A DNA stretch of 64,000 nt from NCBI GenBank assembly GCA_003609755.1, contig AP017991.1:248001-312000 (forward strand). Reading direction: 5' to 3'. Made by a program: the position numbers and the translations under genes. Source of the stretch: Planktothrix agardhii NIES-204 (GTDB lineage: Bacteria > Cyanobacteriota > Cyanobacteriia > Cyanobacteriales > Microcoleaceae). Shown here piece after piece: positions 1 through 64,000 of the stretch. Numbering within the stretch: the first letter of the stretch is position 1; each line of letters begins with the position of its first letter. Below the pieces are notes generated by a model. The model was given only the letters and a program-made list of their open reading frames with translations, was not told the origin of the DNA and did not search any database.

Positions 1-521
1 TTAAATTCCCAGGGTTGACTCGATTGTCGGTAGGATTCACAATGACTATTTCCATGTAAATAGGTATGTAAAAATTTATTAAATGAACTTCCTGCCGTTT
101 TAGCAACATGGACAAAAAACGTTTTCTTTTTAGGGCTACGGAAAGAATATTGAGATAATTTTAGGTCAGCCAATGAAATTCTTTGAAAATTTTCCAAAAC
201 AGCTTGAATCAAAATCTCTCCCGACTCTAAATTAATTTTTTCTAAGGCGAGATCAATCACAAAGCCACTGTGTTCAGCACCCGGAAAAGTTGCATAAATT
301 TTAGCAGCACGAGGACGATGAATTGTTACAGGTGCGTACCCTACTAACTGACCATCTTGAATTAATTCAACACCAACTACAGGTGATTCTATTCCAATCA
401 CCCAACCGGATAATTTTAGATGTTCTTCTATTGTTTGTGGAACCGGATCAAAGTCAAATTTACAAAATTTATCAGCTTCTTCTATGTTTTTATTAAGATT
501 AACTTTTGTCAGTAATTTCAT
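1..521 (-). CDS. Sulfotransferase-like protein, 5' part only (runs off left edge)
   Basis: An open frame starts at the ATG at 519-521 on the minus strand and stays open to base 1, giving about 173 residues. The first 120 residues form an N-terminal domain of unknown function that ends near LSQYSFRSPKKK. It is followed by FFVHVAKTAGSSF, which resembles the 5'-phosphosulfate-binding loop (PKTAGT-type) that opens sulfotransferase domains using PAPS as donor. The rest of the catalytic domain lies outside the window. The gene is divergent from the TPR gene, with 55 bases between the starts. The substrate cannot be inferred; cell-surface glycan or small-molecule sulfation are possibilities only. 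Confidence 0.6.
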   Translation of the reverse strand, partial: MKLLTKVNLNKNIEEADKFCKFDFDPVPQTIEEHLKLSGWVIGIESPVVGVELIQDGQLVGYAPVTIHRPRAAKIYATFPGAEHSGFVIDLALEKINLESGEILIQAVLENFQRISLADLKLSQYSFRSPKKKTFFVHVAKTAGSSFNKFLHTYLHGNSHCESYRQSSQPWEF

Positions 522-576
522 AAAACCAAGGTATATTTTAGATAGAGAAGTAAAGTTAAAGTAAAACTAGATTACC

Positions 577-1830
577 ATGAACAGTGTATTGATCAACAAT
601 GACCTAACTTCAGCAAACTATTTTGACCAAGCTAACAGACTAAGGCAACTGAACCAACTTCAAGAAGCGGTTATTGCTTACCGTGATGCCATAACCGAAA
701 AACCCAATTTTTCCTGGTATCACCATAACTTGGGGGAAACCCTGGCTCAACTGGGTCAGGTAGAGGAGGCGATCGCCAGTTACCAAAAGGCCTGCGAACT
801 CAACCCCAACTCGGCTTGGTCTTACTATAACCTAGGTGAACTCCTAGAGCAAGAGGGTAGAATCACGGAAGCAACGGAGGCCTATCGTCGGGCGGTGGAA
901 CTGAATCCTGATTTTTATGAGTTTCAGCAGAGTCTCGGAAAACTACTCTGCCAACAGGGACAGTTTGCCCAAGCCATTAGTTCCCTAGAAAAAGCAATTG
1001 AACTCGAACCCGATGCCACTGCCTGTTATCAATATCTGTGGGATGCCTTTGCTCAACAGGGACAGGGACGCGAAGGCATAGCCTATTTACACAAAGCGGT
1101 GACGGCAACTCCCAACAGTGGGGAACTCCATCAGCAGTTAGCCGAAGCGTTAAAGGCTAATAATCAAATTCAGGAAGCGATCGCTTCTTACAAAAATGTA
1201 ATTCAGATTAACCCCAAATCCGCTTGGAGTTATTATCAGTTGGGGATGATTTGCCGAGATCAAGGTCAATATCAAGAAGCGATCGCTTACTACCGCAAAG
1301 CCACGGAATATGACCCCAAATCGGCCATTTATTATCATTTCCTGGGACATACCCTATCCCTGGTTCATCATTGGGAAGAAGCGATCGCAGCTTACAAGAA
1401 AGCCCTAGATCTCGCACCGACTTCAGCGATTATTTATCAACATTTGGGGGATGCGTTATCGACGTTACAGCGTTGGGAACAGGCGGCCACGGCTTACCGG
1501 AAATCCGTAGATTTGGAACCCCATTCCCTAGAAGCGCAAGATCATCTAGGGTTTGCCCTGGCCCAACTCCAACGCTGGGATGATGCGATTTTAGCCTATC
1601 GTCGGGCCTTAGATGTGAGCTTATCTGATGTCGTATATTTGCATTTAGGGGATGCCCTCGAACAACGTTCCCATGTTCAACCGATAGACAAAGATGCTCG
1701 TAACGATCTCGAAGATGCAGTTAATTGTTATCGTCAAGCCCTGGAATTAAATCCCAATCCAGAAGCTATTGACCAGAAATTAAATCATGCTCTATCCCAA
1801 CTCAATCAGGCTTCTAAATTAAGGAATTAA
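577..1830 (+). CDS. Tetratricopeptide-repeat protein
   Basis: The 417-residue protein is almost entirely TPR units of 34 residues, with the typical W-LG-Y-A-P spacing (for example GEALA-QLGQ and AYRRAVELNPD), from about residue 14 to 405. There is no signal peptide, membrane segment or attached catalytic domain, so it is probably a soluble scaffold for protein-protein contacts. Several GCGATCGC octamers fall at the same position of successive repeats (encoding EAIAS/EAIAY), so HIP1 sites and TPR consensus codons coincide. The gene is monocistronic and is followed by a clear intrinsic terminator. Partner proteins cannot be inferred. Confidence 0.85.
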   Translation: MNSVLINNDLTSANYFDQANRLRQLNQLQEAVIAYRDAITEKPNFSWYHHNLGETLAQLGQVEEAIASYQKACELNPNSAWSYYNLGELLEQEGRITEATEAYRRAVELNPDFYEFQQSLGKLLCQQGQFAQAISSLEKAIELEPDATACYQYLWDAFAQQGQGREGIAYLHKAVTATPNSGELHQQLAEALKANNQIQEAIASYKNVIQINPKSAWSYYQLGMICRDQGQYQEAIAYYRKATEYDPKSAIYYHFLGHTLSLVHHWEEAIAAYKKALDLAPTSAIIYQHLGDALSTLQRWEQAATAYRKSVDLEPHSLEAQDHLGFALAQLQRWDDAILAYRRALDVSLSDVVYLHLGDALEQRSHVQPIDKDARNDLEDAVNCYRQALELNPNPEAIDQKLNHALSQLNQASKLRN

Positions 1831-1849
1831 GCGTAACTGCGTAAATTAG

Positions 1850-1887
1850 AGAGTGCGTTAACATCCTATAACGCACTCTTAATTTTT
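1850..1887 (+). terminator. Intrinsic terminator of the TPR gene
   Basis: A perfect 11-base inverted repeat (AGAGTGCGTTA at 1850-1860, TAACGCACTCT at 1869-1879) has an 8-base loop and is followed by TAATTTTTT. It begins 20 bases after the TPR stop codon. Confidence 0.85.
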
Positions 1888-1953
1888 TGGGGTACAAACT
1901 GAATTTTATTAAATCTTCCTAATGGTTGAAGTATTCGGTCGTTGACTCTAGCG

Positions 1954-1959
1954 TATAAT
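1954..1959 (+). promoter_or_regulatory. Possible -10 element upstream of the pentapeptide gene
   Basis: TATAAT lies 59 bases before the start codon. No -35 match sits at 16-18 bases; the TTGACT just before it is only 6 bases away. A weak call. Confidence 0.3.
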
Positions 1960-2017
1960 AGTAATCAGAAAACTATCAGGTGTAGTTTTTAGGTGGCAGC
2001 TATTGGAGGATACAGTT

Positions 2018-2791
2018 ATGAAAATCCTATCCACAGCAATGTTTGGAACCGCCACAGTGCTTCTACTCGGTTTGGGAGTCACAACTCCAGCCTATTCTCA
2101 GAACCCTAATGATCTTAAACAATTATTAGAAACCCGATTCTGTCAAGGGTGTGATTTGAGAGGCGCTAATTTAAGCGGTGCTCATTTGATTGGTGTAGAT
2201 TTACGAGATGCTAATCTTGCAGGGGCAAACTTAGCTAATATCAATTTAGAAGGTGCAGATTTAAAAGGAGCAAACTTAACATCTGCAAACCTAGAGGGCG
2301 CGTTTTTAAATCAAACTGAATTTAATGATGCTAACCTTAGTGGTGCTAACTTAACTAATGCTAATTTAGTTCAAGCTCAACTAGAAGGTGCAAATCTTTT
2401 AAATGCCGATTTAACCGGATCGGAATTTGCAATTCCTACTTTACAGACGGCTGAACTGTCAAGAGGTTCCGCCCAGGATTTAGGAATACCAGAAGAACTA
2501 ACCATTGGACGTGATCCTGATAGTTTAACCTTCCCAATGGGGGGGCCAGAATTAGGTCAACCCTTTGAATATACCAAGGAATATTTGGATGACTTGTTTG
2601 AGCCAAATATCGACCCCTTTACAAGCAATAAAACTAATACTTTTCCTCGCATTAACAATATTCTAAGACCTGATGAAACTGATATCTTTCCTGATCAAAT
2701 CATGAAATTTGATGATGATATGAGGGGAGATCCTCACGAATGGGGAGGTCAACACCGATCAGGAGTTGGTCTGTTAGAGGTTGGTCTTTAA
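2018..2791 (+). CDS. Secreted pentapeptide-repeat protein
   Basis: The ATG at 2018 is chosen because GGAGG lies 8-12 bases upstream and because it gives a signal peptide (MKIL, then a hydrophobic core, ending near AYSQ at residue 28). Residues about 45-135 are consecutive pentapeptide repeats of the A(D/N)LxG type (GANLSGAHL, DANLAGANL), expected to fold as a right-handed quadrilateral beta-helix. The C-terminal 120 residues are acidic, rich in D, P and F, and lack repeats. Two cysteines (CQGC) precede the repeats. Location is probably periplasm or thylakoid lumen. Function is unknown; cyanobacteria carry many such proteins. Confidence 0.8.
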   Translation: MKILSTAMFGTATVLLLGLGVTTPAYSQNPNDLKQLLETRFCQGCDLRGANLSGAHLIGVDLRDANLAGANLANINLEGADLKGANLTSANLEGAFLNQTEFNDANLSGANLTNANLVQAQLEGANLLNADLTGSEFAIPTLQTAELSRGSAQDLGIPEELTIGRDPDSLTFPMGGPELGQPFEYTKEYLDDLFEPNIDPFTSNKTNTFPRINNILRPDETDIFPDQIMKFDDDMRGDPHEWGGQHRSGVGLLEVGL

Positions 2792-2898
2792 TCTGTGAAA
2801 AGTATTAGGTGTTGTTGTTTGACAAAAATTACCCGGACAGGGGAAGAAAGTATAGCAGTTCTTGTGGCTATGTTGACAACGGTAAAGCCTAATTTAAC

Positions 2899-2930
2899 CA
2901 CAAAGACACAAAGACACAAAGACACAAAGA
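2899..2930. repeat. Octanucleotide tandem repeat (ACACAAAG units)
   Basis: About four direct copies of ACACAAAG lie in the 218-base gap between the pentapeptide gene and the J-domain gene. It is a non-coding short tandem repeat of the type common between cyanobacterial genes. Confidence 0.8.
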
Positions 2931-3009
2931 AGTTGTAAACACTAACCTGCTGATTTAATTTTTCTGTATAATGAACAGAACTGTTTCGTGATGTAGAGTT
3001 AGGATAGCC

Positions 3010-3483
3010 GTGACTTCTCCAGGAAATTCATCTCAACAGCAACCCCAAGCCGAAAACCATCCGGCACTGATTTCTAGCTATTACACCTTATTAGGAGTTC
3101 ATCCGAGTGCGACCCCGATAGAAATTCGACGCTCCTATCGGGAACTGAGTAAACTGTATCATCCTGATACCACAACCTTATCAAAGGCGATCGCCACGGC
3201 AAAATTTCAGAAACTCAATGAAGCTTACGCCACCCTTTGTAACCCAGATCGGCGTCAGTCCTATGATCAAAAAATTGGCTATTCTCGATATCATTTAATT
3301 CAAGTTCCAACGGACTTAAATCAACCCTATTCTAAAAATAATCGTCTTAATTCTTCTTCCGCCTATTTAGACCCAACAGATCGGCCTCTTTCCCCTGGGG
3401 AAGTTTTTTCATTATTTCTAATGGGATTAACTTTTATTGGATGTATCCTATTAGCAATTTTTATTAGTTTAACTCGTTATTAA
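3010..3483 (+). CDS. J-domain protein with C-terminal membrane anchor
   Basis: The 157-residue protein starts at GTG. Residues 23-88 form a J domain (YYTLLGVHPSATPIEIRRSY and the diagnostic HPD in YHPDTTT). J domains stimulate the ATPase of Hsp70/DnaK partners. The C-terminal 25 residues are a single transmembrane helix, so this is a membrane-tethered co-chaperone rather than a full DnaJ; it lacks the G/F-rich, zinc-finger and C-terminal substrate-binding domains. The DUF3143 gene follows 78 bases downstream on the same strand, and the two may be co-transcribed. Confidence 0.85.
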   Translation: MTSPGNSSQQQPQAENHPALISSYYTLLGVHPSATPIEIRRSYRELSKLYHPDTTTLSKAIATAKFQKLNEAYATLCNPDRRQSYDQKIGYSRYHLIQVPTDLNQPYSKNNRLNSSSAYLDPTDRPLSPGEVFSLFLMGLTFIGCILLAIFISLTRY

Positions 3484-3561
3484 TATTTATGTATTGGTTA
3501 GAATTGATCAAAAATGCTATAATCAATACCCAATATAAATTAGCTCTCCTTCTTCTTATTT

Positions 3562-3834
3562 ATGACTTTGCCGAGTTCAGAGACACCCTTATATAATCAT
3601 CCCCTACCTGATATTGAAGAATGGTTACGCTCCCATGGGGGTGAACAAGATCAAAAAGAACTCCATTATTGGCGGATTGGAAACCCAAATTGGACAGCAG
3701 ACTTGTGGTTAGAAATTGACCAAATTACAGTCCGTTATATCGGAGCTGCAACCAACGGTCAGGATATTCAACGTTCTTTTAAATATTCTCTTTCTCGTCA
3801 AGATCTTGAATCTGCCATTTTTGGGGGGCCTTAA
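3562..3834 (+). CDS. DUF3143 family protein
   Basis: This 90-residue protein matches a cyanobacterial family recognisable by its TPLYNHPLPDIEEWL opening, a central tryptophan-rich stretch and the ending FKYSLSRQDLE. There is no signal peptide or membrane segment. It lies on the same strand just after the J-domain gene, which suggests a linked role, but no biochemical function is known for the family. Confidence 0.75.
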   Translation: MTLPSSETPLYNHPLPDIEEWLRSHGGEQDQKELHYWRIGNPNWTADLWLEIDQITVRYIGAATNGQDIQRSFKYSLSRQDLESAIFGGP

Positions 3835-3835
3835 T

Positions 3836-3909
3836 CAGTTATCAGTTATCAGTCAACTGTTGATTTAATCCGTGAAATCCTTTAATCCGTCCAAATCCGT
3901 GATCAGTGA
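3836..3909. repeat. Dispersed intergenic repeats (CAGTTAT heptamers and AATCCGTG element)
   Basis: Short CAGTTAT-type heptamers are followed by AATCCGTG/AAATCCGTGATC segments. The same AATCCGTG-AAATCCGTGATC element recurs at 63108-63147, so it is a dispersed intergenic repeat. It sits between two convergent genes. Confidence 0.55.
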
Positions 3910-3910
3910 T

Positions 3911-4660
3911 TCAAACTTTGCCGAATCTACGTTCCCGTTTTTGATAGGAAGATAAGGCTAGATGTAATTCCTTCTGATTAAAATCAGGCCAAAGGGTATC
4001 AGTTACATAAATTTCTGCATAGGCGAGTTGCCATAATAAAAAATTACTAATTCGCATTTCTCCACTGGTACGAATCAATAAATCGGGGTGACATATTCCC
4101 GTAGTATATAGATGCTGTTCAAATAGAGTTTCATCAATATCTTCTGGTTGAATTAACCCTTGTTTTACTTGATTAGCAATCTCTCGACAGGCTTGTAAAA
4201 TTTCTTGTCGTCCGCCATAATTAGTAGCAATAGTAAATAAAATACCCTTATTTTGCTTCGTTTCCTCCATAGAATAATCTATTTTTTCCTGTAGAGATTG
4301 GGGAAGGGCTGCCAAATTTCCTACAAACTGAATTCGCACTTCCTCCGCCATCATTTCTCGTAGTTCTCGCATTAAAACCCGCTCAAATAATGCCATGAGA
4401 AAATCGACTTCCTCCAAAGGACGACCCCAATTTTCCGTGGAAAAAGCATAGGCTGTTAGTGCTTCCACACCCCAATCTCGACAACAGCGTAAAGCTTCTT
4501 TGAGAGCATCCACTCCCCGACGGTGGCCCATAGTTCGAGGTAAACCCCGACGCTTCGCCCAGCGACCATTGCCATCCATAATTACAGCAATGTGTTGAGG
4601 TAAACGGTCTTGGTCTAAATCTGCGGGTAATTCATATACAACCCTTGTCTTAGCACTCAT
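3911..4660 (-). CDS. uppS: Isoprenyl transferase (undecaprenyl diphosphate synthase)
   Basis: Cis-prenyltransferase that condenses isopentenyl diphosphate onto farnesyl diphosphate to make the C55 lipid carrier for peptidoglycan and glycan export. The start is set at the ATG at 4660 ([10 protein letters not shown]), giving 249 residues, the usual length. Motifs seen are MDGNGRWAK with catalytic Asp29, GHRRG, AFSTENW, and the C-terminal [19 protein letters not shown] and [15 protein letters not shown] regions. The start overlaps the cdaA stop by 4 bases, which implies translational coupling. Together with lysA and cdaA it forms a cell-envelope cluster. Confidence 0.95.
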
Positions 4661-5571
4661 TTTTTCTCCCGAGAAGCTTTGGATCGAGGACGGAATAGGC
4701 GAGACACTAAAGCCCACCCTTGGGAACCAATGCGGTTTCCCCAATGGGTAATGGAAATCGAGGTAGGAGTTCTGTCATCATTGGATGTCCAAGAACGAGC
4801 TTCTAATAGCTCTTTCAGTTTACTGCTAGTTAAGGGTCGGTTGAGGATTCCTTTTTCCGCCAGAGAAATTGAACCCGTTTCTTCCGACACCACAATACAC
4901 ATACATTTTGCCACTCGTTCCGTAATTCCCATCGCCGCCCGATGACGAGTTCCCAATTGTCGGGAGGCCATCCGTTCCGATAGGGGCAAAATCACCCCCG
5001 CCGCCGCAATTCGAGATGCCCGAATTAACACCGCCCCATCATGTAACAGGGTTTTCGGTTGAAAAATTGTTTGTAACAGTTCTCTGGAAACTTCGGCATT
5101 TAGTTTTACTCCAGGGACAGAAAAATCCCGTTCATCAATTGGACTTCCAGTTTCAATAATAATTAATGCACCAGTACGATTTTGCGAGAGTTCTTTAACC
5201 GCTTCCACAAGTTGATCAATTACCCCATCGGGTTCAGGAATGACACGGCGACCCTGACCAAACAGTTGCGAAATTTCTCCGCGACCCAACTGTTCCAAAA
5301 ATTCGCGGAATTCCGATTGTAATATGACTGCCATCGCTACGGCAGAACCTGTAACTAAACTATTCAGGGCAATAGACAATAATTTCAAATTTGCCCAGTT
5401 ACTAATGGCCGTTGCCAACATTAGAATAATAAACCCGCGCACCATCCAAAGGGTACGGCGTTCTCCAATGATGACCAAAACTACATAAGCGACGGCAAAA
5501 ACTAATCCAATATCAAGACTTTGAATGAACCAGGGAGGAATTCCTTGCTTAGTCATGACTAGACGCCGCAT
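4657..5571 (-). CDS. cdaA: Diadenylate cyclase (CdaA type)
   Basis: Makes the second messenger c-di-AMP from two ATP. The first 90 residues contain three hydrophobic segments that anchor the protein in the membrane. The DAC domain follows at about 105-255, with the DGA motif (Asp178-Gly179-Ala180 in [10 protein letters not shown]) and the RHR motif (GTRHRAA, 207-213), both needed for catalysis. Length is 304 residues; an alternative start at Met6 is possible. It overlaps uppS by 4 bases and lies downstream of lysA. In other bacteria c-di-AMP controls potassium/osmotic balance and wall homeostasis, which fits the neighbours. Confidence 0.93.
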
Positions 5572-5604
5572 TCATTGAATTTTGATCAAATTAATAGAAG
5601 CCTG

Positions 5605-5680
5605 AGCCAACCCCTTCTTACGGGGGATTTAGAGGGATCAAAGTCCCCCTTTTTCATGGGGATTTAGGGGGATCGGATCT
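5605..5680. repeat. GGGGATTTAGGGGGATC-type dispersed repeat
   Basis: Two imperfect copies of a GGGGATTTAG(A/G)GGGATC motif with C-rich partners (TCCCCCTTTTT) sit between lysA and cdaA. They can form a stem. Similar CCCCCAACCCCCTTCCC text appears near 51940. It resembles non-autonomous intergenic repeats of filamentous cyanobacteria. Confidence 0.5.
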
Positions 5681-5743
5681 CGGCTATCATCATCAGTTTT
5701 TGGCAATTGTTGACACCGATCCTGTACTTCACCCCTACAACCC

Positions 5744-7132
5744 CTAAGAATTTATGGTTAGGCGTTCTGGAAGTCGATCTTTACTAATTAAATCTTGGTA
5801 AGATTCTCGTTCAATAATGACGTTAGCATCACCATTACTAACTAAAACTGCCGCCGGTTTGGACAGTCGATTATAGTTAGACGCCATACTATAATTGTAG
5901 GCTCCCGTTGCCATAACCACGAGAATATCCCCAGATTCAACTTTAGGAAGTTGAGCATCCTTAATTAAAATATCCCCAGATTCACAATGTTTTCCTGCAA
6001 CCGTAACGGTTTCGGTCATGGGTGCAGACATTTTATTGGCTAAAACCACTCGGTACAAGGACTGATAGGTGATCGGACGGGGGTTATCGGACATCCCGCC
6101 ATCTACAGCAATATAAGTCCGAATTCCAGGAACTTGTTTTTGAGAACCTACTGTATAAGCTGTAACGCAACTAGAGCCAATCATAGACCTTCCCGGTTCA
6201 GATAATAATTTCGGTAGGGGATATTGTTTCTGTTCACAGGCTTTGATCACGGATTCAGTAACAATTTTTACCCAATCATCAATACTTGGGGGATCGTCTG
6301 ACTCCGTATAGCAAATCCCTAAACCACCACCAATATTAACTTCTGAAATATTTAAGCCCTGTTGATTTGCTTTCATTAAAGTATCAATAATTACAGAACC
6401 TAAATCGTTATGGGGTTGCAATTCAAAAATTTGGGAGCCAATATGGGCATGAATGCCAACACAGGATAAACCCGGTTGCTGACTAATAAATTTAAAGACT
6501 TCATCCAGTTGACCGGGATCAAAACCAAATTTACTATCTAAATGTCCAGTACGGATATATTCATGGGTATGACATTCAATTCCTGGGGTAAACCGAATCA
6601 TCATCCGAATCGGATGATCAACTATAGACCCTTGACTGAGTTTAGCGAGGGTGTGTAAATCTAACCAATTATCGGCAACAACGGTACACCCATTTTCAAT
6701 CGCTAATTGAATTTCTTCTAAGGATTTATTGTTACCATGGAGGTAGGTTTTCTCCGGTGAAACTCCGGCTTGGAGGGCGGTATAGAGTTCTCCCCCGGAT
6801 ACGACATCAATACCTAATCCTTCGGCGGCTACAATAGCACAAATCGCTAAACAATTCCAGGCTTTGGAAGCATACAGGACGAGGGACTCACCGGGATAAT
6901 AGCGTTTGAAGGCGTCCCGGTATTGTTGACAAGCCGTTCGCAGGGTGGTTTCATCGACAATATAGAGGGGCGTGCCAAATTGTTCAACTAAAGCGGTAAC
7001 GTCACAGCCACCAATTTCTAAGTGATCTTGCGAATTGACTTTCGCCGTCAAAGGAAATAATTGTTGATTAGGCGATCGGGTTTCTAAGGCATCCGTTGAT
7101 GCAGATAGGTATTGCAGTCCAGAATTTTGCAC
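5744..7132 (-). CDS. lysA: Diaminopimelate decarboxylase
   Basis: PLP enzyme that decarboxylates meso-diaminopimelate to L-lysine. The 462 residues are the usual cyanobacterial length. The PLP lysine is Lys90 (LYASKA). The glycine-rich phosphate-binding loop is IGGGLG, and the dimer-interface cysteine motif is KHCESGDIL. GAYNYSMASNYN near the C-terminus is typical of LysA. The start is GTG at 7132; the first 35 residues are not conserved catalytic sequence, so a later start cannot be excluded. cdaA and uppS follow on the same strand after a 172-base gap containing a repeat. Confidence 0.95.
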   Translation of the reverse strand: MQNSGLQYLSASTDALETRSPNQQLFPLTAKVNSQDHLEIGGCDVTALVEQFGTPLYIVDETTLRTACQQYRDAFKRYYPGESLVLYASKAWNCLAICAIVAAEGLGIDVVSGGELYTALQAGVSPEKTYLHGNNKSLEEIQLAIENGCTVVADNWLDLHTLAKLSQGSIVDHPIRMMIRFTPGIECHTHEYIRTGHLDSKFGFDPGQLDEVFKFISQQPGLSCVGIHAHIGSQIFELQPHNDLGSVIIDTLMKANQQGLNISEVNIGGGLGICYTESDDPPSIDDWVKIVTESVIKACEQKQYPLPKLLSEPGRSMIGSSCVTAYTVGSQKQVPGIRTYIAVDGGMSDNPRPITYQSLYRVVLANKMSAPMTETVTVAGKHCESGDILIKDAQLPKVESGDILVVMATGAYNYSMASNYNRLSKPAAVLVSNGDANVIIERESYQDLISKDRLPERLTINS

Positions 7133-7312
7133 AGGAAATACTATATTAACACTTCTATTGATCAGATTTTACCGTAAAGTTGCACGGGTGTCGGGTGTTA
7201 ACTATCGGATATTGGCTGATTTACAAGGATGATAGGCGTTTATGTTGAGTTTTTTTACTGGGGGTTTAAGATAGATTAGGGTGTTTTGCACTTTTAATCC
7301 CTATATTTGACT

Positions 7313-9285
7313 ATGCAAAAAAAGCTGAATTTAAGGCAAACAATAAAAACAATATTCCTGATTTAGAAACCCAAAGAATAATTCAAGAATTATGTGATTT
7401 AGGGTATCCCAATAAAAATATATTATTAAATAGCAGTTTTTGGGGTTATAATGGTCAGACTTTTTTAGGTGATATTATTGTTTTGCCTGAAAACTCTGTA
7501 TTGCATATCAATCCTATTTTGGTGATTAAAATTATTGACTCCTTAGATAATTTTAACGCTAAATTACTGGAAAAATGGCAATATTCAGGATCTAAGGTTT
7601 TAATCTTTAAACAAAAAGATATTATCAGAGTATTTGCCTTGGATAATAATAATCAAAATTATTATGATATTTCTCCCTTTATTCCTCATTTTAAAGAAAT
7701 CGAAAACTTGCCAAATCCAGATTATTATCGTTTAAAATCTAGTTTGTCACCTGGTTATAATTTAAAATCTATTTTAGCCAATCTCCATGATCACCTCTAT
7801 GGAAATAGTAATATTCGGATTCCTTCAAGATTAGGAATCGAAATTCAAAAAATACTATTAATTAAAAAATTTGATGAGGAACAAGTTTATGATCAATGCG
7901 AATTTTGTCTGACGGGGAAAGAATTATATAAAAAATATGATGATCAAATTACTCCTAATTTAGATCCCGTTAATCAAGTTGCTGAAAGGATAAAAAATCT
8001 TCTCCATAAATATAATTTAAACAAAGATGATTGTCATCAAATTAGATCTTTAGAGTTAGATAATGAATCAATTTATTATACTGTATTTCATTTAGAAGGA
8101 ATATCTTTAACTCAAACTCCTAGCGATGTTTTAGGTGACGCTTTAGAAGCCTTCAGAAGCTATATCATGAAAAGAGAAGGAGGACAGTTTTTTACTCCTA
8201 GACCTGTAATTGAATTAGCATTAAATTTAGTTGGATTTACAGGAGAAAACCATCAAACATTAGCTGATATTAGTTGTGGAACATCAGGATTTTTACACCA
8301 AGCCAGAAAAATTATTATAAAATCAGCAGAAAAAAAAGGAATTCTTGATCAATTTAAACAAAACCAATTAATTTCCGATTTATTGTTGGGTTTAGAAGTT
8401 GACCAAGATCTTGTCCAAATTTCTAACACATCACCCGAATTAGAAAAACTCCCTCAAAAAATAGTAGAAAATCAAGATAGTTTACTTCCTTTTCAACAGT
8501 GGAAAAGCCAACTATTAGATCGAATTTCACCTAATTCAAAAATGTTTATGGTAGGAAATCCTCCGTTTGGAACTAAAATTACTATTAAAAATTTAGAGAT
8601 TTTACAATCTTTTCAGTTAGCAAGATCATGGAAAAAGCATCAAGATCAATGGATATCTACAGAAAAAATTGTTCCCCGTTCTCCTGATATTTTATTCATT
8701 GAGAGAAATTTAGATTTATTGAAACATGAAACAGGTAAAATGGTACTTGTTTTCCCTTATCAAATTCTCAGTGGCCCTCAAGAAGAATTTGTGCGAGAAT
8801 GGTTAATGACTCATTGTAAAATTATAGCTGTTATTGATCTTCCTGAAGATACTTTTCAACCTTATACGGGAACAAAAGGAGCATTATTAGTTGTTCAAAA
8901 ACGAGAAAAACCCAATCCTTTATGGGAAAATGAACCCGAATATCCTATCTTTATGGCTAGACCTATAAAAATTGGACATGATCGTAGAGGAAAACCTGTC
9001 TTTAAAGATGATCAACAGACTATTGTAGATATAGACTTACCTGAAATTAGCCAAGCTTATGAAGAATTTTTAAAAGCAAATGATCCAAGTAAAGTTACTA
9101 AAAAAGCATTTATAATTTCTTCAAAATCTATTACACATTCTAACAATATTCGTTTAAATGCAGCTTATTATGAACCAAAATCTTCTAATTTAAAACAACA
9201 ATTAGTTACAATAAGGGAACAAAACCCTGATTTTACTATTTCAACATTAGGAGAATTAATCGAGACATTGACCCGGTTCTACTAG
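7313..9285 (+). pseudogene. N6-adenine DNA methylase (HsdM-like), decayed at both ends
   Basis: Residues around the middle carry SAM-binding motif I (ADISCGTSGFLHQA) and catalytic motif IV (VGNPPFG), preceded by FFTPRPVIELAL, which marks the N-6 DNA methylase fold of type I/IIG systems. The uninterrupted frame from 7270 has only a TTG at 7483 as start, in mid-domain. A good ATG exists at 7313, but an A7 tract just after it puts it out of frame; one more A would restore MQKKAEFKA. The C-terminus stops after LGELIETL, where a specificity domain should begin, at the junction with an opposite-strand gene fragment. No partner subunits remain. Confidence 0.7.
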
Positions 9286-9555
9286 ATGTCCTAATAACCA
9301 AATAAAACTATTTTGTATGGAATTAGGTGGTAAAGGGGGTACACCTTCCATTGATAACGCTTGTAAAAAGTATTTAACTCCTACTAATTTAGCATCAATT
9401 TCAGTAGCATAAAATTTATGATTTTCCGGCAATTCCCAACGATTAATTCTATTACCATCTTGACCATCTTGCGGTCTTCCTGGTATACGACTGGAATTCG
9501 GTTTCCAAGGGGCTGAACGTGGCCCAGAATCATTGAATTTTGTACTAATGAAGAA
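9256..9555 (-). pseudogene. Remnant of a restriction-associated gene (HNH-nuclease-like?)
   Basis: Minus-strand translation gives about 97 coherent residues with no start codon: APWKPNSSRIPGRPQDGQDG, NRWELPENHKFYATEID, LVGVKYFLQAL and IWLLGHLVEPGQCLD, then stop. It resembles the middle of cyanobacterial restriction-type nucleases that continue after GHLxEPG-CLDP, but this is from memory and tentative. It is cut off exactly where the upstream methylase frame ends, so one rearrangement probably truncated both. Confidence 0.5.
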
Positions 9556-9651
9556 CCTTAATTAGCATAAACCCGAATAAACCCGATCCTATAATCGTGG
9601 GATTTGATTATTCAGCACTACCATAACCGCACCCCACAATTTAACCTAAAA

Positions 9652-11220
9652 TTAACCAATACTCGCTAACTCTTTTCCCCGACCCAAGGGTACATTTAAG
9701 GCTTCTTCTAAAGGTGCTCGTCCTAACTTTTCCTCTAAAATATCCATCACCGTCCGTCCAAAATCATTGGAGTTTCGCTTCCAGGCTTCTAAACAGATTT
9801 CTCCAAAAAATGATCCTAAAGGTTCAGGATTCCAGAGTAACTTTCTCGCCGTCCAAGGCATTAAACTCATAGGATCATACCCTGGTTTTAATATCTGTTT
9901 CTTAAAGGCATATTCCTCTAAATGGGTATGGGGTTGTAACCCGATAAAGAAAATTGCAGGTTCGACTTTATCCGCCCCGAAAATAGCCTCTAATTCTCGA
10001 TGGTAAGCAATTGTTTGACGAATGGTTTCAAAGGTTTCATCAATCACATTAAAAGAATAATTCACTGAAACCAAATCATTAAATCCGGCAGCTTTTAAAT
10101 CTCGACAATTTTCTAAAACCACCCGCAAATTATACCCCATCCGCATTTTTCTAACTAATTCCTGCGAACCACTGGTAATCCCAATTTCAAAATAATTCAT
10201 CCCAGTTTTAGCCATTAAATCACATAATTCTGGGGTTAAATTATCTGCGCGAATATAAGCCGCCCAGTGAATATCAGTCATCCCAGAATCAAGGATTTTC
10301 TGTAATAATTCCACCGCATCACTAATAAACTTACGGGCGGGAATAAATTGAGCATCGGTAAACCAAAAATTTCTAATTCCCCGTTGATAAAGTTGTTGAA
10401 TTTCTGCCACCACTTCATCAGCGGGATTAATTCTAACTTTTTTCCCTTCAATAACGGTATAGATACAATAACAACAACTATGCGGACACCCCCGTTTGGT
10501 TTGGACTCCAATATAAAAGTCTTGATCTTGAAAATAATATTGAAATTCTGGCCAGATGGTTTCAATATAATCGTAATTACAAGCAGTTTTTTCAAAATTC
10601 ATGGGTTGTTCATGAATTAAGCGATCGCGAGGCGTCGTTTCTCCGACAATATAACAACGTTCATCGGCTAAATCTTCCCCTCTCAATAGCCTTTCTAATA
10701 AACTTTCTCCTTCTCCCACCGAAACAATACTTCCTTTGGGCAAACTCTTTCCTAACTGTTCATAAAAAACACTGACCGCTCCGCCTCCAACGACAACCCG
10801 CGCCTGGGGATTATAACGTTGAGAACGGGATAATCCCCGTTTAATTAGTCCTAAATTCTGCCAAAGTTCCGTATAGTAGGAAGTGGCTAACCGTAATCCT
10901 CCTAAAGCTCCTCTTAATTTAATTAAAGGGTTTTTAGCATAATAAAATTCAAAGGCATTTTGTAGAGGATTTCCACCCCGTCCCCCCACGGGGGCATAAA
11001 TTTGAATATCTCGCCAAGAAAAGACTAATAATGTGGGTTGAAACTCATCCACACAGGCATCCAATGTGGCGGCGTAGTCCAGAGGAGGAACTGCCCCTAA
11101 GTCAAAAATGCGCTGTTGGACGGTGGGAAATAGCTTGTGAACGTGGTCGGACAGGTAAACCACCCCAATCGGGAAAATCGGGTTACAAGGAAGGCGGACG
11201 TAAAGAATTTTATCTTCCAT
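9652..11220 (-). CDS. B12-binding-domain/radical SAM protein, PSII high-light acclimation type
   Basis: The 522-residue protein has an N-terminal cobalamin-binding-like Rossmann region (about 1-190, with VVVGGGAVS) and a radical SAM core. Its cluster motif TKRGCPHSCCYC places the three iron-sulfur cysteines at 245, 249 and 252. Later segments (FEIGITSGSQELVRKM, VSVNYSFNVIDET) are typical of this superfamily. It matches a cyanobacterial family annotated as photosystem II high light acclimation radical SAM protein. The substrate is unknown; the photosynthetic link comes from the family name, not from this sequence. The gene is monocistronic. Confidence 0.65.
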   Translation of the reverse strand: MEDKILYVRLPCNPIFPIGVVYLSDHVHKLFPTVQQRIFDLGAVPPLDYAATLDACVDEFQPTLLVFSWRDIQIYAPVGGRGGNPLQNAFEFYYAKNPLIKLRGALGGLRLATSYYTELWQNLGLIKRGLSRSQRYNPQARVVVGGGAVSVFYEQLGKSLPKGSIVSVGEGESLLERLLRGEDLADERCYIVGETTPRDRLIHEQPMNFEKTACNYDYIETIWPEFQYYFQDQDFYIGVQTKRGCPHSCCYCIYTVIEGKKVRINPADEVVAEIQQLYQRGIRNFWFTDAQFIPARKFISDAVELLQKILDSGMTDIHWAAYIRADNLTPELCDLMAKTGMNYFEIGITSGSQELVRKMRMGYNLRVVLENCRDLKAAGFNDLVSVNYSFNVIDETFETIRQTIAYHRELEAIFGADKVEPAIFFIGLQPHTHLEEYAFKKQILKPGYDPMSLMPWTARKLLWNPEPLGSFFGEICLEAWKRNSNDFGRTVMDILEEKLGRAPLEEALNVPLGRGKELASIG

Positions 11221-11222
11221 GA

Positions 11223-11599
11223 TGCTGTTGTGCGTCGGGCGGGATTTGGGTTGAAATCGGTGAATTTATATCGACTTTGCTTAAGATTCCTTAACAATAT
11301 AACAAATTTTCCGCCCTTTAGGGTCACGAATCTGAGAAATTCCTTAAGTTTCAATAATTTCAATAAGTCGATGGGACAAGGAACAACCGATCTCTACCAT
11401 ACCTATCCGAAGGTTTTGAAGGTCTATTTTTGGAAATAATTTCTTCAAAATCAGCTAAAACCAGTGAATTGACTAAAAATTTTGGCTCGATGAGTATAAT
11501 TAGGGATTGGTAGTCGGGGTTACAACCAACTGGGATCAACAAATGTTAACGTAACGATTAGTCAGTAAAACGTTTAGCTTAAAGCCCCCAGATTCAGAT
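11223..11599. other. Intergenic region between divergent genes
   Basis: No credible gene is seen in these 377 bases; short open frames on both strands lack family resemblance. The only visible signals are a TTGACT at 11469-11474 and a TATAAT at 11495-11500. Confidence 0.5.
11469..11500 (+). promoter_or_regulatory. Possible promoter for the DUF1830 gene
   Basis: TTGACT and TATAAT are separated by 20 bases, longer than optimal, about 100 bases before the DUF1830 start. Confidence 0.35.
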
Positions 11600-11974
11600 A
11601 TGGCTCAAATTCTTGATCCCCTACCGTCAAATAGTTCTGGTCGAATTTTGTGCTGCTATGTCAATGCTACCAGCCATATTCAGATCGCTCGGATCACCAA
11701 TGTCCCCAATTGGTACTTTGAGCGGGTGGTATTCCCAGGACAACGCTTAGTTTTTGAAGCGATTCCACAAGCAACTTTAGAAATCCATACTGGAAGTATG
11801 GCGAGCGCAATTATTGCTGATAATATTCCTTGTGATCGGCTCCAGATTGATCAACAGTCTATCAGCTATGAGGATAAACCGTTAACTCCAAATCCTCAAT
11901 CCAGAAATTTTGCCAATAAGCGTACAGTTAAACAGGAACCTTTAACCACTCCGGCTTTAACTTCTGTTGATTAA
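11600..11974 (+). CDS. DUF1830 family protein
   Basis: This 124-residue protein is a cyanobacterial family member recognisable by RILCCYVNATSHIQIARI and PNWYFERVVFPGQRLVFEA, which form a small beta-rich domain in the first 85 residues. The remaining 40 residues are low-complexity and polar. There is no signal peptide or membrane helix. Its function is not known. It stands alone, divergent from the radical SAM gene. Confidence 0.75.
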   Translation: MAQILDPLPSNSSGRILCCYVNATSHIQIARITNVPNWYFERVVFPGQRLVFEAIPQATLEIHTGSMASAIIADNIPCDRLQIDQQSISYEDKPLTPNPQSRNFANKRTVKQEPLTTPALTSVD

Positions 11975-12219
11975 TTTACAAAAAAACGATAATAAAATCA
12001 TCTCAAAATTCACCGGAGAGATTCCACTGCGACTTACAAAATCGTGGTGGAATTTCTGAAGGTTAAGTAGGTGGGCGAGAAAATCAACAAGTATGTAACG
12101 AAAAGTTAACTTGGTTGTGGCTCCGAGTGAAATTTCATCCGTTGTGTGCTGTAGTTTCCTCTTTCTGCCTACCTACTTATTTCGATATAATGAATGTATT
12201 AATTGGGCTAAGTTGATAT

Positions 12220-12843
12220 ATGGCAATCGCAACCGACCGACCAATTCAACAGAAAGCACTCAGCTTTGACGAGTTTCTCATCCGTTATCGTGACGATAAC
12301 CGTTATGAACTTATTGATGGAGATATATTTGACTTGGAACCAACAGGCTTGCATGAAGAAGTTGCAGCTTTTATTACCACAAAGGTATGCGTCCAGATTG
12401 ACCAAATGGGATGGCCTTGGTTTGTGCTTCAGCGAGGACTTATTCGCCCTTCTAACATTGGAATGACTGCATTTCGACCTGATGTGGCAGTTATTGATCG
12501 CCATGAGCTTACTAAAGAACCAATTTGGAATGAGCAGTCAATTCTGACATTAGGCAGTTCAATTAAATTTGTAGCGGAAGTTGTGAGTAGCAACTGGCAA
12601 AATGATTATGCCCGTAAAGTTGAAGACTATGCAACTCTGGGTATTCCCGAATATTGGATTGCTGACTATGCCGGATTGGGAGGGGTTCGACATATTGGGA
12701 AGTCCAAACAGCCTACTCTCTCTATCTGCACACTAGCAAATGGAGAGTATGAAATTCAGCAATTCCGTGGCAATCAGATAGTTATTTCGACTACTTTCCC
12801 TAACCTAAAATTGACAGCCGCAGAAATTTTGAAGACTTTTTAA
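12220..12843 (+). CDS. Uma2 family nuclease-fold protein (DUF820), copy 1
   Basis: The 207 residues show the family pattern: RYELIDGDIFDLEP at the N-terminus, FRPDVAVID (acidic PD residue), then AEVVSSN with a K and Y in KVEDYATLGIPEYWIAD. The fold is PD-(D/E)XK nuclease-like. No confirmed cellular role is known for the large cyanobacterial Uma2 expansion; it is often tied to mobile or selfish behaviour. This is one of four copies in the window. It lies alone after a 245-base gap with no clear signals. Confidence 0.85.
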   Translation: MAIATDRPIQQKALSFDEFLIRYRDDNRYELIDGDIFDLEPTGLHEEVAAFITTKVCVQIDQMGWPWFVLQRGLIRPSNIGMTAFRPDVAVIDRHELTKEPIWNEQSILTLGSSIKFVAEVVSSNWQNDYARKVEDYATLGIPEYWIADYAGLGGVRHIGKSKQPTLSICTLANGEYEIQQFRGNQIVISTTFPNLKLTAAEILKTF

Positions 12844-13040
12844 ATAGCGATCGCCTAATCGCAAACTTGAGAAGATTATTGTTGAAGCGATCGCCAAAGT
12901 TAAGAATTGAGAAGCGATCGGGGCATAACAAATCATTGGATAGGACAAAGTTATGGTATTTTGGTTGAGAGCGAAAGTATTGTTACATGGTAGAGTTTAA
13001 TCCCGCCTACCTACTTAATCAATTTAAAATCTGTTTAAAA

Positions 13041-13610
13041 ATGACTGTTGAAACAGTAGAATCCGTAGCGTTATCTAGTCCAATTGTATTTCGCCTGTCT
13101 CCCATTATTAGAATCACGCTGTTAAGTTTATATGCGGTGTTGATGATCCCCTTACCTTTTTTGTCAAAAGCGGTTAATGCTCCCGTTTCTCCGATGTTAC
13201 TTTGGCTAGGAATTGGGATCGGAGCGATCGCCCTATCAGCACTTTTAACAGAAAGAGTAATAGTAGATAATGAGGGGATTAAGGTGAGTTATGTTCCTTG
13301 GTTTACTCTGATATTCCGTCGGGGTTGGTCATTACCGTGGAATCAGATCAAAGCATTGAAACCTAGAACCACCGGACAAGGAGGACTGGTTTATTATTTC
13401 GTTAGCCACACAGGAGAAGGCTATTTACTCCCGATGCGAATGGCTGGGTTTGCCAAGTTTGTGGGAATAGTACAAGAAAAAACAGGAATTGATACAACCG
13501 ATGTCCGTCCGTTGGCTCAACCCTGGATGTATTTTATTTTATTTGGCTGTAGTTTATTATTGGGCTTAGTGGATATTTGGACAATTTCCACCGCCCTCAC
13601 CCTGAAATAA
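13041..13610 (+). CDS. Conserved cyanobacterial membrane protein
   Basis: The start is set at the ATG at 13041 (MTVETVESVALSS), giving 189 residues, because the 18 residues added by the earlier ATG at 12987 look non-conserved. Hydrophobic segments lie at about residues 25-43, 50-65 and 165-183. Between them is a soluble region resembling a small PH-like bacterial domain (LTERVIVDNEGIKVSYVPWF, LPWNQIKALKP). No enzymatic motif is seen. It converges with the response-regulator gene across a perfect inverted repeat. Confidence 0.6.
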   Translation: MTVETVESVALSSPIVFRLSPIIRITLLSLYAVLMIPLPFLSKAVNAPVSPMLLWLGIGIGAIALSALLTERVIVDNEGIKVSYVPWFTLIFRRGWSLPWNQIKALKPRTTGQGGLVYYFVSHTGEGYLLPMRMAGFAKFVGIVQEKTGIDTTDVRPLAQPWMYFILFGCSLLLGLVDIWTISTALTLK

Positions 13611-13623
13611 TCCCCAGAGAATA

Positions 13624-13663
13624 GGGAATAATCAAAGTTAAGGATTAGATTTTGATTATTCCC
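13624..13663. terminator. Inverted repeat between convergent genes, likely bidirectional terminator
   Basis: A perfect 13-base inverted repeat (GGGAATAATCAAA at 13624-13636, TTTGATTATTCCC at 13651-13663) with a 14-base loop lies just after the membrane-protein stop and just after the response-regulator stop on the other strand. Both arms are T/A rich, but there is no long U tract. Confidence 0.6.
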
Positions 13664-13678
13664 AGAATCCCGATCAGA

Positions 13679-14443
13679 TCAAGCACTACTCTCTGTTTTC
13701 ACCCCTCGAATGGGTGGATATTTACCATTGAGTCTAACGGTACGAACCGTTTCGGCTTTCAGAATTTCTAAATTGAGACGATAGCCAATATTCCGAACAG
13801 TTTGGATTAAATTCGGTTGGCGAGGGTCAGTTTCTAACTTTTTCCGTAACGAAAGAACATGGGTATCAATCGTGCGAGGATTATCAATAGCATCTGGCCA
13901 AGCTCGTCGTAATAGTTCTGAACGAGTCAAGGGTTCTCCACAGGCTTGAGCGAGAACATAGAGCAGACTATATTCCTGGGGAGTCAGTTCAATTAATTGA
14001 CTCTGTAAGCGTACGCGACGCTGTACCAAGTCAATTTTCAGAGATCCATAATCCAAGGTGGTTGGCGGAACAATGGTGCGACTACGGCGCATTAAGGATT
14101 CTGTCCTCGCCAAAAACTCCTGCATTCCAAAAGGTTTTGCTAAATAGTCATCAGCACCCGCCCTCAAGCCCCGGACAATATCGGATTCCGTTGTGCGAGA
14201 CGATAACATCAGAATTAAAGATTGTCGCTGTTGCTGAAGCCATTGGCAAAATTCTAAACTATTTCCCTCTGGTAATTCAGCGTCCAAAATCACTAAATTG
14301 GGTTGATGAGCATAGAAGATATCCCTTGCATTCTGCAAATCAGCAGCCTGATGAACCAAATAACCGACGTGCTGTAAATGCCAACCCAAGAGCGACCGTA
14401 AATGCGGGTTTCCCTCAATAATTGAAATACAAGCAGATCCCAC
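13679..14443 (-). CDS. OmpR/PhoB-family response regulator
   Basis: The 254-residue two-domain regulator starts at GTG. The receiver domain (1-120) has phospho-acceptor Asp54 (VILDAELPE), a Ser pair at 81-82 and Lys103 (YLAKPFG). The acidic pocket is reduced to IIEGNP, with only Glu10 where most receivers have two acidic residues. The winged-helix DNA-binding domain (about 130-225) contains LTPQEYSLLYVLAQ and RTIDTHVLSLRKKLE. No sensor kinase is adjacent, so the signal is unknown. It belongs to a cyanobacterial orphan group; identity with NblR (atypical, phosphorylation-independent in Synechococcus) is possible but not shown. Confidence 0.85.
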   Translation of the reverse strand: MGSACISIIEGNPHLRSLLGWHLQHVGYLVHQAADLQNARDIFYAHQPNLVILDAELPEGNSLEFCQWLQQQRQSLILMLSSRTTESDIVRGLRAGADDYLAKPFGMQEFLARTESLMRRSRTIVPPTTLDYGSLKIDLVQRRVRLQSQLIELTPQEYSLLYVLAQACGEPLTRSELLRRAWPDAIDNPRTIDTHVLSLRKKLETDPRQPNLIQTVRNIGYRLNLEILKAETVRTVRLNGKYPPIRGVKTESSA

Positions 14444-14684
14444 GAATGCGAGCTTCCTTCTTCAATGTTGAGTTTAAGAGTAACAGGGTAATCTTTCTGA
14501 TTTTGTAGCTACTGTTACCTCCCCATAACCTTAATACTCAAAAGTATCAAAGCCAACCGGGGTAATTTTGATTTGAAGTTAAGATAGAAAGAGCTAACAT
14601 AAGGATAGACGAGTCTTATTCTCGGAATCGGGCCCCAACCTCCTAATTCAGTCCAGTAATCACCCATTAAACCCCATTCAAACC

Positions 14685-14933
14685 ATGCTTCAGGACACCT
14701 TAACGATTCGCCATTATCAGAAACTTACCGATGCCCTCGTCGAGATGTGGAACCGAGGTTATCGTTATGATGATCTCAGGTTATATTTAGACGGTTACTT
14801 AGCCGCCCTCAGACACACGAATGGCTTAGAACCCTATTTAATTAGTCGTTTGGAGGAAGAAGCGACTCGATATATTTACGACCCCTCAAATTTTGAAATG
14901 CCGATGCCTCAACGTCAAGTCGATTATTATTAA
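14685..14933 (+). CDS. Small cyanobacterial protein, DUF6761-like
   Basis: The 82 residues (TIRHYQKLTDALVEMWNRGYRYDDLRLYLDGYLAALRH region) are strongly helical and typical of a widely conserved cyanobacterial small protein. There is no signal peptide or cysteine. It is monocistronic. The DUF assignment is from memory and the function is unknown. Confidence 0.65.
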   Translation: MLQDTLTIRHYQKLTDALVEMWNRGYRYDDLRLYLDGYLAALRHTNGLEPYLISRLEEEATRYIYDPSNFEMPMPQRQVDYY

Positions 14934-14951
14934 CTTAGAAAGTCACCCAAA

Positions 14952-15026
14952 GGTTTGGGAATAGGGGAAAACGGGATAGAGGGTTAGGGAGGAATCAACT
15001 CCAACCCAAACCCTATACCCAAAACC
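14952..15026. terminator. Imperfect inverted repeat between convergent genes
   Basis: GGTTTGGGAATAGGG (14952-14966) pairs imperfectly with CCCTATACCCAAAACC (15011-15026) across a long loop that itself contains complementary G- and C-rich blocks. It lies between the DUF6761-like gene and grxD, which converge. Confidence 0.35.
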
Positions 15027-15037
15027 CCACAACCGTT

Positions 15038-15361
15038 TTATGAAGCAAAAGTGACTTCTACAAGTTGCTGTAACTCACCTTTTTGATATAGTTCAATCAG
15101 CACATCAGAACCGCCAACAAACTTGCCGTTAATATAGACCTGGGGAATCGTCGGCCAGTTGGAATAATCTTTAATCCCTTGGCGAATTTCAGAATCTTCT
15201 AAAACATCTAGGGTTTCAAAAGGAACCCCCAAACTATTTAAAATCTGTACAACATTATTAGAAAAACCGCACATTGGCATGAGCTTTGTTCCCTTCATAA
15301 AAACAAAGACTTTGTTTTTCGTGATCAGATCTTTAATTTTTTCCTGTGGGTCTGTCGTCAT
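15038..15361 (-). CDS. grxD: Monothiol glutaredoxin (Grx4/GrxD family)
   Basis: The 107-residue protein has the CGFS active site (Cys31 in MPMCGFSNN), the TIPQVY cis-proline loop ([11 protein letters not shown]) and the GGSD glutathione-binding motif. CGFS glutaredoxins bind and transfer [2Fe-2S] clusters with glutathione and work in iron sensing and Fe-S delivery. A BolA-family gene lies 129 bases upstream on the same strand. BolA-Grx pairs form mixed cluster-binding complexes, so the two probably act together. Confidence 0.95.
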
Positions 15362-15490
15362 GGTTTATTAATAAAATGAGGTAGGTTTGGATAGGTTAAT
15401 TGATCGGCAAAACGATCATAGAATCCCAGATTTGAGTCTAACTGATTTCCAAGAATTTGGGCGTTAAGCTAGATCGGAGTTTAGGTACAA

Positions 15491-15754
15491 TTAAGCCCCA
15501 GAACTGGCTTTTGCCCAATCTTGGGGGGTGTAGGTCTTTAATGCTAAAGCATGAATAGCTTCGGTAGCCATTGCTTCCTTAACAGCTTTGTAAACCATTT
15601 GGTGTTGTTCTACTAAAGTCTTGTCTTCAAATTCAGCAGACACCACAATTGCTTGTAAATGGTCACCTCCGCCCAAATCTTGTACTTGAACCACCGCATT
15701 AGGTAATTCTGACTTAATCATTGCTTCAACTTGATTCAGTGTAATCATTGCCAT
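15491..15754 (-). CDS. BolA family protein
   Basis: The 87-residue protein starts at the ATG at 15754, chosen because AGG lies 8 bases before it; an ATG at 15748 is also possible. It has the class II KH-like BolA fold: [30 protein letters not shown], with the conserved VEQHQ..VY and histidine near [10 protein letters not shown]. BolA proteins bind CGFS glutaredoxins through a shared [2Fe-2S] cluster, and the gene sits directly upstream of grxD. Confidence 0.9.
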
Positions 15755-15794
15755 TCCCAAACCTTAGTAGATGTAAATATTTTAGAGGAAACAG

Positions 15795-15826
15795 GAGTCA
15801 GAAGTCAGAAGTCAGAAGTCAGAAGT
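15795..15826. repeat. Heptanucleotide tandem repeat (GTCAGAA)
   Basis: Four direct copies of a GTCAGAA/AGAAGTC heptamer occur upstream of the bolA start. It is a short tandem repeated repetitive sequence of the cyanobacterial type. Confidence 0.8.
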
Positions 15827-15834
15827 TAATGATT

Positions 15835-15882
15835 TCTCCCCCTGCCCCCCTGCTCCCCCTGCCCCCCTGCTCCCCCTGCTCT
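15835..15882. repeat. CCCCCTGCT/CCCCCTGCC low-complexity repeat
   Basis: Alternating CCCCCTGCC and CCCCTGCTC units directly follow the heptamer array and run up to the stop codon of the next minus-strand gene. Confidence 0.75.
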
Positions 15883-15883
15883 C

Positions 15884-16549
15884 TTATTGCGCCGCAGTCG
15901 GTGGAGTTGTTTCACTACCAACCCGGGGGAAGGGGTCAGTCACAAATCCTAATTCTAGTAATTGTTGATAAGCTTTTTTGCCTAAGTCCCGGGTGGGGGC
16001 TTGGGAGCGGATAATTTGAATTAACAGAGGGACAGCCAATTCCGGTTGATTTTTGGCTCGGTGGAGTAGGGCTAACTGATAGGTGGCGGTATCGCGCATT
16101 TGTGCCGTGTCCCGGGCTGAATTGCGAAAACCATCGGCAATTCGGTTATCAACCCCAGAAAAACTACCCGCTAACTGTTGATAAAAATTAGATAACTGGT
16201 TAAAAACTTGACGAGCTTCCTGGAATTTTTTTTCTGCATCGGCATAATTTTCACGGCCAACGGCGCTATCAGCTTCTTGCATCAGCCGTTTTCCGCCCTC
16301 AATACTCAAAAAACTGCTATCTAAGGACAAAGGACGAATATCATTAGGATTGAGAGGCGCCAAATCACCCGATGGCTGGGCTTCTGGTGTTGCTGTTTCA
16401 TCCCCCATCTGTACATTCCCCTGGGCGACAGTTGGAGAAGATTCTTGAGCATTAATCCGAAACGGCAACAAGACACCCCAAGCCACCATTAAGGGGATAG
16501 ACAGATAAGCTGTAAGTCGAAGGAAGCTAACAGTTCCAGAGGATACCAT
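15884..16549 (-). CDS. Secreted or membrane-anchored hypothetical protein, helical-repeat type
   Basis: The 221 residues begin with a signal peptide or single membrane segment (about 8-35, ending near RINAQES). A low-complexity linker rich in P, T and E follows, then a helical region (about 80-205) with TPR-like periodicity (EENYADAEKKFQEARQVFNQL, ATYQLALLHRAKNQPELAVPLL). No catalytic motif is visible. It probably sits in the periplasm as a binding or scaffold protein. The family is not known to me beyond general cyanobacterial occurrence. Confidence 0.6.
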   Translation of the reverse strand: MVSSGTVSFLRLTAYLSIPLMVAWGVLLPFRINAQESSPTVAQGNVQMGDETATPEAQPSGDLAPLNPNDIRPLSLDSSFLSIEGGKRLMQEADSAVGRENYADAEKKFQEARQVFNQLSNFYQQLAGSFSGVDNRIADGFRNSARDTAQMRDTATYQLALLHRAKNQPELAVPLLIQIIRSQAPTRDLGKKAYQQLLELGFVTDPFPRVGSETTPPTAAQ

Positions 16550-16788
16550 GACTCAATTTCGCGAACGCGATAGAAAAAAACATTAAACTTCATGGATTTT
16601 ATCATTAATCTTGAGCAATCCCATACTGTGCGAATAACCTGATCCACTGCGATCCCGATACGGGTTATATTTTTTGTCAGGGGTGGGGATAATGAATCGA
16701 CGGATTTTCCCCTACACCCTTGAGAATAAATCGATCTGAAAATTCTGAATCCAGATTTAAACTTTTAAGGAGAAAGGATAGATTAAAT

Positions 16789-18909
16789 ATGACATCATCA
16801 GTTGATCCATCAAACGTTCCCCAACAAAACTATCAAGGCATTGGCGTTCCTGATAGCAGTATCGGCTTTGTTTTACAACGGGGAGGCGAAGAATTAATCC
16901 TGAACAAAGTCCCTGACCGCTTTACGGTGCAATTGTCCTCCCCTAACACCCAACTCAAAGATTTACCGCAACCTCCAATTCCCATCCAACACGCCAATAG
17001 TGTTCCTCCTGCCTTAGAGGAATTACAAGTCGCCTCTGAGCAACTGGATGAAGCGATGGAATTAGCCCGGAATTCTGAGAATATTAACTTTGCTAGTCAT
17101 GTTTACCAACTCGATAGTGACCCTAGCTCCGTCGTCTATTTAACCGATCAGCTTACCATTCAGTTTAAAGAAGAAATTGATTCCTCAACCCGAGCGTCTA
17201 TTGTTTCAGAATTTGGATTAAAAGAGTTAAAACCCATTGACGGTTTACCCTATGGTTTTGTTTATGAAATGACATCTAATTCCTCTGAGAATCCTCTGAA
17301 AATTACGAATCGTTTAACCCGTAATCCTCAAGTTTTACTAGCTGAACCTAATATTGTGATTAGAAGTCAGCCCTGTTATGTTCCTCGTGATTCTTTATAT
17401 AATAAGCAATGGTATCTCAACCATAATGGGGGCAACCAACTCGCACCAGGTTCCCATATTTCCAGCGAAAAAGCCTGGGATATTACCCGGGGAGTTCGTT
17501 CTGTGGTAGTGGCTATTAGTGATGATTCTGTAGACATCAATCACCCAGATTTCCAAGGAGTCGGGAAAATTGTTGCCCCCTTAGACTTAAAAGACAAAGA
17601 TAATCTTCCGCTTCCAGAAGTCCCTACGGATAATCATGGAACCGCTTGTGCCGGGGTAGCGGTGGCTGAAGAAAACGGAGTAGGAATTGTCGGGGTAGCT
17701 CCCGGTTGTGCCCTAATGCCAATTCGGACAACGGGATTTTTAGATGATGAATCGGTGGAACAGATTTTTAATTGGGCCATTGATAAGGGGGCGGCGGTGA
17801 TTTCCTGTAGTTGGGGGGCGAGTGCGATTTATTTTCCCCTTTCGGCCCGACAAAAAGCAGCGATTAGTAAAGCCGTAACCAAGGGTCGTAAAGGCAAAGG
17901 TTGTGTAGTGGTTTTTGCCGCTGGAAATGCCAATCGTCCGGTGAATGGTATGCTCGATGAATCCGGTTGGCCGAATGATATTATTAGCGGTCGGGTGAAA
18001 TGGTTGGCTGGATTTGCGGTTCATCCCGATGTGATTACGGTTTCTGCTTCTAATAGTTTGGGTAAAAAATCTGCTTATAGTAACTGGGGAGTTGGGGTTT
18101 CAGTCTGTGCTCCGAGTAATAATGTGCCTCCGGGGATGTGGTTACAGGAAACGGGCTATATCGGTACGCCTCCAGTCCTGAAGGGGACGTTGCCCGGTTT
18201 GGGGGTCTTTACTACTGACCGCACGGGAGCCGGAGGTTATGATCCATCGGATTTTACGCCCTATTTTGGGGGTACATCAAGTGCAACTCCGGTGGTGGCT
18301 GGGGTGGCGGCTTTAGTGTTATCGGTGAATCCGACCTTAACGGCCCAGGAAGTTCGCCGAATTCTTGAACAAAGTGCGGATAAAATTGTGGATTCTGATC
18401 CTGATCCTCAGTTGGGAATTCGGATGGGAAATTATGATAAAAATGGCTATTCTCAATGGTTTGGCTATGGCAAAGTTAATGCGTTTAAAGCTGTGGAAAT
18501 GGCACAAAATAGACGCATGGTGCAGCAACAAATTTCTCGGAATATTTCCCAAGAAAATAGTCAAAGTGTTGAGATTCCTGATAATAACCCAAATGGGGTT
18601 AGTAGTTCAATTGCGATTACGGAAACCAGTCCGATTCAGGATATTCAGGTAACGGTAGAAATTCAACATAGTTTCTTGGGGGATATTGAGGTTTGGTTAG
18701 TTGCACCTAATGGAGATCAGGTATTACTTCAAAATCGAACTTTAGGGATTAAAACTCAGTTGAAAACCACCTATAACTTACAAAATACAATATATTTGAG
18801 ACAATTTATCAATATTTCCGCCCAGGGAAATTGGCAGTTAAAAGTTGTCGATGCTATTCCTGAGAATACCGGAATTCTCAAATACTGGAAACTGGATTTA
18901 GGATTGTAA
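16789..18909 (+). CDS. Subtilisin-like serine protease (S8) with P-domain
   Basis: The start is the ATG at 16789, with AAGGAG and AAAGGA upstream; 706 residues. An N-terminal propeptide-like region (about 110-200) precedes the S8 catalytic domain. The triad is Asp245 (in SDDSVDINHPDF), His283 (DNHGTACAG) and Ser497 (GGTSSATP), with oxyanion Asn380 (FAAGNAN). The last 110 residues form a proprotein-convertase P-domain (HSFLGDIEVWLVAPNG, GNWQLKVVD). No classical signal peptide is evident, so the export route is unclear. Cyanobacterial relatives include calcium-dependent proteases. It is followed by an intrinsic terminator. Confidence 0.9.
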   Translation: MTSSVDPSNVPQQNYQGIGVPDSSIGFVLQRGGEELILNKVPDRFTVQLSSPNTQLKDLPQPPIPIQHANSVPPALEELQVASEQLDEAMELARNSENINFASHVYQLDSDPSSVVYLTDQLTIQFKEEIDSSTRASIVSEFGLKELKPIDGLPYGFVYEMTSNSSENPLKITNRLTRNPQVLLAEPNIVIRSQPCYVPRDSLYNKQWYLNHNGGNQLAPGSHISSEKAWDITRGVRSVVVAISDDSVDINHPDFQGVGKIVAPLDLKDKDNLPLPEVPTDNHGTACAGVAVAEENGVGIVGVAPGCALMPIRTTGFLDDESVEQIFNWAIDKGAAVISCSWGASAIYFPLSARQKAAISKAVTKGRKGKGCVVVFAAGNANRPVNGMLDESGWPNDIISGRVKWLAGFAVHPDVITVSASNSLGKKSAYSNWGVGVSVCAPSNNVPPGMWLQETGYIGTPPVLKGTLPGLGVFTTDRTGAGGYDPSDFTPYFGGTSSATPVVAGVAALVLSVNPTLTAQEVRRILEQSADKIVDSDPDPQLGIRMGNYDKNGYSQWFGYGKVNAFKAVEMAQNRRMVQQQISRNISQENSQSVEIPDNNPNGVSSSIAITETSPIQDIQVTVEIQHSFLGDIEVWLVAPNGDQVLLQNRTLGIKTQLKTTYNLQNTIYLRQFINISAQGNWQLKVVDAIPENTGILKYWKLDLGL

Positions 18910-18916
18910 TTCTACA

Positions 18917-18955
18917 GAAACCAGGTTTTTCTCAAGAAGCCTGGTTTCTCATTTT
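18917..18955 (+). terminator. Terminator after the subtilase gene
   Basis: GAAACCAGG (18917-18925) and CCTGGTTTC (18940-18948) form a 9-base stem followed by TCATTTT, 7 bases after the stop codon. The GAAACC-GG-TTTC text resembles a common cyanobacterial dispersed hairpin, also glimpsed near 20015. Confidence 0.75.
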
Positions 18956-18962
18956 ATCGGAA

Positions 18963-19124
18963 CTAATAATAAACTTCCTTATGATTGATTTTTATTTGAT
19001 TAGCTAACTGTTTAGAAATAAAAATAGTATCAGCACCCGTATCTAATAGAAACGTAAACGGCCCTTGATCATTAATTTTAAGCGAGGCTAACATCACTCC
19101 CAAACGACTTTTTAAGGGGATAGC
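18963..19124 (-). pseudogene. Retropepsin-like aspartyl protease fragment
   Basis: The minus-strand frame reads LGVMLASLKINDQGPFTF, then LLDTGADTIFISKQLANQ, and stops after HKEVYY. The LLDTGAD motif and following hydrophobics match the N-terminal half of small retroviral-type aspartyl proteases of cyanobacteria. Only about 50 residues remain, with TTG, GTG or ATG starts possible. The second half, with its hydrophobic-hydrophobic-Gly motif, is missing, so it is a truncated copy. Confidence 0.5.
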
Positions 19125-19148
19125 TTATGATCAAAGGAGTCAAGCATT

Positions 19149-19916
19149 TCATTCATTATAAAGAGCTTGATAACAAGCATCAGATAGTTCAAAGTTTGCC
19201 GTTACATTCTGGATGTCATCTAAATCATCTAAACCATTCATTAACTTCATTAGCAATCGGGCTTTTTCAATATCATTAACTTCAATGATATTATTAGGAA
19301 TCCAACGCCATTCCGCCTCGACAACATAAAATTTATGTTCCCTTAAAACTTGGCTTAACTGTTCTAAATTCGTAATTTCTGTATAAACTTCTGCCCCATC
19401 GGTATCATTAACAGGCGTTAATTCATAGGATTGGGCTTCTGCTTCTACGAGGGTTTCCAGAAGTTTTTCTTCATCAATTGGCCCGGTTAAGGTAACAACA
19501 CCTTTCTGGTCAAACATCCAACTTACACATCCGGTTTCCCCCAAATTACCGCCATTTTTACTAAAAGCCACTCGTAAATCCGCCGCCGTCCGGTTGCGGT
19601 TATCCGTGAGTCCTTCAATTAAAATCGCCACGCCCCCGACCCCATAGCCTTCATAACGAATAAATTCTAACTCGGAAGCTCCAGCCCCCAGTTTCCCCGC
19701 CCCTTTTGCGATCGCTCGTTCAATATTATCATTGGGAATTGCCGCGGCTTTTGCCTTTTCAATCGCAGTTCGCAATTGAAAGTTTCCCGCCGGGTCGCCC
19801 CCTTGACGCGCCGCCACAATAATTTCCCTGGAAATTTTTGCGAACACTTTACCTTTTACCGCGTCTACTCTCGCTTTTTGGCGTTTAATATTCGCCCACT
19901 TACTATGTCCAGCCAT
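19149..19916 (-). CDS. yebC: YebC/PmpR family regulator
   Basis: The 255 residues match a full-length YebC protein: MAGHSKWANIKRQKARVDAVKG at the start, GGDPAGNFQLR, NDNIERAIAKG, and the GYGVGGVAILIE core. The family has been described both as transcriptional regulators and as translation factors easing ribosome stalling on proline-rich stretches. It is cytoplasmic and a single gene here. The start is well supported because MAGHSKW is the conserved N-terminus. Confidence 0.95.
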   Translation of the reverse strand: MAGHSKWANIKRQKARVDAVKGKVFAKISREIIVAARQGGDPAGNFQLRTAIEKAKAAAIPNDNIERAIAKGAGKLGAGASELEFIRYEGYGVGGVAILIEGLTDNRNRTAADLRVAFSKNGGNLGETGCVSWMFDQKGVVTLTGPIDEEKLLETLVEAEAQSYELTPVNDTDGAEVYTEITNLEQLSQVLREHKFYVVEAEWRWIPNNIIEVNDIEKARLLMKLMNGLDDLDDIQNVTANFELSDACYQALYNE

Positions 19917-20025
19917 ACTTACACAAAATTACAGCAACATTTATAAGACGAAGGATAATAGTTGTAGCCCTAATAATAGCATCCCCATAGAGTGAAATTT
20001 GGCAACTCCAGCAGAAACCGGGTTT

Positions 20026-21771
20026 CTAAAATTGTTTTAAATATTTTTGTCGCCATTGGGTATCAGTTTTACGATTTGTTGGTATTTCTAAGATTCTAAT
20101 ACCTGTTTGGGGGAGAGGATTTAATTTTTGTTGCAGTTGTTCCCAAGATTGGATTTGTTCATACCCAATATTATAGGTTACTGCTAATTGAGCAAAATTA
20201 ATATTTTGAGGGGTAGTAAAATATTCCTCAAAGGGAGGATCAAATTGAGAAATTGGCAACATTTCAAAAATTCCCCCGCCATTATTATTAATTAAAATAA
20301 TAGTTAAATGTCCGATAAATTTATTTCTGATTAAAAATCCATTGGTGTCATGAAGTAAGGCTAAATCCCCTGTTAATAAAATACTGCTTTGCTGATAATG
20401 GGCAATTCCTAAAGCAGTTGATAGGGTTCCATCAATGCCATTTGCCCCTCGATTAAAAAAGGGTTGAATGTTTGAATTATTCGGACACCAAAAAAACTCT
20501 ACATCCCTCACGGGCATACTATTAGAAATAAAAATTGGTGTATTTTTAGGTAAAATTTGAGAGAGTAACCAAGCGACTTTAGGTTCTATCAATGATTGAG
20601 TTAGATTTAGTTTTTTATCAATATTATTTCTGGATTGAGTTTCTAATTCATACCAATAATTAGCATATAAATTAGATTGATCTAAATGAATTTTTTTAGG
20701 ATTTTTAGCTGGATCAATTTGTTTTGATAGTTGTTCTACTGATATCCTGAGATGGGTAGTTTTTCCATGTAATCCATCTAGGTTTTGATAACTAGGATCT
20801 AGGATAAAACAATCTGGTTGTTGTTGTTCTAACCAATTTCTTAGGGTTTTACTGGTGGGTAAATCTCCTATTAAAATCACAACTTGAGGGGTGAGTTTTT
20901 CTGCTAAGGTTGGATTTCTTAGAATTAAATCATAGGTTGAAATTAAATAGGGATTGAGGTTATAATAATTCCTAACGGGGGATAATCCCTCGGCTAAAAC
21001 GGGATAATTTAAGTGTTGAGAAAGATGGGCGATCGCTTGACAATAAACCTCTGGATTTTCAGGTTGAGCTACTCCGGCAACAATAATTCCTTGAGAATAA
21101 TTATACCATAGTTTCAAATAATTAGATATATCAATATTAGAGAAAATTTGAGTTTTTGATAGATTTATTTTAGCAAAAAAATCATCAGGAAATATGGCTT
21201 TTAATGCTTCTGTTTCTGGTTGAAATACCGGGTGTAAAGGATTGCGAAAGGGAATATTCAGATGGACAACGCCGGAAATAGGAAATTGCGATCGCTCCCA
21301 AGCATAAATTAAGGTTTGTCGCAAATAACCTAACAATCCTAAATCCAAACTGGGAATGCTTAATTCCGCTTGCCAGTTGGGATAATTCCCATATAATTTA
21401 ACTTGATCAATGGTTTGTCCTGCATGACAATCTCGTAATTCAGGGGGGCGATCTGCTGTTAAAATTAATAGAGGAACTCGACTTTCTTTAGCTTCTATAA
21501 TAGCAGGATAAAAATTGGCTGCTGCGGTTCCAGAAGTACAAACTAAAACCGTCGGCAAACCCGATTTTTTGGCAATTCCTAGGGCAAAAAAAGCAGCCGA
21601 ACGCTCATCTAAAATTGGGATAGTTTCAATGCTATAATGTTGAGCAAAAGCAATAGTTAAAGGGGTAGAACGGGAACCGGGACAAAGAATAGCAGTTTTT
21701 AATCCTAATTGGGCCAAAGTTTCTACTAATACAGAAGCCCAAACTGTGTTAATATTACGGAAGTCAATCAT
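20026..21771 (-). CDS. menD: SEPHCHC synthase (MenD)
   Basis: Thiamine-diphosphate enzyme that joins isochorismate with 2-oxoglutarate to give SEPHCHC, a step to phylloquinone (vitamin K1), the photosystem I electron carrier in cyanobacteria. The 581 residues have the expected order: N-terminal Pyr domain with LCPGSRSTPLTIA and DERSAAFFALG, a central domain, and the PP domain with RGANGIDGTLSTALG and TGDLALLHDTNG. The start codon is 46 bases from that of dnaE on the opposite strand, so the two share a divergent promoter region. Confidence 0.95.
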   Translation of the reverse strand: MIDFRNINTVWASVLVETLAQLGLKTAILCPGSRSTPLTIAFAQHYSIETIPILDERSAAFFALGIAKKSGLPTVLVCTSGTAAANFYPAIIEAKESRVPLLILTADRPPELRDCHAGQTIDQVKLYGNYPNWQAELSIPSLDLGLLGYLRQTLIYAWERSQFPISGVVHLNIPFRNPLHPVFQPETEALKAIFPDDFFAKINLSKTQIFSNIDISNYLKLWYNYSQGIIVAGVAQPENPEVYCQAIAHLSQHLNYPVLAEGLSPVRNYYNLNPYLISTYDLILRNPTLAEKLTPQVVILIGDLPTSKTLRNWLEQQQPDCFILDPSYQNLDGLHGKTTHLRISVEQLSKQIDPAKNPKKIHLDQSNLYANYWYELETQSRNNIDKKLNLTQSLIEPKVAWLLSQILPKNTPIFISNSMPVRDVEFFWCPNNSNIQPFFNRGANGIDGTLSTALGIAHYQQSSILLTGDLALLHDTNGFLIRNKFIGHLTIILINNNGGGIFEMLPISQFDPPFEEYFTTPQNINFAQLAVTYNIGYEQIQSWEQLQQKLNPLPQTGIRILEIPTNRKTDTQWRQKYLKQF

Positions 21772-21817
21772 TTTATCTGAATTAATTTTAAGTTTAATTT
21801 AACTAAGGGACTCAACC

Positions 21818-24496
21818 ATGTCTTTTGTAGGTTTACATATTCATAGTGATTATAGTTTACTGGATGGGGCATCACAATTACCCCAATTAATTGACCGAGC
21901 ATTAGAGTTAGGAATGTCTGCGATCGCTATCACCGATCACGGCGTTATGTATGGGGCGATTGAGTTAATTAAAACCTGCCGAAATAAAGGAATAAAACCC
22001 ATTATTGGCAATGAGATGTATGTAATTAATGGTGATGTTAAAGTTCAGGATGAGAAGAATAAGAAACGAAGAAAATATCATCAAGTGGTCTTAGCTAAAA
22101 ATAGCCAAGGTTATAAAAACTTAGTTAAATTAACCACTATTTCACACCTGGAAGGGTTTCAAGGAAAAGGCATTTTTGCACGTCCCTGTATTAATAAAGA
22201 ACTATTAGAACAATATCACGAAGGGTTAATTGTTACCAGTGCTTGTTTAGGGGGAGAAATTCCCCAAGCAATTTTACAAGGGCGTTATGATGTCGCGCGG
22301 GAAGTCGCTCAATGGTATCAAAGGGTATTTGGAGAAGATTTTTATTTAGAAATTCAAGATCATGGTTCTCCAGAAGATCGGATGGTAAACGTTGAAATTG
22401 TTAAAATTAGTCGAGAATTAAATATTAAAATTATTGCAACAAATGACTCCCATTTTATCTCCTGCAATGATGTGGAAGCCCATGATGCCTTACTTTGTAT
22501 TAATACTCAAAAATTAATTAGTGAAGAAAAAAGGATGCGCTATAGCGGTACAGAATATTTAAAATCTGCCGAAGAAATGGGGCAATTGTTTCAAGATCAC
22601 CTACCTAATGATATCATTCAAGAAGCGATTAATAATACCGTAGAAGTTGCTAATAAAGTTGAACCCTATAAGGGCATTTTGGGAGAACCTCGTATCCCTG
22701 ACTATCCAATTCCACCCGATCATACGGCGGATACTTACTTAGAAGAAGTTACCTGGAAAGGGTTACTACAAAGAATGAATGCTAAAACCAGAAGCGAGAT
22801 TAAACCTGTTTATAAAGAGCGCTTAGAATATGAACTAAAAATGATGCAACAGATGGGGTTTTCTACTTATTTTTTAGTGGTTTGGGATTATATTAAATTT
22901 GCCAGAGATAACAATATTGCCGTTGGGCCAGGACGAGGTTCGGCTGCGGGATCATTGGTCGCTTATGCTTTAAAAATCACCAATATTGATCCAGTTTATC
23001 ATGGTTTATTATTTGAAAGATTTTTAAATCCTGAACGGAAATCTATGCCTGATATTGATACGGATTTCTGTATTGAAAGACGAGATGAAATGATTAAATA
23101 TGTTACTGATAAATATGGAGACGATAAGGTAGCCCAAATTATTACTTTTAACCGCATGACTTCTAAAGCTGTGTTAAAAGATGTCGCCCGGGTATTAGGA
23201 ATTTCCTATAAAAATTCGGATAAAATGGCTAAATTAATTCCGGTTTCACGGGGAAAACCAGCCCGTTTGAAAGTGATGATTTCAGATCAAAGTCCCGCGC
23301 CGGAATTCAAAGAAGCCTATGATAACGAAGATGTTGCTATTCATAATGATGCCGGGGATGAAGTTGGAACAATTAAAGTTAAACAATGGTTAGATATGGC
23401 AATTCGGATTGAAGGTACGAATAAAACCTTCGGAGTTCATGCAGCGGGTGTGGTGATTTCCAAACAGTCTTTAGACGAAATTGTTCCCCTACAACGGAAT
23501 AATGATGGGGCGGTAATTACTCAATATTATATGGAGGATTTAGAAGCCGTTGGGCTATTAAAAATGGACTTTTTAGGCTTGAAAAATTTAACCATGATTC
23601 AAAAAGCCGTTGATTATATTGAACAAAAACATCACTATAAAATTGATCCTGAAAAACTTCCTTCTGATATTGAAAGAAAAGCCCAAGATGCCTATAAAAC
23701 CCATAAAAAGTTACCTGAAGATGTGCAGAAAACTTATAAATTACTGGAAAAAGGAGATTTAGATGGCATCTTTCAGTTAGAATCTTCTGGAATGATGGAT
23801 ATTGTTAAAAAACTCAAACCTTCCTGTTTAGATGATATTTCTTCTATTTTAGCGCTGTATCGTCCGGGGCCCTTAGATGCGGGTTTAATTCCACAATTTA
23901 TTGATCGTAAACATGGACGGGATGAAATTAGCTATGATCATCCACTGTTAGAGCCAATTTTAAAAGAAACCTATGGAATTTTATGTTTTCAAGAACAAAT
24001 TATGAGATTAGCTCAAGATTTAGCGGGCTATTCTTTAGGTCAAGCCGATTTGTTAAGACGAGCGATGGGAAAGAAAAAAGCCGAAGAAATGAATAAGCAA
24101 CGGGAGACATTTATTGATGGAGCAACTAAAAATGGAGTTCAGCAAAAAATCGCCGAAAAACTGTTTGAACAGATGCTTCAATTCGCGGAATATTGTTTAA
24201 GTTATGATACAGAAATTTTAACCGTTGAATATGGGTTAATACCCATTAGTAAAATTGTTGAGGAAAAAATAGAATGTACAGTTTATACTGTTAATAATCA
24301 GGGTTATGTCTATACTCAACCGATTGCTCAATGGCATAATCGAGGAGAACAAGAAGTTTTTGAATATTACCTAGAAGATGGTTCAGTTATTCGAGCGACA
24401 AAAGATCATAAATTTATGACTGTTGAGGGTCAAATGTTACCTATTGATGAAATTTTTGAAAAAGAGTTAGACTTACAACAGATTAATTTTAATTAA
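21818..24496 (+). CDS. dnaE: DNA polymerase III alpha subunit, N-terminal part with split DnaE intein (DnaE-N)
   Basis: Residues 1-792 are the N-terminal portion of the replicative polymerase: PHP domain ([14 protein letters not shown]) and polymerase core with PDIDTDFC and the [11 protein letters not shown] region. The extein ends AEY, then Cys793 opens the N-intein half (CLSYDTEIL), 100 residues long, including the block-B T-x-x-H motif in [10 protein letters not shown]. As in other cyanobacteria, the product must find the separately encoded C-intein/DnaE-C and splice in trans. The partner gene is not in this window. The N-extein and intein lengths are close to known homologues. Confidence 0.97.
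24194..24493 (+). other. Split intein N-half (IntN) coding segment
   Basis: It starts at the TGT codon for Cys793, the nucleophile of the first splicing step, and runs to the stop codon. CLSYDTEIL and ATKDHKF match the DnaE split-intein family. The 100-residue length is typical of the naturally split form. Confidence 0.95.
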
Positions 24497-24692
24497 AATC
24501 TATAACTAAGTTCCCAAACAAGTCATAATAGAAGCATGGGGTTTTCCATGGCTTTTGTAACGTGATGCAGTCGCCATATATATAAGCAAGTTTAGCATAT
24601 TTTAGAAAAATCATTACTGCTTTTGATACAAAATTTAATTATTTTGCTATAATTAGATTGATTCAATTTTTTCTATATCCTCAAGGCAAGAA

Positions 24693-25550
24693 ATGAATTT
24701 AACTGAAGTGATTGAAATTTTGGGTGAACCTTATTATAAATCAAATACTTGCTTGATTTATAATTTAGATTGCTTAGAAGTCTTAAAAAAGATTCCTTCT
24801 GATAGCTTACAATTAACTGTTACAAGTCCTCCTTATAATATTGGGAAAGAATATGAAGAATGTCTGCCTCTCAATAAGTATTTAAGCTGGTGTATAGAAT
24901 GGATTCAAGAAATTTATCGAGTAACTAATCCTAATGGGGCATTTTGGTTAAACTTAGGTTATACTTCTATTCCTGGTGTTGCTAAGGCAATTCCGATTCC
25001 TTATTTACTATGGGATAAAATACCTTTTTATTTGATTCAAGAAATTATTTGGAATTATGGAGCAGGAGTTGCTGGAAAAAAATTCTTTTCACCTAGAAAC
25101 GAAAAATTTCTCTGGTATGTCAAAGATCCTAATAATTATATTTTTAATTTAGATGATATTCGAGATCCTAATGTCAAATATCCGAATCAAAAGAAAAATG
25201 GTAAAATTAAAGTTAATCCATTAGGAAAAAACCCGACGGATGTTTGGTCATTTCCTAAAGTAACATCCGGTAAAAATCGCGCATCTAAAGAACGAACTTC
25301 TCATCCGGCACAATTTCCTATTACTGTTATTGATCGGATTATTAAAGCATCTTCTCATCAGGGAGATTTAATTATAGATCCTTTTTTGGGTTCTGGAACA
25401 ACTGCGATCGCAGCTTTAAGTTTAAATCGTCAAGTAATTGGTTTTGAAATTAAACCCGAATATTGTGAAATTGCAACTCAAAGAATACAAAATTATTTAG
25501 AAGAAATAAATTTTATACAAACTTCATTGTTGCCTCTGATTTATAATTAA
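24693..25550 (+). CDS. Site-specific DNA methyltransferase (beta class, probable N4-cytosine)
   Basis: The 285-residue enzyme has catalytic motif IV as TSPPYNIGK (residues 44-52), followed by SAM-binding motif I as DPFLGSGTTA (from residue 229). This motif order is that of beta-class amino-methyltransferases. SPPY rather than DPPY favours N4-cytosine methylation. It converges with a ScaI-like endonuclease gene 31 bases away, so the pair is a complete type II restriction-modification system. By analogy with ScaI the target would be AGTACT, which is inference. Confidence 0.88.
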   Translation: MNLTEVIEILGEPYYKSNTCLIYNLDCLEVLKKIPSDSLQLTVTSPPYNIGKEYEECLPLNKYLSWCIEWIQEIYRVTNPNGAFWLNLGYTSIPGVAKAIPIPYLLWDKIPFYLIQEIIWNYGAGVAGKKFFSPRNEKFLWYVKDPNNYIFNLDDIRDPNVKYPNQKKNGKIKVNPLGKNPTDVWSFPKVTSGKNRASKERTSHPAQFPITVIDRIIKASSHQGDLIIDPFLGSGTTAIAALSLNRQVIGFEIKPEYCEIATQRIQNYLEEINFIQTSLLPLIYN

Positions 25551-25581
25551 GGGATAAATCTGGTAACGAATATTTATTATA

Positions 25582-26331
25582 TTAACTCAATTCTAAATCT
25601 TCAAGTTTTTGTTTAAATTTTAGCAATTTTTTATTAACTCCTTGATAATTTTCTAACTCTCTAACTGTCTTAATTCCTTCATCTTCAAATATTTTTGCTG
25701 TTTTTCCCCCAATACCTTTGAGTAGGGTCACAGGAGTATTTAACCGATATTCTCCAGCAATAGGAATCAATTTATAGGTGTAAATTTCTTCACTCAAACC
25801 TGCCGATTGACCTGATTCTGATGATTGTGCTTTCCAATCTGAATGATCAATCCAACCAAATCTGATCAAATTGATTATCCGATCATAAAAATTAACAGTG
25901 ATATAATAACCCGATTTTTCTTTTTTAGCTAAATCAGGATTTTCCACTGATTTTCCATAACTGCGATTTCCGAAAATTTTCAAACCAAGTTGACCTGATG
26001 TTTTGATCTCAATAGAATACAATTGATCTGAAATATAAACTAGATCTTTTTCTTCTTTACTAACACCACCCCTCCACAGTTGAGGTTCTCTCTTTTGTAA
26101 TTCCTTCGCAAATAACTTTTCAAAAAAGTAACCAACAACCATGGCAGGGACATCTAAACTATAAAGTGGAATTGCTAATTCACCTTCTCCAATTGTTGTT
26201 TGCCATAAAATATCCCAACTTTTCAAAGCAATTTCTCTAATCATTTCTAAATGAAGCGGATGATTTTCAATTAACTCTTGTGTTTTGGATTTCCATTGCT
26301 CAATACTTAAACCTTCATAGGGTGAAGTCAT
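25582..26331 (-). CDS. ScaI-family type II restriction endonuclease with C-terminal HhH extension
   Basis: The 249-residue protein starts MTSPYEGLSIEQW and contains a PD-(D/E)XK-type active site: Asp96 (EKDLVYI) and Glu108-x-Lys110 (SIEIKTS), then KIFGNRSYG, GYYITVNFYD and LIRFGWIDHSDW, as I recall for the ScaI family. Residues about 196-235 (TPVTLLKGIGGKTAKIFEDE) form an extra helix-hairpin-helix-like element not needed for catalysis. The adjacent convergent methyltransferase protects the host. Confidence in the ScaI family is moderate to good; specificity is not provable from sequence. Confidence 0.8.
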   Translation of the reverse strand: MTSPYEGLSIEQWKSKTQELIENHPLHLEMIREIALKSWDILWQTTIGEGELAIPLYSLDVPAMVVGYFFEKLFAKELQKREPQLWRGGVSKEEKDLVYISDQLYSIEIKTSGQLGLKIFGNRSYGKSVENPDLAKKEKSGYYITVNFYDRIINLIRFGWIDHSDWKAQSSESGQSAGLSEEIYTYKLIPIAGEYRLNTPVTLLKGIGGKTAKIFEDEGIKTVRELENYQGVNKKLLKFKQKLEDLELS

Positions 26332-26402
26332 TAAATTTTTTACTCCTTATTCAAACGTTAAAAAGTTGATGTGTCACATCTAAATACCTGATATCTGATG
26401 AT

Positions 26403-27725
26403 TTATGAAGAAGGTGCAACCGTTTGTACTAAAATCTGATTACGAGTTGAATCACCAATACCCGGACGACGACCATCAATATGAGGTTGAATTAATTCGG
26501 GTAAGCTATCAGGAGAACCCCATTTACTCACTAATTGCTGTAATAATAAATCTTGATCCGCTCTTAACCCATCTAAATTTGTGCCTCGATTAATAATAGC
26601 AAACCAAACTAAACCGCGATCGCGAGTTGGTAGAACTCCTGCTAAGGCACTCACGTCTGATAATGTTCCAGTTTTAACAGGAGAAGAAACCGGAATTTTT
26701 CGATCTTCTAATGTACCTTGGGTGTCGATTCCGGCAATAGGAAATAAATCGGCAACGGTAAGATTTGTATCTTGTAAATATCGAGCTAAAGCCATAAACA
26801 TTCCGACAACTGCCCTCGGAGAAATTTGATTTTCCGGTTCTAAACCCGAACCATTAATCAACCGGATTTCATCTATGGGAACTCCCGCCGCTTGTGATGC
26901 TAATTGTCTAACATTCGCAGCCCCGCCCACATTTGCCGCTAAAATTTCAGCCATGAGATTATTACTATAAATATTCATTTGTTTAATAATTTCAACTAAA
27001 GCTAAAGACTGATGACGAATAATTGGGGTTGAATTCACAGCCCCAGTTTGAGCAATAATATTTCCTGAAATCACAACTTGAGGTTTAGCGGTTCCCGGTG
27101 TCATCCGAGAATGCTGACCAATAATTTCTTCCTTCCAAGATTGGGAATTAAATGCCTCTTTTAATAATTGACCCACTTTCATCGGATCAACTTCATAATT
27201 CATATAAAAACGATCCGTAATAATTAAATTACCCGCGACCCCGCGAATTCCCATTTGATTTAAACTATTTCCCAAAGCGATCGCTTCTTCCCAAATAAAA
27301 AACGGATCACCATTCCCCGTAACTACTAAATCTCCCTGTACCACCCCCCCAACAATTGGCCCAGTCACCCCTAGAATCGTCTCAAACCGATGTTCAGGGG
27401 GCCAAACCTGGAGGGATGCCAAGGAAGTCGCTATCTTCGTTAGAGAAGCGGCTGGCAGGGGTGTAGTGCCGGAATTTTTCGCCAAAGGAACCCAACTTGA
27501 CTGTACCCAAACCCCCTGGACATCCTGGGAAAGTCCCTTAGCCGATAACCGATTCAAATATTGCTGTACCACTGCTTCTGCAACGGGATCAGGCTGTTGG
27601 GGAAACACCACCTGAGATAACTCCGTTTCCAAGTTCTCCAATACAGAATTATTGAGTTCCGCCCGATCCATCCCCGCCATTTGCAACCAAACACTAACTA
27701 ATCCCGAACTCAAAATATCAATCAT
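26403..27725 (-). CDS. dacB: D-alanyl-D-alanine carboxypeptidase, PBP4/DacB type (S13)
   Basis: The ATG at 27725 (MIDILSSG) is preferred over an upstream TTG; 440 residues. The three penicillin-binding signatures are present: SxxK (Ser94-Leu-Thr-Lys97 in AASLTKIA), SxN (YSNNLMAEIL) and KTG (PVKTGTLSDVSALAG). S13 enzymes trim the terminal D-Ala of peptidoglycan peptides and cleave cross-links outside the cytoplasmic membrane. The N-terminus has a short hydrophobic stretch but no classical cleavage site, so export should be checked. Confidence 0.9.
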   Translation of the reverse strand: MIDILSSGLVSVWLQMAGMDRAELNNSVLENLETELSQVVFPQQPDPVAEAVVQQYLNRLSAKGLSQDVQGVWVQSSWVPLAKNSGTTPLPAASLTKIATSLASLQVWPPEHRFETILGVTGPIVGGVVQGDLVVTGNGDPFFIWEEAIALGNSLNQMGIRGVAGNLIITDRFYMNYEVDPMKVGQLLKEAFNSQSWKEEIIGQHSRMTPGTAKPQVVISGNIIAQTGAVNSTPIIRHQSLALVEIIKQMNIYSNNLMAEILAANVGGAANVRQLASQAAGVPIDEIRLINGSGLEPENQISPRAVVGMFMALARYLQDTNLTVADLFPIAGIDTQGTLEDRKIPVSSPVKTGTLSDVSALAGVLPTRDRGLVWFAIINRGTNLDGLRADQDLLLQQLVSKWGSPDSLPELIQPHIDGRRPGIGDSTRNQILVQTVAPSS

Positions 27726-27771
27726 ATTCAAATGCTAAACACTATCAAACAAACCAGTATTACATGGAACA

Positions 27772-27815
27772 GGACTTACGCAGATGCGCCATGCGTAGCG
27801 TAGCTCTGTATAGAA
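27772..27815. repeat. GACTTACGCA / ATGCGTAGCGTAGC dispersed element
   Basis: GGACTTACGCAGATGCGCCATGCGTAGC-type text with internal TACGCA/TGCGTA symmetry lies between the dacB and HIT genes, in a form known to me as a frequent intergenic repeat in filamentous cyanobacteria. Recurrence within this window was not seen. Confidence 0.35.
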
Positions 27816-27856
27816 AATTGTTAATATCTCCTAAATTGTCTAAATACCTCAGCTAA

Positions 27857-28246
<390 letters not shown>

Positions 28247-28346
28247 ACTCTTTGGGCGAGGCAATCTCGCCCCACCCCGATATAGCAGAAATCAAAATAT
28301 AAGATTTCCTGATTACATAGATTGGGAAAAATTTTATTAAAACCTC

Positions 28347-28380
28347 TTTACAAAACGCAATCATCTGTGTCATATTAGTA
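28347..28380 (+). promoter_or_regulatory. Probable psbA promoter
   Basis: TTTACA (28347-28352) is followed after about 18 bases by CATATTAG, giving a -35/-10 pair of the form known for psbA promoters. TTTACAAA also matches one half of the HLR1 site bound by RpaB. It lies about 65 bases before the start codon. Confidence 0.45.
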
Positions 28381-28441
28381 ATCAAGGTAGAAAAACAACT
28401 ACCGACGAACCTCGACAAATACATAGCAATACATACCTAAC

Positions 28442-29524
28442 ATGACAACCACGATTCAGCAGCGCGAAAGCGCCTCCATCTGGGAACGGTTCTGTAACTG
28501 GGTGACATCCACCAACAACCGCATTTATATCGGTTGGTTCGGAGTCCTGATGATCCCCACCTTATTAACCGCCACCATCTGCTACATCGTCGCCTTCGTC
28601 GCGGCTCCCCCCGTAGACATCGATGGTATCCGTGAACCCGTAGCTGGTTCGCTGTTATACGGAAACAACATCATCTCCGGTGCAGTTGTTCCTTCCTCTA
28701 ACGCCATCGGTTTACACTTCTACCCCATTTGGGAAGCAGCCAGCTTAGATGAGTGGCTGTACAACGGAGGCCCTTACCAGTTAGTGATTTTCCACTTCCT
28801 GATTGGGATTCTGTGCTACATGGGACGGGAATGGGAACTCTCCTACCGTTTAGGGATGCGTCCTTGGATCTGCGTCGCCTACTCTGCACCAGTTGCAGCA
28901 GCAGCCGCCGTGTTCCTGATCTACCCCATCGGTCAAGGTTCATTCTCTGATGGTATGCCTTTAGGTATCTCTGGAACCTTCAACTTCATGTTAGTGTTCC
29001 AAGCCGAACACAACATCTTAATGCACCCCTTCCATATGTTAGGAGTTGCTGGAGTTTTTGGTGGTAGTTTATTCTCCGCCATGCACGGTTCTTTAGTTAC
29101 CTCTTCCTTAGTTCGTGAAACCACCGAAACCGAGTCACAAAACTACGGTTACAAATTCGGTCAAGAAGAAGAAACCTACAACATCGTTGCAGCCCACGGT
29201 TACTTTGGTCGTTTAATCTTCCAATATGCCAGCTTCAACAACAGCCGTAGCTTACACTTCCTGTTAGGCGCATGGCCTGTAATCGGAATTTGGTTCACCG
29301 CTTTAGGTGTATCCACCATGGCATTCAACCTGAACGGTTTCAACTTCAACCAGTCAATCATCGACTCTACCGGTCGCGTGATCAATACCTGGGCTGATGT
29401 GTTAAACCGCGCTAACCTGGGTATGGAAGTAATGCACGAGCGCAACGCTCACAACTTCCCCTTAGACTTAGCTTCTGGTGAATCTGCTCCTGTGGCTTTG
29501 ATTGCTCCTCAAATCAATGGTTAA
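28442..29524 (+). CDS. psbA: Photosystem II reaction-centre protein D1
   Basis: The 360-residue D1 protein binds the water-oxidising Mn cluster, P680, pheophytin and QB. Seen directly: redox-active Tyr161 (IYPIG), Asp170, His190, His198, and the C-terminal cleavage point after Ala344 with a 16-residue tail starting SGESAPVAL, removed by CtpA. Residue 130 is Glu (MGREWE), the form linked to high-light D1 isoforms. Codon use is C-rich compared with neighbours, as expected for very high expression. A strong terminator follows. Confidence 0.99.
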
Positions 29525-29548
29525 TTTTTAACCTAAATAATACAAAAG

Positions 29549-29576
29549 ACGCTCTCCGAAAGGGGGGCGTTTTTTG
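29549..29576 (+). terminator. Intrinsic terminator of psbA
   Basis: ACGCTCTCC-GAAA-GGGGGGCGT forms a 9-base-pair stem with a GNRA-type loop (29549-29570) followed by TTTTTT. It lies 24 bases after the stop codon. Confidence 0.9.
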
Positions 29577-29642
29577 GTGTTTATCACTATAATCCTATAT
29601 TTCTCGCTCGCAATCATTATTTATCAGAGTCTCCTATTCACT

Positions 29643-30563
29643 TCAATTCCGATGATTATTAATATGTCGAATTCTTGCCCCAGCCCATTGTAATTTTTCT
29701 CTTAGTGTTTGATAAAACGAATAATTTTCCCGCAGAATAATAAACTTTGCCTCACAATTTGCCATGGAAACATCCACCCGTTGACCCGGCCAAATAGAGG
29801 TTGCTAATACCCCATCCATCCAGAGTTTTGTATCATGTTCCGTGTCAGCCAATGGCCAAACACTAACAACAGAACCCGCAGGTAAAACAATCGGGCGACT
29901 GGATAAACTTAAAGGACAAATGGGAGTCACACTAATTGCCGCCATTCCGGGGTGTAAAATCGGCCCTCCGGCGGAGGTATTATAACAGGTGGAACCACTG
30001 GGAGTTCCCACAATTAAACCGTCTCCTTGATATTGATCAACGACTTCTCCATCCACTTCCATCTCTAAAAATGATGTGGGCATTCGATAGGCGGAAGCGG
30101 GTTTGATACACATTTCATTTAATGCTAAAAAGCGATCGCTCACGGGTTCTAAATTAGTTCGACTTCCTTCATAAACCATCGCTTGTAACATCACCCGACT
30201 TTGCACCGCATAGCGATCTTCAAAAAGTCGATCAATGACAAGTTCACTATTTTCAACATCTTCAAAAGATTCGGTTAAAAATCCTAAATGTCCCCCCACA
30301 TTTGCCGCTAAAATGGGAATACCTTCCGGGGCTAAATGTCGGGCTGCGGCTAAAGCTGTGCCATCCCCACCCAAGACAATTGCTAAATCAATTGAAACAT
30401 TACGAGAAGCGAGAAAAACCGGATAGGGGTTATCTTTGGCTCCACTGGGCCCCATTAAAACATGACATCCGCGCTTTTCTAAATATTGAGCATATTGTTC
30501 TGCCCAGCGTTTGCTTAACGGATCTCTAGCTTTATGGGCGATAATTACCTGTTTAATTTCCAT
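29643..30563 (-). CDS. nadK: NAD(+) kinase
   Basis: Phosphorylates NAD to NADP using ATP or polyphosphate. The 306 residues contain the GGDGT signature (Gly65-Thr69 in VLGGDGTALAAAR), the downstream GHLGFLTE, and the substrate-binding NEMCIKP and GDGLIVGTPSGSTCYN segments with the TxGSTAY-like glycine-rich loop. The length is typical of the longer cyanobacterial isozyme. It converges with psbA, sharing the region holding the psbA terminator. Confidence 0.95.
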   Translation of the reverse strand: MEIKQVIIAHKARDPLSKRWAEQYAQYLEKRGCHVLMGPSGAKDNPYPVFLASRNVSIDLAIVLGGDGTALAAARHLAPEGIPILAANVGGHLGFLTESFEDVENSELVIDRLFEDRYAVQSRVMLQAMVYEGSRTNLEPVSDRFLALNEMCIKPASAYRMPTSFLEMEVDGEVVDQYQGDGLIVGTPSGSTCYNTSAGGPILHPGMAAISVTPICPLSLSSRPIVLPAGSVVSVWPLADTEHDTKLWMDGVLATSIWPGQRVDVSMANCEAKFIILRENYSFYQTLREKLQWAGARIRHINNHRN

Positions 30564-30667
30564 GATACTATCCCATTATTTCTGACAGTCTTGTTATTAT
30601 TATCCCTGATCTGTCGCCAAAATTAGATAAATTGATTACAATAGATTGATAGAGCTAAAATAAAGTT

Positions 30668-31369
30668 ATGGTTCAACTACAACCTCTGCTATCTTCTGAT
30701 ATTATTTACCCAGAAAGTGACGGTAAACCAATGGCTGATAATACAAAACAATTCCGTTGGATTGTTATTATTAAACAGAATTTAGATCAACTTTATACCA
30801 ATGATCCGAATGTATTTGTCGCCGGAGATTTGTTTTGGTATCCCGTTGAAGGACGCAATACAATTGTGCAAGCACCGGATGTTATGATTGCTATGGGTAG
30901 ACCAAAAGGAGATCGCCCATCCTATAAACAATGGCAAGAAGATGGAGTTTCTCCCCAAGTTGTATTTGAAATTCTTTCTCCTTGTAATTCTCAAACGGAT
31001 ATGGAGAAAAAGCTATTATTTTATGATCGTTATGGAGTAGAAGAATATTACATCTATGACCCGGACAGGAATCAATTTAAAGGGTGGTTACGTCGGGAAA
31101 TGGGCTTAGATGTGATTGAAGAAATTAACGTTTGGGTGAGTCCCCGTTTAGGTATTCGCTTTGATTTATCGGGGGAAGAATTGCAAATTTATCGTCCCGA
31201 TGGTATCCCCTTTTTATCCTATCAGGAAGTTAGCGAACAATTAGCACAGGAACGCCAACGGGCTGAACAAGAATATCAACGGGCTGAAAATGCTCAACAA
31301 AGATTAGCAGAAATGGAAACAGTATTGCAACAATACCGCGATCGCTTTGGTTATTTACCCTCTGAATAA
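30668..31369 (+). CDS. Uma2 family nuclease-fold protein, copy 2, with coiled-coil tail
   Basis: The 233-residue protein has the Uma2 core: APDVMIAMG and VFEILSPCNSQTDMEKKLLFYDRYGVEEYYIYDP carry the acidic and lysine positions of the PD-(D/E)XK-like site. The C-terminal 45 residues (QERQRAEQEYQRAENAQQRLAEME) form a coiled coil, a common Uma2 add-on. It is a single gene divergent from nadK. Its role is unknown. Confidence 0.85.
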   Translation: MVQLQPLLSSDIIYPESDGKPMADNTKQFRWIVIIKQNLDQLYTNDPNVFVAGDLFWYPVEGRNTIVQAPDVMIAMGRPKGDRPSYKQWQEDGVSPQVVFEILSPCNSQTDMEKKLLFYDRYGVEEYYIYDPDRNQFKGWLRREMGLDVIEEINVWVSPRLGIRFDLSGEELQIYRPDGIPFLSYQEVSEQLAQERQRAEQEYQRAENAQQRLAEMETVLQQYRDRFGYLPSE

Positions 31370-31380
31370 TTCCTGGGAGA

Positions 31381-31419
31381 AAACAAGGTTTTTTAATACA
31401 ATAAACCCTGTTTATTTTA
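31381..31419. terminator. Bidirectional terminator between convergent genes
   Basis: AAACAAGGTTT (31381-31391) and AAACCCTGTTT (31403-31413) pair with one mismatch, with A-rich sequence before and ATTTTAT after. It separates the Uma2 gene from the SGNH-like lipoprotein gene. Confidence 0.6.
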
Positions 31420-32943
31420 TCTAACACTAGGCCAAGGAATAGTCGGGTTAGTGGCAATTTCCCTCGCGACTAAACTGGCTCCATAGCGGTTTAAATGGCT
31501 CGGATCAACAAAATATTGATATTGCCTTAATACTTTTTCGGATAAGTTGATAAAAATAAAGCTATATTCCTGAGATAACTGTTTCATTTGTCGATTAAAT
31601 TCGACTTCATAAGACCAACGAACAGAATCTAAATAATCATCTGTGATCGGTAAATTGACAAAGACTAATTGAATGTTATTAGAACTCGTAAATGCCACAA
31701 CTGAATCAAAGGCTCTGGCCTGTTCTCCTCCTAAATTAAATCCTCGATAATCGCCATCATAGGTTCCCGAAACATAGGGTTTTTGTTGATAATAGGTATT
31801 GGGATTAAACCGAATAGATAGGGGTAAAAATCCATTGGCTTCAATGGCATCTAAAGAAACAAGAGTAGCAGAAAAATTAAGTTTTGAAGCACGATAGAAT
31901 AAATTCTGATAGTTAGATGGGTTATTCTTCGGTGAATTATCAGCTAAATTATAATCATTTTTTTTAATAAAATTAGAAGTCTTAAACTGAAATTTAGAGT
32001 TATCTTTATGTTTACAAGAGTTGGGTAATTGATAACATTTGGTTTGAAAATTTGGTTCAGCTTTAGCTAATTGGGGTCGAATGCCAGCAGCTATTTTTTG
32101 ATGGGCTTGGGAAGCCATAATTGCCTCAAAGGTTCGATCAATTCGACCACTATTAAACGCTCGAACTCCATCGGCCCAAATTATCAATTTAGGCAATTGT
32201 TCTGGGGTTAAAACTTCTCTTAAAATATAATCGACCACTTGCGCGGTTGCACCATTTACCCCAAAGTTAAAAATCCTTAAATTTTGATATCCTTTTTTAG
32301 CTAAAACTTGCTGCATTTGTGCGGGGTCAACTCCTTGTAAAGCGCGAGAACTTCCCACAATTAAAATATCAGGTTTGCCCACGGTACTCAAATAAGATAA
32401 ATATAATTTTAATTGTTGATCTAAGGGTTCACTATCAAAACTAGGAAACTGGGAAACCGAACCCGAACGCGCGGCTTGCTGTTGAGAATAGGTTAAATTT
32501 CTCATATATTCAACCACTTTCTTTTCAGCAAAAGTGCGTCTAGGACTATTAATAGGAACCGCTTGCATCCACGCCACTGCCTGTAACCATAGGCGGGCAA
32601 CTTCATCCCAATCGGATTGAGATTGAGCGGTTTGGGCTAAATTAGAGGCTTGTAGGGCAAATTTAACCGATTCATCAAAGGGATTTTCTTCGATACAAGT
32701 TTGAGATTTAGCAGGATTTTGAGAGATTAAATTTTCTGGTTTTCCTGATATTTTATTCTGATTCAACTGCTTAGTATTAGGGGTGACAGAAGCGGCGATC
32801 GCAGTTTGGGAACCAACAGAAGGTTGAGAGGATTCTTTTGATGAACACCCAATCGTTAATATTATCAGAGGAACTATCGCCATTACCCCACTATTTATAC
32901 GGGTTGATCTCATGAATAGGCTTAATATAGACAATAGACTCAT
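31417..32943 (-). CDS. SGNH-hydrolase-like lipoprotein (DUF1574-like)
   Basis: The 508 residues begin with a signal and lipobox (PLIILTIGCSS, lipidated Cys about residue 33), so the mature protein is probably membrane-anchored outside the cytoplasm. Met11 is an alternative start. The block DILIVGSSRALQGVDP resembles the GDS-like block of SGNH hydrolases, and FVDPSHLNRYGASLVAREIA near the C-terminus gives the D-x-x-H catalytic pair. Such proteins are found with polysaccharide acyl-modification genes. No such partner is adjacent here. The stretch of about 290 bases upstream to the nuclease gene shows no gene. Confidence 0.65.
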   Translation of the reverse strand: MSLLSILSLFMRSTRINSGVMAIVPLIILTIGCSSKESSQPSVGSQTAIAASVTPNTKQLNQNKISGKPENLISQNPAKSQTCIEENPFDESVKFALQASNLAQTAQSQSDWDEVARLWLQAVAWMQAVPINSPRRTFAEKKVVEYMRNLTYSQQQAARSGSVSQFPSFDSEPLDQQLKLYLSYLSTVGKPDILIVGSSRALQGVDPAQMQQVLAKKGYQNLRIFNFGVNGATAQVVDYILREVLTPEQLPKLIIWADGVRAFNSGRIDRTFEAIMASQAHQKIAAGIRPQLAKAEPNFQTKCYQLPNSCKHKDNSKFQFKTSNFIKKNDYNLADNSPKNNPSNYQNLFYRASKLNFSATLVSLDAIEANGFLPLSIRFNPNTYYQQKPYVSGTYDGDYRGFNLGGEQARAFDSVVAFTSSNNIQLVFVNLPITDDYLDSVRWSYEVEFNRQMKQLSQEYSFIFINLSEKVLRQYQYFVDPSHLNRYGASLVAREIATNPTIPWPSVR

Positions 32944-33235
32944 AGCAATTGTTAGCTGGAATTAGATGATTTCGGTTAATCGGGATTTCTCTTGTCCGAT
33001 TATAAATCAAAATGTTCCTGTTAACGAATGAAAAAATAATAACTTGATCAATTATTATTAGTTTTGATACTAAATGGAACTATTGAGCCGTACCTTAACT
33101 CACTAATTAATTTATTTCCGGTGAAGGGGATGACATCGGGGGGGAGGAAATCAAGGTTAATGGGGAAGTTACTGGATGTTCTGGCGTAGTTCATAGTCAA
33201 GCTAATGGGTTTGATGTCAACCTGCTTTACAAATT
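32944..33235. other. Intergenic region without visible gene
   Basis: No coding signature, repeat array or convincing hairpin was seen in these 292 bases between the lipoprotein start and the nuclease stop. Confidence 0.5.
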
Positions 33236-34780
33236 TTAATCAAAACCTTGGCTTTGGTCTACTATGAGTTCTCTTAGATAATAAAAGCGATCATTTCGCC
33301 AGTCTTCGGTTTTTTTTCGTCCGATATATCCCGCTAGAGGGGAAGACAGTTCGACCAGGATTTCATGAAGTTCCCGTTCTGATAGGAATTGAGGCTGATT
33401 GGAGCAATAACGTCCATGAATTCCTGAAACTGTTGCTTCTGCCATTTGAGCATTATTTAGATAGTCTTTGACTACTTGAATAATATGCGATCGCAATTTT
33501 AAACGATTAAACACGATTTTAATATATTTATCTATGTTATCATCCATTTGACCCCATTCCTCGTTATCATCCATTTGACCCCATTCCTCTTGATCCCCTT
33601 TCTTTTTTTTAAAATAGTCTTTGAGTTCAATTAAGTCAACTGAACCCGGATATTGAGCTTGGAGTTTAACGAGTTTTTCTAATGTTTCAGGATTAATAAT
33701 TGTCATCTTATGTACTTTTGCTGCCTTGTTCAGTTGTTTAGTAGGTTCACTAGGGCCTATAATTAATTTAATGGCGTCTTTGAGCAGTTTTTCATCATTT
33801 AAACGCAGTGTTCCTAAATTTAAGAGTTGAACTGCTGTATCATTGGGGATTTTTCTCCCAGCTTTACATTCTCCAACTAATGGATAGGGTTGTGAACAAA
33901 ATAAATCTAATCCTCCTGCACCTCCTTTATGAGCATAGTCTATAGTAAAACCTAAAAATTCTAAACTTTTTTTGACAATATTCTCAAAGTCTGTTCCGGC
34001 TTGATAGTTGCTTTTGCCTTCATCTAGTTCTTTACTTCCGTTTCCTAATACTGCTATTTCATTGATCCAATTTAAGCTGGAATCATCGGTTAAATTGGCA
34101 GGTTGTGAAGTTTTCCAGCCTAAGAGTTGATGAATATTGGCTTGTAAAAGGTTTAAACCGAGTTGTTCTTCCTGAGATAAAGAGTTAGTTTGAAACTGGG
34201 CGATCGCTGTTTCTAATTCTTCTAATTCAGGATGTTCTGGGGGTTGACGGTTGAGAATTTTTCGATATAGATGTTCAAATTTATTATCATCTAAAATCGG
34301 ATTTGTTTCTGTTACCGTAATAGAATGGGGTAAAGGGACAAATCGAGCATTAGTTAAAGGCGACATTGTTATCGGTTCAGGAAGTTTATAAACCCGAAGA
34401 TAAGTTAAAAAAATGTTTCCTCGCTGTTGTAAGAGGGCCTTTAATCCTTCCTCCGTCCAAAGGGTTACTTTAGATAACTTAGTCAAATCTTCGGGATCGT
34501 TTACTTGAGAACAGTTGTGACATTTACCCCAAAGCTTAATTTCAACTTCATCAGAATTTATTTCATCTAAAACAGTTTTACAAGTTGACAAAAAACTTGA
34601 TTTATAGTATTCCTCAACTGGAAATAAATTCAACAAAGTATTAACGGGATAAAGGGCGAATGATCTCCCCAAATACATATCAACATGAGTAATAATGGTG
34701 ATCATTCTGCCCTGACTTAAGGCAACAATATCAGGATATGGTACTGATAAAGCATTATCAAGCGAAATAGAGTTATACAT
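33236..34780 (-). CDS. DUF1802 + Mrr-like restriction endonuclease protein (third gene of candidate defence operon)
   Basis: The 514-residue protein has three parts. Residues 1-160 match DUF1802 (SLDNALSVPYPDIVALSQGR, RSFALYPVN, FLTYLRVYKLP), including a CxxC (Cys87, Cys90). Residues about 255-330 are a PD-(D/E)XK nuclease of Mrr type: Glu266 (GTDFENIV), Asp292 (GGLDLF), Glu304-Cys-Lys306 (VGECKAG) and Gln318. The C-terminal 100 residues look like a winged-helix or similar small domain. A nine-residue tandem repeat (EEWGQMDDN twice) separates the last two parts. Only 2 bases separate its start from the ATPase stop. DUF1802 has been noted with restriction-type domains, which supports a defence role by inference. 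Confidence 0.75.
   Translation of the reverse strand: MYNSISLDNALSVPYPDIVALSQGRMITIITHVDMYLGRSFALYPVNTLLNLFPVEEYYKSSFLSTCKTVLDEINSDEVEIKLWGKCHNCSQVNDPEDLTKLSKVTLWTEEGLKALLQQRGNIFLTYLRVYKLPEPITMSPLTNARFVPLPHSITVTETNPILDDNKFEHLYRKILNRQPPEHPELEELETAIAQFQTNSLSQEEQLGLNLLQANIHQLLGWKTSQPANLTDDSSLNWINEIAVLGNGSKELDEGKSNYQAGTDFENIVKKSLEFLGFTIDYAHKGGAGGLDLFCSQPYPLVGECKAGRKIPNDTAVQLLNLGTLRLNDEKLLKDAIKLIIGPSEPTKQLNKAAKVHKMTIINPETLEKLVKLQAQYPGSVDLIELKDYFKKKKGDQEEWGQMDDNEEWGQMDDNIDKYIKIVFNRLKLRSHIIQVVKDYLNNAQMAEATVSGIHGRYCSNQPQFLSERELHEILVELSSPLAGYIGRKKTEDWRNDRFYYLRELIVDQSQGFD
33536..33590. repeat. 27-bp in-frame tandem duplication
   Basis: A 27-base unit (starting CATCCATTTG at 33541 and again at 33568) is duplicated inside the nuclease gene and encodes EEWGQMDDN twice. 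It is nearly identical at DNA level, so it is recent. Confidence 0.9.
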
Positions 34781-34782
34781 TT

Positions 34783-36735
34783 TTAAAATCCAGATAAATC
34801 GATATCATTTTCTGATTCATAGTCGCTATTTCCTGGCTCAGAAGATAACGTTAGAGGTTCCTCCATAGTCACATCATCAGGAACTTGGTATGAAGGATCA
34901 CTCAAAATTTCTCGAAGTAATGGATTACTTTCCCCCAAATTATACTTTGCTCCTTTTTCATGAATAAATTTTAAGATTTCTTCTTCTGTTAATTGATAAT
35001 CAACGCTACGCTTTTGATGAACTGCACGAATCGCAATTAAGGGTTTAATTTCTTCTTCATGAAGTTCTACATATTCTCCCCCTTGACGAATTAAAGGTTG
35101 TAGATAAGTTGCTTCCATATAGCCAGTAATTTTTTTAGTTTTAGAACGCACTAAACACCCTCTTGTAATTTCAATTGAATAATCTTGAGGAGCAATCAGC
35201 CTTTTAAACCCTGCTCCTAGCGCATGACCGCCATCATACTGAAGAACTGCTACACCAATTGCTATATCTTTCTCACCCTGTTTTCCTATAATTTTAAAAT
35301 TTAAAAAATTGTCTTTAGACTCTTTTCGTTTTAAACGCCTTACCTGCTCTGTAACTCCTTCAACAAAAATACCTTCAATCGTTTCACCAATTAAACTTTT
35401 GCATCCGAAAAGCAAAGCGTCAGCAATCAAATAATTATCATCAATTGAACTTTCTACATCTTGCTTCATTTCATCATCAAATGCCTGTTTTACTGGGTCT
35501 TTTTCTAAAGGTTCTATTATAACTTTTTTGTCGGGAATAGTTGGATTTTCAGTAGTGAAAGAGACAGGCAATATTTTGTCAGGTAAATTTTTTTTACACA
35601 AATTCAAAACATCTCTTACTGTACTAGATTTTCTTTTCCCTAAATTTCTGAGTTCCTTTTCCTCAAAAGGATAAAGAGGATCGTGGGGAACTAAATTTTT
35701 ACTGGCGTAAAAACTTGATAAACGCATTTTTACTAATTCAATAGCTGCATTCTCATCCACAAATTTTAAACTGAGTGGATCGTGGCTATAACTAGAAATC
35801 TTATGCAAAGGGAAGCTGTCTGGTAGTTTTTTAATCTTGTCTTGCCAAACATTAGGTAACATAACACTTAGAATAATACCTCGTTCGAGGTTTTCAAAGA
35901 GTTCTTTAATTAATCCAGCAACAAACTGTACTCTTGCATATCCTAAATCTGGATCTTGATCAACGATATTATCTAATTCATCAAAACAAATAATAAGCTG
36001 ATTATATTCGCTAATCAAATCTAAAATCTGTAAAACAGCATCAAAAGATAAGTTTTGAGGAGGTAAACCTAATTCTACTGTTTTATGTTGAGCTAATTCT
36101 TGACCCCCTAACCAATTATTAGCATACAAAACTTGCTCTGAAGAAAGTGTCCAAAATAGACATCGAACAATATCAGGATTCAAATTAGGATATTTTGTTG
36201 ATTTTAATTGGCAAAAAGATGTGGTTAACTTAGATATCAAGCCTTTAATTTTCTTTCCAGAATTTGTTACTTTTTCTACTAATTCTTGTGCAGAGTAACT
36301 TCTGATCTTGTTTTGAATAAAAGTTTCATTCGCCATATTAGTAGCGAGTTCCTGCCATTGTCTAACATCCTGACTTCCTTGTTGATTTAAACTATCTGCA
36401 ATGGTTTTTTGGAAACCATGTTTAATATTTTTTAAATCCCCATACTTATTTGCATAAATAAATAAAGCTCCTCCTTGAGATTTTAGGCGATGTCGAATGC
36501 GACTAATAATATGGGATTTTCCCGTTCCATATTCTGCTGTAATCACAATTGATGTTTTACAGTTTTGTTGTAAAGTTTGGAATACAGCATCAGACGCATG
36601 AGCATTCAGAAAAGCCACATCTGGAAACTCTTGTTGCCAGATATTTTGATAAGTTACAGTCACTTCATTAAAAGGATTGTGACTCAGTAGGGCATGGTTT
36701 AAATCTTCGATTGAGGAAGTTTGAGGATTAGACAT
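34783..36735 (-). CDS. AAA-type ATPase (second gene of candidate defence operon)
   Basis: The ATG at 36735 (MSNPQTSSIEDLNHALLS) gives 650 residues; an upstream TTG is less likely. Walker A is EYGTGKSH (Lys73), Walker B is QLIICFDELDNI (Asp252, Glu253), and a sensor-like region includes VMLPNVWQ. The N-terminal HNPFNEVTVTYQNIWQ and the large C-terminal half (about 400-650) have no recognised domain. It resembles large ATPases of BREX/Pgl-type and other defence loci in layout but is not an evident member. It is sandwiched between a winged-helix protein and a nuclease with tight spacing, which suggests one complex. Confidence 0.7.
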   Translation of the reverse strand: MSNPQTSSIEDLNHALLSHNPFNEVTVTYQNIWQQEFPDVAFLNAHASDAVFQTLQQNCKTSIVITAEYGTGKSHIISRIRHRLKSQGGALFIYANKYGDLKNIKHGFQKTIADSLNQQGSQDVRQWQELATNMANETFIQNKIRSYSAQELVEKVTNSGKKIKGLISKLTTSFCQLKSTKYPNLNPDIVRCLFWTLSSEQVLYANNWLGGQELAQHKTVELGLPPQNLSFDAVLQILDLISEYNQLIICFDELDNIVDQDPDLGYARVQFVAGLIKELFENLERGIILSVMLPNVWQDKIKKLPDSFPLHKISSYSHDPLSLKFVDENAAIELVKMRLSSFYASKNLVPHDPLYPFEEKELRNLGKRKSSTVRDVLNLCKKNLPDKILPVSFTTENPTIPDKKVIIEPLEKDPVKQAFDDEMKQDVESSIDDNYLIADALLFGCKSLIGETIEGIFVEGVTEQVRRLKRKESKDNFLNFKIIGKQGEKDIAIGVAVLQYDGGHALGAGFKRLIAPQDYSIEITRGCLVRSKTKKITGYMEATYLQPLIRQGGEYVELHEEEIKPLIAIRAVHQKRSVDYQLTEEEILKFIHEKGAKYNLGESNPLLREILSDPSYQVPDDVTMEEPLTLSSEPGNSDYESENDIDLSGF

Positions 36736-36777
36736 AATAACTGGTACAAGGTAAAGGAACAAAAAAATCAATATTTA

Positions 36778-37479
36778 TTAGGCTTCTAAACGCTTGGTGT
36801 AGTAACGCATAGCTCCTAATTCGGTTTGAATAGAATCTTCAACTTTGTCAGGCGTACTATCTGTCATTTGACCTCCAATCAGTTGAACTAGATCATTAGC
36901 CTGCATTTCTAACATCCATTCACTGAACTGTGAACGAGTAACTTGATCGCCGATAGTCCGACGAATGCGATAAATCGGAACTAAGTTATCATAGTTATAA
37001 TCTTTATTTAATTGATCATACACCTGAAGGGCGATCGCTTTAAACTCATCATAGGAAACGATCGCAGCTTGTTTAACAGATGTTAGAGGAATTCCTCCTT
37101 GATGCAGTTCTCGAATTAACGCAATTAACCCATTGGCTAACCGAGCCGCCACAACCGTTGCATCAAAAACAAAGTCAGGATTTATTAACGAATCAATTAA
37201 TATTTGTTTTCCGGTATCGGTGAGTGATACCATAGGCGTTTGATTTTGCTTATAAATTTTGATGACATCCGCCGCTTGCAGTTCGTCGTAAAGACTTTGA
37301 GAAACACCAACATTTTTCCCCTTGCGTTTTTGCTTAACTTTACTCGTCAATTCACTTTTTTTAACCGTTCCCTCAGTACAACTCATTGCCCATAATGTCA
37401 AGAGTAAACGAGTTTTTTCAACGGTTTCAGTCGCAGAAGAAATAGAACTAGAAGCATCTATAGAAGGTGTGGATGACAT
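36778..37479 (-). CDS. Winged-helix-type protein (first gene of candidate defence operon)
   Basis: The ATG at 37479 (MSSTPSIDASSS) is preferred over an upstream TTG, giving 233 residues. Residues about 20-95 (EKTRLLLTLWAMSCTEGTVKKSELTSK, SLYDELQAADVI, SLTDTGKQIL) read as a winged helix-turn-helix. The middle and C-terminal parts are helical with a second possible winged helix (RIRRTIGDQVTRSQFSEWMLEMQANDLVQL). It starts a three-gene unit with the ATPase and nuclease and may be a DNA-binding subunit or autoregulator. It has no sequence family known to me. Confidence 0.65.
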   Translation of the reverse strand: MSSTPSIDASSSISSATETVEKTRLLLTLWAMSCTEGTVKKSELTSKVKQKRKGKNVGVSQSLYDELQAADVIKIYKQNQTPMVSLTDTGKQILIDSLINPDFVFDATVVAARLANGLIALIRELHQGGIPLTSVKQAAIVSYDEFKAIALQVYDQLNKDYNYDNLVPIYRIRRTIGDQVTRSQFSEWMLEMQANDLVQLIGGQMTDSTPDKVEDSIQTELGAMRYYTKRLEA

Positions 37480-37741
37480 ATTATTGATGACAGGATTGAA
37501 TAAACCGATCAAATTTTACATCAAATGGGGATTAATTAAAAGTAAAAATGTTCATTTTAATGAGTACAAATCCGTATATTCTCGTAGAGTTTATAAAATC
37601 TTGATACCAAGGTTGATGGATTTCCAGGCTTTTGACATTGACGGGACATTTTTCTTAAAATAATTCTGTGGATTGATCAATATCTGTCCAACATCGACTA
37701 AGCTGTTCTTAAATTAGACCATCCGATTTATCGGTTTCCTC

Positions 37742-39271
37742 ATGTCCGTTTCTTCCTCTCCAAACCCCAAATACACAGAACTACTTAATCGCCTCACGGA
37801 GATTAACGATATTAAATCGGCAATTTCCCTGTTGTATTGGGATCAAGCCACCTATATGCCGCCTGGGGGTGCTCCGGCCAGAGGGCGACAAATGGCCACA
37901 TTACGCCGCCTCGCCCATGAAAAATTCACCGATCCGGTTTTGGGAGAACTCTTAGAAGACTTACGGACGGAGGAAGCTAACCGTCCCTATCCCTCCCTAG
38001 AAGCCAGTTTAATTCGTGTCACCTGTCGAGATTATCAGCGAGCGGTACGGGTTCCTTCAAAGCTGATGGCACAGATATCCCAGCATCAATCTGCCTGCTA
38101 TCATGCCTGGGCTAAAGCACGGGAAGCCCAAAATTTTGCTATTGTTCAACCTTATTTAAAAACCACTTTAGAATTGAGTCAGGAATATGCCTTGTGTTTT
38201 CCAGGGTATGAACACATAGCCGATCCCTTAATTGATCAACAGGATCAGGGGATGACGGTGGCAAAGGTGCGATCGCTATTTGAACCTCTGCGTGAACAAT
38301 TAGTTGCGATCGTAGAAGATATTAGTAGTTGTGTTCCGTTAAACAACTCTTGTTTACATCAAGATTTCTCTCCTAAAGAGCAGATTAAGTTTAGTCTTGG
38401 GGTAATTCGATCTTTGGGGTACGACTTAAATCGAGGACGTCAAGACAAAACCTTGCATCCGTTTATGACGAAATTCTCGATTGATGATGTTAGAATTACT
38501 ACCCGTGTTTATGAACACCATCTGGAACAAGCCTTATTTAGTACCATTCATGAGGCGGGTCATGCCCTCTATGAACAGGGAATTGCACTGGAGTTAGAAG
38601 GTACTCCCTTAGCGGGGGGTGCTTCCTCTGGTTTGCACGAAAGTCAAGCTCGTTTATGGGAAAATGTCATCGGTCGCAGTCGCGGGTTTTGGGAATGGTT
38701 TTATCCCCGGTTACAGGGGGTGTTTATGCGGCAGTTAGGACAAGTTACAACTAATCAGTTTTATCAAGCAATTAATAAAGTTACTCCTTCTTTAATTCGT
38801 ACCGATGCCGATGAAGTTACCTATAATTTACATATTATGATTCGGTTTGATTTAGAGTTAGCAATGTTGGAGGGAAAATTAGCTATTTCTGATTTACCTG
38901 AAGCTTGGAATGAGCGATATAAAAAAGATTTAGGGGTGATTCCAACAACAGATATTGAGGGCGTATTACAGGATGTGCATTGGTATATTGGACTAATTGG
39001 GGGAATGTTTCAAAGTTATACGTTAGGGAATTTAATGGCGGCTCAAATTTATCATACTATCATTAGTTTTGATCCTGAAATTCCCTTTGAAATTGAACGG
39101 GGAAATGTGAAGCGGTTATTAGAATGGTTGCAACAAAATATTTATCAACATGGTCGAAAATTTACCACATCAGAATTAATGGAACAGGTGACGGGTTCTC
39201 CCCTGAAAATTGATCCATTTATTCATTATCTGCATAATAAATATGAATATCTCTACAATTGTAAATTTTAA
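37742..39271 (+). CDS. M32 family metallocarboxypeptidase
   Basis: Zinc-dependent carboxypeptidase of the Taq/PfuCP type that removes C-terminal residues. The 509 residues are the usual length. The zinc site is HEAGH (His270, Glu271, His274) in FSTIHEAGHALYEQG, with the third ligand expected in SGLHESQARLWEN. Other family marks are the N-terminal LLYWDQATYMPPGG and the C-terminal FEIERGNVKRLLEWL. It is cytosolic, with no signal peptide. It ends exactly one base before the stop codon of the convergent gene begins. Confidence 0.95.
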   Translation: MSVSSSPNPKYTELLNRLTEINDIKSAISLLYWDQATYMPPGGAPARGRQMATLRRLAHEKFTDPVLGELLEDLRTEEANRPYPSLEASLIRVTCRDYQRAVRVPSKLMAQISQHQSACYHAWAKAREAQNFAIVQPYLKTTLELSQEYALCFPGYEHIADPLIDQQDQGMTVAKVRSLFEPLREQLVAIVEDISSCVPLNNSCLHQDFSPKEQIKFSLGVIRSLGYDLNRGRQDKTLHPFMTKFSIDDVRITTRVYEHHLEQALFSTIHEAGHALYEQGIALELEGTPLAGGASSGLHESQARLWENVIGRSRGFWEWFYPRLQGVFMRQLGQVTTNQFYQAINKVTPSLIRTDADEVTYNLHIMIRFDLELAMLEGKLAISDLPEAWNERYKKDLGVIPTTDIEGVLQDVHWYIGLIGGMFQSYTLGNLMAAQIYHTIISFDPEIPFEIERGNVKRLLEWLQQNIYQHGRKFTTSELMEQVTGSPLKIDPFIHYLHNKYEYLYNCKF

Positions 39272-39985
39272 TTACAAAAGATGTCGATATAAATGTAAGG
39301 GGAGTTCTGTCCGTTTTTTAAAATCCAGAAAAGATTTATAACTCCCACGCTTTTTACGTTCTAAAACAACGATTTTAGCCGCGTTGATATGGAGTCCTAA
39401 ACTCACTAATTCATCTATGGATAAAACATTTAACCGTCGCCAGGAATGATGAATCTCTTTGTTCATATCAAAACCAAATGAAACTAGAGGTTCAATGTGT
39501 GTTAAAGTAGCTTCAGGAATCCCAATTAATTCTGAAAGTTCTTCTAAACTCGTGAAATTATAGCCTTCCCGTTTCATTTCTTCAATTTCATTGGCATAAA
39601 CAATCGGTAAATCTAAGCCGTGAACTAATTCATGTTTAGAACAATTATTGATATCAATTTTGTCTCGATGTTTAGCAATTAATTTAATCAGGTTGGATTC
39701 ATTGGATTTGGTTAAAGAGTTAGGATAGGTTTTAGCTAGAAATTCTTTTTTTAGGGCAATCGCCGTGGCAATTTGAGCAATCCAAATGATTCCACTTAAC
39801 GAACTATTTGATAAGATAAAAGCCGTCGCTACAAACCCTAAACCGATGTAAACCCAGGATTGAGTTTTAGTTTTACTTCCCGCATAGACAATGGCTAATC
39901 CTCCTAATACGGGAAATAAAGACCAGTATAACCACTGCGGGGTTTTCTGAAACCATTGGGATAGATTAGACACCTTGAATGTCAC
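39272..39985 (-). CDS. Membrane protein with helix-hairpin-helix repeats
   Basis: The 237-residue protein starts at GTG. Two or three hydrophobic segments (about 17-95) precede a cytosolic part with two HhH-like motifs: IDINNCSKHELVHGLDLPIVYANEIEEMKREG and the C-terminal LNVLSIDELVSLGLHINAAKIVVLERKKRGSYKSFLDF. HhH repeats of this spacing occur in ComEA and GspK-type proteins and bind DNA or protein. It is the last gene of a run of three small membrane-protein genes. Its function is unknown. Confidence 0.65.
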   Translation of the reverse strand: MTFKVSNLSQWFQKTPQWLYWSLFPVLGGLAIVYAGSKTKTQSWVYIGLGFVATAFILSNSSLSGIIWIAQIATAIALKKEFLAKTYPNSLTKSNESNLIKLIAKHRDKIDINNCSKHELVHGLDLPIVYANEIEEMKREGYNFTSLEELSELIGIPEATLTHIEPLVSFGFDMNKEIHHSWRRLNVLSIDELVSLGLHINAAKIVVLERKKRGSYKSFLDFKKRTELPLHLYRHLL

Positions 39986-39997
39986 TCCTATTAATAT

Positions 39998-40345
39998 TTA
40001 CAATTCATTTAATAATTTGCGACGTTTTTCTTCATATTCTTCGGCAGTAATCGCATCTTGATCATAGAGTTTTTTCAGTTGAGAAATGGCGATCGTAACA
40101 TCTTCTCGAGAATGACTCCCCCTTAAAACTGCGGTATTTAGACCCGGATTAAATCTAGCATCAAAGGTTTGATCAGACATTAATAATAAACTCATAAAAT
40201 CAAAGAAGGCGAGAATAGCAGGAATAAAAGTCCAGGAAAATAAAAAATAGAGAATTCCGCCAAAATTTTCCCCTAAATAAAACTTATGAATTCCAAATGC
40301 ACCTAAAAAGAAAGCGAGTAAAGCGGCTAAAAATTTATTTTTCAT
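39998..40345 (-). CDS. TM2-domain protein with C-terminal SHOCT motif
   Basis: The start is the ATG at 40345, with AGGAG just upstream, giving 115 residues. The N-terminal 65 residues are a TM2 domain: KFLAALLAFFLGAFGIHKFYLG, two transmembrane helices joined by a short turn, then the conserved DF(M). The C-terminal ISQLKKLYDQDAITAEEYEEKRRKLL is a SHOCT oligomerisation motif. The biological role is unknown. It lies 12 bases upstream of the HhH membrane-protein gene, so the two are probably co-transcribed. Confidence 0.85.
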   Translation of the reverse strand: MKNKFLAALLAFFLGAFGIHKFYLGENFGGILYFLFSWTFIPAILAFFDFMSLLLMSDQTFDARFNPGLNTAVLRGSHSREDVTIAISQLKKLYDQDAITAEEYEEKRRKLLNEL

Positions 40346-40404
40346 GAGGTATTCTCCTGAATTTAAAATATTCAAAAGACTAATCAAAGTCAAATCAGTA
40401 GGAA

Positions 40405-40629
40405 TTAGAGATCGATTTTACGAGTTGGGATTTTGGAAAGCCTAGCTATCATAAAGTATAACAAAACTATAGAAGTTTGTACTTCTATGAGTGTTAAATA
40501 TCCTTTCACAAAAATATTAGAATCCCAAGTCGAATTGAAATAGAAAATTAGAAGACCCAGTACACCGTAGGACAGGAAACGGAATCGACTCCACAAGGGC
40601 TTGGGTTGATTAGTCTTAGAAAGAGTCAT
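40405..40629 (-). CDS. Small hypothetical membrane protein
   Basis: The 74 residues have two hydrophobic segments (about 18-31 and 41-62). The short basic N-terminus and C-terminal SKIPTRKIDL are polar. No family is recognised. It lies 59 bases upstream of the TM2 gene on the same strand and may be the first gene of that run. Confidence 0.45.
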   Translation of the reverse strand: MTLSKTNQPKPLWSRFRFLSYGVLGLLIFYFNSTWDSNIFVKGYLTLIEVQTSIVLLYFMIARLSKIPTRKIDL

Positions 40630-40922
40630 CTTTAATTACACATCCTTATGAGTCAAATATAAAAAATCTATAAGATTTTCAAATCCTCTATATTACTTTA
40701 ACACATCTATATTAAAGGATTCCGTAATTAATAAGTTTTCAATTCCCTTTGAGTCTTGGGATCTCTAGCCGTTGTTGTGAAAACTCGTATCCTGTGCTAC
40801 ACCATCTCTAAAAATATTTGCTATCTTCATAACAACACATATCTTCTTAGAGGGTAGTGGACAATTTGTCAAATACTTGTTACACTTGTTAATAATACTG
40901 GAGAACCCGTAAGGAGTCACCC
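40630..40922. promoter_or_regulatory. Leader and promoter region of nblA
   Basis: The 293 bases upstream of nblA hold no gene. AAGGAG lies 8 bases before the ATG, a strong ribosome-binding site. TTGTTA/AATACT-type elements are present near 40880-40900, but no unambiguous NtcA box (GTA-N8-TAC) could be identified. Confidence 0.4.
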
Positions 40923-41120
40923 ATGAACCAACCCGCAGAATTATCTCTTGAGCAACAATTCAACCTCACCTCCTTCAAGATGCAAGTCGGTCAAATGAGT
41001 CCAGAACAGGCTCAGGAGTTTTTGATTAATCTCTATGAACACATGATGGTCAGAGAAAATATGTATCAACATTTTCTCAAACACCATTGGGGACTCGAAC
41101 CAAATTTTGCTCAGGAGTAG
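40923..41120 (+). CDS. nblA: Phycobilisome degradation protein NblA
   Basis: The 65-residue protein matches NblA: ELSLEQQFNLTSFKMQV, then MSPEQAQEFLINLYEHMMVRENMYQHFLKHHWG, two helices that dimerise. NblA binds phycobiliproteins and delivers phycobilisomes to the Clp protease during nitrogen or sulfur starvation. A strong Shine-Dalgarno precedes it. It is monocistronic. Its presence shows that the organism uses phycobilisomes. Confidence 0.93.
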   Translation: MNQPAELSLEQQFNLTSFKMQVGQMSPEQAQEFLINLYEHMMVRENMYQHFLKHHWGLEPNFAQE

Positions 41121-41264
41121 ACCTTGAAACTATTGCAGTCGGCGACCTCTATCTTTCACTTCTTTCCGTTGATCGGAAACAAGTTAAGGTAATGGGGCGT
41201 CAAACTGATGAGGTCGAATGACTTGGGGTTAAATTGATATTCAAGATCAACCCTGAACTCCTAT

Positions 41265-41717
41265 TTATGATTTACGTTCTAGGGTCGCTTCCACCACACT
41301 GATTAAATTTAGGGAATGGCCCGCCATGATTGCACTGCAATAATAGTAGTGATTAGAGTCAACTTTTCTCAGGGTTTCAAAACCATTCCGACGTTGACGT
41401 TCATCTCCTAAAACTCGATAACGTTGGACAATTGATTCGGGGCTAATTAAACCTTCGCCTTCAATTTTTCCAAGTTGACTATGTTGTAAAACAAAGGTAT
41501 ATTCTCTTTCATTACCATCTAATCTTCCCCGATACTGTAAAATAATATCTTCGCGATCGCTATTGGGGAAAACTAATTTTGTCACCATACTGAACCAGTC
41601 GCTTTGATGCCAAGCAACCACTGTTTTTCCGCGAATGGCAATTGGTATTTCGCCTCGGTCGATCCAATTTCCTTCTAATAACCATTGACCAGATTCCATC
41701 AAAAATGTGTGAGCCAC
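41265..41717 (-). CDS. Conserved cyanobacterial hypothetical protein
   Basis: The 150-residue protein starts at GTG (Met7 is an alternative). It is beta-rich (SGQWLLEGNWIDRG, LQYRGRLDGNEREYTFVLQHSQLGKIEGEG) in the manner of a small barrel such as a lipocalin, with two cysteine-poor halves. There is no signal peptide or membrane segment. It lies 44 bases downstream of anmK on the same strand. I do not recognise the family. Confidence 0.55.
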   Translation of the reverse strand: MAHTFLMESGQWLLEGNWIDRGEIPIAIRGKTVVAWHQSDWFSMVTKLVFPNSDREDIILQYRGRLDGNEREYTFVLQHSQLGKIEGEGLISPESIVQRYRVLGDERQRRNGFETLRKVDSNHYYYCSAIMAGHSLNLISVVEATLERKS

Positions 41718-41761
41718 AGTGCCACCTTTATTTGCACCAAGATTGAAAAAATTTTGTCGAT

Positions 41762-42919
41762 TTAAGTTATTGATTGGGATCGTATCACATTAGGAGTAAA
41801 GACCGGGTGAATTTCTCCCAATAAAACCTCTGAAACCGCGCCCGTTACCGAAGGTAAATTTCCCGGAATTTCTAATAGTCGCCAATAGGCTAAAACCGCA
41901 AAAGCGATCGCTTCTTTAAAATCAGCATTTAAGCCTAGTTCAGAAGTGGAAAAAACTGGAATTGGGGCGAATAAAGTTTGTAAACGCTGTTGTAAATAGT
42001 GGTTATGGCTACCTCCCCCACATAATAAAATCTGATCGGGTAATTCCGGTAAAAATTGACAATAACTGTGATGAATTGAAACGACGGTTAATTCAGTTAA
42101 GGTAGCTAAAATATCCGCCGGACTTAAATTATAGGGTTCAGCTTCCCTTAAACAACGTTGCCAATAGTCCACCCCAAATAATTCCCGTCCCGTCGATTTC
42201 GGGGGCGGTTGTTGAAAAAAATCCTGCTGTAACCACCCTTCAACTAGGGCGATGCAGGGGGTTCCCGTCGCCGCCCAAGCCCCGTCCCGGTCGTATGTTT
42301 GAGCGCCCGCAGAAAAATACTGTACGGCCAAATCTATTAAGGCATTTCCCGGCCCAGTGTCCCAGCCTAAAATCTGGTTATCGGTTTTCGGGACATAGGT
42401 GACATTGCCAATACCCCCCAAATTTTGAATGCAGCGATCATAGTTGGGATGGCGGAGGAAATAGGTATCGAGAATTGGAACTAGGGGGGCGCCGTGACCT
42501 CCGGCGGCAATATCCGCTACCCGAAAATTACTGACGGTGGTTAAACCCGTTAACTGGGCGATTAGCTCTCCCCGTCCGAGTTGCAGACTGTAACCCAGTT
42601 GATGATTTTGGGGGGGACGATGAAACACAGTTTGACCGTGGGAGCCAATCAGTTCCGCAGGTTCAGAGGACTGTTGTAAACTTAAGGCAGCATCGGCAAA
42701 AACCGTGGCGATCGCATCATCTAATTCAGCCAGTTCGGGCATGGATAGAGACTTTCCAGCACATACGTCCAAAATTTGTGATCGCAAGTCCACCGGATAG
42801 GGGAGGGTTGTCCCAGCCAGCAATTCTAAATGCCAATCCCCTGGGGAACCCGAAATCTCCACCAGGGCCCCGTCAATCCCATCCACTGAAGTTCCACTAA
42901 TCAAACCAATCACACGCAT
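41762..42919 (-). CDS. anmK: Anhydro-N-acetylmuramic acid kinase
   Basis: Phosphorylates 1,6-anhydro-MurNAc released during peptidoglycan turnover, with ring opening to MurNAc-6-P. The 385 residues begin with the conserved [20 protein letters not shown] (phosphate-binding loop) and contain [24 protein letters not shown] and LLCGGGSHN, all family marks. The PP2C gene lies 18 bases upstream on the same strand, so the two may be co-transcribed. The hypothetical gene follows. Confidence 0.95.
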
Positions 42920-42937
42920 GGGATTAACTATGATAGT

Positions 42938-43663
42938 TCACTCAATCGCGACCACAATCACCGTAATATTATCCTTCCCCTCCCGATCTTTAGCCGCTTT
43001 AATTAAAGCCGTAGCTGCGGTATCGCAAGCTCGAATTGATTTCAGGTTGGAAGCAATCACCCCGTCCGAGAGTTCTTCGGTCAAGCCATCACTACATAAC
43101 AATAGGCGATCTCCCGACTGGACATCCATCTGATCAATCTCAATTTCCGAGAGATCTTCGCGTCCCAAACACTGGGATAAAACATGACGCCAAGGATGGG
43201 TGCGAGCCTCATCTTGCTTGAGACGGGAGGACTTAACCGCTTGAGCTACCCAAGTCTGATCTTCTGTAATTTGTTCTAATTGATGTCCCCGTAAACGATA
43301 TAAACGGGAATCCCCCACATTCGCAAACCAAGGACTATCGGGATCTCGGAATAAAGCCACAACCGCCGTTGTTCCCATGTCTGAGCGTTCAGGATGTTGT
43401 TGCTGATCCTCTAAAAGTGCTTTATTGGCGGCGACAAAGGCATTTTTGAGGATAGTTTGGGATGCTTCAGAACTATCCCAATGCTCAAGAATATGTTCTT
43501 TAATGGTTTTAGTAGCAATCAGACTGGCTTCCTGGCCGCCTGCGTGTCCACCCATGCCATCGGCGACAATAAAAAAACGGCCATCAGGATCAATATAGTA
43601 AGCATCTTGGTTGACGTTACGAACATTGCCCGTATCCGTCATTCCAGCAAAATAACGTTTCAT
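42938..43663 (-). CDS. PP2C-type serine/threonine phosphatase
   Basis: The ATG at 43663 gives 241 residues. PPM/PP2C motifs are present: TDTGNVRNVNQDAYY, metal-binding DGMGGHAGGQEAS, NVGDSRLYRL, LCSDGLTE and DNITVIVV, which supply the aspartates of the Mn/Mg centre. Related cyanobacterial PphA dephosphorylates the PII signalling protein; the substrate here is unknown. It lies just upstream of anmK on the same strand. Confidence 0.93.
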   Translation of the reverse strand: MKRYFAGMTDTGNVRNVNQDAYYIDPDGRFFIVADGMGGHAGGQEASLIATKTIKEHILEHWDSSEASQTILKNAFVAANKALLEDQQQHPERSDMGTTAVVALFRDPDSPWFANVGDSRLYRLRGHQLEQITEDQTWVAQAVKSSRLKQDEARTHPWRHVLSQCLGREDLSEIEIDQMDVQSGDRLLLCSDGLTEELSDGVIASNLKSIRACDTAATALIKAAKDREGKDNITVIVVAIE

Positions 43664-43781
43664 AAACAAGTTAAAGATTGACCTCTAGCTCCCAAGCGGA
43701 TTGGGTTATCAAATTTTCTTATATCCACCCCTGGGGATCACTGCAAAGCTTTACAAGACAGATGACGAGTACAGGAGACAT

Positions 43782-45557
43782 TTACATCATCCGATCCAAG
43801 CGATCAATCCGGCGTAACAGCCTTAAGAAAGCAATCCCCAGAGCAACAGCTAAGAATACTACAAACAGAGCTAATCCCACTTTATCACTAATGAATAACA
43901 GTGTCGCCGATAGAGTCAAGGCAGCGATCAAGACGGTGTAATTCGTCCCCATTTGCACGTTACTCATCCGTCTTAATGCCCGGTCGGTTTCCGCTAGACG
44001 AACCCGCATTCGCAGATCTCCTTGTTCAAGTTTTTCCAGGGTATCTTCAATGCGTCCTGGTAAACCGAAGGCCGAGGAACCGACTTGAACCGCTTGGCGA
44101 CTGAATTCATTAAAAATACTATTGGCAGTATTGGGAAGATTTCCATTAGACATAAGCTGCATGGCAAAAGGCTGTGCCACCTCCATAAAGTTAAATTCGG
44201 GGTCGAGTCCTTTTCCGACTCCTTCTAAAGTGGAAAATGCCCGCATCACAAAGGTAAAGGTTGCGGGAAAACGAAACGGTTGGTCATAAGCAATTTCGTA
44301 CAAATCATCACTAATGGAGGCAATGGATTGATTTTCAAAGGGTTGATCCATAAAGTTGTCCAGCATATACTGAACCGACCGACGCACTGGCCCCATATCT
44401 CCGGTGGGGGCGATCGCTCCCATGGCAATTAAGGATTTAACCACCCGATCACCATCTTTTTGAGTAATTCCAAATAGGGTTTCCATGAGTTTTTCCCGCA
44501 GATTGGAGGTAATTTGTCCCATCATGCCAAAATCATAGAAAATCAATTCTCCCCCAGGACTCACCGCAATATTACCCGGGTGGGGATCGGCATGGAAAAA
44601 GCCATGGTTAAGGAGTTGTTCTAAATAGGCTTTTGCCCCCATTTCTGCGAGTTCTTTGCGATCGAGTCCCGATGCTTCTAAGGCTTCATAATTACTAATT
44701 TTAATCCCCGGAAGATACTCTAAAGTTAGGACTCGGGGGGAGGTATATTGCCAAGAAACCCTCGGCACTTTTACCCAATCAAAACTACGGAAATTCCGCC
44801 TAAAGGTATCGGCATTTCGACCTTCATTCAGGTAGTCTATTTCTAACCATAAAATCCGACAACATTCGTCATAAATTCCCACCCAATCTCGACCTTTTCC
44901 CCACCGAGGATGATTTTGGAAGTAACGAGCAATGCCTCGCAAAATCGCTAAATCAATTTCAAATAATTTTTTTAGTCCGGGGCGCTGAACCTTAACCACC
45001 ACGTCTGCACCCGAATGGAGTTGGGCTCTATGAACTTGGCCTAAACTGGCGGCAGCTAAGGGAATTGGATCAAAATTCTGGAATAAATTTTGAACGGTTT
45101 TACCCAGATCTTCTTGAATAATTTCTTCACTTTGTTCATAGCTAAAAGCCGGAACTTTATCTTGGAGTTTGGAAAGTTCTTCTACATATTCAACGGGGAA
45201 TAAATCAGCCCGGGTGGAAAACAATTGTCCGACTTTAATAAAAGTTGGCCCTAAATCTAAAAATGTTTCCCTTACCCAAATTGCTTGCGCTCGACGACGA
45301 GCATTTTTTTTATCTTCGGTAAAACCGCCCCAGTAACTCCATTTTTTACCATCGACCCACAACCAAGTTAACCACGTCAGAACAAACGTCCAAATGTCAA
45401 TAAAACGTCGTTGACGGGAATAATTTTTGCGGTTCCAACGGTAGGCTTTTCCCCCATAATTTTTGCCCGGAGGAGTGACTAAAGGCGGATTTATTCGTTG
45501 TTCTGAACCAGAACCCCGAACTGAATTATCAACAGGAACTGACACAACCGTTTCCAC
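43782..45557 (-). CDS. ABC1/AarF/UbiB family atypical kinase
   Basis: The 591 residues start at GTG. The ABC1 kinase-like core has KxGQ (FIKVGQLFSTRADLFP), the A-rich loop (AAASLGQVHRAQL), VVVKVQRPG, and the catalytic HADPHPGNI and YDFGMMGQ. Two C-terminal transmembrane helices follow (about 550-580). Members act in prenylquinone synthesis or homeostasis; in cyanobacteria and plastids they affect plastoquinone and tocopherol metabolism. The target is not determinable here. The DUF6825-like gene lies 44 bases upstream on the same strand. Confidence 0.92.
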   Translation of the reverse strand: METVVSVPVDNSVRGSGSEQRINPPLVTPPGKNYGGKAYRWNRKNYSRQRRFIDIWTFVLTWLTWLWVDGKKWSYWGGFTEDKKNARRRAQAIWVRETFLDLGPTFIKVGQLFSTRADLFPVEYVEELSKLQDKVPAFSYEQSEEIIQEDLGKTVQNLFQNFDPIPLAAASLGQVHRAQLHSGADVVVKVQRPGLKKLFEIDLAILRGIARYFQNHPRWGKGRDWVGIYDECCRILWLEIDYLNEGRNADTFRRNFRSFDWVKVPRVSWQYTSPRVLTLEYLPGIKISNYEALEASGLDRKELAEMGAKAYLEQLLNHGFFHADPHPGNIAVSPGGELIFYDFGMMGQITSNLREKLMETLFGITQKDGDRVVKSLIAMGAIAPTGDMGPVRRSVQYMLDNFMDQPFENQSIASISDDLYEIAYDQPFRFPATFTFVMRAFSTLEGVGKGLDPEFNFMEVAQPFAMQLMSNGNLPNTANSIFNEFSRQAVQVGSSAFGLPGRIEDTLEKLEQGDLRMRVRLAETDRALRRMSNVQMGTNYTVLIAALTLSATLLFISDKVGLALFVVFLAVALGIAFLRLLRRIDRLDRMM

Positions 45558-45601
45558 AATGAAGTTAACCCAATAAGCGCGTATTTTGACTACAAAAGAG
45601 T

Positions 45602-45919
45602 TTAAACGGTACGATTACGGTACTGTTGCAGTTCGGAGCGTAATTGCGCAACTTCGGCCCGCAGTTCGTCAATAGTGGCCTGTAAGTCTACGGGTTCACT
45701 GTTAGATGCGGGAAAGTTACTATCGCCAACAACGGTTGCCACTTCTTGGGTGGCGCGTTCCATCACCTGTTGGGTAAATGAGCGTAGATGTTCTTTCTGT
45801 TCGGCCTCAAATTTTCCGAGTTCACTCAAAGCGTTGGTCAGACTATTTCCCAGTTGTTCGTATAGTCCTTCAGCTAAGGCACGGCCTACAAAAAACGAAT
45901 TCACGGCGGGTTTACTCAT
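45602..45919 (-). CDS. Small coiled-coil protein, DUF6825-like
   Basis: The 105 residues have a conserved N-terminus (NSFFVGRALAEGLYEQLGNSLTNALSELGKF) and a C-terminal coiled coil (DLQATIDELRAEVAQLRSELQQY). There is no signal or membrane segment. The family is widely conserved in cyanobacteria; the DUF number is from memory. The ABC1 kinase gene follows closely. A group II intron ends about 23 bases upstream of the start codon on the same strand, so the intron lies in the 5' leader. Confidence 0.7.
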   Translation of the reverse strand: MSKPAVNSFFVGRALAEGLYEQLGNSLTNALSELGKFEAEQKEHLRSFTQQVMERATQEVATVVGDSNFPASNSEPVDLQATIDELRAEVAQLRSELQQYRNRTV

Positions 45920-45941
45920 AAAACTTAAGTTTTGCTAACTA

Positions 45942-46476
45942 ATGTTGGTCGAAGGAGGCTTTACAGCCACCAACTCCCTTACAAAACCGTGCTTGCGACT
46001 TTCACCGCACACGGCTCCTAATGAAGTCTTAGTAAGTATTTACATAGAAAATCTTACCTTTTATAGAAGGTACGGAACCCTTCTATCTATTCCCCTTGTT
46101 CTTTTGAACGCAGTGTATCAAATCATTTCACTACTCAATTTTTATGATAGTTCAAGCCGGATGTTCACTTGCGTTATTCTTGGGCAATTGGCTAGAGAAC
46201 TGCTTAGGTATTTGACTTATACCCGATTTCCCGTTATATCCAGCTTCAGAGTTTTGATAATCAGTCTGGCTCTGTGGATATTGCCGAATCTCTTTGGTAC
46301 GGTAATCTGTACCATTGACTTCGAGATTGACCTTCCTTTAAGGTCACATTTTCAAAGTTAAGACGGGCTTGATTGGATTTATTAATGGATTTAACTCCGT
46401 ATACCAATTGTCTAAACCTATCTCCCTGCTTACGTTTCGGGTTTTGACCCTATACTTTGGCAGGAACGTCTCGCAC
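45942..46476 (-). mobile_element. ORF-less group II intron
   Basis: Read on the minus strand, the element starts GTGCGAG (46476-46470, the group II 5' consensus GUGYG). It ends with a 34-nucleotide domain V at 46017-45984 (AGC triad, GCGG-U-GAAA hairpin, two-base bulge, returning CACGGTTT). A domain VI helix follows (GTTGGT...ACCAAC with a bulged A), then AT. The total of about 535 bases leaves no room for a reverse transcriptase, and none is encoded, so mobility would need a protein from elsewhere. Precise ends are inferred from consensus. Confidence 0.75.
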
Positions 46477-46527
46477 TCCGTAACAAATTATAACCTGCCT
46501 TTCTCATCTTAAGGGTTTTGTTTGGGT

Positions 46528-46549
46528 AAAAACACCTCTGTAGAGAGGT
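46528..46549 (-). terminator. Terminator of the third Uma2 gene
   Basis: On the minus strand ACCTCT-CTAC-AGAGGT is followed by GTTTTTA. It lies 45 bases after the stop codon of the Uma2 gene that follows in this list. Confidence 0.75.
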
Positions 46550-46593
46550 TGTATACAACTAAATTAGACTTTTCATGCAACGTCTCTACTACA

Positions 46594-47313
46594 TTAGTCG
46601 GGATTAATTCCTAATGCTCGGAGTCTTTCTGCTAAACGTTCAGCCCGTTGGTGTTCGGTTTCAGCCCGTTGGTGTTCGGTTTCAGCCCGTTGACGTTCGG
46701 TTTCAGCTAAGATTTGAGATTGAAGTGCGGCTTCTTGTGGGGTGGCAATTAATTCCCCGGCTGCACTAAAATAACGCAATTGATTGTGATAAATTCCCAA
46801 ATATAATCCTAATACATGACTCCATAATAACCCCGATTCATTCAGTAAAATGGGTTCATACTCCTCACCACTTAAGCGAAATCCAGCTAACTCTAAATCT
46901 TCGGGAGAAAACCAGAAATATTCCGGGGTTCTAAACCGATTTTGATACAGATTTTTCTTTTCTCCTCGATCAATTTTTGCTGTAGAATCCGAGAGTAATT
47001 CTATAATTATATCGGGATATTTACCATCTTCTTGCCAGACAACCCAAGAGCGACGAGGACGTTTTGCCGTATTTTTAGCAACAAAAAAGTCTGGGCCTCT
47101 AAACTCTCGATTTTTGAGTTGTTGTTGACTATAATAAATAGTTAAATTGGCTCCAATAAAATAATCCTCTCGATCTCGCCAGAGCCAATCTAAACAAGAA
47201 GCTAACAAGGCTAATTGTAAATAATGTAAAGAACTTTCCATTTCCGGTTCATCACTTTCTAATTGACTCGTATCCGGCATTAAATCTGCGATTTGTTGGG
47301 CTGTGAGTGCCAT
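46594..47313 (-). CDS. Uma2 family nuclease-fold protein, copy 3, with heptad-repeat tail
   Basis: The 239-residue protein has the Uma2 core with GPDFFVAKN and PDIIIELLSDSTAKIDRGEKKNLYQNRFRTPEYFWF. The C-terminal 40 residues form a coiled coil built from perfect 21-base DNA repeats (AETEHQR units), so tail length probably varies by slippage. The gene is followed by an intrinsic terminator and then by the group II intron on the same strand. Confidence 0.85.
   Translation of the reverse strand: MALTAQQIADLMPDTSQLESDEPEMESSLHYLQLALLASCLDWLWRDREDYFIGANLTIYYSQQQLKNREFRGPDFFVAKNTAKRPRRSWVVWQEDGKYPDIIIELLSDSTAKIDRGEKKNLYQNRFRTPEYFWFSPEDLELAGFRLSGEEYEPILLNESGLLWSHVLGLYLGIYHNQLRYFSAAGELIATPQEAALQSQILAETERQRAETEHQRAETEHQRAERLAERLRALGINPD
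46640..46702. repeat. 21-bp tandem repeat encoding AETEHQR
   Basis: Three near-identical 21-base units (TCAGCCCGTTGGTGTTCGGTT, the last with GACG for GTG) lie inside the Uma2 gene. Confidence 0.85.
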
Positions 47314-47364
47314 TGTATTTACCTCCGTTGTTAATAATTTTAACAGACAATCAGAACATTTATT

Positions 47365-48273
47365 TCATTTTTTATTCTCCATTTTTTGTGTTTTTCTTTT
47401 CATCGCATTTTTCTCCAAACATTCAATAATTTTATCGGAAATATCAATACCCGTAACGGTTTCAATTCCCTCCAGTCCAGGGGATGAATTCACCTCTAAA
47501 ACCAATGGCCCTTGATGGGAACGAATCAAATCAACTCCTGCTAATTTTAATCCCATCACTTTTGCGGATTTAATCGCCATATTTCGTTCTTCTGCGGTTA
47601 ATTTAACATTTTCTGCTTTCCCACCTCGATGTAAATTAGCGCGAAATTCTCCAGGGTTACTGATGCGTTTCATTGTCGCCACAACTTTATCACCAATCAC
47701 TAAACAGCGTAAATCTTCCCCATCCGCTTCAGGAATAAATTCCTGAACTAAAACATCAATATTTAACCCTTGAAACGCTTCAATAATCGATTTAGCCGAT
47801 TGATAAGTGTCAGCTAAAATTACCCCCATCCCTTGAGTTCCTTCCAATAATTTAATAATTAAAGGCGCACCCCCCACCTGTTGAATTAAACTATCAATAT
47901 CCTTAATATAAGTAGTAAATCCGGTTTTAGGTAAATGAATCCCTTCTTTAGCTAAACTTTGTAACGCATTTAATTTATCACGGGAACGAGCAATAGCTTG
48001 GGATTCATTCAAAGTCAATATTCCCATTAGTTCAAATTGACGGACAATCACCGTTCCATAAAAGGTTTTTGACGCGCCAATTCTGGGAATAATTGCATCA
48101 AATTCTTTTAAATATCTGCCTTCATAAATCACAGTGGGACTCTGGGAACTCAGTGAAATATGACATCTTAAATAATCAATAATTTCTATCTCATGCCCCC
48201 GTTGTTCCCCTGCTTGCCTGATTCTTCTAGTAGAATATAGGGAACCATCCTGGGATAAGATTGCAATTTTCAT
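47365..48273 (-). CDS. rimK: RimK-type ATP-grasp glutamate ligase
   Basis: ATP-grasp enzyme that adds glutamate to the C-terminus of ribosomal protein S6 in E. coli. The 302 residues contain [36 protein letters not shown] (ATP-binding loop), [23 protein letters not shown] and the metal-binding [13 protein letters not shown]. The tail ([12 protein letters not shown]) is lysine-rich. Substrate in cyanobacteria is not established. It lies downstream of gcvT on the same strand. Confidence 0.92.
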
Positions 48274-48284
48274 AAATAAACTTT

Positions 48285-48329
48285 GTTGTTGGGCTTTAGC
48301 CCCTCCTAAGAGCGCTAAAGCGCAACAAC
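48285..48329. repeat. Hairpin-forming GCTTTAGC intergenic repeat
   Basis: GTTGTTGGGCTTTAGC (48285-48300) and GCTAAAGCGCAACAAC (48314-48329) form a 16-base stem with one mismatch. It lies between gcvT and rimK and may act as a processing site, attenuator or non-autonomous mobile hairpin. Confidence 0.75.
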
Positions 48330-48335
48330 GAGGGC

Positions 48336-49466
48336 TTAGGTTTTTGGGTTTTTGGGACGATTAGGAGAACGATAGAAGGGACGTTTAACCACCGTTGCTG
48401 GGTAGGTTTTGCCCCGAATTTCAATATCTAAAGATTGACCAATTTTGGATAATGCTGTGGGAACATAGGCCATAGAAATGGCTTTTCCTAACGTTGGTGA
48501 TAGAGTTCCACTGGTAATTTCTCCCACGGTTTGACCATTAAATAAAACCGGATATCCGTGACGAGCAATATGGCGTCCTTGCATTTCTAAACCGACTAAT
48601 TTTTGAGTTACTCCGGCAGCTTTTTGCTGTTCTAAAGCTTGACGACCAATAAATTTTCCTTTAGTTTCCCAATGAATAATCCAATTTAAACCCGCTTCTA
48701 AGGGAGTTGTAGTTAAACTAATATCTTGTCCATATAAAGCCATTGCCGCTTCTAAACGCAGGGTATCTCTAGCACCTAAACCACAGGGAATTACCCCCGC
48801 AGTGGCTAAACTTTTCCATAATTCCACACCAACAGAAGGAGCAACCATCACTTCAAAACCATCTTCTCCGGTGTATCCGGTGCGGGCGATGAAGGCTGGT
48901 TTTCCGAGTACGGTGGTGGTAATATGACCAAAAAATTTAACTTCAGAAAGACTATCCCCGACAAAAGGCTGTAATGTGGCTTCAGCCTGGGGCCCTTGAA
49001 CCGCTAATAGGACTTTATCTCGCGATAAGTCTTCTAATACTATCGCCTGATCCTCAATATGGGCAATGATCCAAGCCTTATCTCTGGATTTTGTCGCCGC
49101 ATTCACAATCATTACCCCTTGCGGCAGATTCGTTACCGGGTCAATCCCCTGATCATAAAAAATAATATCGTCTAAAATTCCCCCCTGGGCATTTAAGAGG
49201 GCGCTATATTGGGCTTCACCTGGCTGTAAACGGCTCAAATCCGAAGGGACAAGGGATTGTAAGGCTTCGATGAGTTTTTCCCCACGCAGAATAAATTTGC
49301 CCATGTGGGAGATATCAAACATTCCCACCGCTTGACGGACAGCTTCATGTTCTCGGTTAATTCCGCTAAATTGAACCGCCATTTCCCAACCTGCGAAGGG
49401 CACCATGCGGCCATTCAGTTCAACGGAGACGTTATACAGGGGAGTATGAGAAAGGGTCGTTGTCAT
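48336..49466 (-). CDS. gcvT: Glycine cleavage system T protein (aminomethyltransferase)
   Basis: T protein moves the methylene of the aminomethyl lipoate arm of H protein to tetrahydrofolate, releasing ammonia; important for photorespiratory glycine use. The 376 residues contain [59 protein letters not shown] and [16 protein letters not shown]. No H or P protein gene is adjacent. No glycine riboswitch was recognised upstream. Confidence 0.96.
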
Positions 49467-49640
49467 GTTCAGTATCAGGTTTCGGTTTTCGGGTGACGAT
49501 GGGTTTTTGGGTCAATCGTTGAATTTCTCCCGTTGTGATTATCATACTACCGTTGTTAAACCAATTCTTAATACCCAACAACTGAGTTCTGATATTAGAA
49601 TGGTTAGAACCGCTCAATTGTAGTTTTACAGGATTTATTC

Positions 49641-50744
49641 ATGTCAATATTGGCAGCGATCGCCGTTCTTGCAGTATTAATTTTTGTTCATGAACTGGGG
49701 CATTTTTTAGCCGCCCGTCTCCAACATATCCATGTTAATCGTTTTTCGATTGGCTTTGGCCCGATATTATGGAAATATCAAGGGTCAGAAACCGAGTATG
49801 CAATTCGAGGTTTACCCTTGGGGGGATATGTGGGGTTTCCCGATGATGATCCTGAGAGTACGATTCCTAAAAATGATCCGAATTTACTGAGTAATCGTCC
49901 CGTTTTAGATCGGGCGATTGTGATTAGTGCGGGGGTAATTGCTAATTTGATTTTTGCCTATTTTTTATTGGTGACTCAAATTGGAATTATTGGGGTTCCT
50001 AGTTTTAACCCGGAACCGGGGGTGAAAGTTGCAGAAGTTACTCAAAATGTCAGTTCTGCGGCCAACCGAGCCGGAATTGAATCTAAAGATATTATTTTGG
50101 CTGTAGATGGTCAGGAATTAGGGGCTTCTGAAACTTCAATTAAAACCTTGATTGAAGCCATTAAAACCCATCCAAATCAACCTTTATCAGTACAGATTAA
50201 AAGACAGGATCAACTGGTATCTGTTAACCTGGTTCCCGATTTAGCAAGTGATGGGAAAGGTCGGATTGGAGTACAGTTAACCGCGAATGGCACGATTGTT
50301 CGTCATCGGGCTGCGAACCCAATTGAGGCATTAAGTAAGGGTGCAACGGAATTTCAACGGATTATTAACTTAACTGCATCTGGTTTCGGACAACTAATTA
50401 GTCGATTTAGTGAAACCGCAGAACAGTTATCTGGCCCGGTGGGAATTGTCAAATTTGGGGCCGATATTGCCCGTTCTGATCCGTGGAATTTACTGCAATT
50501 TGCGGCGTTAATTAGTATTAACTTAGCCTTCATTAATATTCTACCCCTTCCGGCTTTAGATGGCGGTCAGTTAGCCTTTTTGTTATTTGAAGCCCTGAGT
50601 GGTAAACCCTTACCTGAGAAAATTCAAGAAAATGTGATGCAAACGGGTTTGATGTTGTTATTAGGATTAGGGGTTTTCTTGATTATTCGAGATACGATTA
50701 ATCTTACGGATTTAGGTTGGGTGCGATCGCTATTTCAACAGTAA
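49641..50744 (+). CDS. rseP: RIP metalloprotease RseP (site-2 protease)
   Basis: Intramembrane zinc protease (M50B). The 367 residues have HELGH in the first membrane helix (His17, Glu18, His21), a PDZ domain at about 110-210 (ESKDIILAVDGQEL), and the second zinc-site motif LDGGQL in the third helix. The C-terminus ends in a final membrane segment. S2P enzymes cut anti-sigma factors or other membrane anchors in the bilayer. nth and rpsN follow closely on the same strand. Confidence 0.95.
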   Translation: MSILAAIAVLAVLIFVHELGHFLAARLQHIHVNRFSIGFGPILWKYQGSETEYAIRGLPLGGYVGFPDDDPESTIPKNDPNLLSNRPVLDRAIVISAGVIANLIFAYFLLVTQIGIIGVPSFNPEPGVKVAEVTQNVSSAANRAGIESKDIILAVDGQELGASETSIKTLIEAIKTHPNQPLSVQIKRQDQLVSVNLVPDLASDGKGRIGVQLTANGTIVRHRAANPIEALSKGATEFQRIINLTASGFGQLISRFSETAEQLSGPVGIVKFGADIARSDPWNLLQFAALISINLAFINILPLPALDGGQLAFLLFEALSGKPLPEKIQENVMQTGLMLLLGLGVFLIIRDTINLTDLGWVRSLFQQ

Positions 50745-50753
50745 ATAATTAAT

Positions 50754-51473
50754 ATGGTGACTCAGAAAAAGCGTAACCCAAAACAACGCGCCTTGGAAAT
50801 TTTATTACGACTAAAACGCTTGTATCCCGATGCAACCTGTAGTTTAAATTATCAAACTCCGGTGCAATTATTAGTCGCCACAATTCTATCGGCTCAATGC
50901 ACAGATGAACGGGTAAATCAAGTGACTCCGGCTCTATTTGCTCGGTTTCCCGACGCCCAAAGTTTAGCCAAAGCCGATATTACGGAACTGGAAACCCTAG
51001 TCAGGTCAACGGGGTTCTATCGGAACAAAGCCCGCCATATACAAGGCTCCTGTCAACTGTTGGCGGAAAAATACGGGGGACAACCGCCAAAAGTGATGGA
51101 ACAACTCTTAGAACTCCCAGGGGTAGCTCGTAAGACCGCTAACGTGGTGTTAGCCCATGGCTATGGGATTAATATGGGGGTGACGGTGGATACCCATGTT
51201 AAACGGCTGAGTCAACGGCTAGGACTGACTTCCCATAACGATCCAATTCGGATTGAGCGGGATCTAATGCCTTTGATTCCCCGGGAGGATTGGGAAAATT
51301 GGTCAATTCGCTTAATTTATCATGGTCGGGCCGTCTGTACAGCGCGTAGTCCAATGTGTTATAATTGCGAATTGTCTGATTTATGCCCCTCTGCTCAAGG
51401 ATCAACCGTCCCCAGCGCAGGAAAAAAACTTGGCTTTAGCATAAATAATTATTTACAAGGAGAACAGCCTTAA
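50754..51473 (+). CDS. nth: Endonuclease III
   Basis: DNA glycosylase/AP lyase for oxidised pyrimidines. The 239 residues contain [14 protein letters not shown]-like [12 protein letters not shown], the HhH motif [13 protein letters not shown] with catalytic Lys, the catalytic Asp in VDTHVKRL, and the C-terminal 4Fe-4S cluster Cys-x6-Cys-x2-Cys-x5-Cys ([17 protein letters not shown]). It starts 9 bases after the rseP stop and ends 1 base before the rpsN start, so the three genes are probably co-transcribed. Confidence 0.96.
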
Positions 51474-51474
51474 T

Positions 51475-51777
51475 ATGGCTAAAAAAAGCATGATTGAGCG
51501 CAATAATAAGCGCAAAAGAACGGTAGAAAAATATGCGGAAAAACGCGCCGATCTGAAAGACCAATTTGAGCAAGCTGGGTCTCAATTGGAAAAAATGGAA
51601 ATTCACCGCAAAATCCAACAACTCCCCCGCGATAGTTCCAGAACCCGTGTCAGAAACCGTTGCTGGTTAACTGGACGCCCCAGAGGGTTCTATCGGGATT
51701 TTGGATTGTCTCGTAACGTTATCCGTGAAATGGCCCACGCAGGATTATTACCCGGTGTGGTTAAGTCCAGTTGGTAA
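51475..51777 (+). CDS. rpsN: 30S ribosomal protein S14
   Basis: The 100-residue long-type S14 lacks the zinc CxxC pairs; its only cysteine is in [17 protein letters not shown]. The conserved core RVRNRC...[34 protein letters not shown] is intact. It binds 16S rRNA in the head of the small subunit. It follows nth by one base, which is unusual company for a ribosomal gene. Confidence 0.97.
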
Positions 51778-51873
51778 TAGATAGGGGCGAGATATCCGAC
51801 GGTGGGTATCAAATGTCAGCTAAAAATAAGCTATAAAACTGAAAGTTAGTTGATTTTTTCTGATATAACAGGG

Positions 51874-51916
51874 AACAGCCCCCCAAACCCCCCGTGCACG
51901 GGCAGGGCTGTTTCAT
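51874..51916 (+). terminator. Terminator after rpsN
   Basis: AACAGCCC (51874-51881) pairs with GGGCTGTT (51905-51912) followed by TCATTTT. The 23-base loop contains a further C-rich/GTGCAC element. The following C-rich stretch (CCCCCAACCCCCTTCCC) resembles dispersed repeats. No gene lies in 51778-52083. Confidence 0.6.
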
Positions 51917-52083
51917 TTTCCATTGCCAACCCCTAAGACCTAACCCCCCAACCCCCTTCCCTAGTAAGGTTCCAAAAGTAATCCGATACCACCCTTGGCG
52001 CAGTCCTTATGCAATGGGTAAGGTTAGAACCGGGGTTCGCCATTCTCCTGTTTCTAAATTTTGCCAACTTAGTCGAATTAATC

Positions 52084-52959
52084 ATGAATAAACTCTTAAT
52101 TACAGGAGCTAGTGGTTTTTTAGGATGGCATCTTTGCCAACTTGCTCAAACTCAATGGCAAGTATATGGCTTAACTCATTCTCAAACTATTGATATTCCT
52201 AATATTTATCTTTTTAAGACAGATTTAACGGATATTCCAGGATTAAAAAATCTATTTCAAGAAATTAAACCCGATGCGGTTATTCATGCTGCGGCTCAAT
52301 CTCAACCCAACTTTTGTCAACAGTATCCTGAAATATCCTATCAAATTAATGTTATCGCTTCTTGGGAAATTGCTAAGCTTTGTGCTGAGTTGAATATTCC
52401 CTGTGTTTTTACTTCAACGGACTTAGTATTTAATGGTTTAAATCCACCCTATACGGAAACCGATCCCGTATCCCCAATTAGTTATTATGGGGAACAAAAA
52501 GTATTAGCTGAACAGGGAATGTTAGAACGCTATCCTCGAACAACTATTTGCAGAATGCCCTTAATGTTTGGGGATGTTCCTAACCATACCACCAGTTTTA
52601 TTCAGCCTTTTATTAAAACTTTAAAAGCAGGAAAAGAGTTAAATTTATTTGTAGATGAATTTAGAACTCCCGTGGGGGGAAATACCGCAGCTAAGGGATT
52701 ATTATTATTAGCCCTAGAAAATATATCAGGAATTTTGCATTTAGGAGGAAAAGAACGGATTTCTCGTTATGAATTTGGCTTACTCATGGCTGATATTTTA
52801 GAGCTTCCAAAGCATTTAATTAAACCCTGTTCTCAAGTGGATATTAAAATGTTAGCACCTCGTCCTCCTGATGTTTCTTTAGATAGTTATAAAGCCTTTA
52901 ATTTAGGATATCAGCCCCGATCAATTCGGGAGGAATTAAGTAGATTAATAGTAGATTAA
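52084..52959 (+). CDS. SDR-family dTDP-4-dehydrorhamnose reductase-like protein
   Basis: The start is the ATG at 52084 (MNKLLITGASGFLGWHL), giving 291 residues; the earlier ATG adds non-conserved sequence. The Rossmann fold has GASGFLG (NADP-binding GxxGxxG) and the catalytic YxxxK in ISYYGEQKVLAEQ, with VFTSTDLVFNG. It resembles RfbD (RmlD), which reduces dTDP-4-keto-L-rhamnose, but no other rhamnose gene is near, so another nucleotide-sugar or metabolite reductase is possible. Confidence 0.8.
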   Translation: MNKLLITGASGFLGWHLCQLAQTQWQVYGLTHSQTIDIPNIYLFKTDLTDIPGLKNLFQEIKPDAVIHAAAQSQPNFCQQYPEISYQINVIASWEIAKLCAELNIPCVFTSTDLVFNGLNPPYTETDPVSPISYYGEQKVLAEQGMLERYPRTTICRMPLMFGDVPNHTTSFIQPFIKTLKAGKELNLFVDEFRTPVGGNTAAKGLLLLALENISGILHLGGKERISRYEFGLLMADILELPKHLIKPCSQVDIKMLAPRPPDVSLDSYKAFNLGYQPRSIREELSRLIVD

Positions 52960-53068
52960 TAATTCTCATGGTAAGCTAGAATCTATAATGCAATACATGA
53001 GCGAGAGAATAGATATCAAAAAACAACAATACCATTCGCTAAAAATAAACAAATAGGAGCATCAATTT

Positions 53069-54127
53069 ATGTACAACACGAAAGCTTATTCCGCAGCCAG
53101 TGCAACATCAGCGCTGTCCTCCACCCAGATCGGACGACGGGATCTAACCGAACACGACGTACAGATTGAGATCCTTTTCTGCGGTATCTGCCACTCCGAC
53201 ATCCATTCGGTGCGTAACGAGTGGAGCAGCGTCATGCCCACTACCTACCCAATTGTCCCCGGTCATGAGATCGTCGGCCGTGTTACCCAGGTTGGCTCGG
53301 CAGTTACGAAGTACAAGCCCGATGACCTCGCTGCGGTTGGTTGCCTGGTTGACTCCGATGGTACTTGCCCCCATTGCCAAGCTAATCTTGAGCAGTTCTG
53401 CCCGAACCTAACCTTCACCTTCAACTCTCCCGACAAGCACCTCGGAGGCGTTACTTATGGGGGCTACTCCGATAGTATTGTTGTTGATGAACGCTTCGTT
53501 CTACGAGTTCCTACTAACCTCAATCTCCCTGGAGTCGCGCCACTTCTGTGCGCCGGGATTACAACCTACTCACCCCTGCGTCACTGGGGCGTTACTAAAG
53601 GTAAGAAAGTTGGCGTGGTCGGTCTTGGTGGGCTCGGTCACATGGGGGTGAAATTTGCTCATGCGTTTGGAGCCCATGTCGTTGTCTTTACGACTTCACC
53701 CGATAAGAAAGAAGACGCGCTCCGTCTTGGTGCCGACGAAGTGGTTGTCTCCCGCAACGCCGACGAGATTCAGCAGCACGCTGGCAGTTTCGATTTTATT
53801 CTCGATACCGTCTCCGCTAATCACGATATTAACGCCTATCTCAACCTGCTTCGCCTTGACGGTAACATCACCCTTGTCGGTGTCCCGGAGAAACCCCTGG
53901 ATGTTTCGGCATTCAGCCTGATCATGGCTCGCCGCAGTCTTTCTGGCTCTAGCATCGGTGGGATCGCCGAAACCCAAGAGATGCTCGACTTTTGTGGCAA
54001 ACACAACATCACTGCCGATGTCGAAGTTATCCCAATCCAGAAGGTTAACGAAGCCTACGAGCGACTGCTCAAGTCCGATGTGAAGTACCGCTTCTGCATA
54101 GATATGGCATCCCTTAAATCTGCATAA
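53069..54127 (+). CDS. Zinc-dependent NAD(P) alcohol dehydrogenase (CAD/YahK family)
   Basis: The 352-residue MDR enzyme has catalytic zinc Cys41 (FCGICHSDIH), GHEIVGRV, and Rossmann GLGGLGHMGVKFAHA. The structural-zinc loop reads SDGTCPHCQANLEQFC: an Asp stands where the first of four cysteines usually lies, which may still bind zinc. The family reduces aldehydes with NADPH. The DNA is clearly richer in G+C, especially in third positions, than the genes around it. That points to horizontal origin or strong codon selection. AGGAG precedes the start. Confidence 0.88.
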   Translation: MYNTKAYSAASATSALSSTQIGRRDLTEHDVQIEILFCGICHSDIHSVRNEWSSVMPTTYPIVPGHEIVGRVTQVGSAVTKYKPDDLAAVGCLVDSDGTCPHCQANLEQFCPNLTFTFNSPDKHLGGVTYGGYSDSIVVDERFVLRVPTNLNLPGVAPLLCAGITTYSPLRHWGVTKGKKVGVVGLGGLGHMGVKFAHAFGAHVVVFTTSPDKKEDALRLGADEVVVSRNADEIQQHAGSFDFILDTVSANHDINAYLNLLRLDGNITLVGVPEKPLDVSAFSLIMARRSLSGSSIGGIAETQEMLDFCGKHNITADVEVIPIQKVNEAYERLLKSDVKYRFCIDMASLKSA

Positions 54128-54237
54128 CCGAGTTGGAAACTCGAAGTGGTTATCCGTTAACAAACTTATCGGGAGTCATGGGTAAGTCTCGCAGGCACTT
54201 ACCTGTGGCATGATAAATGATAACTGATGACTGAAAT

Positions 54238-54819
54238 TCAAGCTGAAAGTTTAATCAATAAACTTGTAACTTTTGCGCCTAAACTTTCTACATCCTGCTG
54301 TTGTTTGGGATCTTTTAAATTTCCATCGGGATTAAAGGCTTCAAAGGCTTGAGAAATAGAGCGTTGTTGAGGAATAACTAATACCCCAATACTTTCTAAA
54401 ATAGCCCGAACATGAACTAACCCGCGCATTCCTCCAAACCCTCCAGGGGAGGCGCTCATAATCGCTGCAATTTTATTATTAAAACAAGCTAATCCGGGTA
54501 AATTGGGTTCGGGACGGGATGCCCAATCAATGGCATTTTTTAATAACGGTGTAATCGAACTATTATACTCAGGACAGGCAATTAATAAGCCTTGATGGGC
54601 TAACATTAAATCTTTAAATTCACGAACAGCTACCGGAATGCCCTGTTGGGCTTCTAAATCTTCATCAAATAAAGGCATCGGGAAATCCCGTAAATCAATA
54701 TAGGTGACTTCCACCCCGGCTGTTTTGGCTCCGGCGGCTGCAATTTGGACTAACTTTTTATTATAGGAAGTTTCCTTAGCACTTCCAGCAAAGGCGAGAA
54801 TTTTGGGAGAATTTACCAT
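54238..54819 (-). CDS. NADPH-dependent FMN reductase (flavodoxin-like)
   Basis: The 193-residue protein has the flavodoxin-like fold: LAFAGSAKETSYNKKLVQIAA (phosphate-binding loop), the active-site PEYNSSITPLLKNAIDW and SPGGFGGMRGLVH. Family members reduce FMN, quinones or azo dyes. Together with the adjacent alcohol dehydrogenase it converges at 54127/54238. A short inverted repeat (GGTAAGT/ACTTACC, about 54183-54206) lies between. Confidence 0.88.
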   Translation of the reverse strand: MVNSPKILAFAGSAKETSYNKKLVQIAAAGAKTAGVEVTYIDLRDFPMPLFDEDLEAQQGIPVAVREFKDLMLAHQGLLIACPEYNSSITPLLKNAIDWASRPEPNLPGLACFNNKIAAIMSASPGGFGGMRGLVHVRAILESIGVLVIPQQRSISQAFEAFNPDGNLKDPKQQQDVESLGAKVTSLLIKLSA

Positions 54820-54832
54820 GATGGTATCCTAA

Positions 54833-55783
54833 TTATTTCTGCGTATTATTATAAGTTAAAGTTGGGGAATTTGCCAAATTTTTTGCTTGAATAATCGGGC
54901 AAAAATCCGATAATTGTTGCAGATGAGTTAGGGTGATTTCAGGTTTATCTCGGTACATGGTCACCTGTCCACTAATATAGACATAACTCCGTCCTAACCC
55001 CGTATATCGTTTATTAATTAAATGAATGATAGGAGAATCTTTATTATTACTAGCTTCAGGAATCCATAATTTTAAATTCCGATCTTTTGTTCCAGTATGA
55101 ATAATCCCACTATTGCCAATCCATTTAGTAATTCCCTCCTGTAAATCACAGAAAATAGTAATAGATTGTTGCTTCATTGCTGCTAATAATATATTAGGAT
55201 AATCTAAACGCACGGATAACACGCCATTCGGTTGTCCATAGCGACGAAAATCATCCACAATCGCAGCGCGTAACGACCACCAAGGCATTAAAATAGTATA
55301 GTTTCTAAAGGCACTACTTTCGTTGGTTTGGCGATTCCAAATCATGCGATTATGGGCTTGGGCATCGGCTTCAGCCCGCATCATTTCTTGATGATATAAT
55401 CGAGAATTTCCATATTTAATAAAATAAGGACTCCACCCTTCCTTAATTAATTTTAAATTATAATTTTCTCCCTGTTTATGAACATAACAAATTAATCGTC
55501 CGTGATGATCTCGATATTTTTCTAAACACACTTCTGCTGGTTCATTGCCATCAAATTCAATATCGACTTTTGTTAAAAAACCATGTTCATTCATAAAATA
55601 TTGTTGTGCCATTTCTGCGGCGGCAATTCCCGCATTTGTTCGGGGTTTAGAATCATGGTTGAGTATTTCTTCGGTATCCACACAATCGAGTCTTAAAAAT
55701 TCCCGCTTATCATTGAGTAACACCTTAATGGTGTCCCCATCCACGACTTTTGTGACTTGTAAATTCTTAATCCGAGTTCCCAC
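54833..55783 (-). CDS. Thermonuclease-family (SNase-like) protein with C-terminal extension
   Basis: The 316-residue protein starts at GTG. Residues 1-150 are a staphylococcal-nuclease domain: VTKVVDGDTIKVLL, EFLRLDCVDTEE (active-site Arg and acidic residues), KYRDHHGRLICYV and LIKEGWSPYFIKYG. About 150 more residues (GQPNGVLSVRLDYPNILLA, SYVYISGQVTMYRDKPEITL) contain an OB-fold-like segment. No signal peptide is evident, unlike classical secreted thermonuclease. The NADPH-FMN reductase gene follows after 13 bases on the same strand. Confidence 0.75.
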   Translation of the reverse strand: MGTRIKNLQVTKVVDGDTIKVLLNDKREFLRLDCVDTEEILNHDSKPRTNAGIAAAEMAQQYFMNEHGFLTKVDIEFDGNEPAEVCLEKYRDHHGRLICYVHKQGENYNLKLIKEGWSPYFIKYGNSRLYHQEMMRAEADAQAHNRMIWNRQTNESSAFRNYTILMPWWSLRAAIVDDFRRYGQPNGVLSVRLDYPNILLAAMKQQSITIFCDLQEGITKWIGNSGIIHTGTKDRNLKLWIPEASNNKDSPIIHLINKRYTGLGRSYVYISGQVTMYRDKPEITLTHLQQLSDFCPIIQAKNLANSPTLTYNNTQK

Positions 55784-55926
55784 AATATTTGATTTTCCTT
55801 TTCGTTATAATTGATACAATTTCTCTTGGTACTGGCATTAATCGTCGTCGCCATAATACCATAGTTGGTTAAAATTGCATCCTAAATATTGATTAAGATG
55901 AAACTTATTAGGTATAATTATTAAAG

Positions 55927-56034
55927 ATGAATGATCCTAACCTGATTTTACAGGTTGTTTTTTACAAATCTGAACTTGACAATGAGCCTGTTAGAGAATG
56001 GCTAAAGTCCTTTCAGTTAGACAAGGAGATTTTT
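55927..56034 (+). pseudogene. RelE/HigB-type toxin remnant, in frame with downstream Uma2 gene
   Basis: The first 36 codons read VVFYKSELDNEPVREWLKSFQLDKEI, which matches the N-terminus of phage-type Gp49/RelE toxins (VVFY...NEPVREWLK). It then continues without a stop into the Uma2 reading frame, while an AAGGAG site and ATG mark an independent Uma2 start. The toxin body is missing. Confidence 0.6.
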
Positions 56035-56037
56035 CTC

Positions 56038-56613
56038 ATGGCACTGATGACAATAAAAGACTTAGAAAACTTACAAGCAACTCTCTCGGAAGCTGGACAG
56101 GATTACCAATTAGAACTTGAAAATGGGAAAATTATCGTTATGGGGCCATCAGATATTATCTCTAGCGAAATAGGTGTCCGTTTAATTGCCTTTCTTTTCG
56201 CTTGGGTTGAACCTCGTCGCTTAGGGCGAATATTTGACTCCGCAGGAGGTTTTATCATGCCCGATACTAACTTAAAAGCACCAGATGTTTCTTTTGTTCG
56301 TGCATCTCAGCTACAACAAAGTGTCCGATACTTTGCCAAATTAGTTCCAGATTTAGTTGTAGAAATTAAATCTCAAAGTGATCGAGTTAAAACACTAGAA
56401 AAAAAACTCAAAAAGTTTTTAGAATTAGGTGCAATTGTGGGAATTTTGATTGACCCTGATGAATTGACTGTTACCGTTTATCGACCGACAGGGGAACCCA
56501 TTATATTAGCAAATGAAGATATTTTAACTCTACCCGAACTATTTCCCGGTTGGGAATTATCAATTTCTGCATTATGGCCGCCTATTTTCACAGAAGCAGA
56601 AGTTGATGATTAA
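56038..56613 (+). CDS. Uma2 family nuclease-fold protein, copy 4
   Basis: The ATG at 56038 is chosen because AAGGAG lies about 10 bases upstream and the Uma2 sequence (MALMTIKDLENLQ) begins there; 191 residues. Key blocks are KAPDVSFVRAS and PDLVVEIKSQSDRVKTLEKKLKKFLELGAIVGILIDP, with the catalytic-type D and E-x-K. The frame is open upstream into a RelE-like remnant, so a longer fused product from 55927 is also possible. Confidence 0.85.
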   Translation: MALMTIKDLENLQATLSEAGQDYQLELENGKIIVMGPSDIISSEIGVRLIAFLFAWVEPRRLGRIFDSAGGFIMPDTNLKAPDVSFVRASQLQQSVRYFAKLVPDLVVEIKSQSDRVKTLEKKLKKFLELGAIVGILIDPDELTVTVYRPTGEPIILANEDILTLPELFPGWELSISALWPPIFTEAEVDD

Positions 56614-56836
56614 ACGAGAGGTTCTATTAAATCAATAATTTGCTCAAATTGATATTGACGCACCAGTTTAGTCAAGATTTTAGCTAAAGCAGCGTCGGTT
56701 TCAGGAATTTCTGGAATTAATCTCATGATTTGCTGCTCATCTGCTTCGAGAACTGCTCGATATAATATACGATTTCCTTGATTATCGGCTGAATAAGCTG
56801 ATTTATAAACTGTGATAAATTTTAAATACTATAAAA
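56613..56836 (-). pseudogene. Unrecognised protein C-terminal fragment
   Basis: The minus strand gives about 74 codons open from a stop near 56837 with no start: FITVYKSAYSADNQGN, RILYRAVLEADEQQIMRLIPE and LVRQYQFEQIIDLIEPLV, then stop. The text is coherent and protein-like, so it is probably the tail of a lost gene. Family not known to me. Confidence 0.3.
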
Positions 56837-56861
56837 AATCTAGGGAAGATCACAAAATCAA

Positions 56862-56966
56862 CACTAATAACTGATAACTGATAACTGATAACTGATAACT
56901 AATAACTGATAACTAATAACTAATAACTGATAACTGATAACTGATAACTGATAACTGATAACTGAT
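56862..56966. repeat. Long heptanucleotide tandem array (AACTGAT/AACTAAT)
   Basis: About 15 consecutive heptamers, mostly ATAACTG with some ATAACTA variants, run right up to the acs stop codon. Confidence 0.95.
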
Positions 56967-58934
56967 TTACGCCCCTCCCCGCAATTTCTCTAATACACTG
57001 CGATCCTGTAGCGTAGAAGTATCTCCCGTAATTTCCTGACCCGACGCCAGCGATCGCAATAAGCGCCGCATAATCTTCCCAGACCGGGTTTTAGGTAGAT
57101 CATCCGTAAACCGAATTTCCCCAGGACGGGCTAAGGCGCCAATTTCCTTGACAACGTGCTTCTTGAGTTCCTGTGCTAACTCATCGGACGCTTCCTTGCC
57201 TTCTTCTAAGGTGACAAAGGCGACAATCTCCTCACCCTTAATCTCATCGGGTTTCCCAACCACCGCAGCCTCAGCCACCGCGTGATGGGAGACTAAGGCC
57301 GACTCAATTTCCATTGTCCCTAAACGATGTCCCGACACACTGATCACGTCATCCACCCGACCCATGACCCAGAAATAGCCCTCCCGGTCTTGATGGGCTC
57401 CATCCCCGGCAAAATAGAGGGGAATACCATCTTTTGGTTTCAAATATTCCCAATAGGTGCGCCGGAAACGATCGGGGTCACCATATATCGTCCGCATCAT
57501 TCCCGGCCAAGGATACCGCACCACCAAATAACCACCACTATCATCGGTTACGGGATTTCCTTCGGTGTCTACCACATCCGCTAAAATCCCAGGAAAGGGT
57601 AAGGTAGCCGAACCGGGTTTGGTGGGAGTCGCCCCGGGTAAGGGGGTAATCATGAACCCGCCCGTTTCCGTTTGCCACCAGGTATCGACAATGGGGCATT
57701 TACCGTTACCAATTACCCGTTGATACCACATCCAAGCTTCGGGGTTAATCGGTTCTCCCACGGTTCCTAATAGGCGCAGAGACGATAAATTACGGGACTT
57801 GGGATGGTGTTCTCCCATTTTCATAAATGACCGAATTGCTGTGGGTGCAGTATAGAATATCGTCACCCCGTATTTTTCCACCACATCCCAGAAACAACCG
57901 GGGTTAGAAGTACGCGGCGCTCCTTCATACATTAGGGTTGTCGCCCCATTGGATAAGGGCCCATAGACAATATAACTGTGTCCAGTAATCCAACCGACAT
58001 CGGCCGTACACCAATAGACATCGGTATCCTGTAGGTCAAAAGCCCATTTATTGGTAATGTGGGTATAGAGGTTATATCCGCCCGTGGTGTGAACAACGCC
58101 CTTGGGTTTGCCCGTTGTCCCACTGGTGTAGAGGATAAATAACATATCTTCACTATCCATCGGTTCGGCGGGACAGTCGGCGGAAACTCCCTGTCTGAGA
58201 TCATGCCACCAATGATCCCGTCCGGGTTCCATATTGATTTTTTGGTTAGTTCTTTGTACCACTAAAACGTTATCAATACTGGTAGCCCCGGCTTCAATGG
58301 CTTTATCGACTTGTTCTTTTAAGGGAACAATGGCATCTTTACGCCAGCCACCATCGGCGGTAATCACTAATTTAGCTTCGGCGTCTACTAACCGATCTTT
58401 AAGTGCTTCTCCGCTAAACCCCCCAAAGACAACGGTATGGGGCGCACCAATGCGGGCACAGGCTAACATAGCAATGGCGGCTTCGGGTATCATGGGCATA
58501 TAAATGCCAATCCGATCGCCTTTTTGCGCTCCTAACTGTTTGAGAACGTTCGCCATTTGACAGACTTCTCGATGCAGTTGGAAGTAAGTTAAAGTTCGGG
58601 TATCGCCCGGTTCTCCTTCCCAAATTAAGGCGGCTTTATTTTTCCGCCAAGTGGTTAAGTGCCGATCTAAACAATTATAGGAAATATTAATTTTGCCATT
58701 GACAAACCATTTAGCAAAAGGCGGTTGCCAGTCTAAAACCTGATCCCATTTTTGAAACCAATGGAGTTCTGTTTCCGCTAGTTCTGCCCAGAACGCTTCG
58801 GGGTTGGCCTTAGCTTTTTCATAGAGTTGTTTATACTCCTCTAAGGTTTTAATGTGGGCATTCTGGGAAAACTCAGGATTAGGTTGAAACAACCGATTTT
58901 CTTGCAGAATCGATTCTATCGTAGGTTGTGACAT
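56967..58934 (-). CDS. acs: Acetate-CoA ligase (acetyl-CoA synthetase)
   Basis: Activates acetate with ATP and CoA through acetyl-AMP. The 655 residues include the AMP-binding motif [39 protein letters not shown], the WWQTETGG A5 motif, and the C-terminal [16 protein letters not shown] hinge and [13 protein letters not shown] with the regulatory lysine. The length is typical. The start lies 114 bases from that of the kinase gene on the other strand, over repeats and a hairpin. Confidence 0.97.
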
Positions 58935-58935
58935 A

Positions 58936-59020
58936 ATCAGTTATCAGTAATCAGTAATCAGTTATCAGTGTAAGAGTTAAGAGTTAAGAGTTAAGAATTG
59001 GCTTGATAATTCTTAACTTT
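58936..59020. repeat. CAGTTAT/AGAGTTA tandem repeats with hairpin in divergent promoter region
   Basis: Heptamers of the CAGTTAT type are followed by three AGAGTTA units. Then an 11-base perfect inverted repeat (AGTTAAGAATT at 58989-58999, AATTCTTAACT at 59008-59018) has an 8-base loop and a short T run. It lies between the divergent starts of acs and the kinase. Confidence 0.7.
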
Positions 59021-59048
59021 TGTGATTACTATTTACTAATTACTGTTT

Positions 59049-61238
59049 ATGGAAATGATTGGTCAATTATTAGATCGAAGATACCGGATTGTTCAAGTCC
59101 TGAGTTCAGGGGCCTTTGGACAAACCTATTTGGCTGCGGATACCCGACGTCCGGGTCATCCCCAATGTGTGGTGAAACAATTGCGACCACCTAATAATAA
59201 TTCTAATACTTTAAAGACCGCATTACGATTATTTCGCCAAGAGGCAGAAATTTTAGAACGGTTGGGAAAACATGATCAAATTCCCCAATTATTAGCTTAT
59301 TTTGAAGATCATAATCAATTTTATTTGATCGAAGAATTTGTTAGTGGACAGCCTCTTATGAAAGAGTTAGTTCCCGGGGTTCCTTGGTCAGAAGAACAGG
59401 TGATTTTATTAATCGAAGATATTTTAGAGATTTTAGTATTTGTCCATGATAATCAAGTGATTCATCGGGATGTCAACCCTTCTAATTTAATCCGTCGTAA
59501 ATCTGATAAAAAATTAGTATTAATTGATTTTGGTTCCGTCAAAGAAGTCAGTACCCGACTCGCCGATGGTAATGGTCAAGGATTACGAACCATAGCCACG
59601 GGAACTCCGTTTTATATGCCCATTGAACAGTTCCAAGGTCATCCTCAATATAATAGTGATATTTATGCTGTGGGGATGATTGCCATTCAAGCAATTACGG
59701 GGTTAGAAGCTTCAGATTTACCTAAGTTACAAGATCCAAATTTATCGAGCACCGGAGAATTGAGTTGGCAAAGTTATGCCAAAGTTAGTGCTGGATTAAC
59801 CCAAGTTATTGATAGAATGGTACACCCTTATTATAGCAAACGCTATCTGACTGTAATTGATGTTTTAGATGACTTAAGAAAGGCAACCGGACGATCGGGA
59901 TTTAATATTAATAAGTTAAAAAGTTTCCCAATTTATCAAGAAGAAAAAAAACCGATTCCTTGGCCTAAAATAATTGCAATTACCACAACGGGATTAGTCA
60001 GTTTAATCGTGATTTTTGGCTTGCTCCAAGTTTTAAATCGTCCCGATCCCGTCAAAGCTGAAAATGCCTTAAAAAGAGGCGTGGAAAAAGTCAATCAAGG
60101 TGATCCAAAAGGTGCAATTCGAGCCTTTAATCAAGCCATTAAATTTAATCCTAATAATCCCGAAGCCTATCATAAACGTGCCAATGCTTACTATGATTTG
60201 AAGGAATATGAACAAGCCTTGGCAGATTACACTAAAGCCATTGAACTAAATCCTAAGTATGTCAATGCTTATTTTAACCGGGGTTTAACTCGTTATGATA
60301 TGTCGGATTTATCTGGGGCTTTGGCTGATTTTAACCAAGTCTTAAAACAAGAACCTCAAGACGGAGATGCTTTCTATAAAAGAGGTTTAATTCATTATGA
60401 TTTAGAAGATTATACCGCCGCCATTAATGATTATAATACGGTTTTACGACTGCAACCGAAAGAAAGTAAAGTCTATCGTGCTAGGGGGACTGCATTGGTG
60501 AAATCAGGGGATTTACAAGCAGGAATGGCCGACTATACCGAAGCTATTCGCCTAGAACCAAAGAACCCGATAGGATATTATGATCGAGGTCGAGCCAGAT
60601 TTCATTTAGGGGATTATCAAGGGGCGTTAGCTGATTATAATACCGTCCTACAAATTGATCCTAATAATTCTGAAGCCTATGCAAATCGTTGTAGTGTTTA
60701 TATTAATTTATGGGACTATGATCAAGCGATTAAAGATTGCACCGAAGCGATTAATAGAACTCCGAATGAAGTTGCCTATAATAATCGTTGTATTGCTAAT
60801 TTGAATTTAAAAGATTACCCCAAAGCGATTGAAGATTGCTCAAAAGCTATTGAAATTAAAGGAGATGATTATAAAGCCTATAGTAATCGAGGATTAGCCC
60901 GTTCCGCCGCCCAGGATTATGAAGGAGCAATTGCTGATTATACCCAAGGAATTAATATTAATCCCAATGATGCCGAAGCTTATGGGAATCGTGCCCAAGT
61001 TCATGTTAGAATGAAAAATTATGATAAGGCGATCGCCGATTATGTCCAAGCCATTCGTCTGAAACCTAACTATGCTGCGGCTTATTATGGACGAGGATTA
61101 GTTAGAGTTGAAATCGGTGATAAAAGTGGCGCTATTAGTGATTTTGAACAGGCGGGAAAACTCTATTTGGAACAAGGCTTAACGGGAGGTTATAAGGATG
61201 CCCAGTTCCAAATTAAACGCTTACAATCAGGAAGTTAG
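59049..61238 (+). CDS. Serine/threonine protein kinase with C-terminal TPR domain
   Basis: The 729-residue protein has a Hanks-type kinase domain (residues 10-285): G-loop SSGAFGQTYLAAD, ATP-binding Lys43 (VVKQL), catalytic loop HRDVNPSNLI (Asp142) and DFGSVKE. Asn144 stands at the position usually held by Lys (HRDxKPxN). A transmembrane helix (about 303-325) is followed by about eleven TPR units (335-710), probably outside the cytoplasm. Such architectures are common in cyanobacteria. Targets are unknown. It is divergent from acs. Confidence 0.9.
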   Translation: MEMIGQLLDRRYRIVQVLSSGAFGQTYLAADTRRPGHPQCVVKQLRPPNNNSNTLKTALRLFRQEAEILERLGKHDQIPQLLAYFEDHNQFYLIEEFVSGQPLMKELVPGVPWSEEQVILLIEDILEILVFVHDNQVIHRDVNPSNLIRRKSDKKLVLIDFGSVKEVSTRLADGNGQGLRTIATGTPFYMPIEQFQGHPQYNSDIYAVGMIAIQAITGLEASDLPKLQDPNLSSTGELSWQSYAKVSAGLTQVIDRMVHPYYSKRYLTVIDVLDDLRKATGRSGFNINKLKSFPIYQEEKKPIPWPKIIAITTTGLVSLIVIFGLLQVLNRPDPVKAENALKRGVEKVNQGDPKGAIRAFNQAIKFNPNNPEAYHKRANAYYDLKEYEQALADYTKAIELNPKYVNAYFNRGLTRYDMSDLSGALADFNQVLKQEPQDGDAFYKRGLIHYDLEDYTAAINDYNTVLRLQPKESKVYRARGTALVKSGDLQAGMADYTEAIRLEPKNPIGYYDRGRARFHLGDYQGALADYNTVLQIDPNNSEAYANRCSVYINLWDYDQAIKDCTEAINRTPNEVAYNNRCIANLNLKDYPKAIEDCSKAIEIKGDDYKAYSNRGLARSAAQDYEGAIADYTQGININPNDAEAYGNRAQVHVRMKNYDKAIADYVQAIRLKPNYAAAYYGRGLVRVEIGDKSGAISDFEQAGKLYLEQGLTGGYKDAQFQIKRLQSGS

Positions 61239-61244
61239 TCGAGT

Positions 61245-61676
61245 TTATCTCCCAATTCGATTTTTAAAACCAGAGGCTTTAAATTGTTTGAGTTGCAGAG
61301 GAGTTTCCAGGTTAGAAGGAATCGAAATTCTAAATTCAAAATCACTAATTCCAGGGGGAACTGTATCAATACTCCCTAACCGTCCTCGATTTTGCATCAC
61401 TGGGTTATTGGTCGCATCATAAATCCGACCAAAAATATCGGCATCTACAACAACTTTTCCCGATGTATTATTCGCTTTTCCGGTAATAATAAAACAGTTG
61501 GCATCTTGACTAGAACCACTAGATATATACCCTTCTGCTAATTCAGGAGGACAGTCTTTGTAACTTAAATCTTGAAGTTGAATCGGAATTAATGCCCAAG
61601 CTGGGGGAGTCCAAAAACCGATGATTAAAATGCAGAAACAAAGGCAAAAAATAATCGGTGAAATTCTAAATTTCAT
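61245..61676 (-). CDS. Secreted hypothetical protein
   Basis: The 143 residues have an N-terminal signal peptide ending near PPAWALIPIQ. The mature part has two cysteines (CPPELAEG, NCFIITGKANN) that may form a disulfide, and a beta-rich C-terminus (ADIFGRIYDATNNPV, ISDFEFRISIPS), consistent with an Ig-like or FxLYD-type small domain. The location is periplasm or lumen. It lies 6 bases from the convergent kinase stop and 12 bases downstream of aroE on the same strand. Confidence 0.55.
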   Translation of the reverse strand: MKFRISPIIFCLCFCILIIGFWTPPAWALIPIQLQDLSYKDCPPELAEGYISSGSSQDANCFIITGKANNTSGKVVVDADIFGRIYDATNNPVMQNRGRLGSIDTVPPGISDFEFRISIPSNLETPLQLKQFKASGFKNRIGR

Positions 61677-61688
61677 ACAATTTTTGAG

Positions 61689-62552
61689 TTATTTTATATT
61701 TAGATATTGTTGGAGAGACTGACGCATAATCTCGACGGGAACAGGTTGCTGTAACCACAATTCTAAGGCAGCGGCTCCCTGAATTACTAACATTGGTAAT
61801 CCATTTAAAATCAGCGCACCTCTAGCCCCTGCTAAAGTCAAAAATTGGGTGGTTTCAGGGATATAAATTAAATCATAAGCGATCGCACCTAATTTAATTT
61901 TATCCAGCACCGACGCCTCAACGGGAGACTCCTGAACGTGAGGATACATTCCCACCGGGGTCGTATTTACCAATAAGTCCGCTTGGGGAAGAAGACTCGA
62001 TAATTGTTCCCAGGGATAGGTTTTGACCGCCACCGATAGGGGAGAAGTCACCCAACTCTGTTGAAATGTGGCCAATTTTTGGGGGTTACGACCGACAACA
62101 TAAATTTCCCTGATCCCTAACTGGGCACATCCAGCCACCACCGCCCGCGCCGCCCCGCCATATCCCAAAATCACGGCCACTTGATCATGCCAATGTTGAT
62201 GATACACCTCTAGGGGAGTCAGAAAACCCACAACATCGGTATTGGTGCCACTCCAACCCTTATGAGTCCGCCAAACAGTATTCACCGCCCCGACGGACTG
62301 AGCTAGGGTTGTCACTTCTGATAAAAAGGGTAAAATCGCCTGTTTGTGGGGAATAGTAATATTAAATCCCTGAATTCCAATAGCTGCAAATCCCTCCATA
62401 GCGACCTTTAAATCCTGGGGAGAAACCGCAAATGGCAGATAAACATAATCCACTCCTAAATAGGCGATCGCAGCATTGTGCATCACCGGAGAAAGGGAAT
62501 GTTCAATCGGATCACCGATTACTCCTAATAGTTTGGTTGTGCCCTTAATCAT
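61689..62552 (-). CDS. aroE: Shikimate dehydrogenase
   Basis: NADPH-dependent reduction of 3-dehydroshikimate in aromatic amino acid and quinone precursor synthesis. The 287 residues show GVIGDPIEHSLSPVMHNAAI (shikimate-binding SxS), NITIPHKQ with the catalytic Lys, GAVNTVWR, GTNTDVVGF with the catalytic Asp, and the NADP-binding GYGGAARAVV. It overlaps the upstream DUF3122 stop codon by 4 bases, implying translational coupling. Confidence 0.96.
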   Translation of the reverse strand: MIKGTTKLLGVIGDPIEHSLSPVMHNAAIAYLGVDYVYLPFAVSPQDLKVAMEGFAAIGIQGFNITIPHKQAILPFLSEVTTLAQSVGAVNTVWRTHKGWSGTNTDVVGFLTPLEVYHQHWHDQVAVILGYGGAARAVVAGCAQLGIREIYVVGRNPQKLATFQQSWVTSPLSVAVKTYPWEQLSSLLPQADLLVNTTPVGMYPHVQESPVEASVLDKIKLGAIAYDLIYIPETTQFLTLAGARGALILNGLPMLVIQGAAALELWLQQPVPVEIMRQSLQQYLNIK

Positions 62553-63064
62553 CTTTTCTCCTGTTTAATCAATTCTTGCCATTCTAAAATGACAGGAGGA
62601 GGAAGAGTTAGAGTGCGTTGTTGACCCTCTAACGGTAAATGTAACTTCACCTGTTCTGTTGAGGATAGTTGAGGCAAAATTTCCTTGAGGTTATATTCAC
62701 CAACATTAGGCGCTGGTGACTTTTTAGCCAATTGATCCTCAGCTTGAAATAGTCTTCCTTGACGAGTCATAATTTCTAACCCTTTAGGATGAAGAAATGC
62801 AGCCTGATTCGGAAATCCCACTAAACGTAAATTAATGGTGTCAATCTGATCATTCTTGACTCGTTTAAACAGAACAACTTGCCAAGCAGTCCCGGTTTCA
62901 TCTCGTAAGCTATGACGGGATTGATACAACATTTGTCCGGGGGCTTCTTGTTGTTGCCCGATAGTCGCGTTGGCTGGTTCTAGGATGAAAAATTGGCTTC
63001 CTAAGATTAAGAACAACAAAGTCATCCCGATGACTACGGCTTTGGTTAATAATCTCAACATCAT
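62549..63064 (-). CDS. DUF3122 family protein (exported)
   Basis: The 171-residue cyanobacterial protein has an N-terminal signal peptide (hydrophobic core about 10-30, ending near PANA). The mature part reads EAPGQMLYQSRHSLRDETGTAWQVVLFKRV, the family hallmark, followed by beta-rich sequence. No function is known. Its stop overlaps the aroE start by 4 bases, so the two are translationally coupled. An AATCCGTG repeat lies just upstream. Confidence 0.8.
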   Translation of the reverse strand: MMLRLLTKAVVIGMTLLFLILGSQFFILEPANATIGQQQEAPGQMLYQSRHSLRDETGTAWQVVLFKRVKNDQIDTINLRLVGFPNQAAFLHPKGLEIMTRQGRLFQAEDQLAKKSPAPNVGEYNLKEILPQLSSTEQVKLHLPLEGQQRTLTLPPPVILEWQELIKQEKR

Positions 63065-63107
63065 TCCTCTCTCTAAAAATCAAAAATAGCTAGGCTTTGA
63101 CCAGCTA

Positions 63108-63147
63108 AAATCCGTGTAATCAGTGTAATCCGTCTAAATCCGTGATC
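63108..63147. repeat. AATCCGTG dispersed repeat, second copy
   Basis: AATCCGTGTAATCAGTGTAA followed by TCCGTCTAAATCCGTGATCA closely resembles the 3869-3905 element. It lies between the partial ATPase stop and DUF3122. Confidence 0.6.
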
Positions 63148-64000
63148 AAAATTCCTGAGCTTCCGCCAAAATCGGGTTAATATCATACCAAAAATGTTGG
63201 GCTTGGTGATATTCAAACACCCATAAACTTCTTAATAGGGTTTGATATTCCATTTGACCACTTAATTTTTTAGTTGCTGCAACTTGACGTAACATTTGTT
63301 TTTCTTCGGCTTCAATAGCTAAGGTTAATTGATGGCGACGTTGTAAAATTACCTCCTCTAAGGATTGTCTGGTTAATGGAGGATCTTCTTTTTGTAAACA
63401 GCTATATAACAAAATTAATAAACTGCGAACATGACCGCCACTGATAGTACAAAGTCGATCTAAAGTTTCAGGAGTGTCAAAAATTTGTGTTACTAAGTCT
63501 GGATATTCCTTCGGATCAATACCCGGAAAAGCTCGAGCCATTACCATTTGGCGTAATAGTTCAATTCCTGCTTCGCAGGGTGTACCATCTTCAAATTTTA
63601 CCGTCACCATTGGTAAAGTTTTTGGGTCGCTCCCAAAGCGATTCATCAGTTGTCCTAAATCATTAGAAAAAATTAAACCCAACGGAATCGTATAAACAAC
63701 ATGACAATTGAGTTTATTCAGTTGTTCGCCCCGATCAATAAATAAATATTCCGGTTGCGGGCGTCCGGTACTATTTTTGCTATCAATAATTCGGTCTAAA
63801 TTATCAACAATTACGACCAAACCCTGTTTTCCCATTTGTTTCAATTGTTGGATCGAGGGTTCTAATAATTCTTTATTGATCGCCTCTAAAATATTATTAG
63901 TTCGAGGTTCTAAATATTGACGCAATAAAGACCTTAAATCTCGACTATCTTTGGTTTTAGCCGTAATATTCCCAATTCCCGTTGATAGGGAAAACTCCCC
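63146..64000 (-). CDS. P-loop ATPase-like protein, C-terminal part (runs off right edge)
   Basis: The frame is open from base 64000 to the stop at 63146, about 284 residues, with no start inside the window. VVIVDNLDRII is a Walker B motif, and SGGHVRSLLILLYSCLQKED resembles a sensor/arginine region of STAND/AAA-type ATPases. The C-terminus (WVFEYHQAQHFWYDINPILAEA) is helical. The Walker A loop lies outside the window. Signalling or defence ATPases have this layout, but the family is not certain. Confidence 0.65.
   Translation of the reverse strand, partial: GEFSLSTGIGNITAKTKDSRDLRSLLRQYLEPRTNNILEAINKELLEPSIQQLKQMGKQGLVVIVDNLDRIIDSKNSTGRPQPEYLFIDRGEQLNKLNCHVVYTIPLGLIFSNDLGQLMNRFGSDPKTLPMVTVKFEDGTPCEAGIELLRQMVMARAFPGIDPKEYPDLVTQIFDTPETLDRLCTISGGHVRSLLILLYSCLQKEDPPLTRQSLEEVILQRRHQLTLAIEAEEKQMLRQVAATKKLSGQMEYQTLLRSLWVFEYHQAQHFWYDINPILAEAQEF

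Follow-up and report, generated by a model that had tools for sequence, protein, structure and literature searches.

What is the role of three tightly packed genes in Planktothrix agardhii NIES-204, and do they form a defence system? The genes are consecutive open reading frames (ORFs) on the minus strand of AP017991.1, which encode a winged-helix protein, an ATPase and a nuclease, in this order; the window is the whole stretch of 64,000 nt that was analysed. The first-pass annotation had described them as a same-strand trio with gaps of 42 and 2 bases, and the ORF coordinates agree with this description. The features are listed below in window positions.

36778..37479, minus strand: gene 1, winged-helix protein, 233 aa from ATG (ORF, 39-member alignment, weak Pfam wHTH matches)
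37183..37479, minus strand: N-terminal part of gene 1, not tracking ATPase type in Planktothrix
36781..37032, minus strand: C-terminal part of gene 1, tracking ATPase type in 9 Planktothrix loci
34783..36735, minus strand: gene 2, AAA ATPase, 650 aa, ATG start, the swapped subunit (ORF, Pfam, alignment, tree)
36511..36537, minus strand: Walker A of the ATPase (G70, G72 and K73 invariant in 39/39)
35977..35997, minus strand: Walker B of the ATPase (D252 invariant in 39/39)
35002..35511, minus strand: conserved C-terminal domain of the ATPase (R525, C527 and R530 invariant)
33236..34780, minus strand: gene 3, DUF1802-Mrr-like nuclease, 514 aa (ORF, Pfam, alignment)
34268..34753, minus strand: DUF1802 domain, nuclease residues 10-171 (Pfam), tracking ATPase type
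33851..33997, minus strand: PD-(D/E)XK core with E266, GGAGG, D292 and E304-C-K306 (catalytic residues invariant in 39/39)
34553..36828, strand not applicable: replaced tract, without a counterpart by blastn in G255 (L061), a genome of the same species

Translation of gene 1 could also start at a TTG, 33 bases before the ATG, which would give a protein of 244 aa.

Composition and occurrence of the operon

The nuclease was proposed to begin with a DUF1802 domain, and the Pfam match (E 7.9e-25, over the cut-off) bears this out; DUF1802 is present in all 39 nucleases of the intact trios. Mrr_cat stays below the cut-off in the window nuclease (E 0.052) and is matched by 27 of the 39 relatives at E <= 0.1, with a best value of 5.1e-5. 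The conservation of the proposed PD-(D/E)XK active site (Glu266, Asp292, Glu304-x-Lys306) was checked in the orthologues, and all 39 relatives keep these residues as well as C305. An ASCH domain is not among the 16 Pfam families matched by the 39 nucleases. The AlphaFold2 model of the nuclease, built from three near-identical sequences, has a mean pLDDT of 32 and is unusable. The assignment of gene 1 as a winged-helix protein, likewise made at the first pass, is in line with its weak Pfam wHTH matches, and the gene is kept in 10/10 Planktothrix genomes.

The Walker motifs of the ATPase had been called intact, and their key residues are indeed invariant across the 39 proteins, except for E253, the residue after the Walker B aspartate, which is a glutamate in 32 proteins and a glutamine in 7. 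Only KAP_NTPase passes the Pfam cut-off in the window ATPase (22.4 vs 20 bits); it matches 35/39 ATPases at E <= 0.1, Sll1717 matches 29/39 and lies below the cut-off in the window protein, and orc1/cdc6 matches a single one of the 39. The matches behind the ORC/Cdc6 label are weak, and Sll1717 and KAP_NTPase fit the ATPase better. VRR_NUC is touched by two of the 39 ATPases at E <= 0.1, and the C-terminal domain is possibly an inactive restriction-endonuclease-like fold. SeqA binds hemimethylated DNA, and an extra SeqA-like domain is found in 3 of 42 ATPases, with a profile E value of 5.5e-4 to a SeqA chain. Two single ATPases match the SeqA model (4.3e-6 and 6.6e-5); the domain of L122 alone matches PsaF chains best (0.0081), with SeqA at 0.042. 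This domain was not found in the searched plasmids or phages.

The fused DUF1802 nuclease occurs in 43 of 292 cyanobacterial genomes. The co-occurrence of the trio across cyanobacteria was checked, and the ATPase adjoins the nuclease in 42 of these 43 genomes, the nuclease of the 43rd lying at a contig end; intact winged-helix, ATPase and nuclease genes are consecutive ORFs in 39 loci, always in the same order. In G024, which belongs to the same genus as G019 and G042, the trio is absent from a site that is otherwise conserved. The trio genes are found together, and all three may be missing from a conserved site; the nuclease and ATP sites are kept. None of the three ORFs is a methylase, as had been stated at the first pass, and no recurrent methylase emerged when 200 flanking ORFs (>=200 aa) were scanned with a crude motif, which occurred in five ORFs, each at a different locus; those at L071 and L097 are convincing by eye.

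These counts depend on how the sample was drawn. ATPase ORFs of >500 aa at E < 1e-100 number 45, of which 39 belong to full trios; the remaining six are the second ATPase in L052, the orphans L063, L066, L068 and L069, which are without recognised partners, and L077 at a contig end. Also outside the 39 are L045, L067, L070 and L075, where the ATPase is split into two ORFs (as it is at L121), and L098 and L107, which are pieces at contig ends. The trees and tracking tests use 42 loci, namely 37 of the 39 trios plus L119, L120, L122b, L123 and L124; L031 and L032 duplicate L120 and L123 and were dropped, and the first L122 cassette and L121 (G294), which is cut by a contig end, are likewise outside. 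Genomes with a trio-type ATPase were assigned without a single E-value, distant FtsK-type ATPases being left out. The distribution counts cover the 292 genomes; a genome-contig scan with the window protein alone gave two records.

The trio lies at fixed chromosomal sites, and its neighbours look ordinary by eye. The neighbour labels mdh, mutM, psaE and M32 carboxypeptidase were assigned by eye. The defence-island setting was not borne out in a weak test: among six trio-flanking proteins compared with PADLOC, one, beside the trio in L062, matched the candidate-defence model PDC-M43B (4e-5), one matched only above E 0.005 and four had no match. Four of these six were scanned together with six proteins from trio-less sites (L132-L134), which gave two matches to a desaturase-type model besides the one to PDC-M43B. 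The nuclease and the ATPase were not found in the searched viral contigs, nor the ATPase in the searched phages, nor the nuclease and the winged-helix protein in the searched plasmids, where the ATPase gave four weak haloarchaeal matches. These virus, phage and plasmid searches thus give no indication that the trio spreads on mobile elements.

Exchange of the ATPase

Comparison with the same-species genome revealed that the surroundings of the ATPase are 96.0-98.3% identical in DNA, whereas the ATPase itself is 36% identical in protein; the blocks on either side of the replaced tract are 97.2% and 96.0% identical to the other genome (blastn). Planktothrix contains four ATPase types, with 85-96% identity within and 34-41% between types, which sit in four places of the 42-locus ATPase tree. 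The winged-helix and nuclease proteins of this genus each form one clade with a support of 100/100. At least three ATPase changes are forced by well-supported branches in Planktothrix, and monophyly was rejected by the AU test for all nine Planktothrix ATPases (p 6.7e-66) and also for types I and II alone (p 1.7e-5). The ATPase is the repeatedly exchanged component of the trio.

Parts of the partner proteins change with it. The C-terminus of the winged-helix protein is 94-99% identical within an ATPase type and 68-82% between types in the nine Planktothrix loci, and its N-terminal part is 100% identical to that of the same-species genome. In these loci, similarity to the ATPase pattern is strong for the winged-helix C-terminus (r 0.90, p 0.0002) and for DUF1802 (r 0.74, p 0.004) and is lacking for the nuclease core (r -0.16). 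The winged-helix C-terminus and DUF1802 change with the ATPase, and the nuclease core does not. The segments rank in the same order in the 33 other loci; outside Planktothrix the contrast is one of degree, because all segments exceed permutation and the nuclease linker also correlates with the ATPase (r 0.60). As the winged-helix C-terminus and DUF1802 both adjoin the ATPase, physical linkage alone could be the cause of their travelling with it.

Relatives among known systems

The absence of a named system matching this trio, as the first-pass annotation had it, agrees with PADLOC 2023 and NCBIfam, in which no matching named system was found for the three window proteins or the 39 ATPases. The trio is not named in the literature searched, out of whose reach most subscription journals lie, and DUF1802 appears there in an unrelated context only. 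The nuclease shares an Mrr-type PD-(D/E)XK core with Mrr and Type IV restriction; Mrr, however, acts alone, whereas here the ATPase and winged-helix genes are constant neighbours. In Type I restriction, the HsdS recognition subunit is exchanged in an otherwise fixed locus, and by analogy the trio may likewise be seen as exchanging one part of a fixed locus, but here an entire ATPase is exchanged and the operon has no HsdM/HsdS methylase. The resemblance to BREX (BrxC, BrxD, DUF499) is a weak ATPase similarity that other PADLOC models equal or surpass. Within the window trio BrxC is touched by the ATPase alone (E 0.005), the nuclease and winged-helix protein match no PADLOC model, and PglZ, the BrxX methylase and BrxC are not found together; moreover, the ATPase has 650 aa compared with 1200-1300 for BrxC (PMC12839542). 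In Dpd-like (7-deazaguanine) haloarchaeal loci, the ATPase is related by profile to that of the trio (hhalign E 7e-16), but the partner protein there is unrelated by profile to that of the trio: the winged-helix profile does not match it (0.1%), nor does it match the neighbour of the L091 ATPase (8.8%).

Closer relatives are found in a second cyanobacterial operon, whose effector is an exonuclease-PD(D/E)XK-FtsK protein. Judged by profile, its ATPase and winged-helix genes are homologous to those of the trio, and the two ATPases align over 534 columns (hhalign E 2.7e-33). The layout of this operon fits the HerA/FtsK capture systems described in the main text of PMC10853773. In the ATPase of those systems an inactive REase sits between the AAA core and a C-terminal wHTH, a feature to which the conserved C-terminal domain of the trio ATPase may correspond. 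The trio differs from them in having a single nuclease effector and no FtsK-fusion relative, which was found in 0/744 ORFs of the 39 trio stretches at E 1e-3, a search that other HerA families could escape. The same main text describes neighbourhoods of an ORC/CDC6 ATPase, an ASCH-REase and a DndG-like triple-wHTH protein (Rakesh et al. 2024, PMC10853773), in which, as we read them, the same three roles are filled, the restriction-type nuclease again bearing an additional domain, and HerA/FtsK is again lacking; the trio nuclease, in contrast, carries DUF1802 and has no ASCH match. The string 'cyanobacteri' is absent from that main text, although some overlap with that work is possible.

Possible function of the trio

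We consider it probable, at about 0.6, that the trio is a methylase-free, ATP-dependent DNA restriction system directed against invading DNA. In such a system, the ATPase, as putative distant kin of BrxC/BrxD, DpdH and KAP or ORC/Cdc6-type ATPases, would assemble on DNA and would be responsible for recognising the invader or the state of its DNA. The winged-helix protein may dock on the ATPase via its C-terminus and add DNA binding, and the nuclease may be recruited via DUF1802 and cut after ATP-dependent recognition has licensed it. We propose that the host would escape cutting because its own DNA lacks the recognised feature, rather than through marking by a partner methylase. In favour of this reading speak the co-occurrence of the genes, the invariant active site, the swapping of the ATPase with the tracking of its partners, the profile relationship to the second operon and the SeqA-like domains; the ordinary-looking neighbourhoods, the orphan ATPases, the lack of a mobile-element link and linkage as a possible cause of the tracking weigh against it. 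The defence reading of the first-pass annotation is upheld as regards the trio, the active site and the absence of a named match and falls short in the defence-island setting; it had missed the swapping of the ATPase and the FtsK-nuclease relatives.

Several other readings have to be weighed against restriction of invading DNA. The same machine may act on plasmids, conjugating DNA or replication structures, with a Wadjet-like purpose, instead of phages; this overlaps with the restriction reading and differs in the target alone. The proposal that HerA/FtsK relatives intercept segregating or transferred DNA (main text of PMC10853773) speaks for such a target, and the SeqA-like domain could point to a readout of replication or methylation state, but the missing FtsK-fusion translocase counts against it, and we regard it as unlikely. 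Lower again we rank abortive infection, in which the ATPase would sense infection and the nuclease destroy host DNA. Arrangements in which a STAND-like sensor feeds a nuclease are common. The frequent KAP_NTPase matches point the same way, since PMC10853773 (main text) links KAP NTPases to immunity against phages. Nothing decisive opposes this reading; sequence cannot tell host from invader DNA as the substrate.

A role of the trio in the DNA repair or recombination of cyanobacteria, that is, genome maintenance rather than defence, seems to us more doubtful still. It would suit the fixed chromosomal sites, the lack of a mobile-element link and the presence of the winged-helix gene in every Planktothrix genome. 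Against it stand the patchy distribution and the empty site, the exchange of the ATPase within surroundings that are 96-98% identical and the splitting of the ATPase into two ORFs at five loci. That the genes are chance neighbours or mis-called is scarcely credible: it is refuted by the 39 loci in the same order, and no support for it was found.

If the restriction reading is right, the trio would be a methylase-free system of three defined genes that cuts DNA, taken from a cyanobacterium that forms blooms, and it would make the idea of an ORC/Cdc6-type ATPase, a wHTH protein and an REase acting against invaders, drawn from comparative genomics, simply testable. DUF1802, a domain of so far unknown function, would gain the hypothesis that it acts as a docking domain paired with the ATPase, and swaps among the four ATPase types that occur naturally in Planktothrix could show which part chooses the target. 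More tentatively, and with the odds somewhat against it, the trio may be an immune system with an interchangeable ATPase recognition subunit and no methylase. In it, nuclease and adaptor would stay, and a new target would come with the import of an entire ATPase gene and of the docking domains that match it, namely the winged-helix C-terminus and DUF1802; two cassettes would sometimes be stockpiled. At L122, two ATPase cassettes stand in front of one nuclease.

Operon structure, distribution and active sites

The three-gene operon of the first-pass annotation is confirmed from the ORFs, with 42 bases separating the winged-helix and ATPase genes and 2 bases separating the ATPase and nuclease genes:

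36778-37479, minus strand, winged-helix gene
34783-36735, minus strand, AAA ATPase gene
33236-34780, minus strand, nuclease gene

The DUF1802 domain assigned to the nuclease is likewise borne out (residues 10-171; Pfam, E 7.9e-25), and the Mrr_cat match of this protein is weak. A gene at 30668-31369, some 2 kb beyond the operon's downstream end, resembles a Uma2/DUF820-type nuclease by eye.

DUF1802 is present in 66 of 292 cyanobacterial genomes, either as stand-alone ORFs of about 190-280 aa (one piece is 121 aa) or fused to a nuclease in ORFs of 428-524 aa. The stand-alone form is common in cyanobacteria, and the window's own genome carries one (L106:7976-8557). The fusion occurs in 43 genomes of 11 families, and the ATPase family adjoins it in 42 of them, counting four with the ATPase split into two ORFs and one with the ATPase cut by a contig; in the 43rd (G153), the nuclease sits at a contig end. 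The ATPase occurs without the fused nuclease in G133, at a contig end, and in G066, a true orphan. All ten Planktothrix genomes examined have the winged-helix gene and nine have the full trio; in the tenth (G294), a contig end cuts the locus and the start of the ATPase lies in two ORFs. Consecutive ORFs in the order winged-helix, ATPase, nuclease were found at 39 loci, spaced from a 95-base overlap to a 320-base gap. Co-occurrence of the trio across cyanobacteria, expected under the original defence proposal, thus holds. Orphan ATPase relatives at L066:8063-9973, L068:7965-9875 and L069:7985-9895 have no recognised nuclease or winged-helix partner, and that of L066 stands among housekeeping-type genes.

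In the 39-row alignments, nuclease residues E266, D292, E304, C305 and K306 are invariant, and the proposed PD-(D/E)XK residues (E266, D292, E304 and K306) are therefore conserved throughout; DUF1802 was matched in all 39 nucleases and Mrr_cat in 27 (E <= 0.1). In the Walker motifs of the ATPase, G70, G72, K73 and D252 are invariant, and position 253 is E in 32 proteins and Q in seven.

Exchange of the ATPase

The ATPase is the swapped component of the trio. Between the window and G255, a genome of the same species, three DNA blocks align at 98.3%, 97.2% and 96.0% identity and extend into the winged-helix and nuclease genes, with no DNA alignment between 34553 and 36828. Protein identity is 97-100% for the neighbours, 92% for the winged-helix protein, 69% for the nuclease and 36% for the ATPase; the ATPase of another locus, L032, is 92% identical to that of the window. 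Ten ATPases in nine Planktothrix genomes form four types, 85-96% identical within and 34-41% between types. Trees were built from 42 loci: the nine winged-helix and nine nuclease proteins from Planktothrix each form a single clade (100/100), and the ATPases of the genus fall in four places among those of other families, with well-supported branches forcing at least three changes. Monophyly of the Planktothrix ATPases is rejected (p 6.7e-66), as it is for types I and II only (p 1.7e-5; this test omits type IV as well as type III, whose row is long). Tandem cassettes occur at L122:7557-15129 (winged-helix, type II ATPase, winged-helix, type IV ATPase of 841 aa, nuclease, in one operon), and L052 has a second ATPase upstream.

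Two segments track the ATPase. At the nine Planktothrix loci, pairwise ATPase identity correlates with that of the C-terminal part of the winged-helix protein (r 0.90, p 0.0002) and of DUF1802 (r 0.74, p 0.004), and not with the winged-helix N-terminus (0.05) or the nuclease linker (-0.11), core (-0.16) and C-terminus (-0.06). At 33 other loci the values are 0.87 and 0.80, against 0.31, 0.60, 0.19 and 0.21, respectively; the contrast there is a matter of degree because all six segments exceed permutation (p 0.0005 to 0.0175). Linkage is a confounder, as both tracking segments adjoin the ATPase. At L122, DUF1802 is 82-94% identical to that of type II loci and the type II ATPase is not its neighbour. 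This exception to adjacency fits a pairing of DUF1802 with the ATPase and, equally, late insertion of the second cassette, because a type II locus (L124, 92-99%) is also the nearest match for the rest of the nuclease.

Three ATPases, the third from the second L122 cassette, carry an extra C-terminal domain that is absent from the window ATPase:

L053:4237-4572, SeqA-like C-terminal domain
L062:7545-7880, SeqA-like C-terminal domain
L122:13300-13635, SeqA-like C-terminal domain

A profile of the three had SeqA as its sole PDB match (E 5.5e-4) and found no further member among 1332 ORFs. Alone, the L053 domain matched SeqA at 0.0033, and the L122 domain did so at 0.042, outscored by PsaF chains at 0.0081. 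SeqA binds hemimethylated GATC, and the resemblance suggests that some of these ATPases may read DNA state.

Genomic neighbourhood and the defence reading

The trio is an accessory unit. No ATPase match was obtained in G024, a member of the genus of G019 and G042, where the genes around the site keep their order (66-94% identical) and the trio is absent; in two more trio-less genomes these flanks enclose different genes, and a fourth genome (G191) does not conserve the site. The same 509-aa gene lies beside the trio in seven of ten Planktothrix genomes. A convincing methylase motif was seen by eye in a neighbour at two of the 39 loci:

L097:1035-4082, on the trio's strand, methylase-type NPPY ORF of 1015 aa
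L071:11938-13122, methylase-type NPPY ORF

The 1015-aa ORF may be a restriction-modification enzyme.

The best reading is a restriction-like anti-invader system, to which we give a probability of about 0.6; its variable recognition part would be the ATPase and not the nuclease. The defence proposal is partly supported, by the co-occurrence of the trio and the conserved nuclease residues. Against it count the commonest neighbours, which look ordinary by eye (312 flanking genes, 33 non-Planktothrix loci); a PADLOC scan of six flanking proteins, of which one touches a candidate-defence model (4e-5); and searches of viral contigs with the nuclease and ATPase, and of phages with the ATPase, which found none.

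Relatives and published systems

Distant relatives of the ATPase and winged-helix protein were aligned from 14 loci, and profile-profile comparison joined them to the trio (ATPases, A2 against A6, E 2.7e-33 over 534 columns; winged-helix proteins, A3 against A7, E 8.2e-13 over 168 columns). A single protein family lies next downstream at 11 of 17 distant-relative loci, with a small ORF intervening in one; all four such proteins scanned with Pfam are PD-(D/E)XK-FtsK fusions, three with a DEDD exonuclease match, one of these partial. These operons fit the HerA/FtsK capture systems of Rakesh et al. (PMC10853773). The closest published layout, from the same paper, combines an ORC/Cdc6 ATPase, an ASCH-REase and a winged-helix protein of DndG-like type, and lacks HerA. 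We would class the trio as a variant of this theme; no FtsK-fusion relative was found among ORFs of the trio loci, and no ASCH match on the trio nucleases (Pfam). We are less sure of the ATPase's own family: KAP_NTPase was matched in 35 of 39 (over the cut-off in the window protein), Sll1717 in 29 (below it in the window protein), and BrxC/D, DpdH and orc1/cdc6 each in one or two.

Three consecutive genes at L091:5414-10410 encode a DUF559-type nuclease, a 212-aa product that resembles a winged-helix protein by eye, and a 1085-aa ATPase with a HerA-like C-terminal part. In the N-terminal half of an FtsK-fusion relative at L088:10008-13373, one segment looks protein-kinase-like by eye. At two haloarchaeal plasmid loci (L073:7069-9107 and L074:7004-9065), an annotated tRNA-guanine transglycosylase lies beside a two-gene unit, and the L073 ATPase resembles the trio ATPase by profile.
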